Shown piece by piece: positions 1 through 51,971 of a DNA stretch of 51,971 nucleotides. A program made the position numbers and the translations under genes. Below the pieces are notes generated by a model. The model saw only the letters and a program-made list of their open reading frames with translations, was not told where the DNA came from and ran no database searches. The stretch's first letter is position 1; each line of letters begins with the position of its first letter. Location of the stretch: the NCBI GenBank assembly GCA_001303955.1, contig LJUP01000006.1:1-51971 (forward strand), read 5' to 3'. The DNA comes from Bacteroides sp. SM23_62. GTDB lineage: Bacteria > Bacteroidota > Bacteroidia > Bacteroidales > SM23-62.

Positions 1-2
1 AC

Positions 3-158
3 CAATGGGTCCTGATCGAATATGATCTGAAGAACGACCTGGTCCTCTACCGTTTTGATCCCCAAAGGCTGGATCGGGGAAAAACCCATGAACTTGAGTT
101 ATATATTATTGACAATAAAGATAATATAGCGTATTATTATACCGAGTTTTACTGGTGA
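3..158 (+). CDS. C-terminal end of an upstream protein (partial; possibly M23-family peptidase)
   Basis: Frame 3 is open from the window edge to TGA at 156-158: QWVLIEYDLKNDLVLYRFDPQRLDRGKTHELELYIIDNKDNIAYYYTEFYW*. Family guess is weak. Confidence 0.45.
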   Translation, partial: QWVLIEYDLKNDLVLYRFDPQRLDRGKTHELELYIIDNKDNIAYYYTEFYW

Positions 159-176
159 TCTTTTATCCGGTTTACT

Positions 177-1235
177 ATGGAAAATGACATGAACATCCTG
201 GGAATCATGTCCGGCACCTCACTTGATGGACTCGATCTCACTATTTGTTCTTTCTGGGAGAGCGGCAAAAAATGGATCTTTCGCATACATGCTGCCGAAA
301 CCATCCAATATACCGAGGAATGGATCAGGAAGCTTCAGTCAGCACCTCATCTGTCAGGGATCGACCTGTTGTACCTTCACCAGGAATACGGGCAATTCAT
401 TGCCGATAATGCCCGCTTTTTCATACAATCATCCGGCCTGAAAGTGGACCTGATCTCGTCTCACGGACATACGGTATTTCATCAGCCGGAGGCCGGCTTT
501 ACCATGCAGGCAGGTGATCCGCAGGTAATTGCCTCCTTAACCGGTATAACAACAGCAGGAGATTTCAGAAAGACAGATGTACTGCTCGGGGGACAGGGAG
601 CCCCTCTGGTTACCGTTGGTGACCAATACCTGTTCGGGGAATACGACTTCTGCCTGAACCTGGGCGGATTCGCCAATATTTCCTATATATCGGACGAGAA
701 GAGGCTTGCCAGGGATGTCTGTCCGGTTAACATCATCCTCAACCAGCTTGCGGGTGAACTGGATCTTCCTTATGACAGGAACGGTTTTGCCGGCAGATCA
801 GGGAATGTCTCCGAAACCCTGCTCGGGCGTTTGAACAGCATAGGTTATTATCAAACCGCAGGGCCAGGTTCTCTCGGACGGGAATGGCTGGACTATGAAT
901 TCATGCCGGTGATCAGGGATTTCAATCTGCCCGTAACGGATATCCTGAGAACGGTATATGAGCATATCTCCTTACAGATCGCCAGACAGATCCGCCGCGG
1001 TGCAAAGGTGCTGGTTACCGGAGGTGGTGCCTATAACCAGTTCCTGGTTGAGAAAATCAGGGAAGTAAGCCATGGAAACATCATCATACCTTCCAGTGAC
1101 CTGATAGAATATAAGGAAGCCCTTATTTTTGCATTTCTGGGATTGCTGAGATTACATAAAAGAATCAATTGTTTTGCCTCCGTCACCGGGGCTAGCAGGG
1201 ATAGCTGCTGTGGGGTGATTTACAGAAGTTTTTGA
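177..1235 (+). CDS. anmK: Anhydro-N-acetylmuramic acid kinase
   Basis: N-terminal GIMSGTSLDGLDL and GGFANISY / VTGGGAYN motifs typical of AnmK. Start may be the second Met (MNILGIMSGTSLDG). Confidence 0.93.
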   Translation: MENDMNILGIMSGTSLDGLDLTICSFWESGKKWIFRIHAAETIQYTEEWIRKLQSAPHLSGIDLLYLHQEYGQFIADNARFFIQSSGLKVDLISSHGHTVFHQPEAGFTMQAGDPQVIASLTGITTAGDFRKTDVLLGGQGAPLVTVGDQYLFGEYDFCLNLGGFANISYISDEKRLARDVCPVNIILNQLAGELDLPYDRNGFAGRSGNVSETLLGRLNSIGYYQTAGPGSLGREWLDYEFMPVIRDFNLPVTDILRTVYEHISLQIARQIRRGAKVLVTGGGAYNQFLVEKIREVSHGNIIIPSSDLIEYKEALIFAFLGLLRLHKRINCFASVTGASRDSCCGVIYRSF

Positions 1236-1307
1236 TAATTTTACAGCATCTATACCACCCCGGATACCAAACTGATTTTTGCACAACCGATTCATCAGCA
1301 TTGAAAA

Positions 1308-2459
1308 ATGGAAAATTTTATAGCCCATAATCCCACAAAAGTACATTTCGGGAAAGATGTTGTCGGGCAACTCGGAGAAGCTGCCGCCCAATGCGGTAAA
1401 AAGGCCCTGCTCGTATATGGCAGGGGATCTGTCCTGCGCAACGGAAGCTACCAGGACACGAAAGACCAGCTTGACAAGGCAGGTATAGAAATCATAGAAT
1501 ATAGCGGGATCAAACCCAATCCAATAGTGGAAGATGTAGATAAGGCAGCTGCCCTTGGAATGGAGAAAGAAGTGGATATGGTGATTGCTGTAGGGGGTGG
1601 ATCCGTGATTGATTCAGCCAAGATTATCGCGGTTTGTATCACCGAACAATGCAGTGGATGGGATGTCATGAAAGAACTACGGGATCCGGTCAGGGCCCTT
1701 CCCATCATGGCAGTACTGACACTTGCGGCGACTGGGACTGAAATGAATGCTGTGGCTGTCCTGCAGAATAACCAGACCATGGAGAAATTCGGTTACCGGC
1801 ACCCTGTCATGTTCCCGAAACATTCCTTCCTGGACCCAAATTATACACGCAGTGTACCGGCCAACCATACAGGTTATGGCATTGTCGACCTGGTGGCACA
1901 TGTTTTGGAATCCTATTTCGGATACGGCGATGCAAGCCTTTCCGACCGCTTTGCCGCATCCGTCATCCTGGAAGCCATGGAATACGGTCCCCAGTTAATG
2001 AGAAACCCGGATGACTATCTATTAAGGGCACGGATCATGTGGGCTGCCACAAATGCACTTAACGGTCTTCTTTCATATGGACGGTTAAATGGTGATTTCA
2101 CCAGCCATTCCCTGGGGCATCAGTTGTCTCTGCTCTACGACACACCTCATGGAGCATCTCTTTCAATCGCCTTTCCAGCCTGGATGAAACATATGATACC
2201 GAAGGTCGGGCACAGGCTGGAAAAACTCGGACGCGATCTTTTTGGTGATCCTTCTGCCGGGGGGACCATCAAGCGCCTTGAAAGTTTTTTTTCAGAGGTT
2301 TCATGTCCCGTACGGTTAGGGGATATTGGTGTCGGTCCGGATCAAAAAGACGAGATCGTGGCCCTAATGAACAGAAACGAGTGCAACGGAAAGAATCCTG
2401 ACAATCTTTTGAATGATCTGGACAGGGAGCAGATCGTGGACCTGATGTTTGAGGCATAA
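1308..2459 (+). CDS. Iron-containing alcohol dehydrogenase (butanol dehydrogenase/YqhD-like)
   Basis: NPTKVHFGKD start, GGGSVIDSAK nucleotide-binding motif, H-rich metal site GDFTSHSLGHQLSLLYDTPHGASLS. Confidence 0.92.
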   Translation: MENFIAHNPTKVHFGKDVVGQLGEAAAQCGKKALLVYGRGSVLRNGSYQDTKDQLDKAGIEIIEYSGIKPNPIVEDVDKAAALGMEKEVDMVIAVGGGSVIDSAKIIAVCITEQCSGWDVMKELRDPVRALPIMAVLTLAATGTEMNAVAVLQNNQTMEKFGYRHPVMFPKHSFLDPNYTRSVPANHTGYGIVDLVAHVLESYFGYGDASLSDRFAASVILEAMEYGPQLMRNPDDYLLRARIMWAATNALNGLLSYGRLNGDFTSHSLGHQLSLLYDTPHGASLSIAFPAWMKHMIPKVGHRLEKLGRDLFGDPSAGGTIKRLESFFSEVSCPVRLGDIGVGPDQKDEIVALMNRNECNGKNPDNLLNDLDREQIVDLMFEA

Positions 2460-2485
2460 AAAAAGGCGCAGTCGAAACTGCGCCT
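2458..2485 (-). terminator. Intrinsic terminator reading on the minus strand
   Basis: AGGCGCAGT (2464-2472) CGAA ACTGCGCCT (2477-2485). The A7 run at 2458-2464 becomes a U-run only on the minus strand; the plus strand has no U-run. Confidence 0.6.
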
Positions 2486-2817
2486 CTTCACCCTAATTAC
2501 TAACTAAAAACACTAACCACTAAACCTATTTTAACCTAAACCTTTAAATCTATAACGCAAAAATTGCAAATTTGTTTGTGAAAAAATGTTAAAATAATCA
2601 TAAAAAAGCTAAAACATTTTTTCGAATCCTTCAACCTAATTCCTTCATCCCAATTTTCTATACAAATATACGACATCACACCGACAGAATCACCCCATAA
2701 ATATCTATTTAACAACTTTTTAAGACTGGTTTTTGATGAATCCTCAAATATCTGTTATGAATGACAGCCAAAGCCGGCATATGTTGCACAAAATACCTAT
2801 TAAATGACAGGTGTCGG

Positions 2818-2847
2818 TTGGGGAATATCCAAAAGAAATTATTTTTG
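2818..2847 (+). promoter_or_regulatory. Bacteroidota-type promoter for the C69 peptidase gene
   Basis: TTG (2818-2820), 19-bp spacer, TATTTTTG (2840-2847), matching TTG-N19-TAnnTTTG, 24 bp upstream of ATG 2872. Confidence 0.65.
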
Positions 2848-2871
2848 TCGGACGCTTTTAAAATAATACAT

Positions 2872-4517
2872 ATGAAACGCTTATTTCAAATTATGGCAAT
2901 CCTGGCGGTAAGTGCATTATCTATCCAGGAAGCAAACACATGTACAAACTTATTAGTAACCCGTGGGGCCTCGGTGAATGGTGCCACCATGATCACCTAT
3001 GCAGCGGATGCCCATTTCCTGTATGGTGAACTGTATTACCGGCCGGCAGCTGACCACCCTGCAGGAAGCCTTGTGAAGATATATGAATGGGATACGGGAA
3101 AATATCTTGGCAAGATCAAACAGGTTACGCATACCTACGCTTTAGTGGGACTGATGAATGAACATCAGCTCGCCATTGGTGAGACCACTTACGGGGGACG
3201 CCCGGAACTGGTAGATACAACCGGGATCATAGATTACGGCAGCCTGATGATCCTGGCCCTTCAACGGGCCAAAACTTCCCGCGGGGCCATCCAGGTCATG
3301 GGTGATCTTGTGGCTGAATACGGCTACAACAGTTCCGGTGAATCATTCTCCATCGCCGATAAAAATGAGGTCTGGATCATGGACCTGATCGGTAAGGGCC
3401 CGGGAAACAAAGGTGCAGTATGGGTGGCACGCAGGATCCCTGACGGATATGTTTCCGCCCATGCCAACCAGGCAAGGATCCGGACATTTCCGCTGGATGA
3501 CCCGGAAAATTGCCTGTATGCAGAAGATGTGATCTCCTTTGCAAGGGAACAGGGCTATTTTGACGGTAAAGACAAGGATTTCAGTTTTTCAGATACCTAT
3601 GCACCGGTTGATTTTGGCGGAGCCCGGTTTTGCGAGGCCAGGGTATGGTCCTTCTTCAGCAAGGTCACAGAAGGCATGGAGCAATACCTGGATTATGCCA
3701 AGGGCGAGAACCTTGAAAACAGGATGCCGCTCTGGGTAAAGCCAAGCAAAAAACTGGCCGCCCGTGACCTGATGAACTATATGCGTGACCATTTTGAGGG
3801 TACTCCGCTGGACATGACCCAGGATGTGGGTGCGGGTCCCTATCGCCTGCCCTACCGCTGGCGGTGGGTGATGTGACCTACTGCAATGAGCGGGCCATTG
3901 CCACCCAGCAGACAGGTTATTCATTTGTTACTGAATCAAGGAACTGGCTGCCGGACTGGATAGGTGGTATTTTCTGGTTCGGGGTGGATGATGCGGCCAC
4001 CACTGTATACAATCCCATGTATTGCGGAATTGACCGCGTCCCCGAACCCTTCGAGGTTGGCAACGGAGACATGATCACCTACTCCGAGACCTCGGCCTTC
4101 TGGGCATTTAATTTCGTGGCAAATTTCTGCTACCTCAGATATGACCTTATGACCGAGGATGTTAAGAAGGTGCAGGCTGAACTGGAGTCCAAATATATCA
4201 ACAATTCCGAAGCGATCGACAAAGCTGCCCTGGCATTGTATAACAAAGACCCGGAACAGGCGAGGAAGTTTTTGACGGATTACTCGGTTGGAGTTGGAGA
4301 ACAGACTTTCAAGCGCTGGAAGGAACTGGGTCAGTACCTGCTGGTCAAATACATAGACGGGAATGTCAAGAAAGAAAGGGATGGAAAATTCATTTATAAT
4401 GGCTTTGGAGGGAACATCCCTCCCAATCCTGACCAACCCGGATACCCCGCCTGGTGGTACGAAAAGATCGCAGAAGACAAGGGTGACCAGTTGAAAGTCA
4501 TAGGAGATGCGCACTAG
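2872..4517 (+). pseudogene. Peptidase C69-family dipeptidase, interrupted by a frameshift near 3855-3864
   Basis: ORF 2761-3876 (true start probably MKRLFQIM at 2872, then CTNLLVTRGASVNGATMITYAAD) and ORF 3864-4517 (CNERAIATQQTGYSFVTESRNWLPDWIGGIFWFGVDDAATTVYNPMYCG) are consecutive halves of one C69 protein in different frames. Confidence 0.8.
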
Positions 4518-4665
4518 TTCCCTGCGAGGTGCTGCGGGCCATTGTTAATAAAACGTTGAAGACATTAATTTTTTTTCAGATCTGTTTTTTTCATTCACGA
4601 AAAATATTCGTACATTCGCGTCCTGTAAAAAATTGAGGATCATTGAAATTTAACAGACAGACAGG

Positions 4666-5037
4666 ATGGATTTACTGAAGACAGCCGAAAATGAATTCTT
4701 GAAAGAAAGCAATTATCCTTCATTCAATTCAGGTGATACGATAACAGTTCACTACAAGATCAGGGAAGGAAACAAGGAAAGGGTACAGCAGTTTCGCGGC
4801 GTTGTCATCCAGCGCAGGGGATCCGGTCTGGCCGAGACATTCACCGTACGCAAATTATCCGGTAATATTGGTGTGGAAAGGATCTTTCCCCTGTCCTCCC
4901 CGTTTATAGAGAAAATCGATATCAATAAGCGCGGGCATGTACGCCGTGCCAGGATCTTCTACCTTCGTGGCAGAACAGGCAAAAAGGCCCGTATCCAGGA
5001 AAAAAGGATGACAGCTTCGGCTGAGAATGGAGAATAA
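4666..5037 (+). CDS. rplS: 50S ribosomal protein L19
   Basis: [65 protein letters not shown] is classic L19. Confidence 0.97.
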
Positions 5038-5056
5038 AAGACAGTAACATAAACCA

Positions 5057-5087
5057 AACCCCGATGAACACTTCGGGGTTTTTTTGT
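5057..5087 (+). terminator. Rho-independent terminator downstream of rplS
   Basis: AACCCCGA (5057-5064), 8-nt loop, TCGGGGTT (5073-5080) followed by a T-run. Confidence 0.85.
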
Positions 5088-5128
5088 TTTAACTTTATGG
5101 AAACTTGTTCCGAAAGAGATACTGAATA

Positions 5129-7936
5129 ATGCGTTACCGGCTTTGCATACTGATATGGATTTCTCTTCTGGCCGCCAGAGGATTTTCCCAGAATGGTAAT
5201 GGAAAACTGGATCTTGTTGAAGAATGGGCTGAAAAATATACTGTCCCGTTTACCATGCCTGACGGTGCCAGATTAATGACAGATGTTTATCTGCCTGTAA
5301 CCCGTGACTCCCTGTGCATCATCTACGAAGGACAGGAAGGGTCCATTGCTGTTGAGATTGTTCCAAAAGGGGTACAATATATCATATACGATTCCGTGGA
5401 TGGAAATATCAATGAAAAGCCCTATGAAATGCCGGTTATTTTTATCAGGACCCCCTATGATAAAAATACTGAAGCACTTGGTTATTTCCTGGCATTCCTC
5501 GGATATGCGGCAGTTATCCAGGATAACAGGGGCTGCTATGCATCAGAGGGAGCATATATCCCCATGTACAGCGATTCATGGCGGAAAGAGCCCTATCATC
5601 AAAACATTCAGCATTTTCTCGATATAAGTTCGCGGGATGACCCGGCAAATGCCAATCTTCATGAGGATGGTTATCAGAGCCTGAGATACATACTTGACAG
5701 CCTGGAAAGGGAATACCAGGGAGATACGATGAATGTATCCAACGGGCTGATCGGAATGATGGGAGCCTCTGCCCTGGGCAATGTGCAATACCAACTGGCT
5801 TCTGCCCGTAAAATTGATCCCTTGGGACCGGGATTGAAATGTTTGTTTCCCGTAGTGGCCACCAATGAGCATTACAGGTTCACTGCCGTCCAGAACGGGG
5901 TTTTCCGGCAAGAACTGGTTACAGGTTGGATTACAAGGCAATATATTGACCTGATCAATGACGAATTATCCGACGGGGATCCCTCCATTTTTAACAGCAT
6001 ACACAGCCCTGCCGATTATAACCTAAACAGTAAATACGAGGCAGCTGAAATGGCCATCGATTACTGGTTGAGTTATCAGCCTGGCAATGGCCCTTCAGGA
6101 TATTATCCCAATTCAGTCCTCCGTTCCGATATGGATGCAAGCTGTGCTTTTGTGGGTACCAGTGGAGAAGGTGATGCTGAAGGAAACTTCAGCCGCTATG
6201 TCAATCTTGAAGTTCCCATCTACCACCTCACCGGCTGGTGGGATATTTTTATCGACGGTCAGATTGAAACCTATAACCAGCTGATGCAAAACCTCAGTGA
6301 TGAATATGGACATAAATCCCTTCAGAAACTGGTGATCGGACCCTGGGCACACCAGACCGTGACAATGAGATCCACGGGAGACCTGGATTATCCCGAAAAT
6401 GTCCAGGATTTTCTTTTTGATTTGCTGAATGTGGAGTTGAACCTGGAAAATTTACCTGTGGATGTGCTCTATGATTCCGAGCCCATGCAATGGTTCAGGA
6501 CGCATTTAAATCATAACCGCTGGAAAAATATCGGAGAGCCAAAAATCATCATCCCGGAAAGCAAAAAATGGCAGCCAGTTGCTCCAGAGATAAAAATAAG
6601 GATACCGGATAAGGATTTTATCCTGCCCTATCCTAAATTCCTGAATTTTTTATCGGGCCACACGGGCCTGGATAGTATAAGCTTTACCCTTTCAATAAAT
6701 AATTCAGTTACAAGCAGCGATATAAACATTCCCAGGCTTGATACACCACTGGTATCGATGGAAAAGATTGAATCCCGGGCGCCGACCGATTTCCGGCAGA
6801 TCCCCAATGTCAGGCTTTATGTTGTTGGTCCCCGAACAGCAGGAGAATACACTGAACATGCAGCCGGCAACTACTGGTTCGAAAGCGACTCCTTCCCTTT
6901 CACAAAAGATATCCTCATGCAAAAGGTGTATTTACACGAGCAGCAAAAGCTCTTCAGCCGGAAACCCGAATCGGTCAGCGGATCGTCAAACTTTATACAT
7001 GATCCCCAGCATCCTGTATTTACAGTGGGTGGTGCCAATATGATTACACTTACACCCCTTGGGGACAGGCGTAATCAGGGACAGATGAACCTGGCAGATC
7101 CCCTGCTGGCAAAGCATACCATGACACGCAGTGATGTTTTGTCTTTTGAAAGCAATGCCCTGTCCGATACCTTATCGATCATCGGATTTCCGGTCGCTAA
7201 TCTCTTTGCCAGTAGCAATCCCCTCGAAAACCATTCCGACTCGACCAGTACGGACTTTTTTTTACGGATCCTTGATGTTTACCCGGACGGCGGGGAATAT
7301 TTCGTGGTGGAAGGTGCCATCAATGCCCGGGCAAGGGATTATGCAAAACAGCTGATTACAGGCAAGGAAGATCCGGGAATACCATTTACAAACATTGTAT
7401 CTGACAGTGTCTATGAATATCGTTTCAAGATGATGCCCATAGCCTATACTTTTGGCCAGGGCCACAAGATCAAGGTACTTATCAGCAGCAGCAACCATCC
7501 CCGCTACCAGTCGAATCCCAACCTGCCTGTTGAAAAAAATGTATTCTCCCGCTGGAAACCGGGTGATGGGCGCCGCTCCAGGAAAGCCCTTCAAACCATT
7601 TATTTTTCTGCTGACTATCCTTCCAACGTTGAATTACCCGTTTACAAGGGAGCGCTTTCCCTGCCGGTCGGCACTGAAAGTAATACAACAAAAGTAATTC
7701 CAGGTATCAGGATATTTCCCAACCCGGCCAGTGAATTTCTATTTGTAGAGGCAGGCGGTACAGATAATAGATTTGAAATTTACACGCTGACCGGAAGAAA
7801 AATGCTGACAGGAATCTTTGATTCATTTTATTCCATCAATGTGGGATCCTGGGATCCCGGTGTCTATGTAATTCGTCTGACCAACCCGGAATCCAACATC
7901 TTTTACGCTCAAAAGATCATTATCAGCAAGCTTTAA
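5129..7936 (+). CDS. CocE/NonD (X-Pro dipeptidyl-peptidase S15-like) hydrolase with a C-terminal T9SS type A sorting domain
   Basis: Signal peptide; YTVPFTMPDGARLMTDVYLPV, PVIFIRTPYDK, GYAAVIQDNRGCYASEG, HLTGWWDIFIDGQIE; tail FPNPASEFLFVEAGG...YTLTGRKML...GVYVIRLTN. Confidence 0.87.
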   Translation: MRYRLCILIWISLLAARGFSQNGNGKLDLVEEWAEKYTVPFTMPDGARLMTDVYLPVTRDSLCIIYEGQEGSIAVEIVPKGVQYIIYDSVDGNINEKPYEMPVIFIRTPYDKNTEALGYFLAFLGYAAVIQDNRGCYASEGAYIPMYSDSWRKEPYHQNIQHFLDISSRDDPANANLHEDGYQSLRYILDSLEREYQGDTMNVSNGLIGMMGASALGNVQYQLASARKIDPLGPGLKCLFPVVATNEHYRFTAVQNGVFRQELVTGWITRQYIDLINDELSDGDPSIFNSIHSPADYNLNSKYEAAEMAIDYWLSYQPGNGPSGYYPNSVLRSDMDASCAFVGTSGEGDAEGNFSRYVNLEVPIYHLTGWWDIFIDGQIETYNQLMQNLSDEYGHKSLQKLVIGPWAHQTVTMRSTGDLDYPENVQDFLFDLLNVELNLENLPVDVLYDSEPMQWFRTHLNHNRWKNIGEPKIIIPESKKWQPVAPEIKIRIPDKDFILPYPKFLNFLSGHTGLDSISFTLSINNSVTSSDINIPRLDTPLVSMEKIESRAPTDFRQIPNVRLYVVGPRTAGEYTEHAAGNYWFESDSFPFTKDILMQKVYLHEQQKLFSRKPESVSGSSNFIHDPQHPVFTVGGANMITLTPLGDRRNQGQMNLADPLLAKHTMTRSDVLSFESNALSDTLSIIGFPVANLFASSNPLENHSDSTSTDFFLRILDVYPDGGEYFVVEGAINARARDYAKQLITGKEDPGIPFTNIVSDSVYEYRFKMMPIAYTFGQGHKIKVLISSSNHPRYQSNPNLPVEKNVFSRWKPGDGRRSRKALQTIYFSADYPSNVELPVYKGALSLPVGTESNTTKVIPGIRIFPNPASEFLFVEAGGTDNRFEIYTLTGRKMLTGIFDSFYSINVGSWDPGVYVIRLTNPESNIFYAQKIIISKL

Positions 7937-7945
7937 GAAACCTGC

Positions 7946-10768
7946 TTACTTTAACTTATCAGCCTGTTCCCGGGCTTGCCGCATGATCTCATCCGCCTGC
8001 TTGTTGGCCTCATCCTCCAGTTTCTTTGCATTCTTTTCGGCCTCGGATTTGAGCGTCTTGGCATAGGTCTCGGCTGCCACCTTCTGCAGCGGGTTGCTGC
8101 CGGCATCCTTTATCCTCTTTTGTCCCTCTTCCTCTGCCTGGCGGATCAATTCCTCCCCGGCACGTCTGGCCTCCCATTTCAACGCATCGGCCTTTGCCTG
8201 TGCTTCGGCCATTATTTTTTCGGCCTCCTTGCTGGCTTCTTCCCTGATCTCCTCCTTCACTTCTTCGACTTTCTCTTCCACTATTTCCTGTACCTGTTCC
8301 TTTACCTCTTCGGTCATTTTTTTCATGCCCTCCTCGAACATGGGCCTGATCTTGGGTTCTTTGAAAGTTCCTGTAACCAGGAATTTCACATCGATGGTCT
8401 CGCCGGGATCAATATTTATACCCTGGCTCGCGGCCAGGGATGTTATTTCGTTCAGCGTATTCTGGACAGTCCCGCCCAGGTCAGATCTGGGGATCTTCAT
8501 ATTCATCTCATAGTTCATGGTCTGGTCAATACCCTGGTCCCCTTTCATCACCAGCAGGGTATTCCCGATTTTTGTGGTGTAAGGCTCTATGTAAACCCGT
8601 CCGTTTCTGACGGAATATTCGATGGACAGGTCCTTCATGACGATATCCTTGAATTTATCCGTATTGAGTATACCGTTGATCATATCGAAGGTCTCTGTTT
8701 TTTCAATGGTGATCATCTCTGATCCCAGTTTCCCACTGGCTACAATGGAATTCATTACGGGCACCATTCCTTCTCCCAGGAAAGATGTGAATTCCAGATC
8801 AGTTGAAACGGTTCCGGAAGTCTGTTCTGCAATAGGTGCCAGTTTTTGAATGGTCAGGAGGGACTCAAAAGCGGATGGGATATCGATCCTGTCTACCTTG
8901 AGCGACAGGTCTACCAGCGGTGATTTCATGTCCTGTGTATTGTATTCTCCCGACACAAGCACATTGCCCTTGAGTAATTGCAGGCTCAATTCACGCATGA
9001 TCAGCCGCTGGTCACGGATGATGATCTGACCGAACAGGTTGTCAATATCGAGCTTGTTGAATAACACCTTTTTCAACCGGGAAGTGAAAACAAAATCGAT
9101 ATTGCCGGGTATCTCAATGACTGACATTGTATCTGTTGCCCCGGCAGGGGGTTCATCCATCGGCTCACCGGCAGGTTCACCCCCTTTTTCCCCGGTCTCT
9201 TCCGACATGAACTCATTTAGATCCAGTAAGTTACTTTCCAGGTTCAGTCTTCCTGCAATCATGCCGTCCTCGAACAGGTAAGACAGGAAATTTTCAAGCT
9301 TCCCGTCCATCCTGACATCGCTGCTACCGATATTGGCATCAAATTCGGCCAGGTCTACATACTGCGGCGAAAAATGCATAACCGTACTGTTGATAAACAC
9401 GGGCTGTGGAATGTCGGGCGACTGCAACTCAAATTGCTGCAATTTCAGGCTGCCATCAGCCTTGAATTCATCATATCTCTCATTTTCAATGCTTGACATC
9501 TTTCCCATCAGATCAATATTGGCATCCAGTGTTCCTGTCAGGCTCATATCTTCCATGGGAACCACATCAGCCAGGGCTGAAAAATCGATCTTTGCAGCCA
9601 GGGTTGCATTTACCTTTGGATCACTGATGGGTGTAATCATATGCAGGGAAAAATCTACGGGGTTGTCTCCCAGTTCAACATGGAAAGCATTCACATCTAC
9701 AGTGGAATTATCATGCTGGATCCCGTCATAATGGACCTCCAAATCTATCTGGATCTGCTCGGCAGATTTTGGAAGGTCAGGATACTCGAACCTGGCATTG
9801 TCCACCAGTAATTTTATATCCGCCGAGGGAGTATGGTCTTCTGTCAGATTGCCCCGGATGGAACCGGACAAGGCCAATTCCCCGTCCGTCTGCACATCCT
9901 CAAAATCTTTCATATAGACCGCAGGAACCATGGAAAGCAGGCTTTTAAAGCTCGTTTCCTTTGTACTAAAGCTGATATCCACGCCAATATCACCTCCTTC
10001 CGGCATGGTCACCTTGCCGTCCAGAAGCAATGCCAGGTCATTTATGGCAAATGAATTATCCGTAAGGGTAAAGACAGAATTTACCAGGTCCGCATCCAGG
10101 TTGATCAGGATGTCAAGCATGGCATCCTTGACATAACGGATTCCTCCCATGATCAAATTCAGCCGATCTGCAGTGGAAGTTAGATTGAGGCTGGTGAAAT
10201 CCTGGGCCAGGTCCCCTGACAGCATGAAATTAAACCCATACAAGGACGCTTCCATACCCGATTTCCTGTCATGATAGGCTATGGAAGCATCACGTATCTC
10301 CAATTTCCTGAGGGCCACTTTCAGATCCATGGTCCCGGGACCGGTTGTGTCGGGCTCCTCAGCTGAGGAGCTTTCTTTGGCAATATCCCAGTTGGCTGAA
10401 CCATCTTCCAGCATGATGGCAGAAATCCGTGGGCTATCCATGAGGATACTCCTGACTTTAATGGCTTCTTTCCTGACCAGGCTGATGACATTGACGGTTG
10501 CACTGAATTCATCAAAAGCTACCAGGGTATCTCCCTCAAAAATTTCTATCCCGGAAACGGATACCCCATGCAGGGAAGCAGTCAGTCGCGGGAAATCCTT
10601 GAAGAAGGTGAGCTTAAGGTCAGTGAAATCAATTTTTGCATTTACACTGGTATTGGCTATCTCTTTGGCCTTGTTAAGTAACTGTTTCTTGAACAGAACG
10701 GGAGTAAAAACGAGTATGACCAGGACAAGCAGGATGAATACCAGGAAAATTCTCAGGATCTTTTTCAT
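7946..10768 (-). CDS. AsmA-family protein
   Basis: Probable start MKKILRIFLVFILLVLVILVFTP at 10768 (ORF opens at 10879). TM anchor then long AsmA-like beta-rich region; C-terminal Ala/Glu/Lys coiled-coil tail. Confidence 0.8.
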   Translation of the reverse strand: MKKILRIFLVFILLVLVILVFTPVLFKKQLLNKAKEIANTSVNAKIDFTDLKLTFFKDFPRLTASLHGVSVSGIEIFEGDTLVAFDEFSATVNVISLVRKEAIKVRSILMDSPRISAIMLEDGSANWDIAKESSSAEEPDTTGPGTMDLKVALRKLEIRDASIAYHDRKSGMEASLYGFNFMLSGDLAQDFTSLNLTSTADRLNLIMGGIRYVKDAMLDILINLDADLVNSVFTLTDNSFAINDLALLLDGKVTMPEGGDIGVDISFSTKETSFKSLLSMVPAVYMKDFEDVQTDGELALSGSIRGNLTEDHTPSADIKLLVDNARFEYPDLPKSAEQIQIDLEVHYDGIQHDNSTVDVNAFHVELGDNPVDFSLHMITPISDPKVNATLAAKIDFSALADVVPMEDMSLTGTLDANIDLMGKMSSIENERYDEFKADGSLKLQQFELQSPDIPQPVFINSTVMHFSPQYVDLAEFDANIGSSDVRMDGKLENFLSYLFEDGMIAGRLNLESNLLDLNEFMSEETGEKGGEPAGEPMDEPPAGATDTMSVIEIPGNIDFVFTSRLKKVLFNKLDIDNLFGQIIIRDQRLIMRELSLQLLKGNVLVSGEYNTQDMKSPLVDLSLKVDRIDIPSAFESLLTIQKLAPIAEQTSGTVSTDLEFTSFLGEGMVPVMNSIVASGKLGSEMITIEKTETFDMINGILNTDKFKDIVMKDLSIEYSVRNGRVYIEPYTTKIGNTLLVMKGDQGIDQTMNYEMNMKIPRSDLGGTVQNTLNEITSLAASQGINIDPGETIDVKFLVTGTFKEPKIRPMFEEGMKKMTEEVKEQVQEIVEEKVEEVKEEIREEASKEAEKIMAEAQAKADALKWEARRAGEELIRQAEEEGQKRIKDAGSNPLQKVAAETYAKTLKSEAEKNAKKLEDEANKQADEIMRQAREQADKLK

Positions 10769-10823
10769 GATTTCATATGATTTATTACCAATAAATTTAT
10801 GAATTATATCTTCAACACGGCAA

Positions 10824-12402
10824 TTAATCTCCCAACCTATACGGAATACTGTCAGCATCTCCTTCCCACAACAATTCACCGGGATTCAGGTCCCCAGCCT
10901 GTACGTCCATCGCGATATAGGTTCTTCTCTTCGCAGGTGAGTGCAACTCCAGGTCAGCATTCAGTCTGCTTTCCAGCATCGCTATTTCAAAGCTGTTGAA
11001 ATCGAGGAAAGTTCTGTGATATTTCTCACCCAGTATAAGTTCACCGCTGATATCTGTAAGCCTTGGTAAAAAGTCTTCCACAGTACCATCGAGGTTATTG
11101 ATCTCAAAAACCATCTCTGGATTAGTCTCAAAATCAAGCACTTTTGAGGTACTTGTTGAAACAGATACATCCAGGTTCATTAACCACGTGGTATCCATAT
11201 CTGTACGGATATCACCAGCAAGTTGGTGAATTGAAATAATACCGGGGATTGACAGGGATACATCGTCGCAGTGAATATCCAGCATGAAGAAATCAGCGAT
11301 GATGTAGTTTGAATCGGGGTCAAAATGGGCTCCCAGCAGTCTGCATTCCGTATCGATCTCTCCCCGCAGGGAATCAAGGAACTCCATCTTAAAAACACTT
11401 TCCAGTCCGTATAAGGATGCTTCCATATCCCAGATCAGATCAATTTTCGGGGATGCGAAATCTACCATTTGCAGGGAAGCATTTAGATGTCCCGAGGGCA
11501 ATTGAGCGAGCAAGGTGTCAATGTCCAGGCTGGCAGCGGACAGATCCCCTCTGCTTCCGGAATTAAATTTTCCAGACAGGTTCAATTCCCTGATATAATC
11601 TTCTGCCAGTGGTAAATACATTGTCACATCTTCAAGGCCGAAAGTGAAATCAGCAACCGGAATCTCATCGCCTGGAGTCCCCTTGATAAACCCCCTGAAG
11701 TACAAATCTCCCTGCTTTAGGTTTTTAAGTCCCTCTCTGCTCAGGAATAACCGGAACATGCTGAAATCATGATCTGATCCATCTACCTCAAAATGAAATT
11801 TATCATTTACATTAATATCGATGTCCCCTGAAATATTCATCATGGCCTGATCGATAGAGAACAAACTGGGTTCAATTTGCAAAATCCTTTCCCGGACTTG
11901 AAAAGTAAAAGCAGTTTCCAGGCGCAAGGATTTATTCCTGAACTGTATCTTATCAGAGAGTTGTACAAAATCAAGTTCCATATCTGTATCAATTCGGCTT
12001 TGGATGACCTCTGAAGAAAAGTTGAATGAGGCCTTCAGCCTTTCCACAAACAAGGCTTCCTGGTCATGCTCCACCCTGTTATCAAACTCCATCTGAATGC
12101 CATAAATGGAAATATCCGGAAATTGCCTGAATGGATTGAAAGATATATCCTGGAAACTCAATTCACCCTGGGCAATGTTATTTGAATAAAGGAGTACCCT
12201 TTTTTCCGATATTATCCCTGTCCAGATAAAAATACCATGTAAGCAGCAATAAAAGGCCTGAAAATCCTGCAAATACAAAAATGATTATGCGCAATAGCCT
12301 CCGGAACAAGGACCTGGGAGGTCGTGCTGATTCATTATTTTCCTTCCGGAAAACCATGTTGTTACAAACAAACATCATATCAGGATCAGACTGATACACC
12401 AT
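10824..12402 (-). pseudogene. AsmA-like protein split by a frameshift at about 12190-12205 (TM N-terminus in ORF 12178-12402, body in ORF 10824-12278)
   Basis: N-terminal ORF ends RRLLRIIIFVFAGFSGLLLLLTWYFYLDRDNIGKK. Body continues in another frame as RVLLYSNNIAQGELSFQDISFNPFRQFPDISIYGI. Removing one nt from the minus-strand GGAAAAAAGGG tract joins them. Confidence 0.65.
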
Positions 12403-13712
12403 ATAACCAGGGCGGATGCTAATCCTATCACTACCGTCCCCACGGTATGGATCCTGTATCCTGTCTTAACATCCATGCCTGTCATCTGGGTAAAGATCCA
12501 GAACAAACTGTCATTGGCATGGGATGCTACCATTGATCCTGCGCCAATGGAAAGTACCACCAGCGCCCTGGCAATACCCGAGTCAAAACCAAGCGGCTCC
12601 ATTAAGGGAACCATCAGCGAGGCGGTGGTGATCAGTGTTACCGTTGAAGAGCCCTGTGCAATCCGTATGGCAGTCGAGATGATAAAAGGCAGCAGGATAC
12701 CGATCCTGGCATCTACCAGGTAATCTCCGAGAACACCTGCAATTTCAGAATTGCGCAGGATCATACCAAAGGCTCCCCCTGCACCTGTGATCATCACAAT
12801 AAGGGCTGCATTCACGAGGGACTGTCCGATCCACCCGGTGGTGGACAACATTTCCCGGTCAAATTTTCTGGGCAGGGAGAAGGCCAGCAATAATCCGATG
12901 AGGAGAGCAATTACGGGATTGCCGGTAAATCCCATGATGTTTTTCAACAGTCCGCTTCCAAATGGTTCTGTGGGAAAGTCCGAGATGGATCTCAATACGA
13001 TCAGCATGATGGGGATTACGATAGGCATAAATGCTTTCATGGCCCTGGGTGCCTGTTTCAATTTCTCCTCGAGTTCGGACTCGGACAGTTCAGGATTGGG
13101 ATCAATATAAAGCCTGGCGGCAATTTTCGTAGCATACAACCAGCCTACTGCCAGGGTAAACAAACTGACGACAATACCGAGTAAAATGACCAGTCCCAGG
13201 TCAGCTTCGAGGATTCCGGCAGCTGCAATCGGTCCGGGTGTCGGTGGCACCAGACAATGGGTGGTCATGAGTCCCAGTGCCAGCGCAACAGAAGTGCCGG
13301 CCAGTGATATTTTTGCCTGTTTTGACAGGGCTCTGTTAAGGGGCATAAGAATCACAAAACCAGAATCAGCAAATACAGGAATGGATACGATGTAGCCGAT
13401 TATGGACATGGTCAGTGGAACCTTTTTCTTGCCGGTGAACGAAAGGATCCTTCTGGCCATGGCATAAGCTCCGCCTGTCTGCTCCAGGAAGGTGCCGATC
13501 ATGACACCCGCTATGATGACGATCCCAATCTGGCCTATTGTCCCGCCAAAACCCAGGTTGATTGATTCAACGATCTTATCAAGTGGCATCCCGGAAAACA
13601 ATCCGAATAAGATGGCAGTAAAAATCAGGGCAAGAAAGGGATGTATCTTAAACGTGCTGGTTGAGACTACAATTAAAAGTACACTTGCTACCAGGAGGAT
13701 TATCAGGATCAT
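12375..13712 (-). CDS. GntP-family (gluconate-type) permease
   Basis: Multi-TM; GTFLEQTGGAYAMARRIL, GYIVSIPVFADSGFVILMPLNRAL, THCLVPPTPGPIAAAGIL typical of GntP/DsdX-type transporters. Confidence 0.88.
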   Translation of the reverse strand: MILIILLVASVLLIVVSTSTFKIHPFLALIFTAILFGLFSGMPLDKIVESINLGFGGTIGQIGIVIIAGVMIGTFLEQTGGAYAMARRILSFTGKKKVPLTMSIIGYIVSIPVFADSGFVILMPLNRALSKQAKISLAGTSVALALGLMTTHCLVPPTPGPIAAAGILEADLGLVILLGIVVSLFTLAVGWLYATKIAARLYIDPNPELSESELEEKLKQAPRAMKAFMPIVIPIMLIVLRSISDFPTEPFGSGLLKNIMGFTGNPVIALLIGLLLAFSLPRKFDREMLSTTGWIGQSLVNAALIVMITGAGGAFGMILRNSEIAGVLGDYLVDARIGILLPFIISTAIRIAQGSSTVTLITTASLMVPLMEPLGFDSGIARALVVLSIGAGSMVASHANDSLFWIFTQMTGMDVKTGYRIHTVGTVVIGLASALVIWCISLILI

Positions 13713-14437
13713 GGGATATGATTTACACCATTGGATAATAGTTCAGGGACCAGTGAGATATGCTCAACCATTTGAAAATGATCATGATCCATTTCATCGT
13801 CTTGGATCTCCTCATGCTGCCAGGTGATATGGAAAGGGATATGTATTGCGTATCCTCCAATGTTCAGAACAGGATAAATATCTGATTTCATGGAATTACC
13901 TACCATCAGGAATTCTTCAGGCCGGATCTCCAGGTGCTTCAGCAGCTTGAGGTAGTCCGATTCCTTCTTGTCACTCATTATCTCAATATGGTGAAAATAT
14001 GGTTCAAGGTTGGATTTTCGGAGTTTTCTTTCCTGGTCCAGTAAGTCCCCTTTCGTAGCAACAATGAGGGTATAATCCAACCGGCAGAGCTCCTCCAGAA
14101 CAGTCCGCACCCCTTCAAGAATCTCAATGGGTTTGTTCAACTGCGCCTTGCCCAGCTGGATGATCTCCCGGATTGTGGCCGGGGCTACTTTATATTCACT
14201 TACATTCAGGGCAGTTTCTACCAGAGACAGCATAAAGGCTTTGATCCCGAAACCATATAATTCCAGGTTTTGCATCTCTGTCCTGAACAATTCCCTGGAT
14301 ATTGCTTCAGGGGCCTGAAAATCCGAGAGCAGGTCACAGAATGCATCTTCTGTTTCCCTGTAATATGGCTCATTCACCCAGAGGGTATCATCCGCATCAA
14401 AACCGATCACCTTAAAATCCGATTTCACCTGGATCAT
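13709..14437 (-). CDS. HAD-family hydrolase
   Basis: GFDADDTLWVNEP (motif I), IVATKGD (motif II), FLMVGNSMKSDIYP (motif IV). Confidence 0.88.
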   Translation of the reverse strand: MIQVKSDFKVIGFDADDTLWVNEPYYRETEDAFCDLLSDFQAPEAISRELFRTEMQNLELYGFGIKAFMLSLVETALNVSEYKVAPATIREIIQLGKAQLNKPIEILEGVRTVLEELCRLDYTLIVATKGDLLDQERKLRKSNLEPYFHHIEIMSDKKESDYLKLLKHLEIRPEEFLMVGNSMKSDIYPVLNIGGYAIHIPFHITWQHEEIQDDEMDHDHFQMVEHISLVPELLSNGVNHIP

Positions 14438-14590
14438 TATTTTGATGGCTTAAATATAATAAAGACAATGTAATACCGGCAGTGAATTGCCAAACATTAA
14501 AAAACAATTCAATCTCATTCATTTTTCCTGGCATTTACATAATTTTAGGTAAACCATACTCATTATTAACAAATCCAGACAATTCAAACC

Positions 14591-15424
14591 TTGAAAACTT
14601 TATCCCAATTTCACATTTTCCTGATTACAGCTCTTCTGTTTTCATCAGAACTTTTCTGCCAAAGCATTGAAGATCAATTTGATTCACTGTTGATGAAACA
14701 ATTCAAGGCGAATGAACCCGGAGGTATAGTCCTGGTGGTCAAAGAGGGTGAAGTGATCTACCGGAAAGCCTTCGGAAAGGCAAATCTCGAACTGGATGTG
14801 GATATGAGACCTGAATATATATTGCAGATTGGTTCAATAACAAAACCGTTTACAGCTTGTGCCATCCTGAAATTAATGGAAGAAGGGAAGCTGTCACTGC
14901 AGGATGATATTACCAAATACATAGAGGATTATCCTACGCACGGACATACCATCACTATTGAGCATCTGTTGACCCATACTTCCGGGATTAAAAGCTACAC
15001 AGGCATGGATGAATGGACTTCCGAGGTAAGAAAAAAGAATTTTACACCAGAAGAACTGACTGATTTTTTTAAGAATCAGCCGATGGATTTTGCTCCAGGA
15101 GAAAAATATAGTTATAATAATTCAGCCTATTTCCTCCTGGGATACCTGATTGAAATCCTCTCAGGGAAAACCTATGAAGTATTCATTGATTCTGTTTTTT
15201 TCCAGCCTCTGGGCTTGAATAATTCATTTTATGGTAATACTTCAAGAATAATTAAAAACCGGGCCGCCGGTCAGATGAGATTTCAAATCTTCCCGCTTGA
15301 ACGGCATAATTTTTTTGCAAAAATCGTCGATGCACAGTTCATATTCCACATGGATGACAACAATGAAGTTACCGGCTTGACACTGGTCCAGAATGGAGAG
15401 CATAAGGCAGAAAAGATTGAATAA
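14591..15424 (+). CDS. Serine hydrolase (class C beta-lactamase fold), apparently internally deleted
   Basis: SITKPF (SxxK) and YSYNNSAYFLLGYLIE (YxN) present. After NTSRIIKNRAAG it jumps to a terminal-type QIFPLERHNFFAKIVDAQFIFHMDDNNEVTGLTLVQNGEHKAEKIE. Confidence 0.7.
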   Translation: MKTLSQFHIFLITALLFSSELFCQSIEDQFDSLLMKQFKANEPGGIVLVVKEGEVIYRKAFGKANLELDVDMRPEYILQIGSITKPFTACAILKLMEEGKLSLQDDITKYIEDYPTHGHTITIEHLLTHTSGIKSYTGMDEWTSEVRKKNFTPEELTDFFKNQPMDFAPGEKYSYNNSAYFLLGYLIEILSGKTYEVFIDSVFFQPLGLNNSFYGNTSRIIKNRAAGQMRFQIFPLERHNFFAKIVDAQFIFHMDDNNEVTGLTLVQNGEHKAEKIE

Positions 15425-15932
15425 CAATGCGCACTCAAAACGATCTATTAACTTTATCAGCCTTGTGACATGCCGGTATAACAGTGCATATGTCAGCCCC
15501 TATTCAGTTGGTATTAAAACCACCGCAAAGTGTGTGGCATTTTCTACGGTCCAGGAACTCGAAAGGCTTGATGCAAAAGGGAAGATCTTGCTCCTGCATG
15601 GGGAGATAGCCTGAGAACAGCTGATGCCAAAGAATTTTGTCTTTTGCAATCCTGAGCACCATCAAAAGATTATTTCACTCCTCGAAAGCAGCGGTGCAGC
15701 GGCAATCATTGCCGCAACCGGTAGAAATGCATCCCTGGCTGGAGGGGTATATCCATTTCCCTTGATCGAAGACGGTGATTTAAATATACCATCTGTTTAT
15801 ATGACGGAGGAAGAAGGTGTGAGGCTGCTGCCATTTATCGTGAAACAGGCTAAGATTGAATCCATCTCGAAGCGAATTATGGGAAAAGGATTTAATGCAG
15901 TTGCCCGAAAAGGAAGTAATTTAAGTGAATGA
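15393..15932 (+). pseudogene. Remnant of an M28-type aminopeptidase (N-terminal/PA-like part only) with an in-frame stop
   Basis: ORFs 15393-15614 and 15624-15932 are in the same frame, separated by TGA (15612-15614): ...LLLHGEIA*EQLMPKNFVFCNPEHHQKIISLLESSGAAAIIAATGRN...VYMTEEEGVRLLPF... No catalytic domain follows. Confidence 0.6.
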
Positions 15933-16092
15933 ATGACACAGATTGAGATTGCGAAAAACAGCCGGATTCCTTAAATTTGATAGAGTACCCTGGACATTCG
16001 GGGTATATTTTCTTCCACAGGCGAATTTCATATCATTTTCACAAAAAGGTCACTGCCGTTGTCCATGTGGCCTCTGAACAGATTATCAATTT

Positions 16093-17571
16093 GTGCTCTA
16101 CATAAACAAAAGCTGTCAAATGAAAAATCCACGACATTATTTTCTAATCTCCATCTTTTTTGTATCGGTGGCATTCTCCCAATCTTATGAGATAGAATGG
16201 ACCAGAACCTATGGCGGTCCACTTGAAGAAAACGGCCATCGTGTCCATCAGACCGCAGATGAGGGCTATATCATTTCAGGATACACAAAATCACTGGGCG
16301 CCGGGGAATCGGATGCATGGCTGTTAAAGACAAATGCAGATGGGGATACATCATGGACCAAAACTTTTGGTGGAGAAACCTGGGATTGGGGACAGGATGT
16401 GCTGCAAACAGAGGATGGCGGTTATCTTCTCGTCATCCGCTGTTATTCTTTTGGCCATGGTTACTATGATGCCTGGATCATTAAAACCGATCCGCAGGGA
16501 GACACGTTATGGACAAAATTCTGGGGCGAGGAACCGCATGAATGGCTAAGCAGCGTTCAGCATACCGATGACGGAGGTTATATTTTTGCCGGACACACCT
16601 ACTCCTTTGGTGCGAAATCTCAGGATGTGTGGTTGGTAAAGAGTGACTCAACAGGAGAAATCCTGTGGATGAAAACATATGGTGGTGAACTTGACGATAA
16701 TGCAAGCTTTGTTCAGCAAACCAGCGATGGGGGCTTCATTATAATCGGCCGGACGTATTCGTACAGTGAAGGAGGGTCGGATATCTGGCTGGTAAAAACA
16801 AACAGTGCCGGGGATACGCTATGGACCAGAGCTTTTGGCGGAATGGATTTCGATTATGGTGTCACTGTAAGACAGTCAAATGATGAAGGATATATCCTGG
16901 TCGGGAGTACGTCCTCATTTGGCGCCGGAGAGTTGGATATATGGCTGATCAGGACTGATACAATGGGCAATACATTGTGGACAAGGACATTCGGAGGAAG
17001 TGATATAGACAGGCCCTTTTCCCTGATCCAGTTGTCAGATGGCAATTATCTCATCGGAGGGGTTACTAACTCAACCGGCATCGGATTCAATGAAGGTTGG
17101 CTTATTTTAACTGATCCGAATGGAGATACATTATGGACACAGACATTAGGCGGGGAATGGGATGATATAATAATGGACTGTGAGGAGACTTCAGATGGAG
17201 AACTCATTATTACTGGATATACAGATGTAGAAGATGAAAATGCTGATCTCTGGCTGATGAAAATTACCGTCGATCCTGCAGTTTCCGTTCAAAAAAAAAT
17301 GCCCCAGGCTCCTTTCCGGCTTTACCAGAACTATCCCAATCCATTGATATCAAAAACAATTGTATCGTATGATATCCCGGGAGATGGACCGGTTCAATTA
17401 AGACTATTTAATGCCCGCGGGCAGGAAATCAGGGTATTGGAAGACAGCTATAAACAGGCTGGTTCTTATCAATATGAATTGAACCTGTCCGGTTTTTCGC
17501 ATGGTCTGTATTTTATCTCTCTTGAATATGAACAACATGTTTCTACCATCAAATTGAATCTAATAAAATAG
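16093..17571 (+). CDS. Secreted seven-repeat (beta-propeller-like) protein with T9SS sorting tail
   Basis: Seven ~52-aa repeats of the type T(K/R)T(F/Y)GG...(Q)(T)xDGGYIxxGxTxSxGxGxxDxWLxKTDxxGDTLW; tail FRLYQNYPNP...YDIPGDGPVQLRLFNARGQEI. Start probably MKNPRHYF (16120). Confidence 0.8.
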   Translation: MLYINKSCQMKNPRHYFLISIFFVSVAFSQSYEIEWTRTYGGPLEENGHRVHQTADEGYIISGYTKSLGAGESDAWLLKTNADGDTSWTKTFGGETWDWGQDVLQTEDGGYLLVIRCYSFGHGYYDAWIIKTDPQGDTLWTKFWGEEPHEWLSSVQHTDDGGYIFAGHTYSFGAKSQDVWLVKSDSTGEILWMKTYGGELDDNASFVQQTSDGGFIIIGRTYSYSEGGSDIWLVKTNSAGDTLWTRAFGGMDFDYGVTVRQSNDEGYILVGSTSSFGAGELDIWLIRTDTMGNTLWTRTFGGSDIDRPFSLIQLSDGNYLIGGVTNSTGIGFNEGWLILTDPNGDTLWTQTLGGEWDDIIMDCEETSDGELIITGYTDVEDENADLWLMKITVDPAVSVQKKMPQAPFRLYQNYPNPLISKTIVSYDIPGDGPVQLRLFNARGQEIRVLEDSYKQAGSYQYELNLSGFSHGLYFISLEYEQHVSTIKLNLIK

Positions 17572-17577
17572 CAAATT

Positions 17578-19044
17578 GTGGATAAGAAGAAAATTTTAAC
17601 AATCATAGCCATCATTATTAGTTTCCCCTTCTTGCTCTTGTCGCAGACAACGTTTGAACGGACATATGGTGGGCCATATTACGATGCAGGCAGCAGTGTT
17701 CTTCAGACCTCGGATGGTGGATATATAATAATCGGGACTTCCCGTTATTATGATAGTGAAATCAATGATATGTATCTCATCAGGACCGATGCGTATGGGG
17801 ACACAATCTGGACGAGGGTTTACGGGGGAGATGATGACGACTCGGGAACATTTATTCAAGAAACTTCCGACTCTGGATACATTATCCTGGGTGCAACTAG
17901 ATCTTTCGGAGCGGGGAGCTCGGATGTATATCTGATAAAAATTGACGCAACAGGTGATACACTATGGACAAAAACATATGGCGGTACCGGAATTGATTAT
18001 GGTAGTTGTGTAAGGCAGATAGAAGACCAGGGTTATATTATCGCAGGACATACAGACTCATATGGGAGTGGTTTTTATGATATTTACCTTATCAAAACGG
18101 ATGCATTCGGAGATACTTTATGGACCAAGGTTTTAGGGGGCAGTGATTTTGACGGGTGCAGAAATATCCAGCCAACCTCTGACAAGGGTTATATTTTGGT
18201 TGGGGATACAAAATCTTTTGGTGCCGGTGATAGTGATGTTTATTTGATCAGGACGGATGAATCAGGGGACACATTATGGACAAAGACCTGTGGTGGGGAA
18301 AATTATGACAGGGGTTATTCCCTTGTCCAGACCCTGGATGGGTACCTGATTGCAGGAGCTACTGAGTCTTTTGGTGCCGGAAGCAGAGATGTCTATATCA
18401 TCAGAACCAATTTAAGCGGTGATACTCTTTGGACAAAAACCTTGGGAGCAGTGGGCTATGATATGGCCAATTTCATCCAGCGTACTTATGATGATGGCTA
18501 TATTATCGTCGGAGAAACAGAATCCTATGGTGCACTTGAAAGCGATATTTTTTTGATAAAAATAGATTCGGCAGGGAATGTTTACTGGACCCAGACAATT
18601 GGTGGAGCTGAATATGATCGTGGCGCTTGTGTCCAGCAAACATCAGACTATGGATTTGTCATTACAGGTTCTTCGAAATCCTATTCTGCAGAGGGTGAAA
18701 GTGATATATATTTGGTTAAAACGAATGCGTTTGGAGGTTTAACGGGCATCGATAATGACAGGAATTGGACCATCGGATTAAAAGATTTTGAACTTCATCA
18801 AAATTATCCGAATCCGTTTAATACTTCAACAACCATTTCCTATCAGGTTGCCAAACCTTCGAGGATAAAACTTGAACTTTTTACCATAGACGGCTCACTG
18901 TTGATGCAGGTCTTCGAAAAACACCATCAGCCCGGTGAATACCAATGGAGATGGAACCCAGAGAACCTGGATGGCGGCCTGTATTTTTATCGCTTGCGCA
19001 GCAGTGAAGGTGAAATCACCAGGAAAATGATCCTGCTGAAATAA
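17578..19044 (+). CDS. Paralogue of the preceding seven-repeat secreted protein with T9SS sorting tail
   Basis: Seven repeats of the same type (e.g. TKTYGGTGIDYGSCVRQIEDQGYIIAGHTDSYGSGFYDIYLIKTDAFGDTLW), tail FELHQNYPNPFNTSTTISYQVAKPSRIKLELFTIDGSLL; GTG start. Confidence 0.8.
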   Translation: MDKKKILTIIAIIISFPFLLLSQTTFERTYGGPYYDAGSSVLQTSDGGYIIIGTSRYYDSEINDMYLIRTDAYGDTIWTRVYGGDDDDSGTFIQETSDSGYIILGATRSFGAGSSDVYLIKIDATGDTLWTKTYGGTGIDYGSCVRQIEDQGYIIAGHTDSYGSGFYDIYLIKTDAFGDTLWTKVLGGSDFDGCRNIQPTSDKGYILVGDTKSFGAGDSDVYLIRTDESGDTLWTKTCGGENYDRGYSLVQTLDGYLIAGATESFGAGSRDVYIIRTNLSGDTLWTKTLGAVGYDMANFIQRTYDDGYIIVGETESYGALESDIFLIKIDSAGNVYWTQTIGGAEYDRGACVQQTSDYGFVITGSSKSYSAEGESDIYLVKTNAFGGLTGIDNDRNWTIGLKDFELHQNYPNPFNTSTTISYQVAKPSRIKLELFTIDGSLLMQVFEKHHQPGEYQWRWNPENLDGGLYFYRLRSSEGEITRKMILLK

Positions 19045-19133
19045 GCTGTCCTGTCTACACATTTGAAACCATCTTTAAAAAGGAAATCGTGGTACAATGA
19101 TATTCAAACCAGAAATCAGTCCATGGAGTAAAT

Positions 19134-20033
19134 TCAAGTAGCAGCTCCCAATTCCTGGATCCGTGATTCTATTAAACCTAGATGTTCAAAATCAGGAAAC
19201 AAGTCCTCAACTTCTTTAGGGGCATTCAGTGCCGGATGGATTTCTACACCTTTATCCATTAAATCAGAGATCTGTTTTATGGAGTATTTTATCCTTTCTG
19301 TCTTCTCTGCGTCATTCCCCTTATAAAATTGGGCTACAAGGTTATTGGCTTCGGCTTTCAGTGATAAATCAAGCTGCTTTTTCTGCGCATCTTTCAGGTC
19401 TTCCATTGAGTCACTTTTAATGTCAAGGCATTTTACATGCTGCTCAAAAGTCTTAAATTGCCTTTTCTTTTTCCGGATTACAGCTGCAGCCCATACAATA
19501 CCACCAATTAATTTTACAGCCTGTGCTGAACCCACTGTCACAGTAATCCACAAAGAACCTATATCGTATGATTTAACCTTTATGTTTCCCTTGATACTAG
19601 GATCCAGGATGGATTGTGAAATGGCAGCGTGTAAGAGCTTTGATTTTTTAGACAGATCCTCCAGATCCTTTATTTTGGGCATCCGGATATATATCGTTGA
19701 TTCATCATCTTCTTCTTGATAGAGCTCCTTTAAAATCATTAAAAGTGCATGACATCCGCTTCGCATAATTTCCAATCCTTTCTTCAGCCGGGTATCTTCT
19801 TTGCTATCCGTTAATATGATCTCATCCTGTACTGTAGAAAAAATGATGGTTGTCTGTATTTCAGAAATTAATGATTCATACAAACCAAGGCCTTTAACTT
19901 TTTCTATGGCGTACTTGAGATTGTTTAAATCAGTGTATAAATATCCTGGTTGATTACCTGATAAATATTCTCTTTTGTAATTCAAATGCACAATGTAATT
20001 CTCAAGGGTTTTTTTTATTCTCCGTAATTTCAT
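19134..20033 (-). CDS. Hypothetical protein
   Basis: 300-codon ORF, no recognised family. Basic N-terminus and hydrophobic segment DIGSLWITVTVGSAQAVKLIGGIVWAAAVIRKKK. Confidence 0.7.
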   Translation of the reverse strand: MKLRRIKKTLENYIVHLNYKREYLSGNQPGYLYTDLNNLKYAIEKVKGLGLYESLISEIQTTIIFSTVQDEIILTDSKEDTRLKKGLEIMRSGCHALLMILKELYQEEDDESTIYIRMPKIKDLEDLSKKSKLLHAAISQSILDPSIKGNIKVKSYDIGSLWITVTVGSAQAVKLIGGIVWAAAVIRKKKRQFKTFEQHVKCLDIKSDSMEDLKDAQKKQLDLSLKAEANNLVAQFYKGNDAEKTERIKYSIKQISDLMDKGVEIHPALNAPKEVEDLFPDFEHLGLIESRIQELGAAT

Positions 20034-20262
20034 TTCAATTCAGGGGGTTAATTAAAATCATACTGAATTTACGAAATTCCTATCATTGTAATCACATATT
20101 CCAAATATTTCAAAGCATCATCGAATGATTTGTCCTGATATCTCAAAACCCTGTTGAAAAGCCCTTGCATATTCTAAATATCTGCCCTAATTTTAGAAAT
20201 AGACTGGTTACAGGATAACAATTGCCGACAGGAACTACATCTTGTATAATTAATCATAAAAA

Positions 20263-21723
20263 ATGGAGGTTAGCATGCTACAATGTATTAAACGAAGAGA
20301 GTTTATCAGGCTTACAACAGCCGGAACCGTACTATGTTTAAGCCCTTCTGGTCTCCTGACTTTTGGAATGAACCGGAAAGGCCCAAAGATTATTAGTCCG
20401 GGCTGCAGAAGATCAAAAGTTAAAGTGGCCAAGTTATACATGGGGACTTCACACGGTCTGTGGCCTAAACCGGATATGAATTTCGATGAAGAGATCAGCT
20501 TTTATGAAAGGCAGTTTACGAATCTGGAAGAGGAATTGTCTGATGTTGACTTTGTTGTCAACAGGCTGGTAACATCTGCAGAAGAAGTTACCAGTATTAG
20601 AAACGAATTGGAGGAAGTTGACGGGATACTGGCCATTCATTTTAACATTGGTATAGGACCCATTCTGACTGAAATTCTACGTGCAGGTCAACCTACCATG
20701 GTTTTTGCCGTTCCATATTCCGGACATGAATGGGTTGGTTTCGGGCAATTGCAGAAAGAACCCCTGGGAGCTAAAATGGAATGTATACTCTCCAGTGACT
20801 ATACTCAGCTGGCTGCTGCTATCAGGCCTTTCCGTGCTATTCACCATTTGAGGGAGGCAAAGATCCTTAATTTATCCACGCGCGACTTTGAGGATTATGC
20901 CAACGATGTCAAACAGAAATTCGGAACAGAAATTAAGCAGATACAGCTTCAACTGGTCATAGATGCATATCATTCCATCAGCGATAAAGAGGCGAAACTT
21001 GAAGCTGAAAGGTGGATCGAAGGGGCCATGCAGGTGGTTGAGCCTTCCCGGGAAGAAATCATCAAGTCTACCAGACTGGCGCTGGCTTTTGAGAAACTGC
21101 TGGATGAAGAAGATGCAACTGTCATCACTGCAGATTGTTATGGCAGCATGCACGGCCCCCTTTGCCAGACCTATGCCTATCCCTGTATTGGTTTTAGCAG
21201 GCTGAATGATATGGGTCTTGGTGGTATTTGTGAATCGGACCTTAGAAGCGCCATGACACATATACTATTCCAGGGATTATCAGGAAAGCCCGGTTTTATT
21301 AATGATCCTACTGTAGACGAATCCAACAACACAATAATCCTTGCTCACTGTCTGGGGTCAACAAAGATGGATGGCCCGTATAAAGCTGCCGCTCCTTATA
21401 ATCTGCGAACGATCATGGAACGACAGGAAGGAGCAGTAACACAGGTGAAAATGCGTAATGGACAAAAGGTCACACAGGCCCAATTGATAGGGACAGATCT
21501 GTTACACTACTTCACCGGTAAGATTGTTGACACTCCTGTGTCACTTGAAGACGATAGGGGATGCAGGACAAAAATTACCGTTGAGGTTGACGGTGATATA
21601 ACCAAATTGTGGAAAAACTGGTCACATGGCCTGCATCGGGTAACATGTTATGGTGACCTCTCCAGAGAACTTCAGCATTTTTGCAGATTTAAAGAAATAG
21701 AGATGATAAACGAAGCCGTTTGA
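20263..21723 (+). CDS. L-fucose/L-arabinose isomerase-like protein with a probable Tat signal
   Basis: N-terminal KRREFIRLTTAGTVLCLSPSG; body with isomerase-like features ADCYGSMHGP..YPCIGFSRLND...ESDLRSAMTHIL...AHCLGSTKM. Confidence 0.7.
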   Translation: MEVSMLQCIKRREFIRLTTAGTVLCLSPSGLLTFGMNRKGPKIISPGCRRSKVKVAKLYMGTSHGLWPKPDMNFDEEISFYERQFTNLEEELSDVDFVVNRLVTSAEEVTSIRNELEEVDGILAIHFNIGIGPILTEILRAGQPTMVFAVPYSGHEWVGFGQLQKEPLGAKMECILSSDYTQLAAAIRPFRAIHHLREAKILNLSTRDFEDYANDVKQKFGTEIKQIQLQLVIDAYHSISDKEAKLEAERWIEGAMQVVEPSREEIIKSTRLALAFEKLLDEEDATVITADCYGSMHGPLCQTYAYPCIGFSRLNDMGLGGICESDLRSAMTHILFQGLSGKPGFINDPTVDESNNTIILAHCLGSTKMDGPYKAAAPYNLRTIMERQEGAVTQVKMRNGQKVTQAQLIGTDLLHYFTGKIVDTPVSLEDDRGCRTKITVEVDGDITKLWKNWSHGLHRVTCYGDLSRELQHFCRFKEIEMINEAV

Positions 21724-21840
21724 CTGGTATAATCAATTTTATATTTCGTAAATTCAAACATGGTTTGCCGGTTTCGGTTTATGCAAATTGACATTGTAGA
21801 TATATATTTAAAGGATTGCATCTAAAACTATTTATGAGTT

Positions 21841-24081
21841 ATGAAAATAGCCCTGATTGGAACATATCCGCCCAGAAAATGCGGAATAGGCACTTTTACC
21901 AACAATTTATTGAGAGCCATTGCAGCCAATACTGACCATAAGGACCTGGCTTCTGTTGCACAGGTTATTGCCATCGATGAGGGTGGGCAGGATTATGATT
22001 ACCCTGAAGAAGTTGTATTGACCATCAGGCAGAACCGCCAGAGGGATTATATCACGGCGGCAAAGCAAATTAATTTCAGTGATGCCGACGTTTGTATCCT
22101 AGAACATGAATTCGGCATTTTTGGCGGTGATGACGGGGTATATATCCTATCGCTAATACACAGGCTTGAACTGCCTCTGATCGTCACACTCCACACTGTA
22201 ATCAATGATCCTTCCTATACGCAGCGGTCAATCATAGAAGAAATAGGTGTCAGGGCTGCACGAATCATAGTAATGAGTAAAAGGGCTATTGATTTTCTTA
22301 CAGAGATCTATAATATACCGTCTGAAAAGATCGATTATATTGAGCATGGTGTACCGGACTTCAAAAAGGTTTCAACCACAAACTTTAAAAAGAAATATAA
22401 CTTTGAGGACCGGAAAATATTACTGACTTTTGGGCTGATCAACCGTAACAAAGGCATTGAAACAGTGATTAATGCACTGCCTGATGTTGTGCGAAAATTT
22501 CCGGAACTATTGTATATCATATCCGGAAAAACCCATCCGGAAGTTGTTAAACATTCCGGTGAGGAATACCGGAATTTCCTGTTGAGGCTTGTCAAACAAC
22601 ATGGACTTGAAAAAAATGTATTTTTCAACAATGCATTCCTTTCTGAAAAAATACTCTTCGAATACCTCTCTGCTTCTGATATTTACATAACTCCTTACCT
22701 CAATGAAGCACAGATAACCAGCGGAACCCTCTCCTATGCCATAGGAGCCGGATCAGCAGTCATTTCCACCCCATACTGGCACGCACAGGAATTACTCGAC
22801 AATAGAAGGGGCAGGCTATTTGATTTTAAGAATTCCACCCAGTTGTCGGAAATTCTACTGGAACTGCTTGATGATGAAAGGAAAATCAATGATTTGAAAG
22901 AAAGGGCTTATGACTACGGGAAAAAGATCAGGTGGCCGAAAATTGGCAAACAATATCTTTCTCTCTGCGAATATATATACAACAGCTGGGACAGGGAACT
23001 GGAATTAAACAAACTTCCCATACAGCTACCACTGCTTCCTTTCTATGACCTTTCCCATGTAAAAAGATTAACAGATGATACCGGAATTGTACAGCATGCG
23101 AAATATGGAATACCAAACCTGAAAGAAGGCTATTGCCTGGATGACAATTCCCGTGCGCTGTTGATGGCTCTGATGGCTTACCGGCAGAACAAAGACCAGG
23201 AAGCCCTTGAACTTATACCCATTTACCTTAGTTTCATTCACTATATGCAACGGGACAATGGAAATTTTGGCAATTTCCTGAGTTTCAGCCGGCAATTTCT
23301 TGATGAGTATGGATCTGAGGATTCATTTGGACGGACTATCTGGGCCTTAGGCTATTTAATCAGCCATGCCCCAAATGATGCATTCAAGCAAATTGGCAGA
23401 GAAATATATTCAAGATCCATTCAGTACTTTGATAAGCTTGAATCAATCAGAGGCATAGCCAATATAATCATCGGGATTGCCTATTTTCTGAAGGATGCAC
23501 AGGAGGATGAGGAACAATTACAGCTGTTATTAACCCTGATTTCCAAACTGGTTTACGCGTACAACGAAAACAGAGAAGAAAACTGGCACTGGTTCGAGGA
23601 TATAATCAGTTATGACAACGGGATCCTGCCCCTGGCAATGTACCATGCTGCAGAAATAACCAATGATGATGAGCTTCTGATCATTGCAAATGAATCCCTG
23701 GAGTTTCTGGAAAAAGTCACTTACAACCATGGATATCTTGCCCCTGTAGGAAATAAGGGCTGGTATCACAAAGGCGGTGAAATACCGGAACACGACCAGC
23801 AATCGCTCGATGTCATGGCGATGGTACTATTATATCATCAAGCCTACCTGGTCACCAAAAAAAAGAAATTAATAGATAAATTATTCTCTTCATATATGTG
23901 GTTTCTGGGAGAAAATTCACTCAGATTACCCTTATATGATCATGAAACCTGTGGATGCTGTGACGGACTGCAATCAACCGGTGTAAACCGAAATCAGGGT
24001 GCGGAGAGTACCCTGGCTTACTGGATATCACACCTTACGGTACTTGCCGCCCAGGAAAAAGAGTTTGAATATATGGAATGA
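21841..24081 (+). CDS. GT4-family glycosyltransferase fused to a C-terminal alpha-helical domain
   Basis: MKIALIGTYPPRKCGIGTFTNNLL; GT-B signature GTLSYAIGAGSAVISTPYWHAQELL. C-terminal ~340 aa contains LKEGYCLDDNSRALLMALMAY...GAESTLAYWISHL. Confidence 0.88.
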   Translation: MKIALIGTYPPRKCGIGTFTNNLLRAIAANTDHKDLASVAQVIAIDEGGQDYDYPEEVVLTIRQNRQRDYITAAKQINFSDADVCILEHEFGIFGGDDGVYILSLIHRLELPLIVTLHTVINDPSYTQRSIIEEIGVRAARIIVMSKRAIDFLTEIYNIPSEKIDYIEHGVPDFKKVSTTNFKKKYNFEDRKILLTFGLINRNKGIETVINALPDVVRKFPELLYIISGKTHPEVVKHSGEEYRNFLLRLVKQHGLEKNVFFNNAFLSEKILFEYLSASDIYITPYLNEAQITSGTLSYAIGAGSAVISTPYWHAQELLDNRRGRLFDFKNSTQLSEILLELLDDERKINDLKERAYDYGKKIRWPKIGKQYLSLCEYIYNSWDRELELNKLPIQLPLLPFYDLSHVKRLTDDTGIVQHAKYGIPNLKEGYCLDDNSRALLMALMAYRQNKDQEALELIPIYLSFIHYMQRDNGNFGNFLSFSRQFLDEYGSEDSFGRTIWALGYLISHAPNDAFKQIGREIYSRSIQYFDKLESIRGIANIIIGIAYFLKDAQEDEEQLQLLLTLISKLVYAYNENREENWHWFEDIISYDNGILPLAMYHAAEITNDDELLIIANESLEFLEKVTYNHGYLAPVGNKGWYHKGGEIPEHDQQSLDVMAMVLLYHQAYLVTKKKKLIDKLFSSYMWFLGENSLRLPLYDHETCGCCDGLQSTGVNRNQGAESTLAYWISHLTVLAAQEKEFEYME

Positions 24082-24090
24082 TAGAGTATT

Positions 24091-25554
24091 TCAGTTCATT
24101 ACCAGTTCGTCCAGAAGTTCATCCAGGGAAATGTTTGCAAAACCCGTGCAATAATCTGACATGGCATAAGGTATGATCAGTTCGTCGTTATGAATTATTG
24201 AGCCGCAGGTATATACGACGTTGGGCACATAGCCTTCCCGTTCATCTTCATCCGGAACGATCAGGGGTTCCTTCAAACGGCCTATTTCATGGGAAGGATC
24301 ATCCAGGTCCAGCAGGCTCGCACCGATACAGTATTTTCTCATCGGTCCAACCCCATGTGTGATTAAAAGCCAGCCCCTGTCAGTTTCAACAGGTGATCCG
24401 CAATTACCAAGTTGAATAAATTCCCAGGGACTTTTGGGTTGCTGCAATATCTTGGCATTCTCCCAGACATGGATCAGGTCTGAAAACATGATATAGTTAT
24501 TCACACCATCCACCCTGGATAACATGGCGTATTTTCCATTGATTTTTCTTGGGAAAAGGGCCAGGTTTTTATTCGCAGCATAAGGACCATGCAAAGGGAT
24601 GACCTTGAAATCATAAAAATTCTTTGTCTCTAACAATTTTGGCAGGATGGTTACACCATCATTAGCAGTGTAAGTGGCATAGTAAGTAATCTTGCCATCT
24701 TTATGCCTGAACCTGACAAACCTGGCATCCTCAATGCCTTTGCTCTCTGTTTCCGATACCGGGAAGAGCACTCTTCCCGAGATATCTGTATCAAGTGAAA
24801 AGGAAACCTCATAATGGGCATCGGCCAGCCAGATTATTTTCTCTACAGCTCTCTGTTTTTCAGGAGTCAGATTATTGTTCTTCAAAATTTCATTTACATT
24901 CTTGACAAGCTGGCGATATACAAACTTTTCGGGCAGTTCAGCTGTGATCAATCCGGTGAGATCAGGAGAGATATCCATCTCCAGTAATTTACTGAGGAAA
25001 ACTCCTTTATCATATGTATGTCGCTTGATAATCTCCGCCTCCTCGATCAGATAACCCGGGGGTTGAATGTTAAATTCTCCTTCATGATTAAGAATTCCCC
25101 TGCGGAAGACTAGGGATGAAACATGGCCTTCTCCAGTAGACCTCAGGCTGAGGATAACCCGTTTCTCTCCATTGCTCAATCCAGACTGGTCTAAATCTTC
25201 AACGATTGATGGATTAAACAATGCTGCCGCCTCTACCGAAAATTCATGTGTAAAGAATGAACCTATCAGTAACTTGCATTGCTCTGATATCGTATCAGGA
25301 TCAATTTCAAGCTCAGCAAAATGAAAGAGCAGGTTATTAAAATGTTTTTTAAAAAGTTTTGAAATGTTTCTGTGCCTTTTGGAAAATTCCCTCAGCGTCT
25401 GATTCAGGGCTCTCTGAACATCTTCATCTGAGAGATTAATCACTTTCATAATGATATCCCTGGCCCTTTCATCTCCATTGTAGAAATAGCGGGCTATTAC
25501 CCTGTTTTTATCAGGATACAGAAAGGTGTCTTTCTTTCTGACGGTGATGTTCAT
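24091..25554 (-). CDS. GH130-family glycoside phosphorylase/hydrolase
   Basis: GIEDARFVRF, GPYAANKNLALFPRKINGKYAMLSRVDG, GNCGSPVETDRGWLLITHGVGPMRKYCIGASLLDLDDPS, YVPNVVYTCGS typical of GH130. Confidence 0.9.
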   Translation of the reverse strand: MNITVRKKDTFLYPDKNRVIARYFYNGDERARDIIMKVINLSDEDVQRALNQTLREFSKRHRNISKLFKKHFNNLLFHFAELEIDPDTISEQCKLLIGSFFTHEFSVEAAALFNPSIVEDLDQSGLSNGEKRVILSLRSTGEGHVSSLVFRRGILNHEGEFNIQPPGYLIEEAEIIKRHTYDKGVFLSKLLEMDISPDLTGLITAELPEKFVYRQLVKNVNEILKNNNLTPEKQRAVEKIIWLADAHYEVSFSLDTDISGRVLFPVSETESKGIEDARFVRFRHKDGKITYYATYTANDGVTILPKLLETKNFYDFKVIPLHGPYAANKNLALFPRKINGKYAMLSRVDGVNNYIMFSDLIHVWENAKILQQPKSPWEFIQLGNCGSPVETDRGWLLITHGVGPMRKYCIGASLLDLDDPSHEIGRLKEPLIVPDEDEREGYVPNVVYTCGSIIHNDELIIPYAMSDYCTGFANISLDELLDELVMN

Positions 25555-25816
25555 TATGAAACAATGATAACAGGTTACACACTGAAAAACACTTCCAATA
25601 TACTATAAATGTACTATTTACTGCATTTCTGGCGAAAAAATATGGGCTAAATTTGATGAGATATCCTTTCTAGAACTTAAAAGGCATGGGAGTTTCGACT
25701 AATTTCTTGAGTTTTTTGGTTAAATCGGGATATTCTGGTGGTAATCTTTACCAGATGATAGCTTTAAAACATAGAGATTCGTATATTTTCACCATAAATC
25801 TCTGATTATGAAAAAG

Positions 25817-25890
25817 TGAACCCGAAGGGACTCGAACCCCCAACCTCCTGATCCGTAGTCAGGTGCACTATCCAATTATGCTACGGGTCC
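25817..25890 (-). tRNA. tRNA-Arg (anticodon ACG)
   Basis: Reverse complement GGACCCGTAGCATAATTGGATAGTGCACCTGACTACGGATCAGGAGGTTGGGGGTTCGAGTCCCTTCGGGTTCA folds as a cloverleaf; anticodon loop CTACGGA. Confidence 0.95.
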
Positions 25891-26010
25891 TGATTTTACG
25901 CTATCCGGGACCGTCTGATACTTTTCCATTTTGAATGACTTCGTAGACCAGCATCAGATTTCGTGGTGCAAATATATTAAAGAAAACAAAGAACCACAAT
26001 GTATTATTGG

Positions 26011-26018
26011 TATATTTG
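26011..26018 (+). promoter_or_regulatory. Candidate -7 box for the DEAD-box helicase gene
   Basis: TATATTTG matches TAnnTTTG 25 bp upstream of ATG 26043; no clear -33 element seen. Confidence 0.4.
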
Positions 26019-26042
26019 GCCGTCAAATCTATCACTTATTAA

Positions 26043-27257
26043 ATGAATTTCAGTGATTTCAAGTTGGATAAAAGGCTCCTAGAAGCCATTGATTATATGG
26101 GGTTTGAAAAGGCAACCCCGGTGCAGGAGCAGGCCATACCTGAAATTCTCGAAGGAAATGACCTGATCTGTTGCGCACAGACAGGAACGGGTAAGACCGC
26201 TGCCTTCATCCTGCCCATCCTGAATAAACTCGCAATGGAGCATAATACCGGGACAGACACCCTGGTGATCGTCCCGACACGTGAATTGGCGATCCAGATC
26301 CACCAGCAGATACAGGGGCTGTCCTATTTCGTATCCGTTGGCTCGCTGGCGATATATGGAGGAGGAGATGGCAGTGAATGGGAGCAGGAAAAAATTGCCC
26401 TCACAAAGGGAAATCATATCATCGTTGCCACACCAGGAAAACTCATCGCCCATCTTAGAATGGGATATGTAAAGTTTGACCAGATCAAACACCTGATTCT
26501 CGATGAAGCAGACAGGATGCTGGATATGGGATTTTATGAAGATATCCATAAGATCATATCCTTTCTTCCGAAAAAAAGGCAAACACTGCTTTTCAGTGCT
26601 ACCATGCCATCCAAAATACGTGAACTGGCCAAAAAGGCCCTGGTCGATCCTGCTGAGATCAATATAGCCATGTCCAAACCGGCCGAAGGAGTACTCCAGG
26701 CTGCTTACCTGGCACATGATGAGCAGAAGATCCCGCTGATACATAATCTGATTGCCGATAAACCGGAATATCAAAGCATTCTGATCTTCAGCTCCACGAA
26801 GAAGTCTGTCTCGGAAATTGCCAAGTCATTAAAAAAGAAAGAATTCATTGTTGAAAAGATCTCATCGGACCTTGAGCAAAAGGAGCGGGAGGAAGTCCTT
26901 GGCAGATTCAAGGCAAGACAGGTTCGGGTACTGGTAGCCACGGATGTACTCAGCCGGGGCATAGATATCAAGGACATCAGCCTCGTTATTAATTTCAATG
27001 TACCGGAAGATGCAGAAGATTACGTACACCGTGTTGGCCGGACAGCCAGGGCTGCCGCCACCGGAGTGGCCCTTACCCTGGTCAATGAAGAGGACATGTA
27101 TAAGCTGAAGCGGATCGAAGACCTGATCGAGAACGAGATCATTAAATTACCTGTACCCGGAGCACTGGGAGAGAGCCCGGTCTGGGATCCGAAATACCGT
27201 CCCAGAAAAAGATCCTATTATAAGAAAAAGAGCGGAAAAAAGAAATTCAATAAATAG
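26043..27257 (+). CDS. DEAD-box RNA helicase
   Basis: TPVQEQAIP (Q motif), CAQTGTGKTAAF, PTRELAIQ, LDEADRMLDMGF, FSATMP, ATDVLSRGIDIKDISLVINFNVP, YVHRVGRTARA. Confidence 0.97.
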   Translation: MNFSDFKLDKRLLEAIDYMGFEKATPVQEQAIPEILEGNDLICCAQTGTGKTAAFILPILNKLAMEHNTGTDTLVIVPTRELAIQIHQQIQGLSYFVSVGSLAIYGGGDGSEWEQEKIALTKGNHIIVATPGKLIAHLRMGYVKFDQIKHLILDEADRMLDMGFYEDIHKIISFLPKKRQTLLFSATMPSKIRELAKKALVDPAEINIAMSKPAEGVLQAAYLAHDEQKIPLIHNLIADKPEYQSILIFSSTKKSVSEIAKSLKKKEFIVEKISSDLEQKEREEVLGRFKARQVRVLVATDVLSRGIDIKDISLVINFNVPEDAEDYVHRVGRTARAAATGVALTLVNEEDMYKLKRIEDLIENEIIKLPVPGALGESPVWDPKYRPRKRSYYKKKSGKKKFNK

Positions 27258-27348
27258 GATCTCCCCTGCCGCATTCAGTTTGGTAATTTCTTATTCTTCC
27301 GCCAAGGTTTGATATCTTTGGTAAAACCTAGTACCAAAAAAATGAATT

Positions 27349-28278
27349 ATGGAATTGGTAACCAGATACAGGAATAACCCCATTCTCACAAAAAAAGATG
27401 TGCCCTATGAAGTAGCCACTGTTCATAATGCCGGTGTTACAAAATATCAGGGACACTACATCATGTTGTTCCGTTCACACAGGCATAACGGAAGAAGCAT
27501 TCTGGGTCTTGCACATAGCAAAGATGGGTTTCAGTTCAAAGTCGACGATAAACCATTTATGGAACCGGCACGATCTGGCATATTTGCCGAATATGAAGCT
27601 TTTGGCATAGAAGATCCCCGAATCACATACATAGATGATGAATATCTGATCACCTATTCGGCCTATTCTCAACATGGTGTAAGGATCGGACTGGCAAAAA
27701 CAAAGGACTGGAAATCTGTTGAGCGCATTGCCTTGATTACTGAAGCCGATTACAGGAATGTGGTTATTTTTTCCGAAAAATTTGATGGCCTGTATGCCCG
27801 CCTGGACCGCCCGCATTCAGAGATCAGTCCCTGGTCCATCTGGATCAGTTATTCCCCCGATTTACGCTATTGGGGAGCTGCCAGACTAATTATGAAACCG
27901 GTTCAATACCATTGGGACGAGATGAAGATCGGTCCGGGTGCCCCGCCGATTAAAACCGACAAGGGTTGGTTAAATATCTACCATGGAGTTTATCCTACCA
28001 TGGATGGAAGTGTTTATCGATTAGGAGTAGCCCTTCACGAATTGAATGACCCTTCTCAAATAATTGGAGTAGGTGACAACTGGATATTGCAACCCGAAGA
28101 GCCCTATGAAATAACAGGTTATGTCCATAACGTTGTGTTTACCTGCGGGGCGGTGCCAGAAGAGGATGGAACCCTGAAAATATATTGGGGCGGGGCAGAC
28201 ACCGTTATGTGCGTGGGCACGGCCAGGATCAGTGAATTGGTGGATTTATGTTTGACCAACAGCAGAAACCCAGTTTAG
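27349..28278 (+). CDS. GH130-family glycoside phosphorylase/hydrolase
   Basis: RYRNNPILTKKDVPYEVATVHNAGVTKYQGHYIMLFRSH, GIEDPRITYIDDEYLITYSAYS, GPGAPPIKTDKGWLNIYHGV, GYVHNVVFTCGA. Confidence 0.92.
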   Translation: MELVTRYRNNPILTKKDVPYEVATVHNAGVTKYQGHYIMLFRSHRHNGRSILGLAHSKDGFQFKVDDKPFMEPARSGIFAEYEAFGIEDPRITYIDDEYLITYSAYSQHGVRIGLAKTKDWKSVERIALITEADYRNVVIFSEKFDGLYARLDRPHSEISPWSIWISYSPDLRYWGAARLIMKPVQYHWDEMKIGPGAPPIKTDKGWLNIYHGVYPTMDGSVYRLGVALHELNDPSQIIGVGDNWILQPEEPYEITGYVHNVVFTCGAVPEEDGTLKIYWGGADTVMCVGTARISELVDLCLTNSRNPV

Positions 28279-29291
28279 CAATGAAAATAGCCATACTATC
28301 ATCCGTAGCCTGGCGCACACCACCCAGGCATTACGGTCCCTGGGAACAAATCGCATCCAATATTGCTGAAGGTTTGGTCGAACAGGGTATGGAGGCAACC
28401 TTATTTGCCACAAAAGATTCTGAAACAAAAGGAAGACTGGAGGGAGTTGTACCAACGGGTTATGAGGAAGATACGGACATTGACCCTAAAGTTGCAGAAT
28501 GCATGCATATCAGTAACCTGATGGAAAAGGCCAGCAGATTTGACCTTATTCATAATCATTTTGATTTTCTGCCCCTTACTTATTCCCGTTTGATAAAAAC
28601 CCCGATGGTAACAACCATACATGGTTTTTCTTCAGCAAAAATAATCCCCGTATACAAGAAATATAACGACAGCAATTATTATGTTTCCATCAGCAATTCG
28701 GACAGAAGTCCTGAATTAACCTATGTCTCAACTGTCTACAACGGGATTGATGAGAATCTGTTCACCTTGAATGAAAAACCGGAAGACTATCTATTATTTT
28801 TCGGCCGGATTCATCATGACAAGGGAACATGGGAAGCTATTAAAGTTGCGAAAAAAGCTAAAAAAAAGCTGATCATTTCGGGCATCATACAGGATCAGGC
28901 ATATTTCAAGGAAAAGGTTGAGCCATATATCAATGATGAAGACATCGTTTATGTGGGTAGTTCCGGTCCGGACAAGCGAAATACATTATTGGGCAATGCA
29001 TATGCACTCATACACCCGATAAATTTTGAGGAACCATTCGGCCTGAGTGTGGCCGAATCGATGTTTTGTGGTACTCCTGTGATTGCCTTTGAAAAAGGGG
29101 CAATGCAGGAATTGATTCTCCATGACCGTACCGGGTTTCTTGTACAGGATATTGATGAAGCGGCGGAAAGGCTGTCTGATATTTCCGGAATCAGGAGAAG
29201 CTTCTGCCGGGAATGGGCAGAAAGCAGGTTCAGCAAGAAAAAAATGATTGCTGATTATATTAATGTTTACAGGAAAATTCTTGCTCTCTAA
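28248..29291 (+). CDS. GT4-family glycosyltransferase
   Basis: Likely start MKIAILSSVAWRTPPRHYGPWEQIASNIAEGL (28281); LLFFGRIHHDKGTWEAIKVAKK; PFGLSVAESMFCGTPVIAFEKGAMQELI. Confidence 0.92.
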   Translation: MFDQQQKPSLAMKIAILSSVAWRTPPRHYGPWEQIASNIAEGLVEQGMEATLFATKDSETKGRLEGVVPTGYEEDTDIDPKVAECMHISNLMEKASRFDLIHNHFDFLPLTYSRLIKTPMVTTIHGFSSAKIIPVYKKYNDSNYYVSISNSDRSPELTYVSTVYNGIDENLFTLNEKPEDYLLFFGRIHHDKGTWEAIKVAKKAKKKLIISGIIQDQAYFKEKVEPYINDEDIVYVGSSGPDKRNTLLGNAYALIHPINFEEPFGLSVAESMFCGTPVIAFEKGAMQELILHDRTGFLVQDIDEAAERLSDISGIRRSFCREWAESRFSKKKMIADYINVYRKILAL

Positions 29292-29400
29292 AACATTTTC
29301 AATGGTGATGAATCTAGTAAAATAATCCCAAACCCCTTTCCCTATTGAGTTAATTCATTCAAATTGAGTCATTTCACATCGAAGCAGTTCTTCTGTCTGC

Positions 29401-31062
29401 CTATTTCCAGAAATAAATATAGAAGGCAATGATTACACTAATGATTATCAGGGAATTGATCACATCCCATTTATTATAGCTGGCACGTGTGGCCGCCCGT
29501 TGCTCGGGCGTTGATGAATAATAGGTTACACCTACCAGTTTGGTCTCGTCTACCCGCTCGGTAAAGTAACTGACCACAAATATTACGATCAGGCAAAGCC
29601 CAAACAGTACTATCTCGTAATGCAGCCAGTTGGGAGCTACCCATATCGAATGGTACCAGGTGTCTTCGGGGACCGAATCTGCAAAGACGTTGAAGGCAAG
29701 CCTCACCATACCCAGTACAAACCCGGTGGCGAGTCCCGCGAATCCCGCTTTCGGGGTGGCTCTTTTCCAGAATACGCCCAGCAGGAATACAGAAGCAATA
29801 CCCGGAGCCAGCAGGGATTGCACATCCTGAAGGTATTCATAGAGTACCTTCCCGATGCCTTTCATCACCGGTATCCAGGCAATCCCCAGTGCAACAATCA
29901 CCACGGTGGCGACACGGCCCACATATACCAGGTGTTTTTCAGTTGACTCAGGCCTGAATTTCTTATAAAAATCCACCGTAAACAATGCCGCTGATGAGTT
30001 AAAAAGGGAAGCCAGTGAACTCATCAGGGCCGCGAGCAATCCACCTACGACAACCCCTTTCAGTCCGATTGGCAAAAGTTCGGAAACAAGCAGCGGAAAA
30101 GCTGCATCCGAGTCGGTAAGATCGAGCAATCCCTTCTGGTTCAGTGCAAAAGCTATCATGCCTGGAATGAGGAAAATAAAAACCGGCAGGAGTTTCAGGT
30201 AGGCCCCGAAGATGGTCCCCCTGCGGGATTGTGTCTGATCCCTTCCGGATAGTACTCTTTGAACAATATATTGATCTGTACACCAGTACCAGAACCCGAT
30301 GATGGCAGAACCCAGGATGACGCCTGTCCACGGGAACTCGGGGTCTTTGGGAGACCGGATCAGTCCCAACATAGAATCTCCATGTTCCGTAAGGTTTGTC
30401 CTGCATATGGCTTCCAGCTCACCCCAGCCACCCACCTTGACCAGGCCTATGACCACGATGGTTATGGAACCGATCAACAGGATAGGGGTTTGCAGCACCG
30501 AAGTATACAGAACGGATTTCATCCCGCCTATGACAGTATAGATGCCGGTAATGATCACCAGCCCGATGGCGCCGAACCAGAAAAAGTCAATTCCCCAGAT
30601 TGTCTCAATCCCGAAGACCTCCTTGAATACCACACCGCCGGCATATACCGTGACAGCCACCTTGGTAAGTACATAAGAGACCAGTGAGATGATCGATAAA
30701 AGGGACCGGGAAGCGGAATTGTATCGCCGTTCCAGAAATTCAGGCATGGTAAATACGCCGCTCCGTGCATAAAACGGAACGAATAACCAGCCGAGTACCA
30801 GGATCATCCAGCCATGCATTTCCCAGTGTGCCATGGCCATTCCGCTGGATGCCCCTGCACCTGCCAGTCCAACCAGGTGTTCTGATCCAATATTGGATGC
30901 AAATATAGAAGCCCCGATGGCTATCCATGTGGCATCCCTTCCGGCCAGAAAATAATCTGCTGAAGTATCTTCCTTCATGCGACTGACCCAGACGATGATC
31001 CCGATCAATCCAAGAAAAAAAGCTCCGAGAACGAGCCAGTCCAATAGGTGAAATCCTTCCAT
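29401..31062 (-). CDS. Sodium:solute (SGLT-type sugar) symporter, SSS family
   Basis: SADYFLAGRDATWIAIGASIFASNIGSEHLVGLAGAGASSGMAMAHWEMHGW...MPEFLERRYN...GLLAALMSSLASLFNSSAALFTVDFYKKF. Confidence 0.93.
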   Translation of the reverse strand: MEGFHLLDWLVLGAFFLGLIGIIVWVSRMKEDTSADYFLAGRDATWIAIGASIFASNIGSEHLVGLAGAGASSGMAMAHWEMHGWMILVLGWLFVPFYARSGVFTMPEFLERRYNSASRSLLSIISLVSYVLTKVAVTVYAGGVVFKEVFGIETIWGIDFFWFGAIGLVIITGIYTVIGGMKSVLYTSVLQTPILLIGSITIVVIGLVKVGGWGELEAICRTNLTEHGDSMLGLIRSPKDPEFPWTGVILGSAIIGFWYWCTDQYIVQRVLSGRDQTQSRRGTIFGAYLKLLPVFIFLIPGMIAFALNQKGLLDLTDSDAAFPLLVSELLPIGLKGVVVGGLLAALMSSLASLFNSSAALFTVDFYKKFRPESTEKHLVYVGRVATVVIVALGIAWIPVMKGIGKVLYEYLQDVQSLLAPGIASVFLLGVFWKRATPKAGFAGLATGFVLGMVRLAFNVFADSVPEDTWYHSIWVAPNWLHYEIVLFGLCLIVIFVVSYFTERVDETKLVGVTYYSSTPEQRAATRASYNKWDVINSLIIISVIIAFYIYFWK

Positions 31063-31170
31063 GGTAAGTGTTATTTGTGAATAAATGTTGGGTTTACGCG
31101 TATGAAAATAGTAAAAAAATGTGATTGGTGGTGTGCATTGAAATATTTAGATTTAGCAAAACTTTTAATG

Positions 31171-32331
31171 ATGGCGAAAATTATTGTGCTCGGAACCGGT
31201 CTGATAGGCGGTGCCATGGCAGTGGACCTGGCTTTAAAGCACAATGTCACTGCGCTGGATATTGATACAGCATATTTTGAGCGATTAAACCAAAAAGGGG
31301 TAATAACGAAACAGGCTGATCTGAGCCTGCCCGGTGAAATAGCCGAACAGGTATCAGGATATGACCTGGTGATTGGTGCCCTTCCGGGACATATGGGATT
31401 CCGGACCCTGGAGGAAGTGATTGAAGCAGGTATCAGTATGGTGGATATCTCATTCATGCCAGAGGACTATCTCAGCCTGGATGACCTGGCCATAAAGAAC
31501 AGTGTCACGGCAGTAGTGGACTGTGGTGTCGCCCCGGGAATGGGGAACCTGATCCTGGGGCATCATGACCGACAGATGGAGGTGGATAGCTTCCGGTGTT
31601 ATGTAGGCGGTCTCCCGATAAAGCGCGATTGGCCCTATGGATATAAGGCGGTCTTCTCTCCCATCGATGTCATTGAGGAATATACAAGGCCGGCCCGTTA
31701 TGTAGAGAACCACCGGGTAATCACCCGTGAGGCCCTGTCTGACCTGGAATTGATTGATTTTCAAAACACGGGGACCCTGGAGGCCTGGAATTCCGATGGA
31801 CTTCGTTCCCTGATAACGACCATGGATATACCGAACATGATTGAAAAGACCCTGCGATATCCCGGTACCACGGAATACATCAGGGTACTCCGGGAAACCG
31901 GCTTTTTTTCATATGATGAGGTAAATATCGGTGGCCAGAAGATCAGGCCGATTGATCTTACTGCAAAACTCCTTTTCCCGAAATGGAAACTTCAGGCCGG
32001 GGACCGGGACCTGACCATCATGAAAATCATAATAAGCGGTAAAGAAGATGGAGCAGGCGTGAAGTATACCTATGATCTTTACGATGAATACGATCCGGAA
32101 ACGAAAGTTCATTCCATGGCCCGGACTACAGGATATACCTGTACCGCTGTGGCGGATCTCATACTGTCGGGTAAATTCGACCGCAAGGGTGTTTGTCCCC
32201 CGGAACTGGTGGGACGAAAACCAGGCAGTTTCGAATATGTCCGGGATTACCTGGCCGCAAGAAAGGTGCACTACAAAATGGAAAGGAAGGAAATTCAGCC
32301 TTTACCGTACTCGGAAGGTGCAACACCGTAA
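31171..32331 (+). CDS. Saccharopine dehydrogenase-family NAD(P)-binding protein
   Basis: MAKIIVLGTGLIGGAMAVDLA Rossmann start; GALPGHMGFRTLEEVIEAGISMVDISFMPED; GVAPGMGNLILGH. Confidence 0.85.
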   Translation: MAKIIVLGTGLIGGAMAVDLALKHNVTALDIDTAYFERLNQKGVITKQADLSLPGEIAEQVSGYDLVIGALPGHMGFRTLEEVIEAGISMVDISFMPEDYLSLDDLAIKNSVTAVVDCGVAPGMGNLILGHHDRQMEVDSFRCYVGGLPIKRDWPYGYKAVFSPIDVIEEYTRPARYVENHRVITREALSDLELIDFQNTGTLEAWNSDGLRSLITTMDIPNMIEKTLRYPGTTEYIRVLRETGFFSYDEVNIGGQKIRPIDLTAKLLFPKWKLQAGDRDLTIMKIIISGKEDGAGVKYTYDLYDEYDPETKVHSMARTTGYTCTAVADLILSGKFDRKGVCPPELVGRKPGSFEYVRDYLAARKVHYKMERKEIQPLPYSEGATP

Positions 32332-35024
32332 AGTTCCCGGAAACATTTGGCAAAATACGATGGATGGTTGAATCCCACCTCATAGGTGATCTCTGCCAAG
32401 TTGCCGAAATCGGATTTAATGAGCTGGGCAGCCCGTTTCAGACGGATGGTGCGGATGAATTCGCTGGGGGACTGGTCCGTGAGGGCTTTGATTTTGCGGA
32501 AGAGCTGCATACGGCTCATGGCCAGTTCTGATCCAAGTTGTTCCACACTGAAATCCTGGTCCGACATGTTTTTTTCAATGATATCCAGTGTTTGATTGAT
32601 GAACCTCTCATCTGCCGAGGTAACAGCAATTTCCCGGGGTTCCATTAAAAGTTCCTTGCGGAACCTTTCCCTGAGCTTCCGGCGCTGCTGTATCAGGTTC
32701 TTGATCCTTACGCGCAATTCTTTGATATTGAAAGGCTTTGTGAGATAATCATCCGCCCCGGTTTCGAGTCCCTCAATCCTGTCCTCAACACTCGTCTTCG
32801 CTGTTAACATGATCACTGGAATATGGCTGGTACGCTCGTCTGTTTTCAGCCTGTTACATAATTCCACGCCATCCATCTTCGGCATCATCAGGTCGGTAAT
32901 GACCAGGTCCGGAAGTTGATCAGTAGCGATCTGCAAGCCTGCAACACCATCTGCTGCTTCCATAACATTGTATTCCGCCATGTTTTCGGTAATATGCGTA
33001 CGGATATCCTCATTATCCTCAACCGTAAGGATAATCTGCCTGTCATCGCCCACACGGGAAGGCCGGTCCTTCTTATCCGGTTCAACCTGTGCTTCATATG
33101 ATCTCTCCAAGGTTGGGGATTCCTCTAATATGATATAATCCGAAATATCCAGGTGACTTGTTCCCAGCGGGATTGACAAAAGGAAGCGCGTGCCAAGATT
33201 GACCTTGCTTTCAACCGAAATATCTCCGTGCATAAGATCGATCAGCTCTTTCGTGAGGGAGAGTCCGATCCCTGTCCCAACACTTTCAGTTTCATCCTTT
33301 CCCCTGACCTGGTAAAACCGGTCAAATATCCTGGAAAGTTCATCTTCAGGAATCCCCTTACCTGTATCCCGGACCTCAATCTGAAGGGATGGCAGGCTCT
33401 CATTGCTTTTTTGTTTACGCGAATACTCCCTTTCAACCAGAACGTTAACCGAGACAGTTCCACCATCATCCGTATATTTAATAGCATTGCCAACCAGATT
33501 GGTAAGGATCTTATCCAGCTTATCTGCATCAAAATAGGTAACAAACTCTTCTTCGGGGAATTTTACTGTATAATGGATATTCTTTCTTTCTGCACGGGAT
33601 GTAAACGAGAGCGCAATGATTTTCAGATGGTAGATAACATCCCCCTGGCTCAGTTCAATCTTCAGTTTCCCGGAGTCCAGTTTGGAGAGATCCAGCAACT
33701 GGTTGATCAGTCCCAGGAGCTTATTCACATTCCGTTCCATCAGCTTCAGGGTTCTGGCAGATGGTCTTTTCATCTGCGCATCATCGATCATCTGTTGTAT
33801 GGGATCCAGGATCAGTGTAAGCGGGGTACGCAGTTCGTGGGAGATATTGGAAAACATCCTTGTTTTAAGTTCATCCACCTCTGCGAGCAGGGCATTGGCC
33901 TTTTTCTTCATTCGGTAGTTCCGGTACATATAGAACAGGCTAATCACAACCAGGACAAGTGCGATCATGGTAAAATTACGCAGGAGCTTCGCCCGCTGAA
34001 GATCGACCTCTTTTTGCCGTATCTCTTGGTTGTATTCCCTCTCCCTGGCGTATCTCCTTAATAAAGTGTTTGCCTGCATCTGATTGATGCTGTCATAGAG
34101 GGTCATGTATAATCCGGAATAATGAAGAGCTTTTTCATAATCTCCCATTTTCTTATAGGAATCAGCCATCAATTCAGCATTATCCCTTATTTGTTCCAGG
34201 AAGTTTTCAACCATGGCGATGGTCATGGCTGAATCCAGGTAGGATATTGAAAGACCATATTCTCCGGTGAAATTGTAGTATTTTCCAAATTGCATGTAAG
34301 AATCAACCAACCTGGTATTGTGTCCCAGTTCTTTGCTCAGATCAAGTGCCTGGTGGAAAAAATTATAGGCACTATCCAGTTCATTAAGAAGCAAATAATT
34401 ATCTCCTATGTTCACCAAGGCAGCTATTATGGTACGGTTGACTTCTGCTTTCTTTTCCAGTAAATCCAATGCCTGGAACTGGTATTCTTGCGATTTTGCA
34501 TACTCCCCTTCACTGGCATAGGAAGATCCAATACCCAGGAAAATATGGGGCAGGTATTCTTCATTCCCAATGTCCTGGAAGATCTGATGGGCTTTGTTAT
34601 AATATTCCAGCGCATCGTCATTATCCTCATCCAGCAATATATTCCCAAAGGCAAAGTAAACTTTCGCCAGTAATAACGGATCATCTAATTTCGCAAGTAT
34701 TTCAAGGCTGGCATTCAGGTTTTCAATGGCCGAAGACAATAAACCAAGTTGTCGGTAAATAACACCGCTTGAATAAAGGGCACTGGCCATCCCCGGTATA
34801 TCATCCAGATCCTTTGCTATCTCGTAGCTCTTCAGGGCAAAATAGATGGCTGTATCCGGGTCGGTGGCTTTAAGCTCATCAGTAAGTTCGGTCAGGAGTC
34901 TTAACCTGGTGGTATCTTCTGTTGTTTGGTCAAGGATTACCACCAATGAGTCCACCGAAGGTTGTCCCATTAATGGAAAAATCATACCGAATGTAATGAA
35001 CAGGATGGTGAGGTGCCTTATCAT
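32295..35024 (-). CDS. One-protein hybrid two-component regulator: signal peptide-TPR-TM-HisKA/HATPase-REC-AraC HTH
   Basis: TPR repeats, TM ALVLVVISLFYMY, FSNISHELRTPLTLILDP, DTGKGIPEDELSRIFDRFYQ, TVEDNEDIRTHI..VITDLMMPKMDG, C-terminal AraC HTH. Confidence 0.95.
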   Translation of the reverse strand: MIRHLTILFITFGMIFPLMGQPSVDSLVVILDQTTEDTTRLRLLTELTDELKATDPDTAIYFALKSYEIAKDLDDIPGMASALYSSGVIYRQLGLLSSAIENLNASLEILAKLDDPLLLAKVYFAFGNILLDEDNDDALEYYNKAHQIFQDIGNEEYLPHIFLGIGSSYASEGEYAKSQEYQFQALDLLEKKAEVNRTIIAALVNIGDNYLLLNELDSAYNFFHQALDLSKELGHNTRLVDSYMQFGKYYNFTGEYGLSISYLDSAMTIAMVENFLEQIRDNAELMADSYKKMGDYEKALHYSGLYMTLYDSINQMQANTLLRRYAREREYNQEIRQKEVDLQRAKLLRNFTMIALVLVVISLFYMYRNYRMKKKANALLAEVDELKTRMFSNISHELRTPLTLILDPIQQMIDDAQMKRPSARTLKLMERNVNKLLGLINQLLDLSKLDSGKLKIELSQGDVIYHLKIIALSFTSRAERKNIHYTVKFPEEEFVTYFDADKLDKILTNLVGNAIKYTDDGGTVSVNVLVEREYSRKQKSNESLPSLQIEVRDTGKGIPEDELSRIFDRFYQVRGKDETESVGTGIGLSLTKELIDLMHGDISVESKVNLGTRFLLSIPLGTSHLDISDYIILEESPTLERSYEAQVEPDKKDRPSRVGDDRQIILTVEDNEDIRTHITENMAEYNVMEAADGVAGLQIATDQLPDLVITDLMMPKMDGVELCNRLKTDERTSHIPVIMLTAKTSVEDRIEGLETGADDYLTKPFNIKELRVRIKNLIQQRRKLRERFRKELLMEPREIAVTSADERFINQTLDIIEKNMSDQDFSVEQLGSELAMSRMQLFRKIKALTDQSPSEFIRTIRLKRAAQLIKSDFGNLAEITYEVGFNHPSYFAKCFRELYGVAPSEYGKG

Positions 35025-35040
35025 TAATGGTTTTGACTAT

Positions 35041-37056
35041 TTAATGGCTTTTTTCAATCTCAACCAATCCCCAACGAATCATTTTTCCAAGGATCTTCCG
35101 GGTCAGGTCTTCCCCTAAAATTACAACATTTTTCCGGATGAATTCATCCACCGTCGATTCCTTTAAGTCCCTGTAAGCCTGGAAATGTGCACCGGGAACC
35201 TTGAACAATCTTGACATCCGGTGTGAAACAGGCAGCACAATATAATGAAAGCGGCCTTTACGGAATTTTGCTTTTCCTTTCAGGCCAATGGGGTCATGCA
35301 TATAATCAAAAATATAACAGCTGGTTTCAACCAATTTCCAGTATGGCAGCGGCCTGATAATGTCTTTCGGATCCGGCCTTTTCATTTCCGCCTGATGATT
35401 TCGTCTGGCCGCTTCAGATAATTGCCAGCGCTCATATTTGGCAATCATGAATGCTTTGGTGAAATCTACCTGGAACACATCCCAGGCATTTGTTGGTAAT
35501 CCCCTGTCAATCAGATGCTCAAGATATTTCTTCAGGCTGTCTGTCAGAAAATACAGTTCCGGCAGCGGGGTATCTTGCCCATACTGGTAACGATCAAGGT
35601 CATTTTCTATTAACTCCACAAAATCACTATCCTTTAAAGCTTGCCGGATATGTTCCCTGATCAGCACCAGCGTAGGCAGGAAATGTTCAATGTTATTCAC
35701 AAGATCAGCCAGGAATAAATATGTCCGGCGTGAAATATGATCATTGGGCAAATAGTAAAAGGAGCTGAAAGTATTCCTGTCACTTTTTATCAGGTTCCTC
35801 ATTTTTTCAGTGGGGTACATTACTGAAAAACCTGAATGGACATCATCATATTCAAGTTGCCCGACATGTCGTTGATATATGGGTGTTCCCGGAAGGATGG
35901 AAAGCAGGGTGAGCTGGGGCCTTGCACCGGCCAGCGCTACCTCTATCACAGATCTTAAGGTATCGTTAAGATCCTTCCTGGTCTCACCCGGGAATCCTGC
36001 CATATAGGAGACTATGGTGGTGATCCCCAGGGCCGTTGAATGCCTGATCATCCTGATGGCTATTCCAAGGTCCAGGTTTTTCCTGATCTCCTTTTGTATC
36101 CTGTCAGATCCGGATTCAATTCCGAAAAAGATGGCCCTGCATCCGCTCTCGTTCATCTCCTCCAGCATTTGTTCAGTCACACAATCTGTCCGGGCAGAAC
36201 AGGTCCAGGTAAATGGAGCTTCCGAAATCTTGTTGCGTGATATCAGTTGCCGTGAAAAATCAGCCATAAATGCTTTGTCAAGTGTAAACATATCATGGGA
36301 AATTCCCATTCTGTCGATGCCCAGTTCCTGATGGCAGTATTCCATTTCGGCTATGATCCTGCCGGGAGATTTTACGCGGTACCTCTTTGAGAAGAACTGG
36401 TTGGTGGTACAGTAGGTACAGGAGTATGGACAACCCCTACCCGCATCAATGCGTACCTTACTTTTCTTAAAAATCCTCTCATAAGCTGGGACGGGCAGCT
36501 TATCAAGGTCTCTCACCCTATCACCCGGGGAGCCCGGATTCACCTCATTGGTCAGGCGATCCCTGTAAACAAGACCCGGTATGGATGCTGCCTCTGCCTC
36601 ATTCCCATCCAATAGCCAGGATATCAGCCCGGGCAATGTATGATCCGCCTCTCCTTTCAGGATGAAATCTATGGCGGGATATTTTGCCAGGATATCCTCG
36701 GCCAGGACGGAAGCCTGGGGACCGCCAAAAATAACAGGGATAGCCGGATCCATCCGTTTAATCTCCTCAGCCAGCAGCAGGGAAATAGGAAATGAATCAC
36801 ACCAGGTGGAAAAACCTATTGCCCCCGGGTTATGAGACAGGATATCTTCTGCCACTTTAGGGAGGTCCCTGTCATTTGCAATCAACATTTCAGGCTTGTA
36901 GATGGCAGCCCTGAAACCGGATTGCCCAAGAGTGCTCAGAAGGACGAGCAATCCTACGGGGATAAAATCGACGGCCTGGTCTGTTGATACAGGATTTATT
37001 ACGGGTGGGATCAGGAGTATATGAATTCCAGTATCCTGCAATCTGGATTTGCCCAA
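35041..37056 (-). CDS. B12-binding-domain radical SAM protein
   Basis: Cobalamin-binding-like N-terminus (GFSTWCDSFPISLLLAEEIKRMDPAIPVIFGGPQAS); radical SAM cluster GRGCPYSCTYCTT. Confidence 0.92.
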   Translation of the reverse strand: MGKSRLQDTGIHILLIPPVINPVSTDQAVDFIPVGLLVLLSTLGQSGFRAAIYKPEMLIANDRDLPKVAEDILSHNPGAIGFSTWCDSFPISLLLAEEIKRMDPAIPVIFGGPQASVLAEDILAKYPAIDFILKGEADHTLPGLISWLLDGNEAEAASIPGLVYRDRLTNEVNPGSPGDRVRDLDKLPVPAYERIFKKSKVRIDAGRGCPYSCTYCTTNQFFSKRYRVKSPGRIIAEMEYCHQELGIDRMGISHDMFTLDKAFMADFSRQLISRNKISEAPFTWTCSARTDCVTEQMLEEMNESGCRAIFFGIESGSDRIQKEIRKNLDLGIAIRMIRHSTALGITTIVSYMAGFPGETRKDLNDTLRSVIEVALAGARPQLTLLSILPGTPIYQRHVGQLEYDDVHSGFSVMYPTEKMRNLIKSDRNTFSSFYYLPNDHISRRTYLFLADLVNNIEHFLPTLVLIREHIRQALKDSDFVELIENDLDRYQYGQDTPLPELYFLTDSLKKYLEHLIDRGLPTNAWDVFQVDFTKAFMIAKYERWQLSEAARRNHQAEMKRPDPKDIIRPLPYWKLVETSCYIFDYMHDPIGLKGKAKFRKGRFHYIVLPVSHRMSRLFKVPGAHFQAYRDLKESTVDEFIRKNVVILGEDLTRKILGKMIRWGLVEIEKSH

Positions 37057-37107
37057 AATGGTAAATTATATAATCTGAGAATCAATACGATTAATATTTG
37101 GAGGCAA

Positions 37108-37422
37108 TCATATACCTTCCATCCTGTGTACGTCCCCTTCAATATCCTCCACTTGCTTATTATGGGGATTTGTCTGTTTATCAGCTATTAATATACGAAC
37201 CTCATGATCCGGATCAATACCGGGTCCCCAGTACACGTTTATTTCACTCTTGATTACTCCCAGTAACTCATTAATCCTTTTAAGGGCAGCCTCTCTATCC
37301 TTGTTGCGGTCCTCAGCTATGGTGGTGGGCGGGGTGATTTTCTCCCAGTCATCTTTTAATCCAAAGAGTTTTCCTTGTTTTTCACGCAGAAGCTCAAATG
37401 GAGTTTTTTCGTTCGCGGCCAT
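37108..37422 (-). CDS. Small hypothetical protein (104 aa)
   Basis: ORF MAANEKTPFELLREKQGKLFGLKDDWEK...; no recognised family. Confidence 0.6.
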   Translation of the reverse strand: MAANEKTPFELLREKQGKLFGLKDDWEKITPPTTIAEDRNKDREAALKRINELLGVIKSEINVYWGPGIDPDHEVRILIADKQTNPHNKQVEDIEGDVHRMEGI

Positions 37423-37551
37423 AGTAATAGTGTTTTAGGTTTAGTAACTTTCATCCAAGTTATTATCTAAAAAACTGAAAGTCAAGTAATTTATCTATTA
37501 TTTTGTATAAGATTGCTGCCGGGCCGGGGTGAATATACCCGGATTCAGCGT

Positions 37552-37725
37552 TCAGTACTGTATCACGGCCTTCTCTAATTCTTCATCCTGAATAGTATTG
37601 TATGGAATTTGCGCTCCGGCACTTGAAGTGAAAACAGTGATAAAACGCAGTCAAGCAGGAAGTTTTAATATGCATATCCATTGATATGCGCATGGAATTC
37701 CCTTTGAAAATGATGTGGTTTTCAT
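37552..37725 (-). pseudogene. Small ORF with internal TGA, downstream of element A
   Basis: Minus frame: MKTTSFSKGIPCAYQWICILKLPA*LRFITVFTSSAGAQIPYNTIQDEELEKAVIQY*. Same frame throughout; internal stop at 37651-37653; MKT start as in the 47525 and 48024 genes. Confidence 0.4.
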
Positions 37726-37772
37726 TTTAAGGCCCTCCATTCAAATGATTAATTGCTTGAAGAAACAATAAT

Positions 37773-37838
37773 TAAAATTACGACAACTTAAGGGGTGGTA
37801 TCTAGCAGGGAGGTAACAAAGATTGATTAAATTGTAAC
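37773..37838 (-). promoter_or_regulatory. Copy A of the 38-bp tandem-half-site element (37801-37838) with -7-like box TAATTTTA (37773-37780)
   Basis: Plus-strand TCTAGCAGGGAGGTAACAAAGATTGATTAAATTGTAAC; 20-bp gap to the minus-strand TAATTTTA. Confidence 0.6.
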
Positions 37839-37857
37839 AAAAGCATTTAATGGGTAA

Positions 37858-37902
37858 ACCGGGTGCAGTCCTGAAGTCCTTCAACAAAGACTACATCCCG
37901 GT
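37858..37902 (-). ncRNA. Candidate structured RNA/leader downstream of element D (orientation inferred)
   Basis: Arms ACCGGGTGCAGTC (37858-37870) and GACTACATCCCGGT (37889-37902) pair over 13 bp with one bulge; inner TGAA/TTCA. Lies ~50-90 nt downstream of the inferred minus-strand start from element D. Confidence 0.4.
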
Positions 37903-37955
37903 CTTTCGCCCAATTTCTGTCTTTGCTAGCTGACAAAGTGTTTTTAATTTAATGC

Positions 37956-38020
37956 TAAAATTATGCCATATACAGTAAAATGTCTACCAATTATGTATCC
38001 TATGTTGCCAGGTATGTAAC
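37956..38020 (-). promoter_or_regulatory. Copy D of the 38-bp element (37983-38020) with -7-like box TAATTTTA (37956-37963)
   Basis: Plus-strand TCTACCAATTATGTATCCTATGTTGCCAGGTATGTAAC; 19-bp gap to TAATTTTA on minus. Confidence 0.55.
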
Positions 38021-38030
38021 AGGAAGCTGG

Positions 38031-40244
38031 TCAGGCTTTGGCATACTCTGAGGGGGAAACACCATAGAGTTCCCTGAAGCATTTTGCAAAGTAGGACAGA
38101 TTATTGAATCCCACTTCGTAGGTGATCTCTGCCACATTGCCAAATTTCTTCTGGAGCAGCTGGGCAGCCCGTTTCAATCTGATCGTACGGATGAATTCAC
38201 TGGGGGTCTGATTGGTCAATGCCTTCAACTTTCTGAACAACTGCATACGGCTCATCCCTATCTCCCCTGTCATGGCTGTAACATCGAAATCACAGTCACC
38301 GAGGTTATCTTCAATGATCTGGATGGCTTTGTTCAGGAACCTCTCATCAACAGAAGTAACGGCGATGTCACTGGGACTGAGATCTGTTTCCTTGCTGAAC
38401 CTTTCACGCAACAGCTTTCGCTGTTCGATCAGATTCTTCAAGCGGGTTTGCAATTCCTGCATGTTAAAGGGTTTGGTCATATAGGCATCTGCCCCGGTTT
38501 CAAGTCCCTCAATCCTGCTTTCCACCGTCGCCTTGGCAGTCAACATGATCACAGGTATATGGCTGGTCCGTTCATCGGTTTTCAACCTCCTGCAAAGTTC
38601 CACCCCATCCATCCTGGGCATCATCAGATCGGTAATGATGAGGTCCGGTATGGTTTCAGTTGCCAGGGATAATCCCTCCTCCCCGTCGACAGCTTCCTGC
38701 ATGCTGAATTGATCTTCGAGGTTGTCAAGTAAATGTGCCCTGACATCTTCGCTATCCTCCACTACCAGGATCTTTGCTTTTCCATCCTTCTCTTCAATGC
38801 CACCATCTTCTGTTTGCCGGTTTTCATACCCTCCTGATACCAGGACCACGTTTGCCACACTGGCATCTTCCAGGTCTTCTTTCTCCCCGATCAGGTATTC
38901 ATGCTTGTCCAGGTGTTCCTTCCCCAGCGGAATCACGATCGTGAAAGAACTCCCCTTGCCTTCAGCAGATTCCACCTTGATCTGACCATGCTGGAGTCCC
39001 ACCAGCTCCCGTGTCAGTGAAAGGCCTATGCCGGTCCCCCCACTGCTTTGCTGCCATGATCCCTCTACCTGGTAGAAACGGTCAAATATCTTATCCACCA
39101 GTTCAGCGGGTATACCCGGACCGGAATCGGATATCCGGATGTTCAGAAAATCCTGGTCTTTGTTCTTTCCCCTGGATTCAATCTTTATCTGGCAGTCTAC
39201 CTCTCCTTCTTCGGGTGTGTATTTAAAGGCATTCGACAACAGATTTGTCAGTATTTTTTCAAGCTTATCCGTATCATAATAAGTGATGTAACCCTTCTCT
39301 GGAATATGGACGTTATATTGAATGTTTTTCCTTTCTGCCAGCGGTTGAAAACTAGAGGTGATCAGGCGGCTGAAACGCAGGATATCCGATTCGTTCATTT
39401 CCAGTTTCATGCTGCCGGCATCCAGTTTCGAAAGGTCAAGCAGCTGGTTTATCAGTCCCAAGAGCCTGACTGCGTTCCTGTGCATCCTTTCCATGGTAAC
39501 CCGGTTTTTTTCTGTCAGGTCCTCTTTGGAAAGGATGTCTTCCAGCGGCCCTATAATCAATGTAAGGGGGGTCCGGAACTCATGAGAGACATTGGAAAAG
39601 AACCTTGTCTTCATCTGATCCATCTCCATGATCTGAAGATTCTTTTGTTCGAGTTCAGCGGTACGCTCCTTAACCTTGTCCTCCAGTCCCAGTCTCATTC
39701 TCTCCAGTTCCGTTACCGAATCATATGCCCGGAGGCTTGCCAGCACAAGGGTAAACAGTTTAAAGGCAGTCAGCTCGGTTTTCGTCTTGTAATCATTGAT
39801 CTCATAGGAAACAATCACTTCCCGCTCGGGGGCATATCCGGGATATCCGGTGCGAAGAATGATCTGGGTGTACTTGAGGTTCACCTCATCACGAATGAAC
39901 TTTACCAGATCCAGTCCCGCCGTATTTGTCTCCATCACAACATCCAGCAGGATCACCGCAATATCCGGATTATTCCTGAGCAGCGGTTTGGATGCTTCAG
40001 CAGAATGTGCATGAATAAATTCAATTCCCCGGTCCCTGTAGGTAAAACCTTTCAGGGCAATGCGTGTCACACTGTGAATGTCTTCCTCGTCATCTACTAC
40101 CATGACTTTCCAGGGCGGACAGGAAAATTCAGGCTGCGAAATCTCCTTTTCAAAGATTTCTGGAGCTGCGTCTGAGAACAGCTGTTCATCATCGTCTTTC
40201 AGCTCTTTATCTTCAAATAATTTCTCATTCTGATCAAGATCCAT
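38031..40244 (-). CDS. Soluble REC-HisKA-HATPase-REC-AraC hybrid regulator
   Basis: VMVVDDEEDIHSVTRIALKGF...ILLDVVMET; FFSNVSHEFRTPLTLIIGPLEDIL; ISDSGPGIPAELVDKIFDRFYQ; VVEDSEDVRAHLL..IITDLMMPRMDG; AraC HTH C-terminus. No TM segment. Confidence 0.95.
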   Translation of the reverse strand: MDLDQNEKLFEDKELKDDDEQLFSDAAPEIFEKEISQPEFSCPPWKVMVVDDEEDIHSVTRIALKGFTYRDRGIEFIHAHSAEASKPLLRNNPDIAVILLDVVMETNTAGLDLVKFIRDEVNLKYTQIILRTGYPGYAPEREVIVSYEINDYKTKTELTAFKLFTLVLASLRAYDSVTELERMRLGLEDKVKERTAELEQKNLQIMEMDQMKTRFFSNVSHEFRTPLTLIIGPLEDILSKEDLTEKNRVTMERMHRNAVRLLGLINQLLDLSKLDAGSMKLEMNESDILRFSRLITSSFQPLAERKNIQYNVHIPEKGYITYYDTDKLEKILTNLLSNAFKYTPEEGEVDCQIKIESRGKNKDQDFLNIRISDSGPGIPAELVDKIFDRFYQVEGSWQQSSGGTGIGLSLTRELVGLQHGQIKVESAEGKGSSFTIVIPLGKEHLDKHEYLIGEKEDLEDASVANVVLVSGGYENRQTEDGGIEEKDGKAKILVVEDSEDVRAHLLDNLEDQFSMQEAVDGEEGLSLATETIPDLIITDLMMPRMDGVELCRRLKTDERTSHIPVIMLTAKATVESRIEGLETGADAYMTKPFNMQELQTRLKNLIEQRKLLRERFSKETDLSPSDIAVTSVDERFLNKAIQIIEDNLGDCDFDVTAMTGEIGMSRMQLFRKLKALTNQTPSEFIRTIRLKRAAQLLQKKFGNVAEITYEVGFNNLSYFAKCFRELYGVSPSEYAKA

Positions 40245-40282
40245 TGTCAGGCTTTTAATAAAATTGTATGAATATGTAATCC

Positions 40283-41614
40283 CTATTTGCCAAGTGGTAC
40301 AGCCAGATGAACCCGGGTTCCCTTTCCCGGTTTTGACGTGATATGGATATTTACACCTGTCAATTTACAAAATTCTTTGGTCAGCGTGAGTCCCAGTCCA
40401 AGTCCATGCCCGTTTGCACCATTGGCAAGTTCCCTTTTAAAGGGATAATACATTTCTTTCTGGAAAGAAGGCGATATACCTCTCCCGGTGTCAGATACTA
40501 TGATCTTCAATACCTTATCCTGGTCATGGCTGACCTTTATCTCTATATGTCCTTCCTTTGTGTTTTTAACCGCATTGTCAATTACATTTGACAGGATCTG
40601 GCTGAAAGCATATTCATCAATCAATATTATGTCTGTGGATGCCATGTTCTCGACCACAAGGTCAATCCCGTTTTTATGAACAGCATACTCCTCATCAGCT
40701 AAAATATCGCGGATGGTATCAGACACTGAGATTTTTTCCCGTTTTAGCTCATAATTGTCTGCCTGGATTTCGGACAGGTCATTGATCATCTGGACCGCCC
40801 GGATGATTTCCTTCCCCGAGTAATTCATATCATCAAACAGTTGCCTGATATTCTCATTTACCTGGTCTTTAACCTCCTTCCTGATAGTGTCTGATGAATC
40901 GAGGATCAGGTTTAAGGGGCCCTGGATTCTTTCTGACATTTCATGCAGGAAAACTGATTTCTGCTGTTCTGCTTTTTCTGCTTTTTGCTTTGCATGCATC
41001 AGGGCTTTCTCCTTGCGTATGCGGCGCTTGATCTCTAATTTGAATTCTTCATTCAACCTGCCGATCTGCTGGATCGCCTCGTAGGCCCTCAGGCTGGCAA
41101 GTGCAACTGTAAAGAGCTTGAAAGATGTTAATTCTGTTTTGGTTTTGTAATCATTTATTTCATAGGATACAATTACCTCTCTTTCCGGAGCCTGTCCGGG
41201 TTGTCCGGTGCGTATGATGATCTGGGTCACCTTGTTGCCTAGTTTATCGCGGATGATTTTAACAAGGTCGAGGCCCGCGTTGGTTGTCTCCATCACCACA
41301 TCAAGCAGGATGAGGGCTGTATCGGGATGTTCCTTCAGTATCTTTTCTGCTTCGGCGGCCGAGTAGGCATCATAGAACTCCACTGGTTTTCCCCTGAATG
41401 TAAATCCTTTAAGGGCAATGCGTGTTACACTGTGAATATCTTCCTCATCATCTACAATAAGGATCTTCCATTTTTCCAATGACTCATCTTCTTTCCTGCC
41501 AATTTCAACCAATTCTGACTCCTGTTCTGTCAGGAACAGTTCGTCGGAATCGTCCTCCTGTCCTGGAGTGTCGGCAAACAGGTCTTCGTAATTTTTGAAT
41601 TTGTCCATAACCAT
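40283..41614 (-). CDS. REC domain-HATPase protein with degenerate dimerisation/His box
   Basis: REC closely similar to that of 38031-40244; ATP lid motifs NVIDNAVKNT, DTGRGIS, GHGLGLGLTLTKEF; H-box replaced by FLHEMSERIQGPLNLIL. Confidence 0.9.
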   Translation of the reverse strand: MVMDKFKNYEDLFADTPGQEDDSDELFLTEQESELVEIGRKEDESLEKWKILIVDDEEDIHSVTRIALKGFTFRGKPVEFYDAYSAAEAEKILKEHPDTALILLDVVMETTNAGLDLVKIIRDKLGNKVTQIIIRTGQPGQAPEREVIVSYEINDYKTKTELTSFKLFTVALASLRAYEAIQQIGRLNEEFKLEIKRRIRKEKALMHAKQKAEKAEQQKSVFLHEMSERIQGPLNLILDSSDTIRKEVKDQVNENIRQLFDDMNYSGKEIIRAVQMINDLSEIQADNYELKREKISVSDTIRDILADEEYAVHKNGIDLVVENMASTDIILIDEYAFSQILSNVIDNAVKNTKEGHIEIKVSHDQDKVLKIIVSDTGRGISPSFQKEMYYPFKRELANGANGHGLGLGLTLTKEFCKLTGVNIHITSKPGKGTRVHLAVPLGK

Positions 41615-41618
41615 TGTT

Positions 41619-41683
41619 TAAAAATACATTATCCCGACAATGATGGCTACTATTTATGTAACAGTCTCTGACATTATGGTAAC
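41619..41683 (-). promoter_or_regulatory. Copy E of the 38-bp element (41646-41683) with -7-like box TATTTTTA (41619-41626)
   Basis: Plus-strand GCTACTATTTATGTAACAGTCTCTGACATTATGGTAAC; 19-bp gap; between the 41674-44280 and 40283-41614 genes. Confidence 0.55.
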
Positions 41684-44280
41684 TTAATCAGGAATTGCAT
41701 CCCTTTTCCCTGTTCGCTGGAACAACTGATACGTCCATTCAACCGCTGGGTAACCAGATTGTATACGATGTGCATTCCTAATCCTGTGCCAACTTTTTTA
41801 TCGGTAGTAAAAAACGGTTCGAATATTCTATCCATGAGTTCCGGTCCGATCCCTTTCCCATCATCAGCGTATTCCAATATGATTTCTTTTTTTTCACGCC
41901 TGGCAGTCAGCCTGATACTGCCCTGATCCTTTCCCTCAAATCCATGTACCAGGCTATTGAGTATCAGGTTGGTCAGGATCTGGGAATAGGCCCCGGGATA
42001 ACTGTTCAATTCAAGTTTTTCATCAATGTCCAGGCTGATGTCAATCTTTTTCCCTTTCAGACGGGGATAAAGACTCCTGATAACATCTTCCGAATATTCC
42101 TTCAGCTTGAAATTCCGCTGCTGTTCGGTGGACTGGTCTACAGATACCTGTTTAAAGCTCTGCACCATGGTGGCCGTTCTTTCCATATTGGACAGGATCA
42201 GTTTGGCAGCCTGGCTGGCGGTATTCAGGTAATCTTTGAATTCTGCGCGGGAGATCCTGTCCGTCTTATAGTGATCAGCCATCCTTTTCGTCTCTTCTAC
42301 CAGGCTTGAAGCTGCTGTTACACTGATCCCGACAGGTGTATTGATCTCATGGGCGACTCCTGCCACCAGTCCACCAAGGGCCGCCAGTTTTTCCGACTGG
42401 ATCAGCTGCAACTGGGTATCCCTTAAATTCTCAAGTGTGATCTTGAGCTCTTCGATATGTTGTTCCAGCAGATTGTTTTTTTCAGAGATCTGCTGATTCA
42501 ATGTTGATATCATACGGTTTTCGCTGCGTTTCTGGATAAAGGCATTCACGACCAGTCCCAGCACAATCAACACGAGTACAACTCCACCCATCAGCATGAT
42601 CCTCCATGTTTTCTGCTGTTCCAGCTCCAGTCTTTGTTTCTCAAGGTTTGCCTCCTGGATATCGATCTGATGCTGTTTCGCTTCGCTCTGGTATTTTTGT
42701 TCGAGCTCCTGAAGTTGTTTGATCTTCTGCTCATTATAGATACTATCATGCACTTTGCTGAACTCCACGTGATACCTGTATGCTTCACGGTAGTTCCCGG
42801 TCTCCGCGGATAATTCGGACAAACTTGCCAGTGCCCTGCGCGTCATTTCCTTGTCCTGTATCTCCCGGGCAATTTCCAGGCTTTGGGTAAAATACGTTTT
42901 GGATGCAGCCTTGTTTCCCAACCTTGAATACACGATCCCTATCTTGAATAATGCGTGTGCCTTTTCACTTTGATCACCGGTTTCTTCGCAGACTGCCAGG
43001 GCCCTGTTGAGGTATTGGAGTGAAGCCTGGTATTTTTCCTGATTGGAGTAAATTGTCCCGATGTTATTCAGGGCATTGGCCAGACCGGTTTTTGTACCGA
43101 GGGATTCCCTGATGGCCAGGGCGCTTTTATAGTTTTGCAGTGCTTCATCGATTTTGCCCAGGTGCTCATATGCAGAACCTATATTATTCAGGGAGGTTGC
43201 CACTTTTAAATTTACCTTCAACTTTTCATAGATCACCATGGATTCTGTATAGTACCCTATCGCCGCATTGTAATCCCCATTGTACGCATTTGCGATGCCG
43301 AGTGACTGGTAGGAATCCGCTACCAACTTTTCATCATTGATCTCTTTTCCGACCGCCACAGCCCGTTGCGCGTAATCCATGGCGGTTGCATATTCACTCA
43401 GGTTATTATATACAATGGCAATATTGCTCAATGCCCTGCCAATAATGCTTTTACTCCCCATTGATTCTGCCAGTTCCAGGGCTTGCCGGTAGATTTCCAG
43501 TGCCTTCGGGTAGTCACCCATATCATCATAAATAGCACCCAGTGTATTCAATGAATAACTCATGTTTAGCTTGTCATCCAGTTCCGCTGACAACTCATAT
43601 GATTCCCTGAAATATTTAATTGCGAGATCCATCTGTCCCCATCCCCGGTAAACCTCTCCCATGCTGTTTATCACCCGCGCTGTAACTGATTTGTTCCCTG
43701 ATTCCTTTGCCACTGCCAGGGCCTCCTCAAAAACGCTTATGGCTTTCTCAGCATCCCCCTGTATATTGTATACCCAGCCCATCATGTTCAATCCGCCTGC
43801 CAGGCCTGCTTTATAACCTGCTTCCTCATAGAGGGCATTGGCTTTTCCAAGATGCTCCATGACCTCCTGGTAGGTTCCCTGCTTGAATTGAATAACGCCC
43901 AGATAATAATAGCCGTTTGCCACGGATTTCTTATCCCCCAGGCTTTGATAAATCTGAATGGCTTCCCGGGCATTGCTGAGAGCTAGTTGCCATTCACCAA
44001 ACTGGTAGTGCACATTGGCTAAACTGTTCAGCGAATTTGCCCTCCCCTCGGCAAATTGAATTTCCTTTGAAAGTTCCAGTGCCCGGTTGGCATATTGAAG
44101 TGCCTTGTCTTTATCGCCGTAGGAATGTTCAACGGAAAGTTCATTCAATAACCTTACCCGGATAGTATCTTCCTTTACCATGAACAGTTCGTTGTGCAGA
44201 CTGTCAATCTTTTCCATATCCTGGGGAAAGGTCCCCGTAAAAATCACACAAAGAAAAACTGCCGTTAGAATAAATCTCAT
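41674..44280 (-). CDS. TPR-repeat transmembrane sensor histidine kinase
   Basis: Signal peptide, many TPRs, TM IMLMGGVVLVLIVLGLVVNAFI, LIQSEKLAALGGLVAGVAHEINTPVGIS, YADDGKGIGPELMDRIFEPFFTTDKKVGTGLGMHIVYNLV. Confidence 0.95.
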   Translation of the reverse strand: MRFILTAVFLCVIFTGTFPQDMEKIDSLHNELFMVKEDTIRVRLLNELSVEHSYGDKDKALQYANRALELSKEIQFAEGRANSLNSLANVHYQFGEWQLALSNAREAIQIYQSLGDKKSVANGYYYLGVIQFKQGTYQEVMEHLGKANALYEEAGYKAGLAGGLNMMGWVYNIQGDAEKAISVFEEALAVAKESGNKSVTARVINSMGEVYRGWGQMDLAIKYFRESYELSAELDDKLNMSYSLNTLGAIYDDMGDYPKALEIYRQALELAESMGSKSIIGRALSNIAIVYNNLSEYATAMDYAQRAVAVGKEINDEKLVADSYQSLGIANAYNGDYNAAIGYYTESMVIYEKLKVNLKVATSLNNIGSAYEHLGKIDEALQNYKSALAIRESLGTKTGLANALNNIGTIYSNQEKYQASLQYLNRALAVCEETGDQSEKAHALFKIGIVYSRLGNKAASKTYFTQSLEIAREIQDKEMTRRALASLSELSAETGNYREAYRYHVEFSKVHDSIYNEQKIKQLQELEQKYQSEAKQHQIDIQEANLEKQRLELEQQKTWRIMLMGGVVLVLIVLGLVVNAFIQKRSENRMISTLNQQISEKNNLLEQHIEELKITLENLRDTQLQLIQSEKLAALGGLVAGVAHEINTPVGISVTAASSLVEETKRMADHYKTDRISRAEFKDYLNTASQAAKLILSNMERTATMVQSFKQVSVDQSTEQQRNFKLKEYSEDVIRSLYPRLKGKKIDISLDIDEKLELNSYPGAYSQILTNLILNSLVHGFEGKDQGSIRLTARREKKEIILEYADDGKGIGPELMDRIFEPFFTTDKKVGTGLGMHIVYNLVTQRLNGRISCSSEQGKGMQFLIKLP

Positions 44281-44295
44281 TTGATTGATATATTA

Positions 44296-46938
44296 TTATT
44301 GGACCGGAATATTCATCCTAAAAGATACGCCTTTTTCTTTTTCACTGCTGCAGGTAATAGATCCATTCAGCCTCTGGTTTACGATATTGTAAACAATATG
44401 CAGTCCCAGGCCGGTTCCGGCCTTTTTATTGGTCGTAAAGAACGGGTCAAACACCTTGTCAATATGCTTCTCAGGTATGCCTTTCCCATTATCATGGTAG
44501 GCAAGCATCAGTTCCTTCCTGTTAACCTGTGCCGCAATGGTTATGGTCCCCTGCTTCATATCTTCAAAACCATGAACAACGCTATTGAGCACAAGGTTGG
44601 TCAGGATCTGGGAAAAGGCCCCCGGATAACTGTTTAACTCTATCTTTTCATCTATCTCCAGAATGATTTCAACCTTCTTCCCCTTGATACGGGGATACAG
44701 GCTGCGAATTACATCCTCAGTATATTCCTTCAACTTGAATTTACGCTGCTGCTCGGTGGACTGGTCCACCGATACCTGCTTGAAACTCTGGACCATGGTG
44801 GCTGTTCTTTCCATGTTGGCCAGGATTAGTTTTGCAGACTGGTTGGCTGTATTCAGATATTCCTTGAAGGCGGCTCTGGATATTTTATGGGATACATATT
44901 GTGCTGCCATTCTGCTGGTCTCTTCTGGCAGGCTGGAAGCAGCAGTTACACTTATGCCAACCGGTGTGTTTATTTCATGGGCCACCCCTGCTACCAGTCC
45001 CCCGAGTGCAGCCAGTTTCTCAGACTGTATCAATTGCTCCTGGGTGTTTTTAAGATGATCCAGGGTTATCTGAAGCTCTTCCTTCTGTTGTTCGATCTCA
45101 TCCTTCTGGGCTTCAATCTCCTCCTTTTGTTGGGAGATATATGCATTTTTTTCCTGCAGGGCTATATTCGCCTTTTGTTTCTGCCGGTAACTCCGGAGAA
45201 TCAAGGCAGCGATGATAATCATCAGTATAAAAGCACCGATAAAGGCATTCCTTACCAGTTGTTGTTTTTTAACTTCTGCGGCGTGCAGTTCTTCTCTTTT
45301 CAGGTTCTCGAGTTCCATGACCTGCTTCTCCTTTTCAAATTGATACCGGTTTTCCCTGGCTGTGATATCCCGTATATTCTCAGCATTCAACAGGCTGTCA
45401 CTTAATGTCTTGAAAATAACATGATATTCGTATGCCTGCTGGTAATATCCTTTGGCTGCATAAGATCCAGCTAGGGTTTCTGCAGCATCTCTCATAGCTT
45501 CCTTCACCCCTGCCTCACTGCCACGCTTATATCCCTTCAAGCCATAAGCAAGGGCTTTATTATATTCATTCATTTTCAGGTAGACATTACCCATGTGTGC
45601 ATGAAGCAGCGCAATTCTGCGTATACTTCCTATTTCTTCAGCAATCCTTAAAGCCTCCTCGTAAATATCGAGTGCAGCAGGATAATTTTCCTGCCGGAAA
45701 TTGACCATACCAATATTCAACAGACAGATCACAATCTGGGTCTTATCACCGCTTTCCCTGAATATTTCCAGGGCATTCCGGTAATTATCAAGTGCCCTGG
45801 AATAATCTTCTTTGTCAAGATTCACATTTCCAAGTCCGATGAATGTGCCTGCCATAGGGCCTTTTTCACCCAGCTCTTTACGTATTGCCAGGGCCTGCTC
45901 GTAATAATTCAGTGCCCTGGCGGTGTCATCCATTTTATAATAAATATTCCCAATATTATGATAACATAATCCCAGCCTGGATCTCTCACCGAGCTTCTCA
46001 CGATAGTCACATGTTTTAAAATATAATTCCAATGCCCTGGGATAGTCTCCCTGGTGCTCATAGATCAATCCGATATTATTCAGGCAATCTGCTACCGTGC
46101 TGCTATCGCCCAATGACTCACGGATTCCCAGGGATTTTTGGAAATATTCAATAGCCTTCGGATAATTGCCCAAATCCAAATGTACGATTCCGATATAATT
46201 ATAGGCCGCGGCCATCTGGATGCTGTCATCCAGCTGCTCAAATGTTTCCAGTGCATATTGATGGTTGGTAAGCGCCTGGGTGTATTCCCCCTGGTTGCAT
46301 AGATTCCATCCGATCGAATTATAGCAATCGGCCAGTCCCTTCCGGTCACCGGTTGCTTCATACAGGTCCAGCAATTTATAATAATAATCCAGTGCCTGTG
46401 GAAAGTTCCCACGCCGGTTATAGATAAATCCAAGGTAACTGTAACTCTCCTTCAGTCCGATTGTATCCCTGATCTGCTCTCTTATTTTCAGCGCTTCATG
46501 ATAGTATTCCAGGGACAGATGATAGTCCTGCAGTTTGAACAGGCAGTATCCCAGGACTTGGTATCCACCTGCAGCAGCTTTTTGATCTCCCAGGTCTTCA
46601 TACATGTCAATGGATTGCTGGATATTATTCCTTGCCTGCCTGTAGTTTTCCCGGGCCACATTCAGGTTTGCCAGGTGATTGTAATAATCAGCGATTCCCT
46701 TGTTATATCCTGATTTTCTTGACAACCTGAATGCCCGGTTCGCAAAATCCCTGGCCAGGGAGGTATCACTGTTAATATATGCAATAAATAACTGGTTGAG
46801 AAGGTCAATTTTAACAGTATCGGATTTTGCCTTTCTGATTAATTTTTCCAGGCTGTCGACCTTGACCTGATCCTGGGTAAAGACCTGGATAGTCATGAGG
46901 AGGAAGCAAAGAAACAGGGGAATCCGGACTTTGATCAT
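44296..46938 (-). CDS. TPR-repeat transmembrane sensor histidine kinase (paralogue of the next gene)
   Basis: Likely start MIKVRIPLFLCFLL at 46938 (ORF opens 46992); TPRs, TM AFIGAFILMIIIAALIL, AGVAHEINTPVGISVTAASSL, HDNGKGIPEKHIDKVFDPFFTTNKKAGTGLGLHIVYNIV. Confidence 0.95.
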   Translation of the reverse strand: MIKVRIPLFLCFLLMTIQVFTQDQVKVDSLEKLIRKAKSDTVKIDLLNQLFIAYINSDTSLARDFANRAFRLSRKSGYNKGIADYYNHLANLNVARENYRQARNNIQQSIDMYEDLGDQKAAAGGYQVLGYCLFKLQDYHLSLEYYHEALKIREQIRDTIGLKESYSYLGFIYNRRGNFPQALDYYYKLLDLYEATGDRKGLADCYNSIGWNLCNQGEYTQALTNHQYALETFEQLDDSIQMAAAYNYIGIVHLDLGNYPKAIEYFQKSLGIRESLGDSSTVADCLNNIGLIYEHQGDYPRALELYFKTCDYREKLGERSRLGLCYHNIGNIYYKMDDTARALNYYEQALAIRKELGEKGPMAGTFIGLGNVNLDKEDYSRALDNYRNALEIFRESGDKTQIVICLLNIGMVNFRQENYPAALDIYEEALRIAEEIGSIRRIALLHAHMGNVYLKMNEYNKALAYGLKGYKRGSEAGVKEAMRDAAETLAGSYAAKGYYQQAYEYHVIFKTLSDSLLNAENIRDITARENRYQFEKEKQVMELENLKREELHAAEVKKQQLVRNAFIGAFILMIIIAALILRSYRQKQKANIALQEKNAYISQQKEEIEAQKDEIEQQKEELQITLDHLKNTQEQLIQSEKLAALGGLVAGVAHEINTPVGISVTAASSLPEETSRMAAQYVSHKISRAAFKEYLNTANQSAKLILANMERTATMVQSFKQVSVDQSTEQQRKFKLKEYTEDVIRSLYPRIKGKKVEIILEIDEKIELNSYPGAFSQILTNLVLNSVVHGFEDMKQGTITIAAQVNRKELMLAYHDNGKGIPEKHIDKVFDPFFTTNKKAGTGLGLHIVYNIVNQRLNGSITCSSEKEKGVSFRMNIPVQ

Positions 46939-47121
46939 CTCATTGGTATTATTTGAATACTCAAACCACGCCATTTGAATGATACTTCCCAAACCCGCCT
47001 ATATTATAAAGGAGTATTCAGTATTAAATTAATGAAAGTCTGGGAAATTGCATCCTGCCGGGTCAATTCCCAACTTACAACCTTGCTTGAATACAAATTC
47101 ATCATCACTGTTTTAGCAGTA

Positions 47122-47186
47122 TAAACTTACGACAAGAGGGTATTCAAATCTAACAGGTATGTAACGTCGATTGACAGATATGTAAC
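47122..47186 (-). promoter_or_regulatory. Copy B of the 38-bp element (47149-47186) with -7-like box TAAGTTTA (47122-47129)
   Basis: Plus-strand TCTAACAGGTATGTAACGTCGATTGACAGATATGTAAC: two 17-bp half-sites at 21-bp period matching at 13/17 positions; 19-bp gap to the -7-like box; upstream of the 44296-46938 kinase. Confidence 0.7.
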
Positions 47187-47202
47187 TGAATCAGTATGGA
47201 TG

Positions 47203-47234
47203 TAAAAAAAGCGCAGTAAAGGGGACTGCGCTTT
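47203..47234 (-). terminator. Rho-independent terminator downstream of the 47316-47525 gene
   Basis: AAAGCGCAGT (47208-47217), 7-nt loop, ACTGCGCTTT (47225-47234); A-run on plus at 47204-47210 gives a U-run on minus. Confidence 0.8.
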
Positions 47235-47315
47235 CTCGGGTTGGTAGTGGTTTTTAATCTAACCGAACCTAAAACTTGATGCCGAGTTTAAGCTTTTCCG
47301 GGCATTTCGGTTGTT

Positions 47316-47525
47316 TTACTCCTGCGCCGGTTGGGAATACTGGATACCTTGTAGTGTTTCAGCCAGGATTTCACAGTCCACATTTCCTGTGGAGAGCGCT
47401 GCCGTTTTCCCGGTATGCTCGGTAAGGCAGTTCAGTGCGCAAATGGCGGCAATCAATACCAGGTAAATGACCAGTCTCAAGGGACTTGGAAAAGCATCTA
47501 TAGACCTAGACTTTGTGGTTTTCAT
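47316..47525 (-). CDS. Small membrane or secreted protein (69 aa)
   Basis: MKTTKSRSIDAFPSPLRLVIYLVLIAAICALNCLTEHTG...; N-terminus resembles the neighbouring 150-aa protein; followed by a terminator. Confidence 0.6.
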   Translation of the reverse strand: MKTTKSRSIDAFPSPLRLVIYLVLIAAICALNCLTEHTGKTAALSTGNVDCEILAETLQGIQYSQPAQE

Positions 47526-47571
47526 GATTTGGGCCTCCTGTGTTTGTCGTTATTATTTCTTTTAAGGATTA

Positions 47572-48024
47572 TTACCTACGTGCCAGCATCCTGGCGGCAC
47601 ATTCCCATCTGCAGTTACTGACCATCCAGCATTCCAGGGGGAAATCCTGTTCGGCTTCTACAACCAGGCACCTTTGCTCGAAGTTGATCATCCAGGGCTC
47701 TAAGCTGATCTCCGATTCCCCGGTTCCGGCCACATGGTCATGGCTGAAGGAAAGCATCCAGGGTTCTACATTAATCTCAGGCTCCTCATTTTCAGCCAGG
47801 TATCCGTTTTCGAAATCCATCATCCAATCCTGAAGCTGGATGGCAGGTTCTTCTTCATCTGCCAGGGCAATGACCAGCTGGCTGTAAAAGTTATCTGCCT
47901 TCCTGGTGGTCTGGGCATTAAGGGCTACCCAGTTGAGGAAACACAGTACCACGACAGCACATATATATAAAGAAAATCTGCCTGGCCTGGGGAAATCTCC
48001 GGTGGTTTGGTGTGCAGTTTTCAT
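47572..48024 (-). CDS. Secreted protein with four 22-aa 'WM' repeats
   Basis: Signal-like RFSLYICAVVVLCFLNWVALNAQ; WM dipeptides at residues 67, 89, 111 and 133 in repeats such as EEPEINVEPWMLSFSHDHVAGT. Confidence 0.75.
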   Translation of the reverse strand: MKTAHQTTGDFPRPGRFSLYICAVVVLCFLNWVALNAQTTRKADNFYSQLVIALADEEEPAIQLQDWMMDFENGYLAENEEPEINVEPWMLSFSHDHVAGTGESEISLEPWMINFEQRCLVVEAEQDFPLECWMVSNCRWECAARMLARR

Positions 48025-48086
48025 TTTTTGGTTCTCCTATTTTTAATTTATTGCCTTCGGTTTTTGATTACTCGGACTTTCTGATA

Positions 48087-48152
48087 CAAATTTACAACAC
48101 CGCACCGCCCGGAATCTAACAGTACTGTAACCAAGATTGCCAAATATGTAAC
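48087..48152 (-). promoter_or_regulatory. Copy C of the 38-bp element (48115-48152) with -7 box TAAATTTG (48087-48094)
   Basis: Plus-strand TCTAACAGTACTGTAACCAAGATTGCCAAATATGTAAC; 20-bp gap to a perfect TAnnTTTG on minus; upstream of the WM-repeat gene. Confidence 0.7.
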
Positions 48153-48166
48153 CCCTGAAATTTTGT

Positions 48167-48204
48167 TATCCCAGACAGGTAACATTTATTGATACATATG
48201 TATC
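48167..48204 (-). promoter_or_regulatory. Copy F, degenerate version of the 38-bp element
   Basis: Plus-strand TATCCCAGACAGGTAACATTTATTGATACATATGTATC keeps the spacing but with weaker boxes. Confidence 0.35.
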
Positions 48205-48405
48205 AGATTAGTGGCAAGACCTGAATGTATATTACTGATAATCTGTAATTTATAATCTTGAAAAATCGCTGTACCCCAAATTCATGACAAATCAATAGTT
48301 TTTTTACCTGATTACACTAATTTTGCACAACCAAAGCAGGACTTTCAATCTCCCAAGCGTATATGAACTTGATCAGGTCCTTCCTTTTAGCGTGATCATA
48401 AAGCC

Positions 48406-49365
48406 ATGGATCTTTCCCGGCGGAAATTCATTCATAGAACAAGCGCTTTTGCAGCAGGCAGTTGCCTGATCCCGGCCCTGTCCCATTACTCATGCAATCC
48501 AGCTGGCAAGGCAGGACCTGTCCGCATGGGCTTTGTCGGACCTGAAGAGCATTTCAGGTACTATAAACCGGTGTTTCAGAAAGTGAAAGATGCAAGTGTG
48601 GAGATAACCTCCCTTGATGAAGCCCTGACAAGTAACCTTCAAGCCATATTCATTGATTCGTATCCAACCATAAAGCCAGCCCAGATTATTCTCCTGCTGG
48701 AACAGAACAAGGACATTGTCACACCCTATCCCCTGGCTGGCAGCCTTGATGAATACAGCAGGATCCAGGCGTTTTTAGAGCGGTACAATCGGAAACTCGG
48801 AATGCTGAATCCACTGCACTTTTATCCGGCGATAAGGACATTGAAAGAATGGCTGGCCGAAAAAAAATATGATCTTTCCGAAATCAGGGTAAGCTGCCAC
48901 CCCTACCAACTCATCAAGGGTTATCATGTAAACGGCTATGCCGGGGCGGTCCAGCCCCTGCAGCGGATGATTTCCTTTATAAGCGGTAAATTCCCGCTCT
49001 CCCTCTTCATTGAAAAAATAAAAACAAAGGGTGTCCGGCGCTGGATCCTGGATTATGATTCCTTCCAGGCCACATTTCAGGTTGATCCCGGACAGACAGG
49101 ATGGATCATGGAGCTGGATGGTCCAGCGCTGAGTGCCCTTACAGACCATACGGGCCTGCTCAGACTGAATGACGAGGTTGAACCCAGGCGTTCACCGGAA
49201 CCTTCTGTCTGGGACAGGTCGATGATCAGGAACCTGGAAGATTTTATTCAGGCTGTCCGGTCAAGAACCGAACCGATGGTTAACTCCCTTGACGGATTGT
49301 CAGCCATCATCCTGAACCAGGCAGCGGAGAAATCAATGCAAAATGGAACAAGGATTAATCTCTGA
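48406..49365 (+). CDS. Gfo/Idh/MocA-like oxidoreductase-related protein with a Tat-type signal
   Basis: LSRRKFIHRTSAFAAGSCLIPAL signal; VRMGFVGPEEHFRYYKPVFQKVKD Rossmann-like start; overall layout of oxidoreductase-like secreted proteins. Confidence 0.6.
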   Translation: MDLSRRKFIHRTSAFAAGSCLIPALSHYSCNPAGKAGPVRMGFVGPEEHFRYYKPVFQKVKDASVEITSLDEALTSNLQAIFIDSYPTIKPAQIILLLEQNKDIVTPYPLAGSLDEYSRIQAFLERYNRKLGMLNPLHFYPAIRTLKEWLAEKKYDLSEIRVSCHPYQLIKGYHVNGYAGAVQPLQRMISFISGKFPLSLFIEKIKTKGVRRWILDYDSFQATFQVDPGQTGWIMELDGPALSALTDHTGLLRLNDEVEPRRSPEPSVWDRSMIRNLEDFIQAVRSRTEPMVNSLDGLSAIILNQAAEKSMQNGTRINL

Positions 49366-49370
49366 AAGAC

Positions 49371-50066
49371 TTACCAGGGAATGACTTTTCTGTCAGCGTA
49401 GAATTTTCCGTTCTCGATTTTATCTGCTGTTGCAAGCCATACCGCCGTATCTGCTCCTTCCTTGATGGACTTTTCAGCACTGGGTCCGCCCATGTCTGTG
49501 CATACCCGGCCGGGACACATGGTATTTACCTTGATCCCCTTCCCTTCCAGTTCCCTGGCCAGTACAACCGTCAGTGCATTCAGGGCTGCCTTGGAGATCC
49601 GGTAGGCTGCGTGTCCACCCCCCATTCCGGATAATTGCCCCATCCTGCTGGAGATATTGATCACCCGGGCATCTTTACTTTCCTTGAAGGAGGGTACCAT
49701 TGTCCTGGTCAACATAAGGGGACCATAAAAATTGGTGGCCATTGTTTTATGCAGGTCCTCCAGTTCCATATCCATGGCTCTGTGGTTTTCCTCTATCATG
49801 ATCCCCGCATTATTGATAAGGACATCCAGCCTTCCACAGGTATCTTCCACATAATCAGCCACATCAATGATACTCTGTTCATCGGTAACATCAAGCTGAT
49901 GATACCAGGCTGTTTTCCATGTTTCCCTGAGCTTATTTACCAGTGGACGCCCTTCATGCATGTTACGGGCTGTAAAAACTACGTTCCAACCAATTTCCAG
50001 AAGTTGTTTGCCTATTTCCAGGCCGAGTCCCCGATTCGCTCCGGAGATCAAAGCAATTTTATCCAT
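49371..50066 (-). CDS. SDR-family oxidoreductase
   Basis: ALISGANRGLGLEIGKQL, LINNAGIMIEE, INISSRMG, YRISKAALNALT. Confidence 0.95.
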   Translation of the reverse strand: MDKIALISGANRGLGLEIGKQLLEIGWNVVFTARNMHEGRPLVNKLRETWKTAWYHQLDVTDEQSIIDVADYVEDTCGRLDVLINNAGIMIEENHRAMDMELEDLHKTMATNFYGPLMLTRTMVPSFKESKDARVINISSRMGQLSGMGGGHAAYRISKAALNALTVVLARELEGKGIKVNTMCPGRVCTDMGGPSAEKSIKEGADTAVWLATADKIENGKFYADRKVIPW

Positions 50067-50070
50067 GTCG

Positions 50071-50451
50071 TTATTTGGTTTTCATGACTTTTATGACCGT
50101 CTTATCCGATGGTGTTCGCAATGTAATATAATACATCCCGGTACGTACAAGGCTGCCAGATTCATCCATGCCATCCCACTTAACTCGCTGTAAACCGGCC
50201 TGCTGGTCTTCTTTGACAAGGGACTTGATTTGCTGGCCAAGGATATTGTTGATCTGTATCTCAACCCGCCCATCCTGCTGAAGATGATATTCTATGGTTA
50301 TATTTTCCATGAACGGGTTGGGGTATGCCTTTGATTCCCCAAGCGATCCGGCAGGCTGGGCAATCAATCCGGTGAACGGGATAATAAAAAAAACAATACC
50401 AAATAAAGTTTTAATAAAGTGCATACATCTGCTCATACTCAACCCTCCCAT
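50071..50451 (-). CDS. Small secreted protein made almost entirely of a T9SS type A sorting domain
   Basis: Signal MHFIKTLFGIVFFIIPFTGLIAQ then AYPNPFMENITIEYHLQQDGRVEIQINNILGQQIKSL...SGSLVRTGMYYITLRTPSDKTVIKVMKTK. Start uncertain (50451/50436/50424). Confidence 0.8.
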   Translation of the reverse strand: MGGLSMSRCMHFIKTLFGIVFFIIPFTGLIAQPAGSLGESKAYPNPFMENITIEYHLQQDGRVEIQINNILGQQIKSLVKEDQQAGLQRVKWDGMDESGSLVRTGMYYITLRTPSDKTVIKVMKTK

Positions 50452-50542
50452 TTTATGTTTACGAAAATATGAAAATCTGCTTATATGTAAAAATATGCAT
50501 GCAAATTTAATGCCGAGTTTCATATATTTATACAAAAAACAG

Positions 50543-51595
50543 ATGAAGGCATTAACATTCCACGGTAAAATGGATATCCGTTATGAGACGGTACCGGATC
50601 CGGAAATCAAGGAACCCGCTGACGCCATTGTAAAGGTGAGCCGGACGGCCGTGTGCGGATCTGACCTGCATATTTACCACGAGCGGGAATCCGGACTCGA
50701 TAAAGGCACAATTATGGGGCATGAATTTATCGGTGAGGTGATGGAAGTGGGAAAGGATATCAGGAATCTTAAAAAGGGTGAAATGGTGGCAAGTCCTTTT
50801 ACCACCAATTGCGGAAAATGCTATTTCTGTGACATAGGCCTTACGGCCCGCTGTATCAACGGGCAGATGTTTGGCTGGGTGGAGAGTGGAATGGGACTGC
50901 AGGGCACCCAGGCGGAATACGTCAGGGTCCCCTATGCTGACACTACCCTGGTCAGCATTCCTGAGGATCTTTCACCCCATCACCTCCTGCTGAGCGGAGA
51001 TACGCTTTCGACGGGGTACTTCTGCGCTGATATGGCTGAGATCACCCCCGGCGGATTGTATGTTGTGATTGGTTGCGGACCTGTGGGCATCATGACCATT
51101 ATGAGTGCCTTTGAACAGGGTGCACTTCATATCATTGCCATAGACAGTATACCTGCCCGGTTGGAAATGGCCAACAGGCTGGGAGCCATTGCGGTGCCAT
51201 TGCATGAAGATCCTGTTTTGAACGTCATGGAAAAAACTCATGGCACCGGAGCAGAAGCAGTGATGGAAGCAGTGGGGAGTCCCGTTGCACAGGACCTCGC
51301 CCTCAAGCTTGTTCGGCCCGGAGGCATCATTTCAACGGTGGGTGTTCACACTTCTGACCTGTTTGCATTTTCCCCTGCGGATGCCTATAACATGAATCTT
51401 ACCTACAGGGTCGGACGATGTTCTGCCCGGTATTATATGGATATCCTTCTGCCAAAACTGGAAGACTGGCCTTTTGACCTGGATATGATCATCAGCCATG
51501 AACTCCCACTGTCAGATGGTCCCAGGGCCTATGAAATGTTTGACAGGAAGGAAGAGAATAGTATGAAGATCCTGCTGAAACCGGGCCGGTCCTGA
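50543..51595 (+). CDS. Zinc-dependent alcohol dehydrogenase (MDR superfamily)
   Basis: MKALTFHGKMDIRYETVPDPEI; CGSDLHIYHE, GHEFIGEV, CGKCYFCDIGLTARC, VVIGCGPVGI. ORF opens earlier at 50294. Confidence 0.95.
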   Translation: MKALTFHGKMDIRYETVPDPEIKEPADAIVKVSRTAVCGSDLHIYHERESGLDKGTIMGHEFIGEVMEVGKDIRNLKKGEMVASPFTTNCGKCYFCDIGLTARCINGQMFGWVESGMGLQGTQAEYVRVPYADTTLVSIPEDLSPHHLLLSGDTLSTGYFCADMAEITPGGLYVVIGCGPVGIMTIMSAFEQGALHIIAIDSIPARLEMANRLGAIAVPLHEDPVLNVMEKTHGTGAEAVMEAVGSPVAQDLALKLVRPGGIISTVGVHTSDLFAFSPADAYNMNLTYRVGRCSARYYMDILLPKLEDWPFDLDMIISHELPLSDGPRAYEMFDRKEENSMKILLKPGRS

Positions 51596-51601
51596 TACAT
51601 G

Positions 51602-51971
51602 CTAACAAATCCTGGGCAACTGTTCTCCGGTAAGCATATCAACGATCCTGCTGGAACCAATGCTGGTGGTCATCCTTACCACTGAAGGGTGTTCGGCTGC
51701 CAGTTTCCCGATCGCACAGGCTTCCGAGCCAAGGGGATGTTTCCTTATTTTCTCAAGGACTTTACCGGCTTCTTTTTCAGGGAGAATCACCAGTAATTTC
51801 CCTTCATTGGCAATATACAGGGGATCCAGTCCAAGTACCTCGCAGGCACCCCTTACAGCGGGTGAAACCGGGATCATTGCTTCCTGGAGGACCATGCCCA
51901 CACGGGCTGACCGGCTGATCTCGTTCAGTGCGGTTGCCACACCCCCACGGGTAGGATCCCGAAGAACCGAG
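51602..51971 (-). CDS. hypE: Hydrogenase expression/formation protein HypE, C-terminal part (runs off the window)
   Basis: Frame continues to the edge: SVLRDPTRGGVATALNEISRSARVGMVLQE...LDPLYIANEGKLLVILP...SIGSSRIVDMLTGEQLPRIC. Confidence 0.9.
   Translation of the reverse strand, partial: SVLRDPTRGGVATALNEISRSARVGMVLQEAMIPVSPAVRGACEVLGLDPLYIANEGKLLVILPEKEAGKVLEKIRKHPLGSEACAIGKLAAEHPSVVRMTTSIGSSRIVDMLTGEQLPRIC

Follow-up and report, generated by a model that had tools for sequence, protein, structure and literature searches.

The window analyzed here is the whole stretch of 51,971 nucleotides at positions 1 to 51,971 of contig LJUP01000006.1 of Bacteroides sp. SM23_62. On its minus strand, it carries a gene for a small protein with tandem units built around a Trp-Met (WM) pair, next to genes for TPR-containing sensor proteins and a radical SAM (rSAM) enzyme. 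The features on which the following account relies are listed below.

48165..48204, minus strand: second, weaker copy of the direct-repeat element (22 bits)
48116..48152, minus strand: HTCS-type element (HTCS, AraC-type hybrid two-component system) with a 21-bp distance between its two half-sites, lying 87 bp ahead of the WM start (37.0 bits; architecture as in PMC3878776)
47572..48024, minus strand: WM-repeat protein of the FPxP branch, 150 aa (ORF translation; paralogues and relatives; coding constraint)
47902..47985, minus strand: hydrophobic helix, residues 14–41, with an FPRPGR motif before it (AlphaFold; conserved N-terminus)
47788..47853, minus strand: WM unit 1, EEPAIQLQDWMMDFENGYLAEN
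47722..47787, minus strand: WM unit 2, EEPEINVEPWMLSFSHDHVAGT
47656..47721, minus strand: WM unit 3, GESEISLEPWMINFEQRCLVVE
47590..47655, minus strand: WM unit 4, degenerate, AEQDFPLECWMVSNCRWECAAR
47316..47525, minus strand: 69-aa protein that lacks WM units but has the FPxP N-terminus, encoded 46 bp beyond the WM gene
47150..47186, minus strand: element copy with the highest score (40.5 bits), ahead of the operon of the TPR kinases
44296..46938, minus strand: TPR sensor histidine kinase
41674..44280, minus strand: TPR sensor histidine kinase; among PDB entries, designed TPR, Pins/LGN and kinesin light chain come nearest to its TPR part
40283..41614, minus strand: receiver and histidine kinase (RR-HK) protein, with a homologue of 56% identity beside a WM gene in G770
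38031..40244, minus strand: receiver-HK-receiver-AraC hybrid regulator
37984..38020, minus strand: element copy
37802..37838, minus strand: element copy that precedes the broken FPxP gene
37552..37725, minus strand: broken FPxP small-protein gene, whose intact G002 counterpart has one WM unit
37108..37422, minus strand: small protein of 104 aa, encoded immediately ahead of the rSAM gene
35041..37056, minus strand: B12-binding radical SAM protein; ApyD is the NCBIfam model nearest to it, with 328 of the 750 bits required
32295..35024, minus strand: TPR hybrid two-component regulator (TPR, HK, receiver, AraC), kept with the rSAM gene in relatives
WM-unit peptide: EEPEINVEPWMLSF

The 150-residue translation of 47572..48024 agrees with that given in the initial annotation, and WM falls, as reported there, at residues 67, 89, 111, and 133; at least four WM pairs arise in only 1 of 200,000 shuffles of residues 39–150. 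The four 22-residue repeats had been described as exact, which is true of their length and register but not of their sequence, the pairwise identity being 5–8 of 22 residues, with unit 4 the most degenerate. The hydrophobic segment ahead of these units starts with a conserved FPxP stretch of 12–15 residues, and AlphaFold returns a confident helix over residues 14–41 (block pLDDT up to 92), with disorder C-terminal to it. The proposed signal-like N-terminus ending in ALNAQ is therefore borne out insofar as a strong hydrophobic helix is present; the ALNAQ end would suit cleavage and thus a signal peptide, but the segment opens with the conserved FPxP stretch, and residues 14–41 are either a signal peptide or a membrane anchor. 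For the WM proteins modelled, AlphaFold gives low pLDDT over the repeats and a pTM of 0.17–0.22 from shallow alignments; with a deeper alignment of a Prolixibacteraceae branch, the predicted fold amounts to one-turn helices at each WM, as would be expected of a linear-motif array.

The degeneracy of unit 4 and the broken neighboring FPxP gene could be taken to mean that the repeats are accidents of a chance open reading frame or a decayed gene; however, the existence of paralogues and relatives, dN/dS values below 1, and conserved motif positions refute this explanation, which retains a practically negligible probability. The window coding sequence is judged to be real because its relatives show dN/dS of 0.18–0.52 and a Shine-Dalgarno-like AGGAG lies upstream of it; purifying selection is likewise judged to act on WM relatives. 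Shine-Dalgarno-like AGGAG(G) is uncommon in Bacteroidota, and it occurs at many FPxP genes (window 48000-48040, as well as L032, L033, L034, L275, and L310). The broken FPxP gene (37552..37725) shows an early stop and a frameshift when compared with the intact G002 copy (L271 7072-7494), and a strong element is still found upstream of it.

No family had been recognized for the window protein, which is correct for the databases: the protein and other WM members score above no curated cut-off in Pfam or NCBIfam, the PDB holds no solved structure related to WM proteins by sequence, and a literature search on the WM motif returned none. A large natural family nevertheless exists. Searching the genome contigs with the single window protein as the query gave no match; paralogues in the same genome lie on contigs C253 (two), C277, C323, and C69, of which those on C253 and C277 are homologous to the window protein beyond the motif (E about 1e-12 or better). 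A profile built from nine members found relatives in 49 of 394 Bacteroidales genomes and 25 of 206 genera, and a broad profile (A3) applied to a class-level sample matched only the own genome, from which the family appears confined to the order, although this profile is weak. In a second search, a DNA pattern of three successive ExWM units was scanned over GTDB genomes, and the named members include Draconibacterium, Mangrovibacterium, Mariniphaga, Maribellus, Sunxiuqinia, Prolixibacter, Carboxylicivirga, Plebeiobacterium, and others. Pattern matches outside Bacteroidota (Jettenia, Moorena, Mycobacterium, and others) either lacked the family's unit or belonged to other repeats and were rejected; one contig of a Chitinophaga-labelled MAG (L148) holds a true WM member.

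The resulting set contains 118 non-redundant proteins with 416 units, at 2–8 units each, and its unit consensus reads E-x-x-L-x-[LIV]-E-x-W-M-[TL]-[DN]-x3-[FW], with spacings mostly of 17–28. WM-repeat proteins are defined by an export or anchor segment followed by at least two units of the form E..[LIV].[LIV]E.WM, and the window protein has this arrangement. Judging from these sequences, WM-repeat proteins are a large, undescribed family found nearly entirely in Bacteroidales. In several WM proteins (L091, L092, L095, and L098), ..LE.WMF forms the very C-terminus, and its final aromatic residue recalls outer-membrane or PDZ signals.

Within this set, nine WM proteins, including that of the window, share the FPxP (or LPxP) N-terminus followed by a hydrophobic stretch. 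The same N-terminus occurs in other proteins, for example, the 69-aa neighbor, whose gene probably belongs to the same operon as the window WM gene, a one-WM protein in G001 and G002, and 370-aa proteins in G770. In two genes that each have their own element (L275 10297-11418 and L310 4001-5119), it is fused to a 330-residue domain without a Pfam match, CotH-like by eye.

The elements reported upstream of the window WM gene are real, as a pattern modelled on the copies gives 2 matches against 0.00 expected by chance; the copy had been called the best of its kind, and it is indeed strong but not quite the best, at 37.0 bits compared with 40.5 bits at 47150..47186. In each element, a site like TACATATCTGTTAGA occurs twice in the same orientation at a spacing of 21 bp, and the element lies 48–141 bp upstream of FPxP-type start codons. 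It precedes 8 of the 9 FPxP WM genes and none of the 64 other WM genes (Fisher p 7e-10, with relatedness ignored and with several of the eight sites also used to build the element model); the C277 paralogue (L009) has the FPxP N-terminus but no element. The sequence model was derived from 15 sites and recovered the C253 sites that a strict IUPAC pattern had missed. Mapped over the genome, strong copies occur at the window cluster, the C253 WM pair, and a few further loci, the strongest being at the window system. In the HTCS sites described in the literature, the direct repeats average 21 bp (PMC3878776), and AraC-type HTCS genes are common to the element-bearing loci considered here. Near its promoter, the window WM gene likewise has direct repeats in tandem, spaced by about 21 bp and shared with the HTCS locus, as a member of an HTCS regulon is expected to have. 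In three genomes, an HTCS-type element also lies between a gene for a DUF4382-like lipoprotein and an ORF of 83–96 aa with a T9SS-like tail, both labelled by eye (L306 7963, L307 8959, and L308 6369).

Both TPR histidine kinases said to lie just downstream of the WM gene are confirmed. The further proposal that the WM protein is an effector, ligand, or partner of these kinases finds a conserved linkage in the FPxP branch (G001, G002, G003, and G770) but none in the family at large. In these four genomes, the last a distant Bacteroidota MAG, an FPxP small protein is found in company with a TPR-HTCS, an ApyD-like rSAM, and the element. The cluster of G001 and G002 comprises TPR-HK, TPR-HK, RR-HK, HTCS, element, FPxP protein, small ORF, and rSAM, its TPR-HTCS being seen in G002; the G003 locus consists of WM, a 65-aa ORF, rSAM, and TPR-HTCS with two elements; and the G770 locus holds a 69-aa ORF, rSAM, TPR-HTCS (rSAM and TPR-HTCS at 39–45% identity), the element, and a four-WM FPxP protein. 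A second G770 contig carries an RR-HK with an element ahead of it, a protein with four WM, and a further FPxP protein, and in G004 the end of an HTCS adjoins a one-WM protein. An RND efflux operon (MFP, pump, and TolC-like, labelled by eye) stands beside the WM/HTCS locus in G003 (L034 8673-10202) and G004 (L037 2580-8511).

Because an HTCS-type element lies upstream and the linkage to a TPR-HTCS is conserved, the window WM gene is probably a direct transcriptional target of the adjacent sensor system. The promoter would thus offer its 21-bp direct-repeat site to the adjacent AraC-type hybrid regulator or regulators, a choice of regulator deduced from linkage, and the WM gene would be an output of the TPR sensor system. 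This transcriptional link is the best-supported step of the mechanism proposed here.

The neighboring B12 rSAM enzyme raises another explanation, namely that the WM units form a multi-core peptide whose Trp or Met residues this enzyme modifies ahead of export, possibly to yield a signal. The rSAM gene is rare (6 of 394 genomes), and an FPxP small protein accompanies it in 5 of 7 rSAM loci, G770 included, while it is absent in G561 and the G721 locus ends at a contig edge; moreover, the nearest model, ApyD, is an enzyme that acts on a peptide, methylating a Tyr at its beta carbon (PMC10635010). However, the window enzyme scores below the ApyD cut-off, its C-terminal 200 residues are unmatched, and most WM genes have no rSAM or other RiPP modifying enzyme nearby. 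Furthermore, the rSAM gene has a small ORF of its own immediately ahead of it, which is a better candidate peptide precursor than the WM protein, and for these last two reasons modification of the WM units is considered improbable. Such an ORF, of 65–104 aa (139 aa in L274), precedes each ApyD-like rSAM gene with a complete upstream side, the sequences being mostly dissimilar (window 37108-37422; L034 7362-7556; L271 7572-7775; L273 329-523; and L275 9274-9480).

The composition of the units, with one Trp, one Met, and acidic residues in each, could also suggest binding of a metal such as Cu(I), or scavenging of oxidants, in the periplasm. This function is very unlikely: no recurring metal-handling genes were found in WM neighborhoods across the family, and the conserved L at −3, [LIV] at −1, and [FW] at +9 indicate a protein-binding motif instead.

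Units of the FPxP branch often read EPEIxIExWM, and [ED]PE precedes the WM core in 12 of 27 FPxP-branch units as opposed to 15 of 463 units elsewhere, an enrichment that stems from few related lineages. LGN binds Glu-X-Glu peptides, with Glu-Pro-Glu in NuMA (PMC3438535), and kinesin light chain (KLC) binds W-acidic peptides in which Trp is flanked by acids (PMC6214655). Since TPR relatives bind such Glu-Pro-Glu or Trp-acidic motifs and FPxP units often carry EPE, it is plausible by analogy that the WM units dock on the LGN/KLC-like TPR domains in the periplasm.

The window gene product would be an exported, probably inner-membrane-anchored protein, largely disordered in the cell if the model holds, that displays four acidic Trp-Met linear motifs outside the cytoplasm. 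Most likely, the units would be multivalent motifs that dock on a solenoid-type receptor, in this case presumably the periplasmic TPR domains of the same system; once docked, the WM protein would report back on, or hold, its own sensors, whereas other branches of the family would serve other receptors.

The main rival to docking is that the WM protein is an output only, an envelope or stress-adaptation protein with another periplasmic or outer-membrane partner, and that this branch has merely been placed under TPR-HTCS control. Co-occurrence with sensor kinases fails as a family trait, since the neighborhood survey found most members without a sensor kinase nearby; hence, the kinase link is not a property of the family and TPR docking not its general role. 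Order-wide, WM genes stand alone in unrelated places, and some of their slots, such as that beside rsmI, are common to different families. In 18 of 69 named Prolixibacteraceae WM genes, padR follows directly, and then PspC-domain and DUF4252 genes, which suggests envelope functions for this branch; a WM gene heads such a padR - pspC-domain - DUF4252 operon in L170 (824-4053), L253, L263, and others. The same element may also control other genes, e.g., the DUF4382-like lipoprotein/T9SS-tail pair. Two-component adjacency within 17-kb stretches was left out as evidence owing to the commonness of such genes, and a non-FPxP WM gene (L109) that is followed by a TPR kinase at 279 bp was judged to be within chance. 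The output-only explanation is a real possibility, held at appreciably below even confidence; it leaves unexplained both the EPE enrichment in the TPR-linked branch and a tight sensor linkage that is conserved out to a distant MAG.

Overall, the tentatively preferred reading, which itself falls somewhat short of an even chance, is that of an exported WM-motif protein that is an HTCS output and docks on its own TPR sensors to provide feedback. A fuller circuit, in which a TPR hybrid sensor controls, and is gated by, exported tandem Trp-Met docking proteins, possibly with an rSAM-modified peptide as a second ligand, is rather doubtful; if true, it would be a bacterial extracytoplasmic counterpart of TPR/linear-motif switches. 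What is new is a wide, undescribed secreted repeat family in cultured marine Bacteroidales (Draconibacterium, Mangrovibacterium, Carboxylicivirga, Prolixibacter, and others), of which the FPxP branch now has a promoter element and a cognate sensor system. Two questions thereby become testable: what Bacteroidota perceive through their periplasmic TPR sensors, and whether HTCS control extends beyond polysaccharide use.

Several known systems can be compared with that of the window. The Porphyromonas FimS-type TPR histidine kinase (NF053520) is alike in its periplasmic TPR, membrane segment, and kinase; however, the window kinases score 183 and 214 bits against a cut-off of 600 and are not FimS by the equivalog test. 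FimS is not known to have a WM partner. The AraC-type HTCS of Bacteroides is alike in its receiver/HK/AraC architecture and in the two tandem sites 21 bp apart before adjacent targets (PMC3878776), but the window sensor differs in being a TPR solenoid, and the putative targets are small exported WM/FPxP proteins, kinases, and the rSAM gene rather than polysaccharide-utilisation genes. ApyD, of aminopyruvatide biosynthesis, resembles the window rSAM in the B12-binding and radical SAM region, although the score is 328 of 750 bits and the rest of the apy cluster (MNIO, P450, and methyltransferase) does not adjoin the window gene. Lastly, the window TPR is related in sequence to the TPR domains of LGN/Pins and kinesin light chain, whose ligands are likewise short acidic Trp-containing linear motifs on disordered chains; these systems are eukaryotic and cytoplasmic, however, and their motifs share with the WM units only EPE, E, and W. 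Docking at the window system is proposed by analogy.
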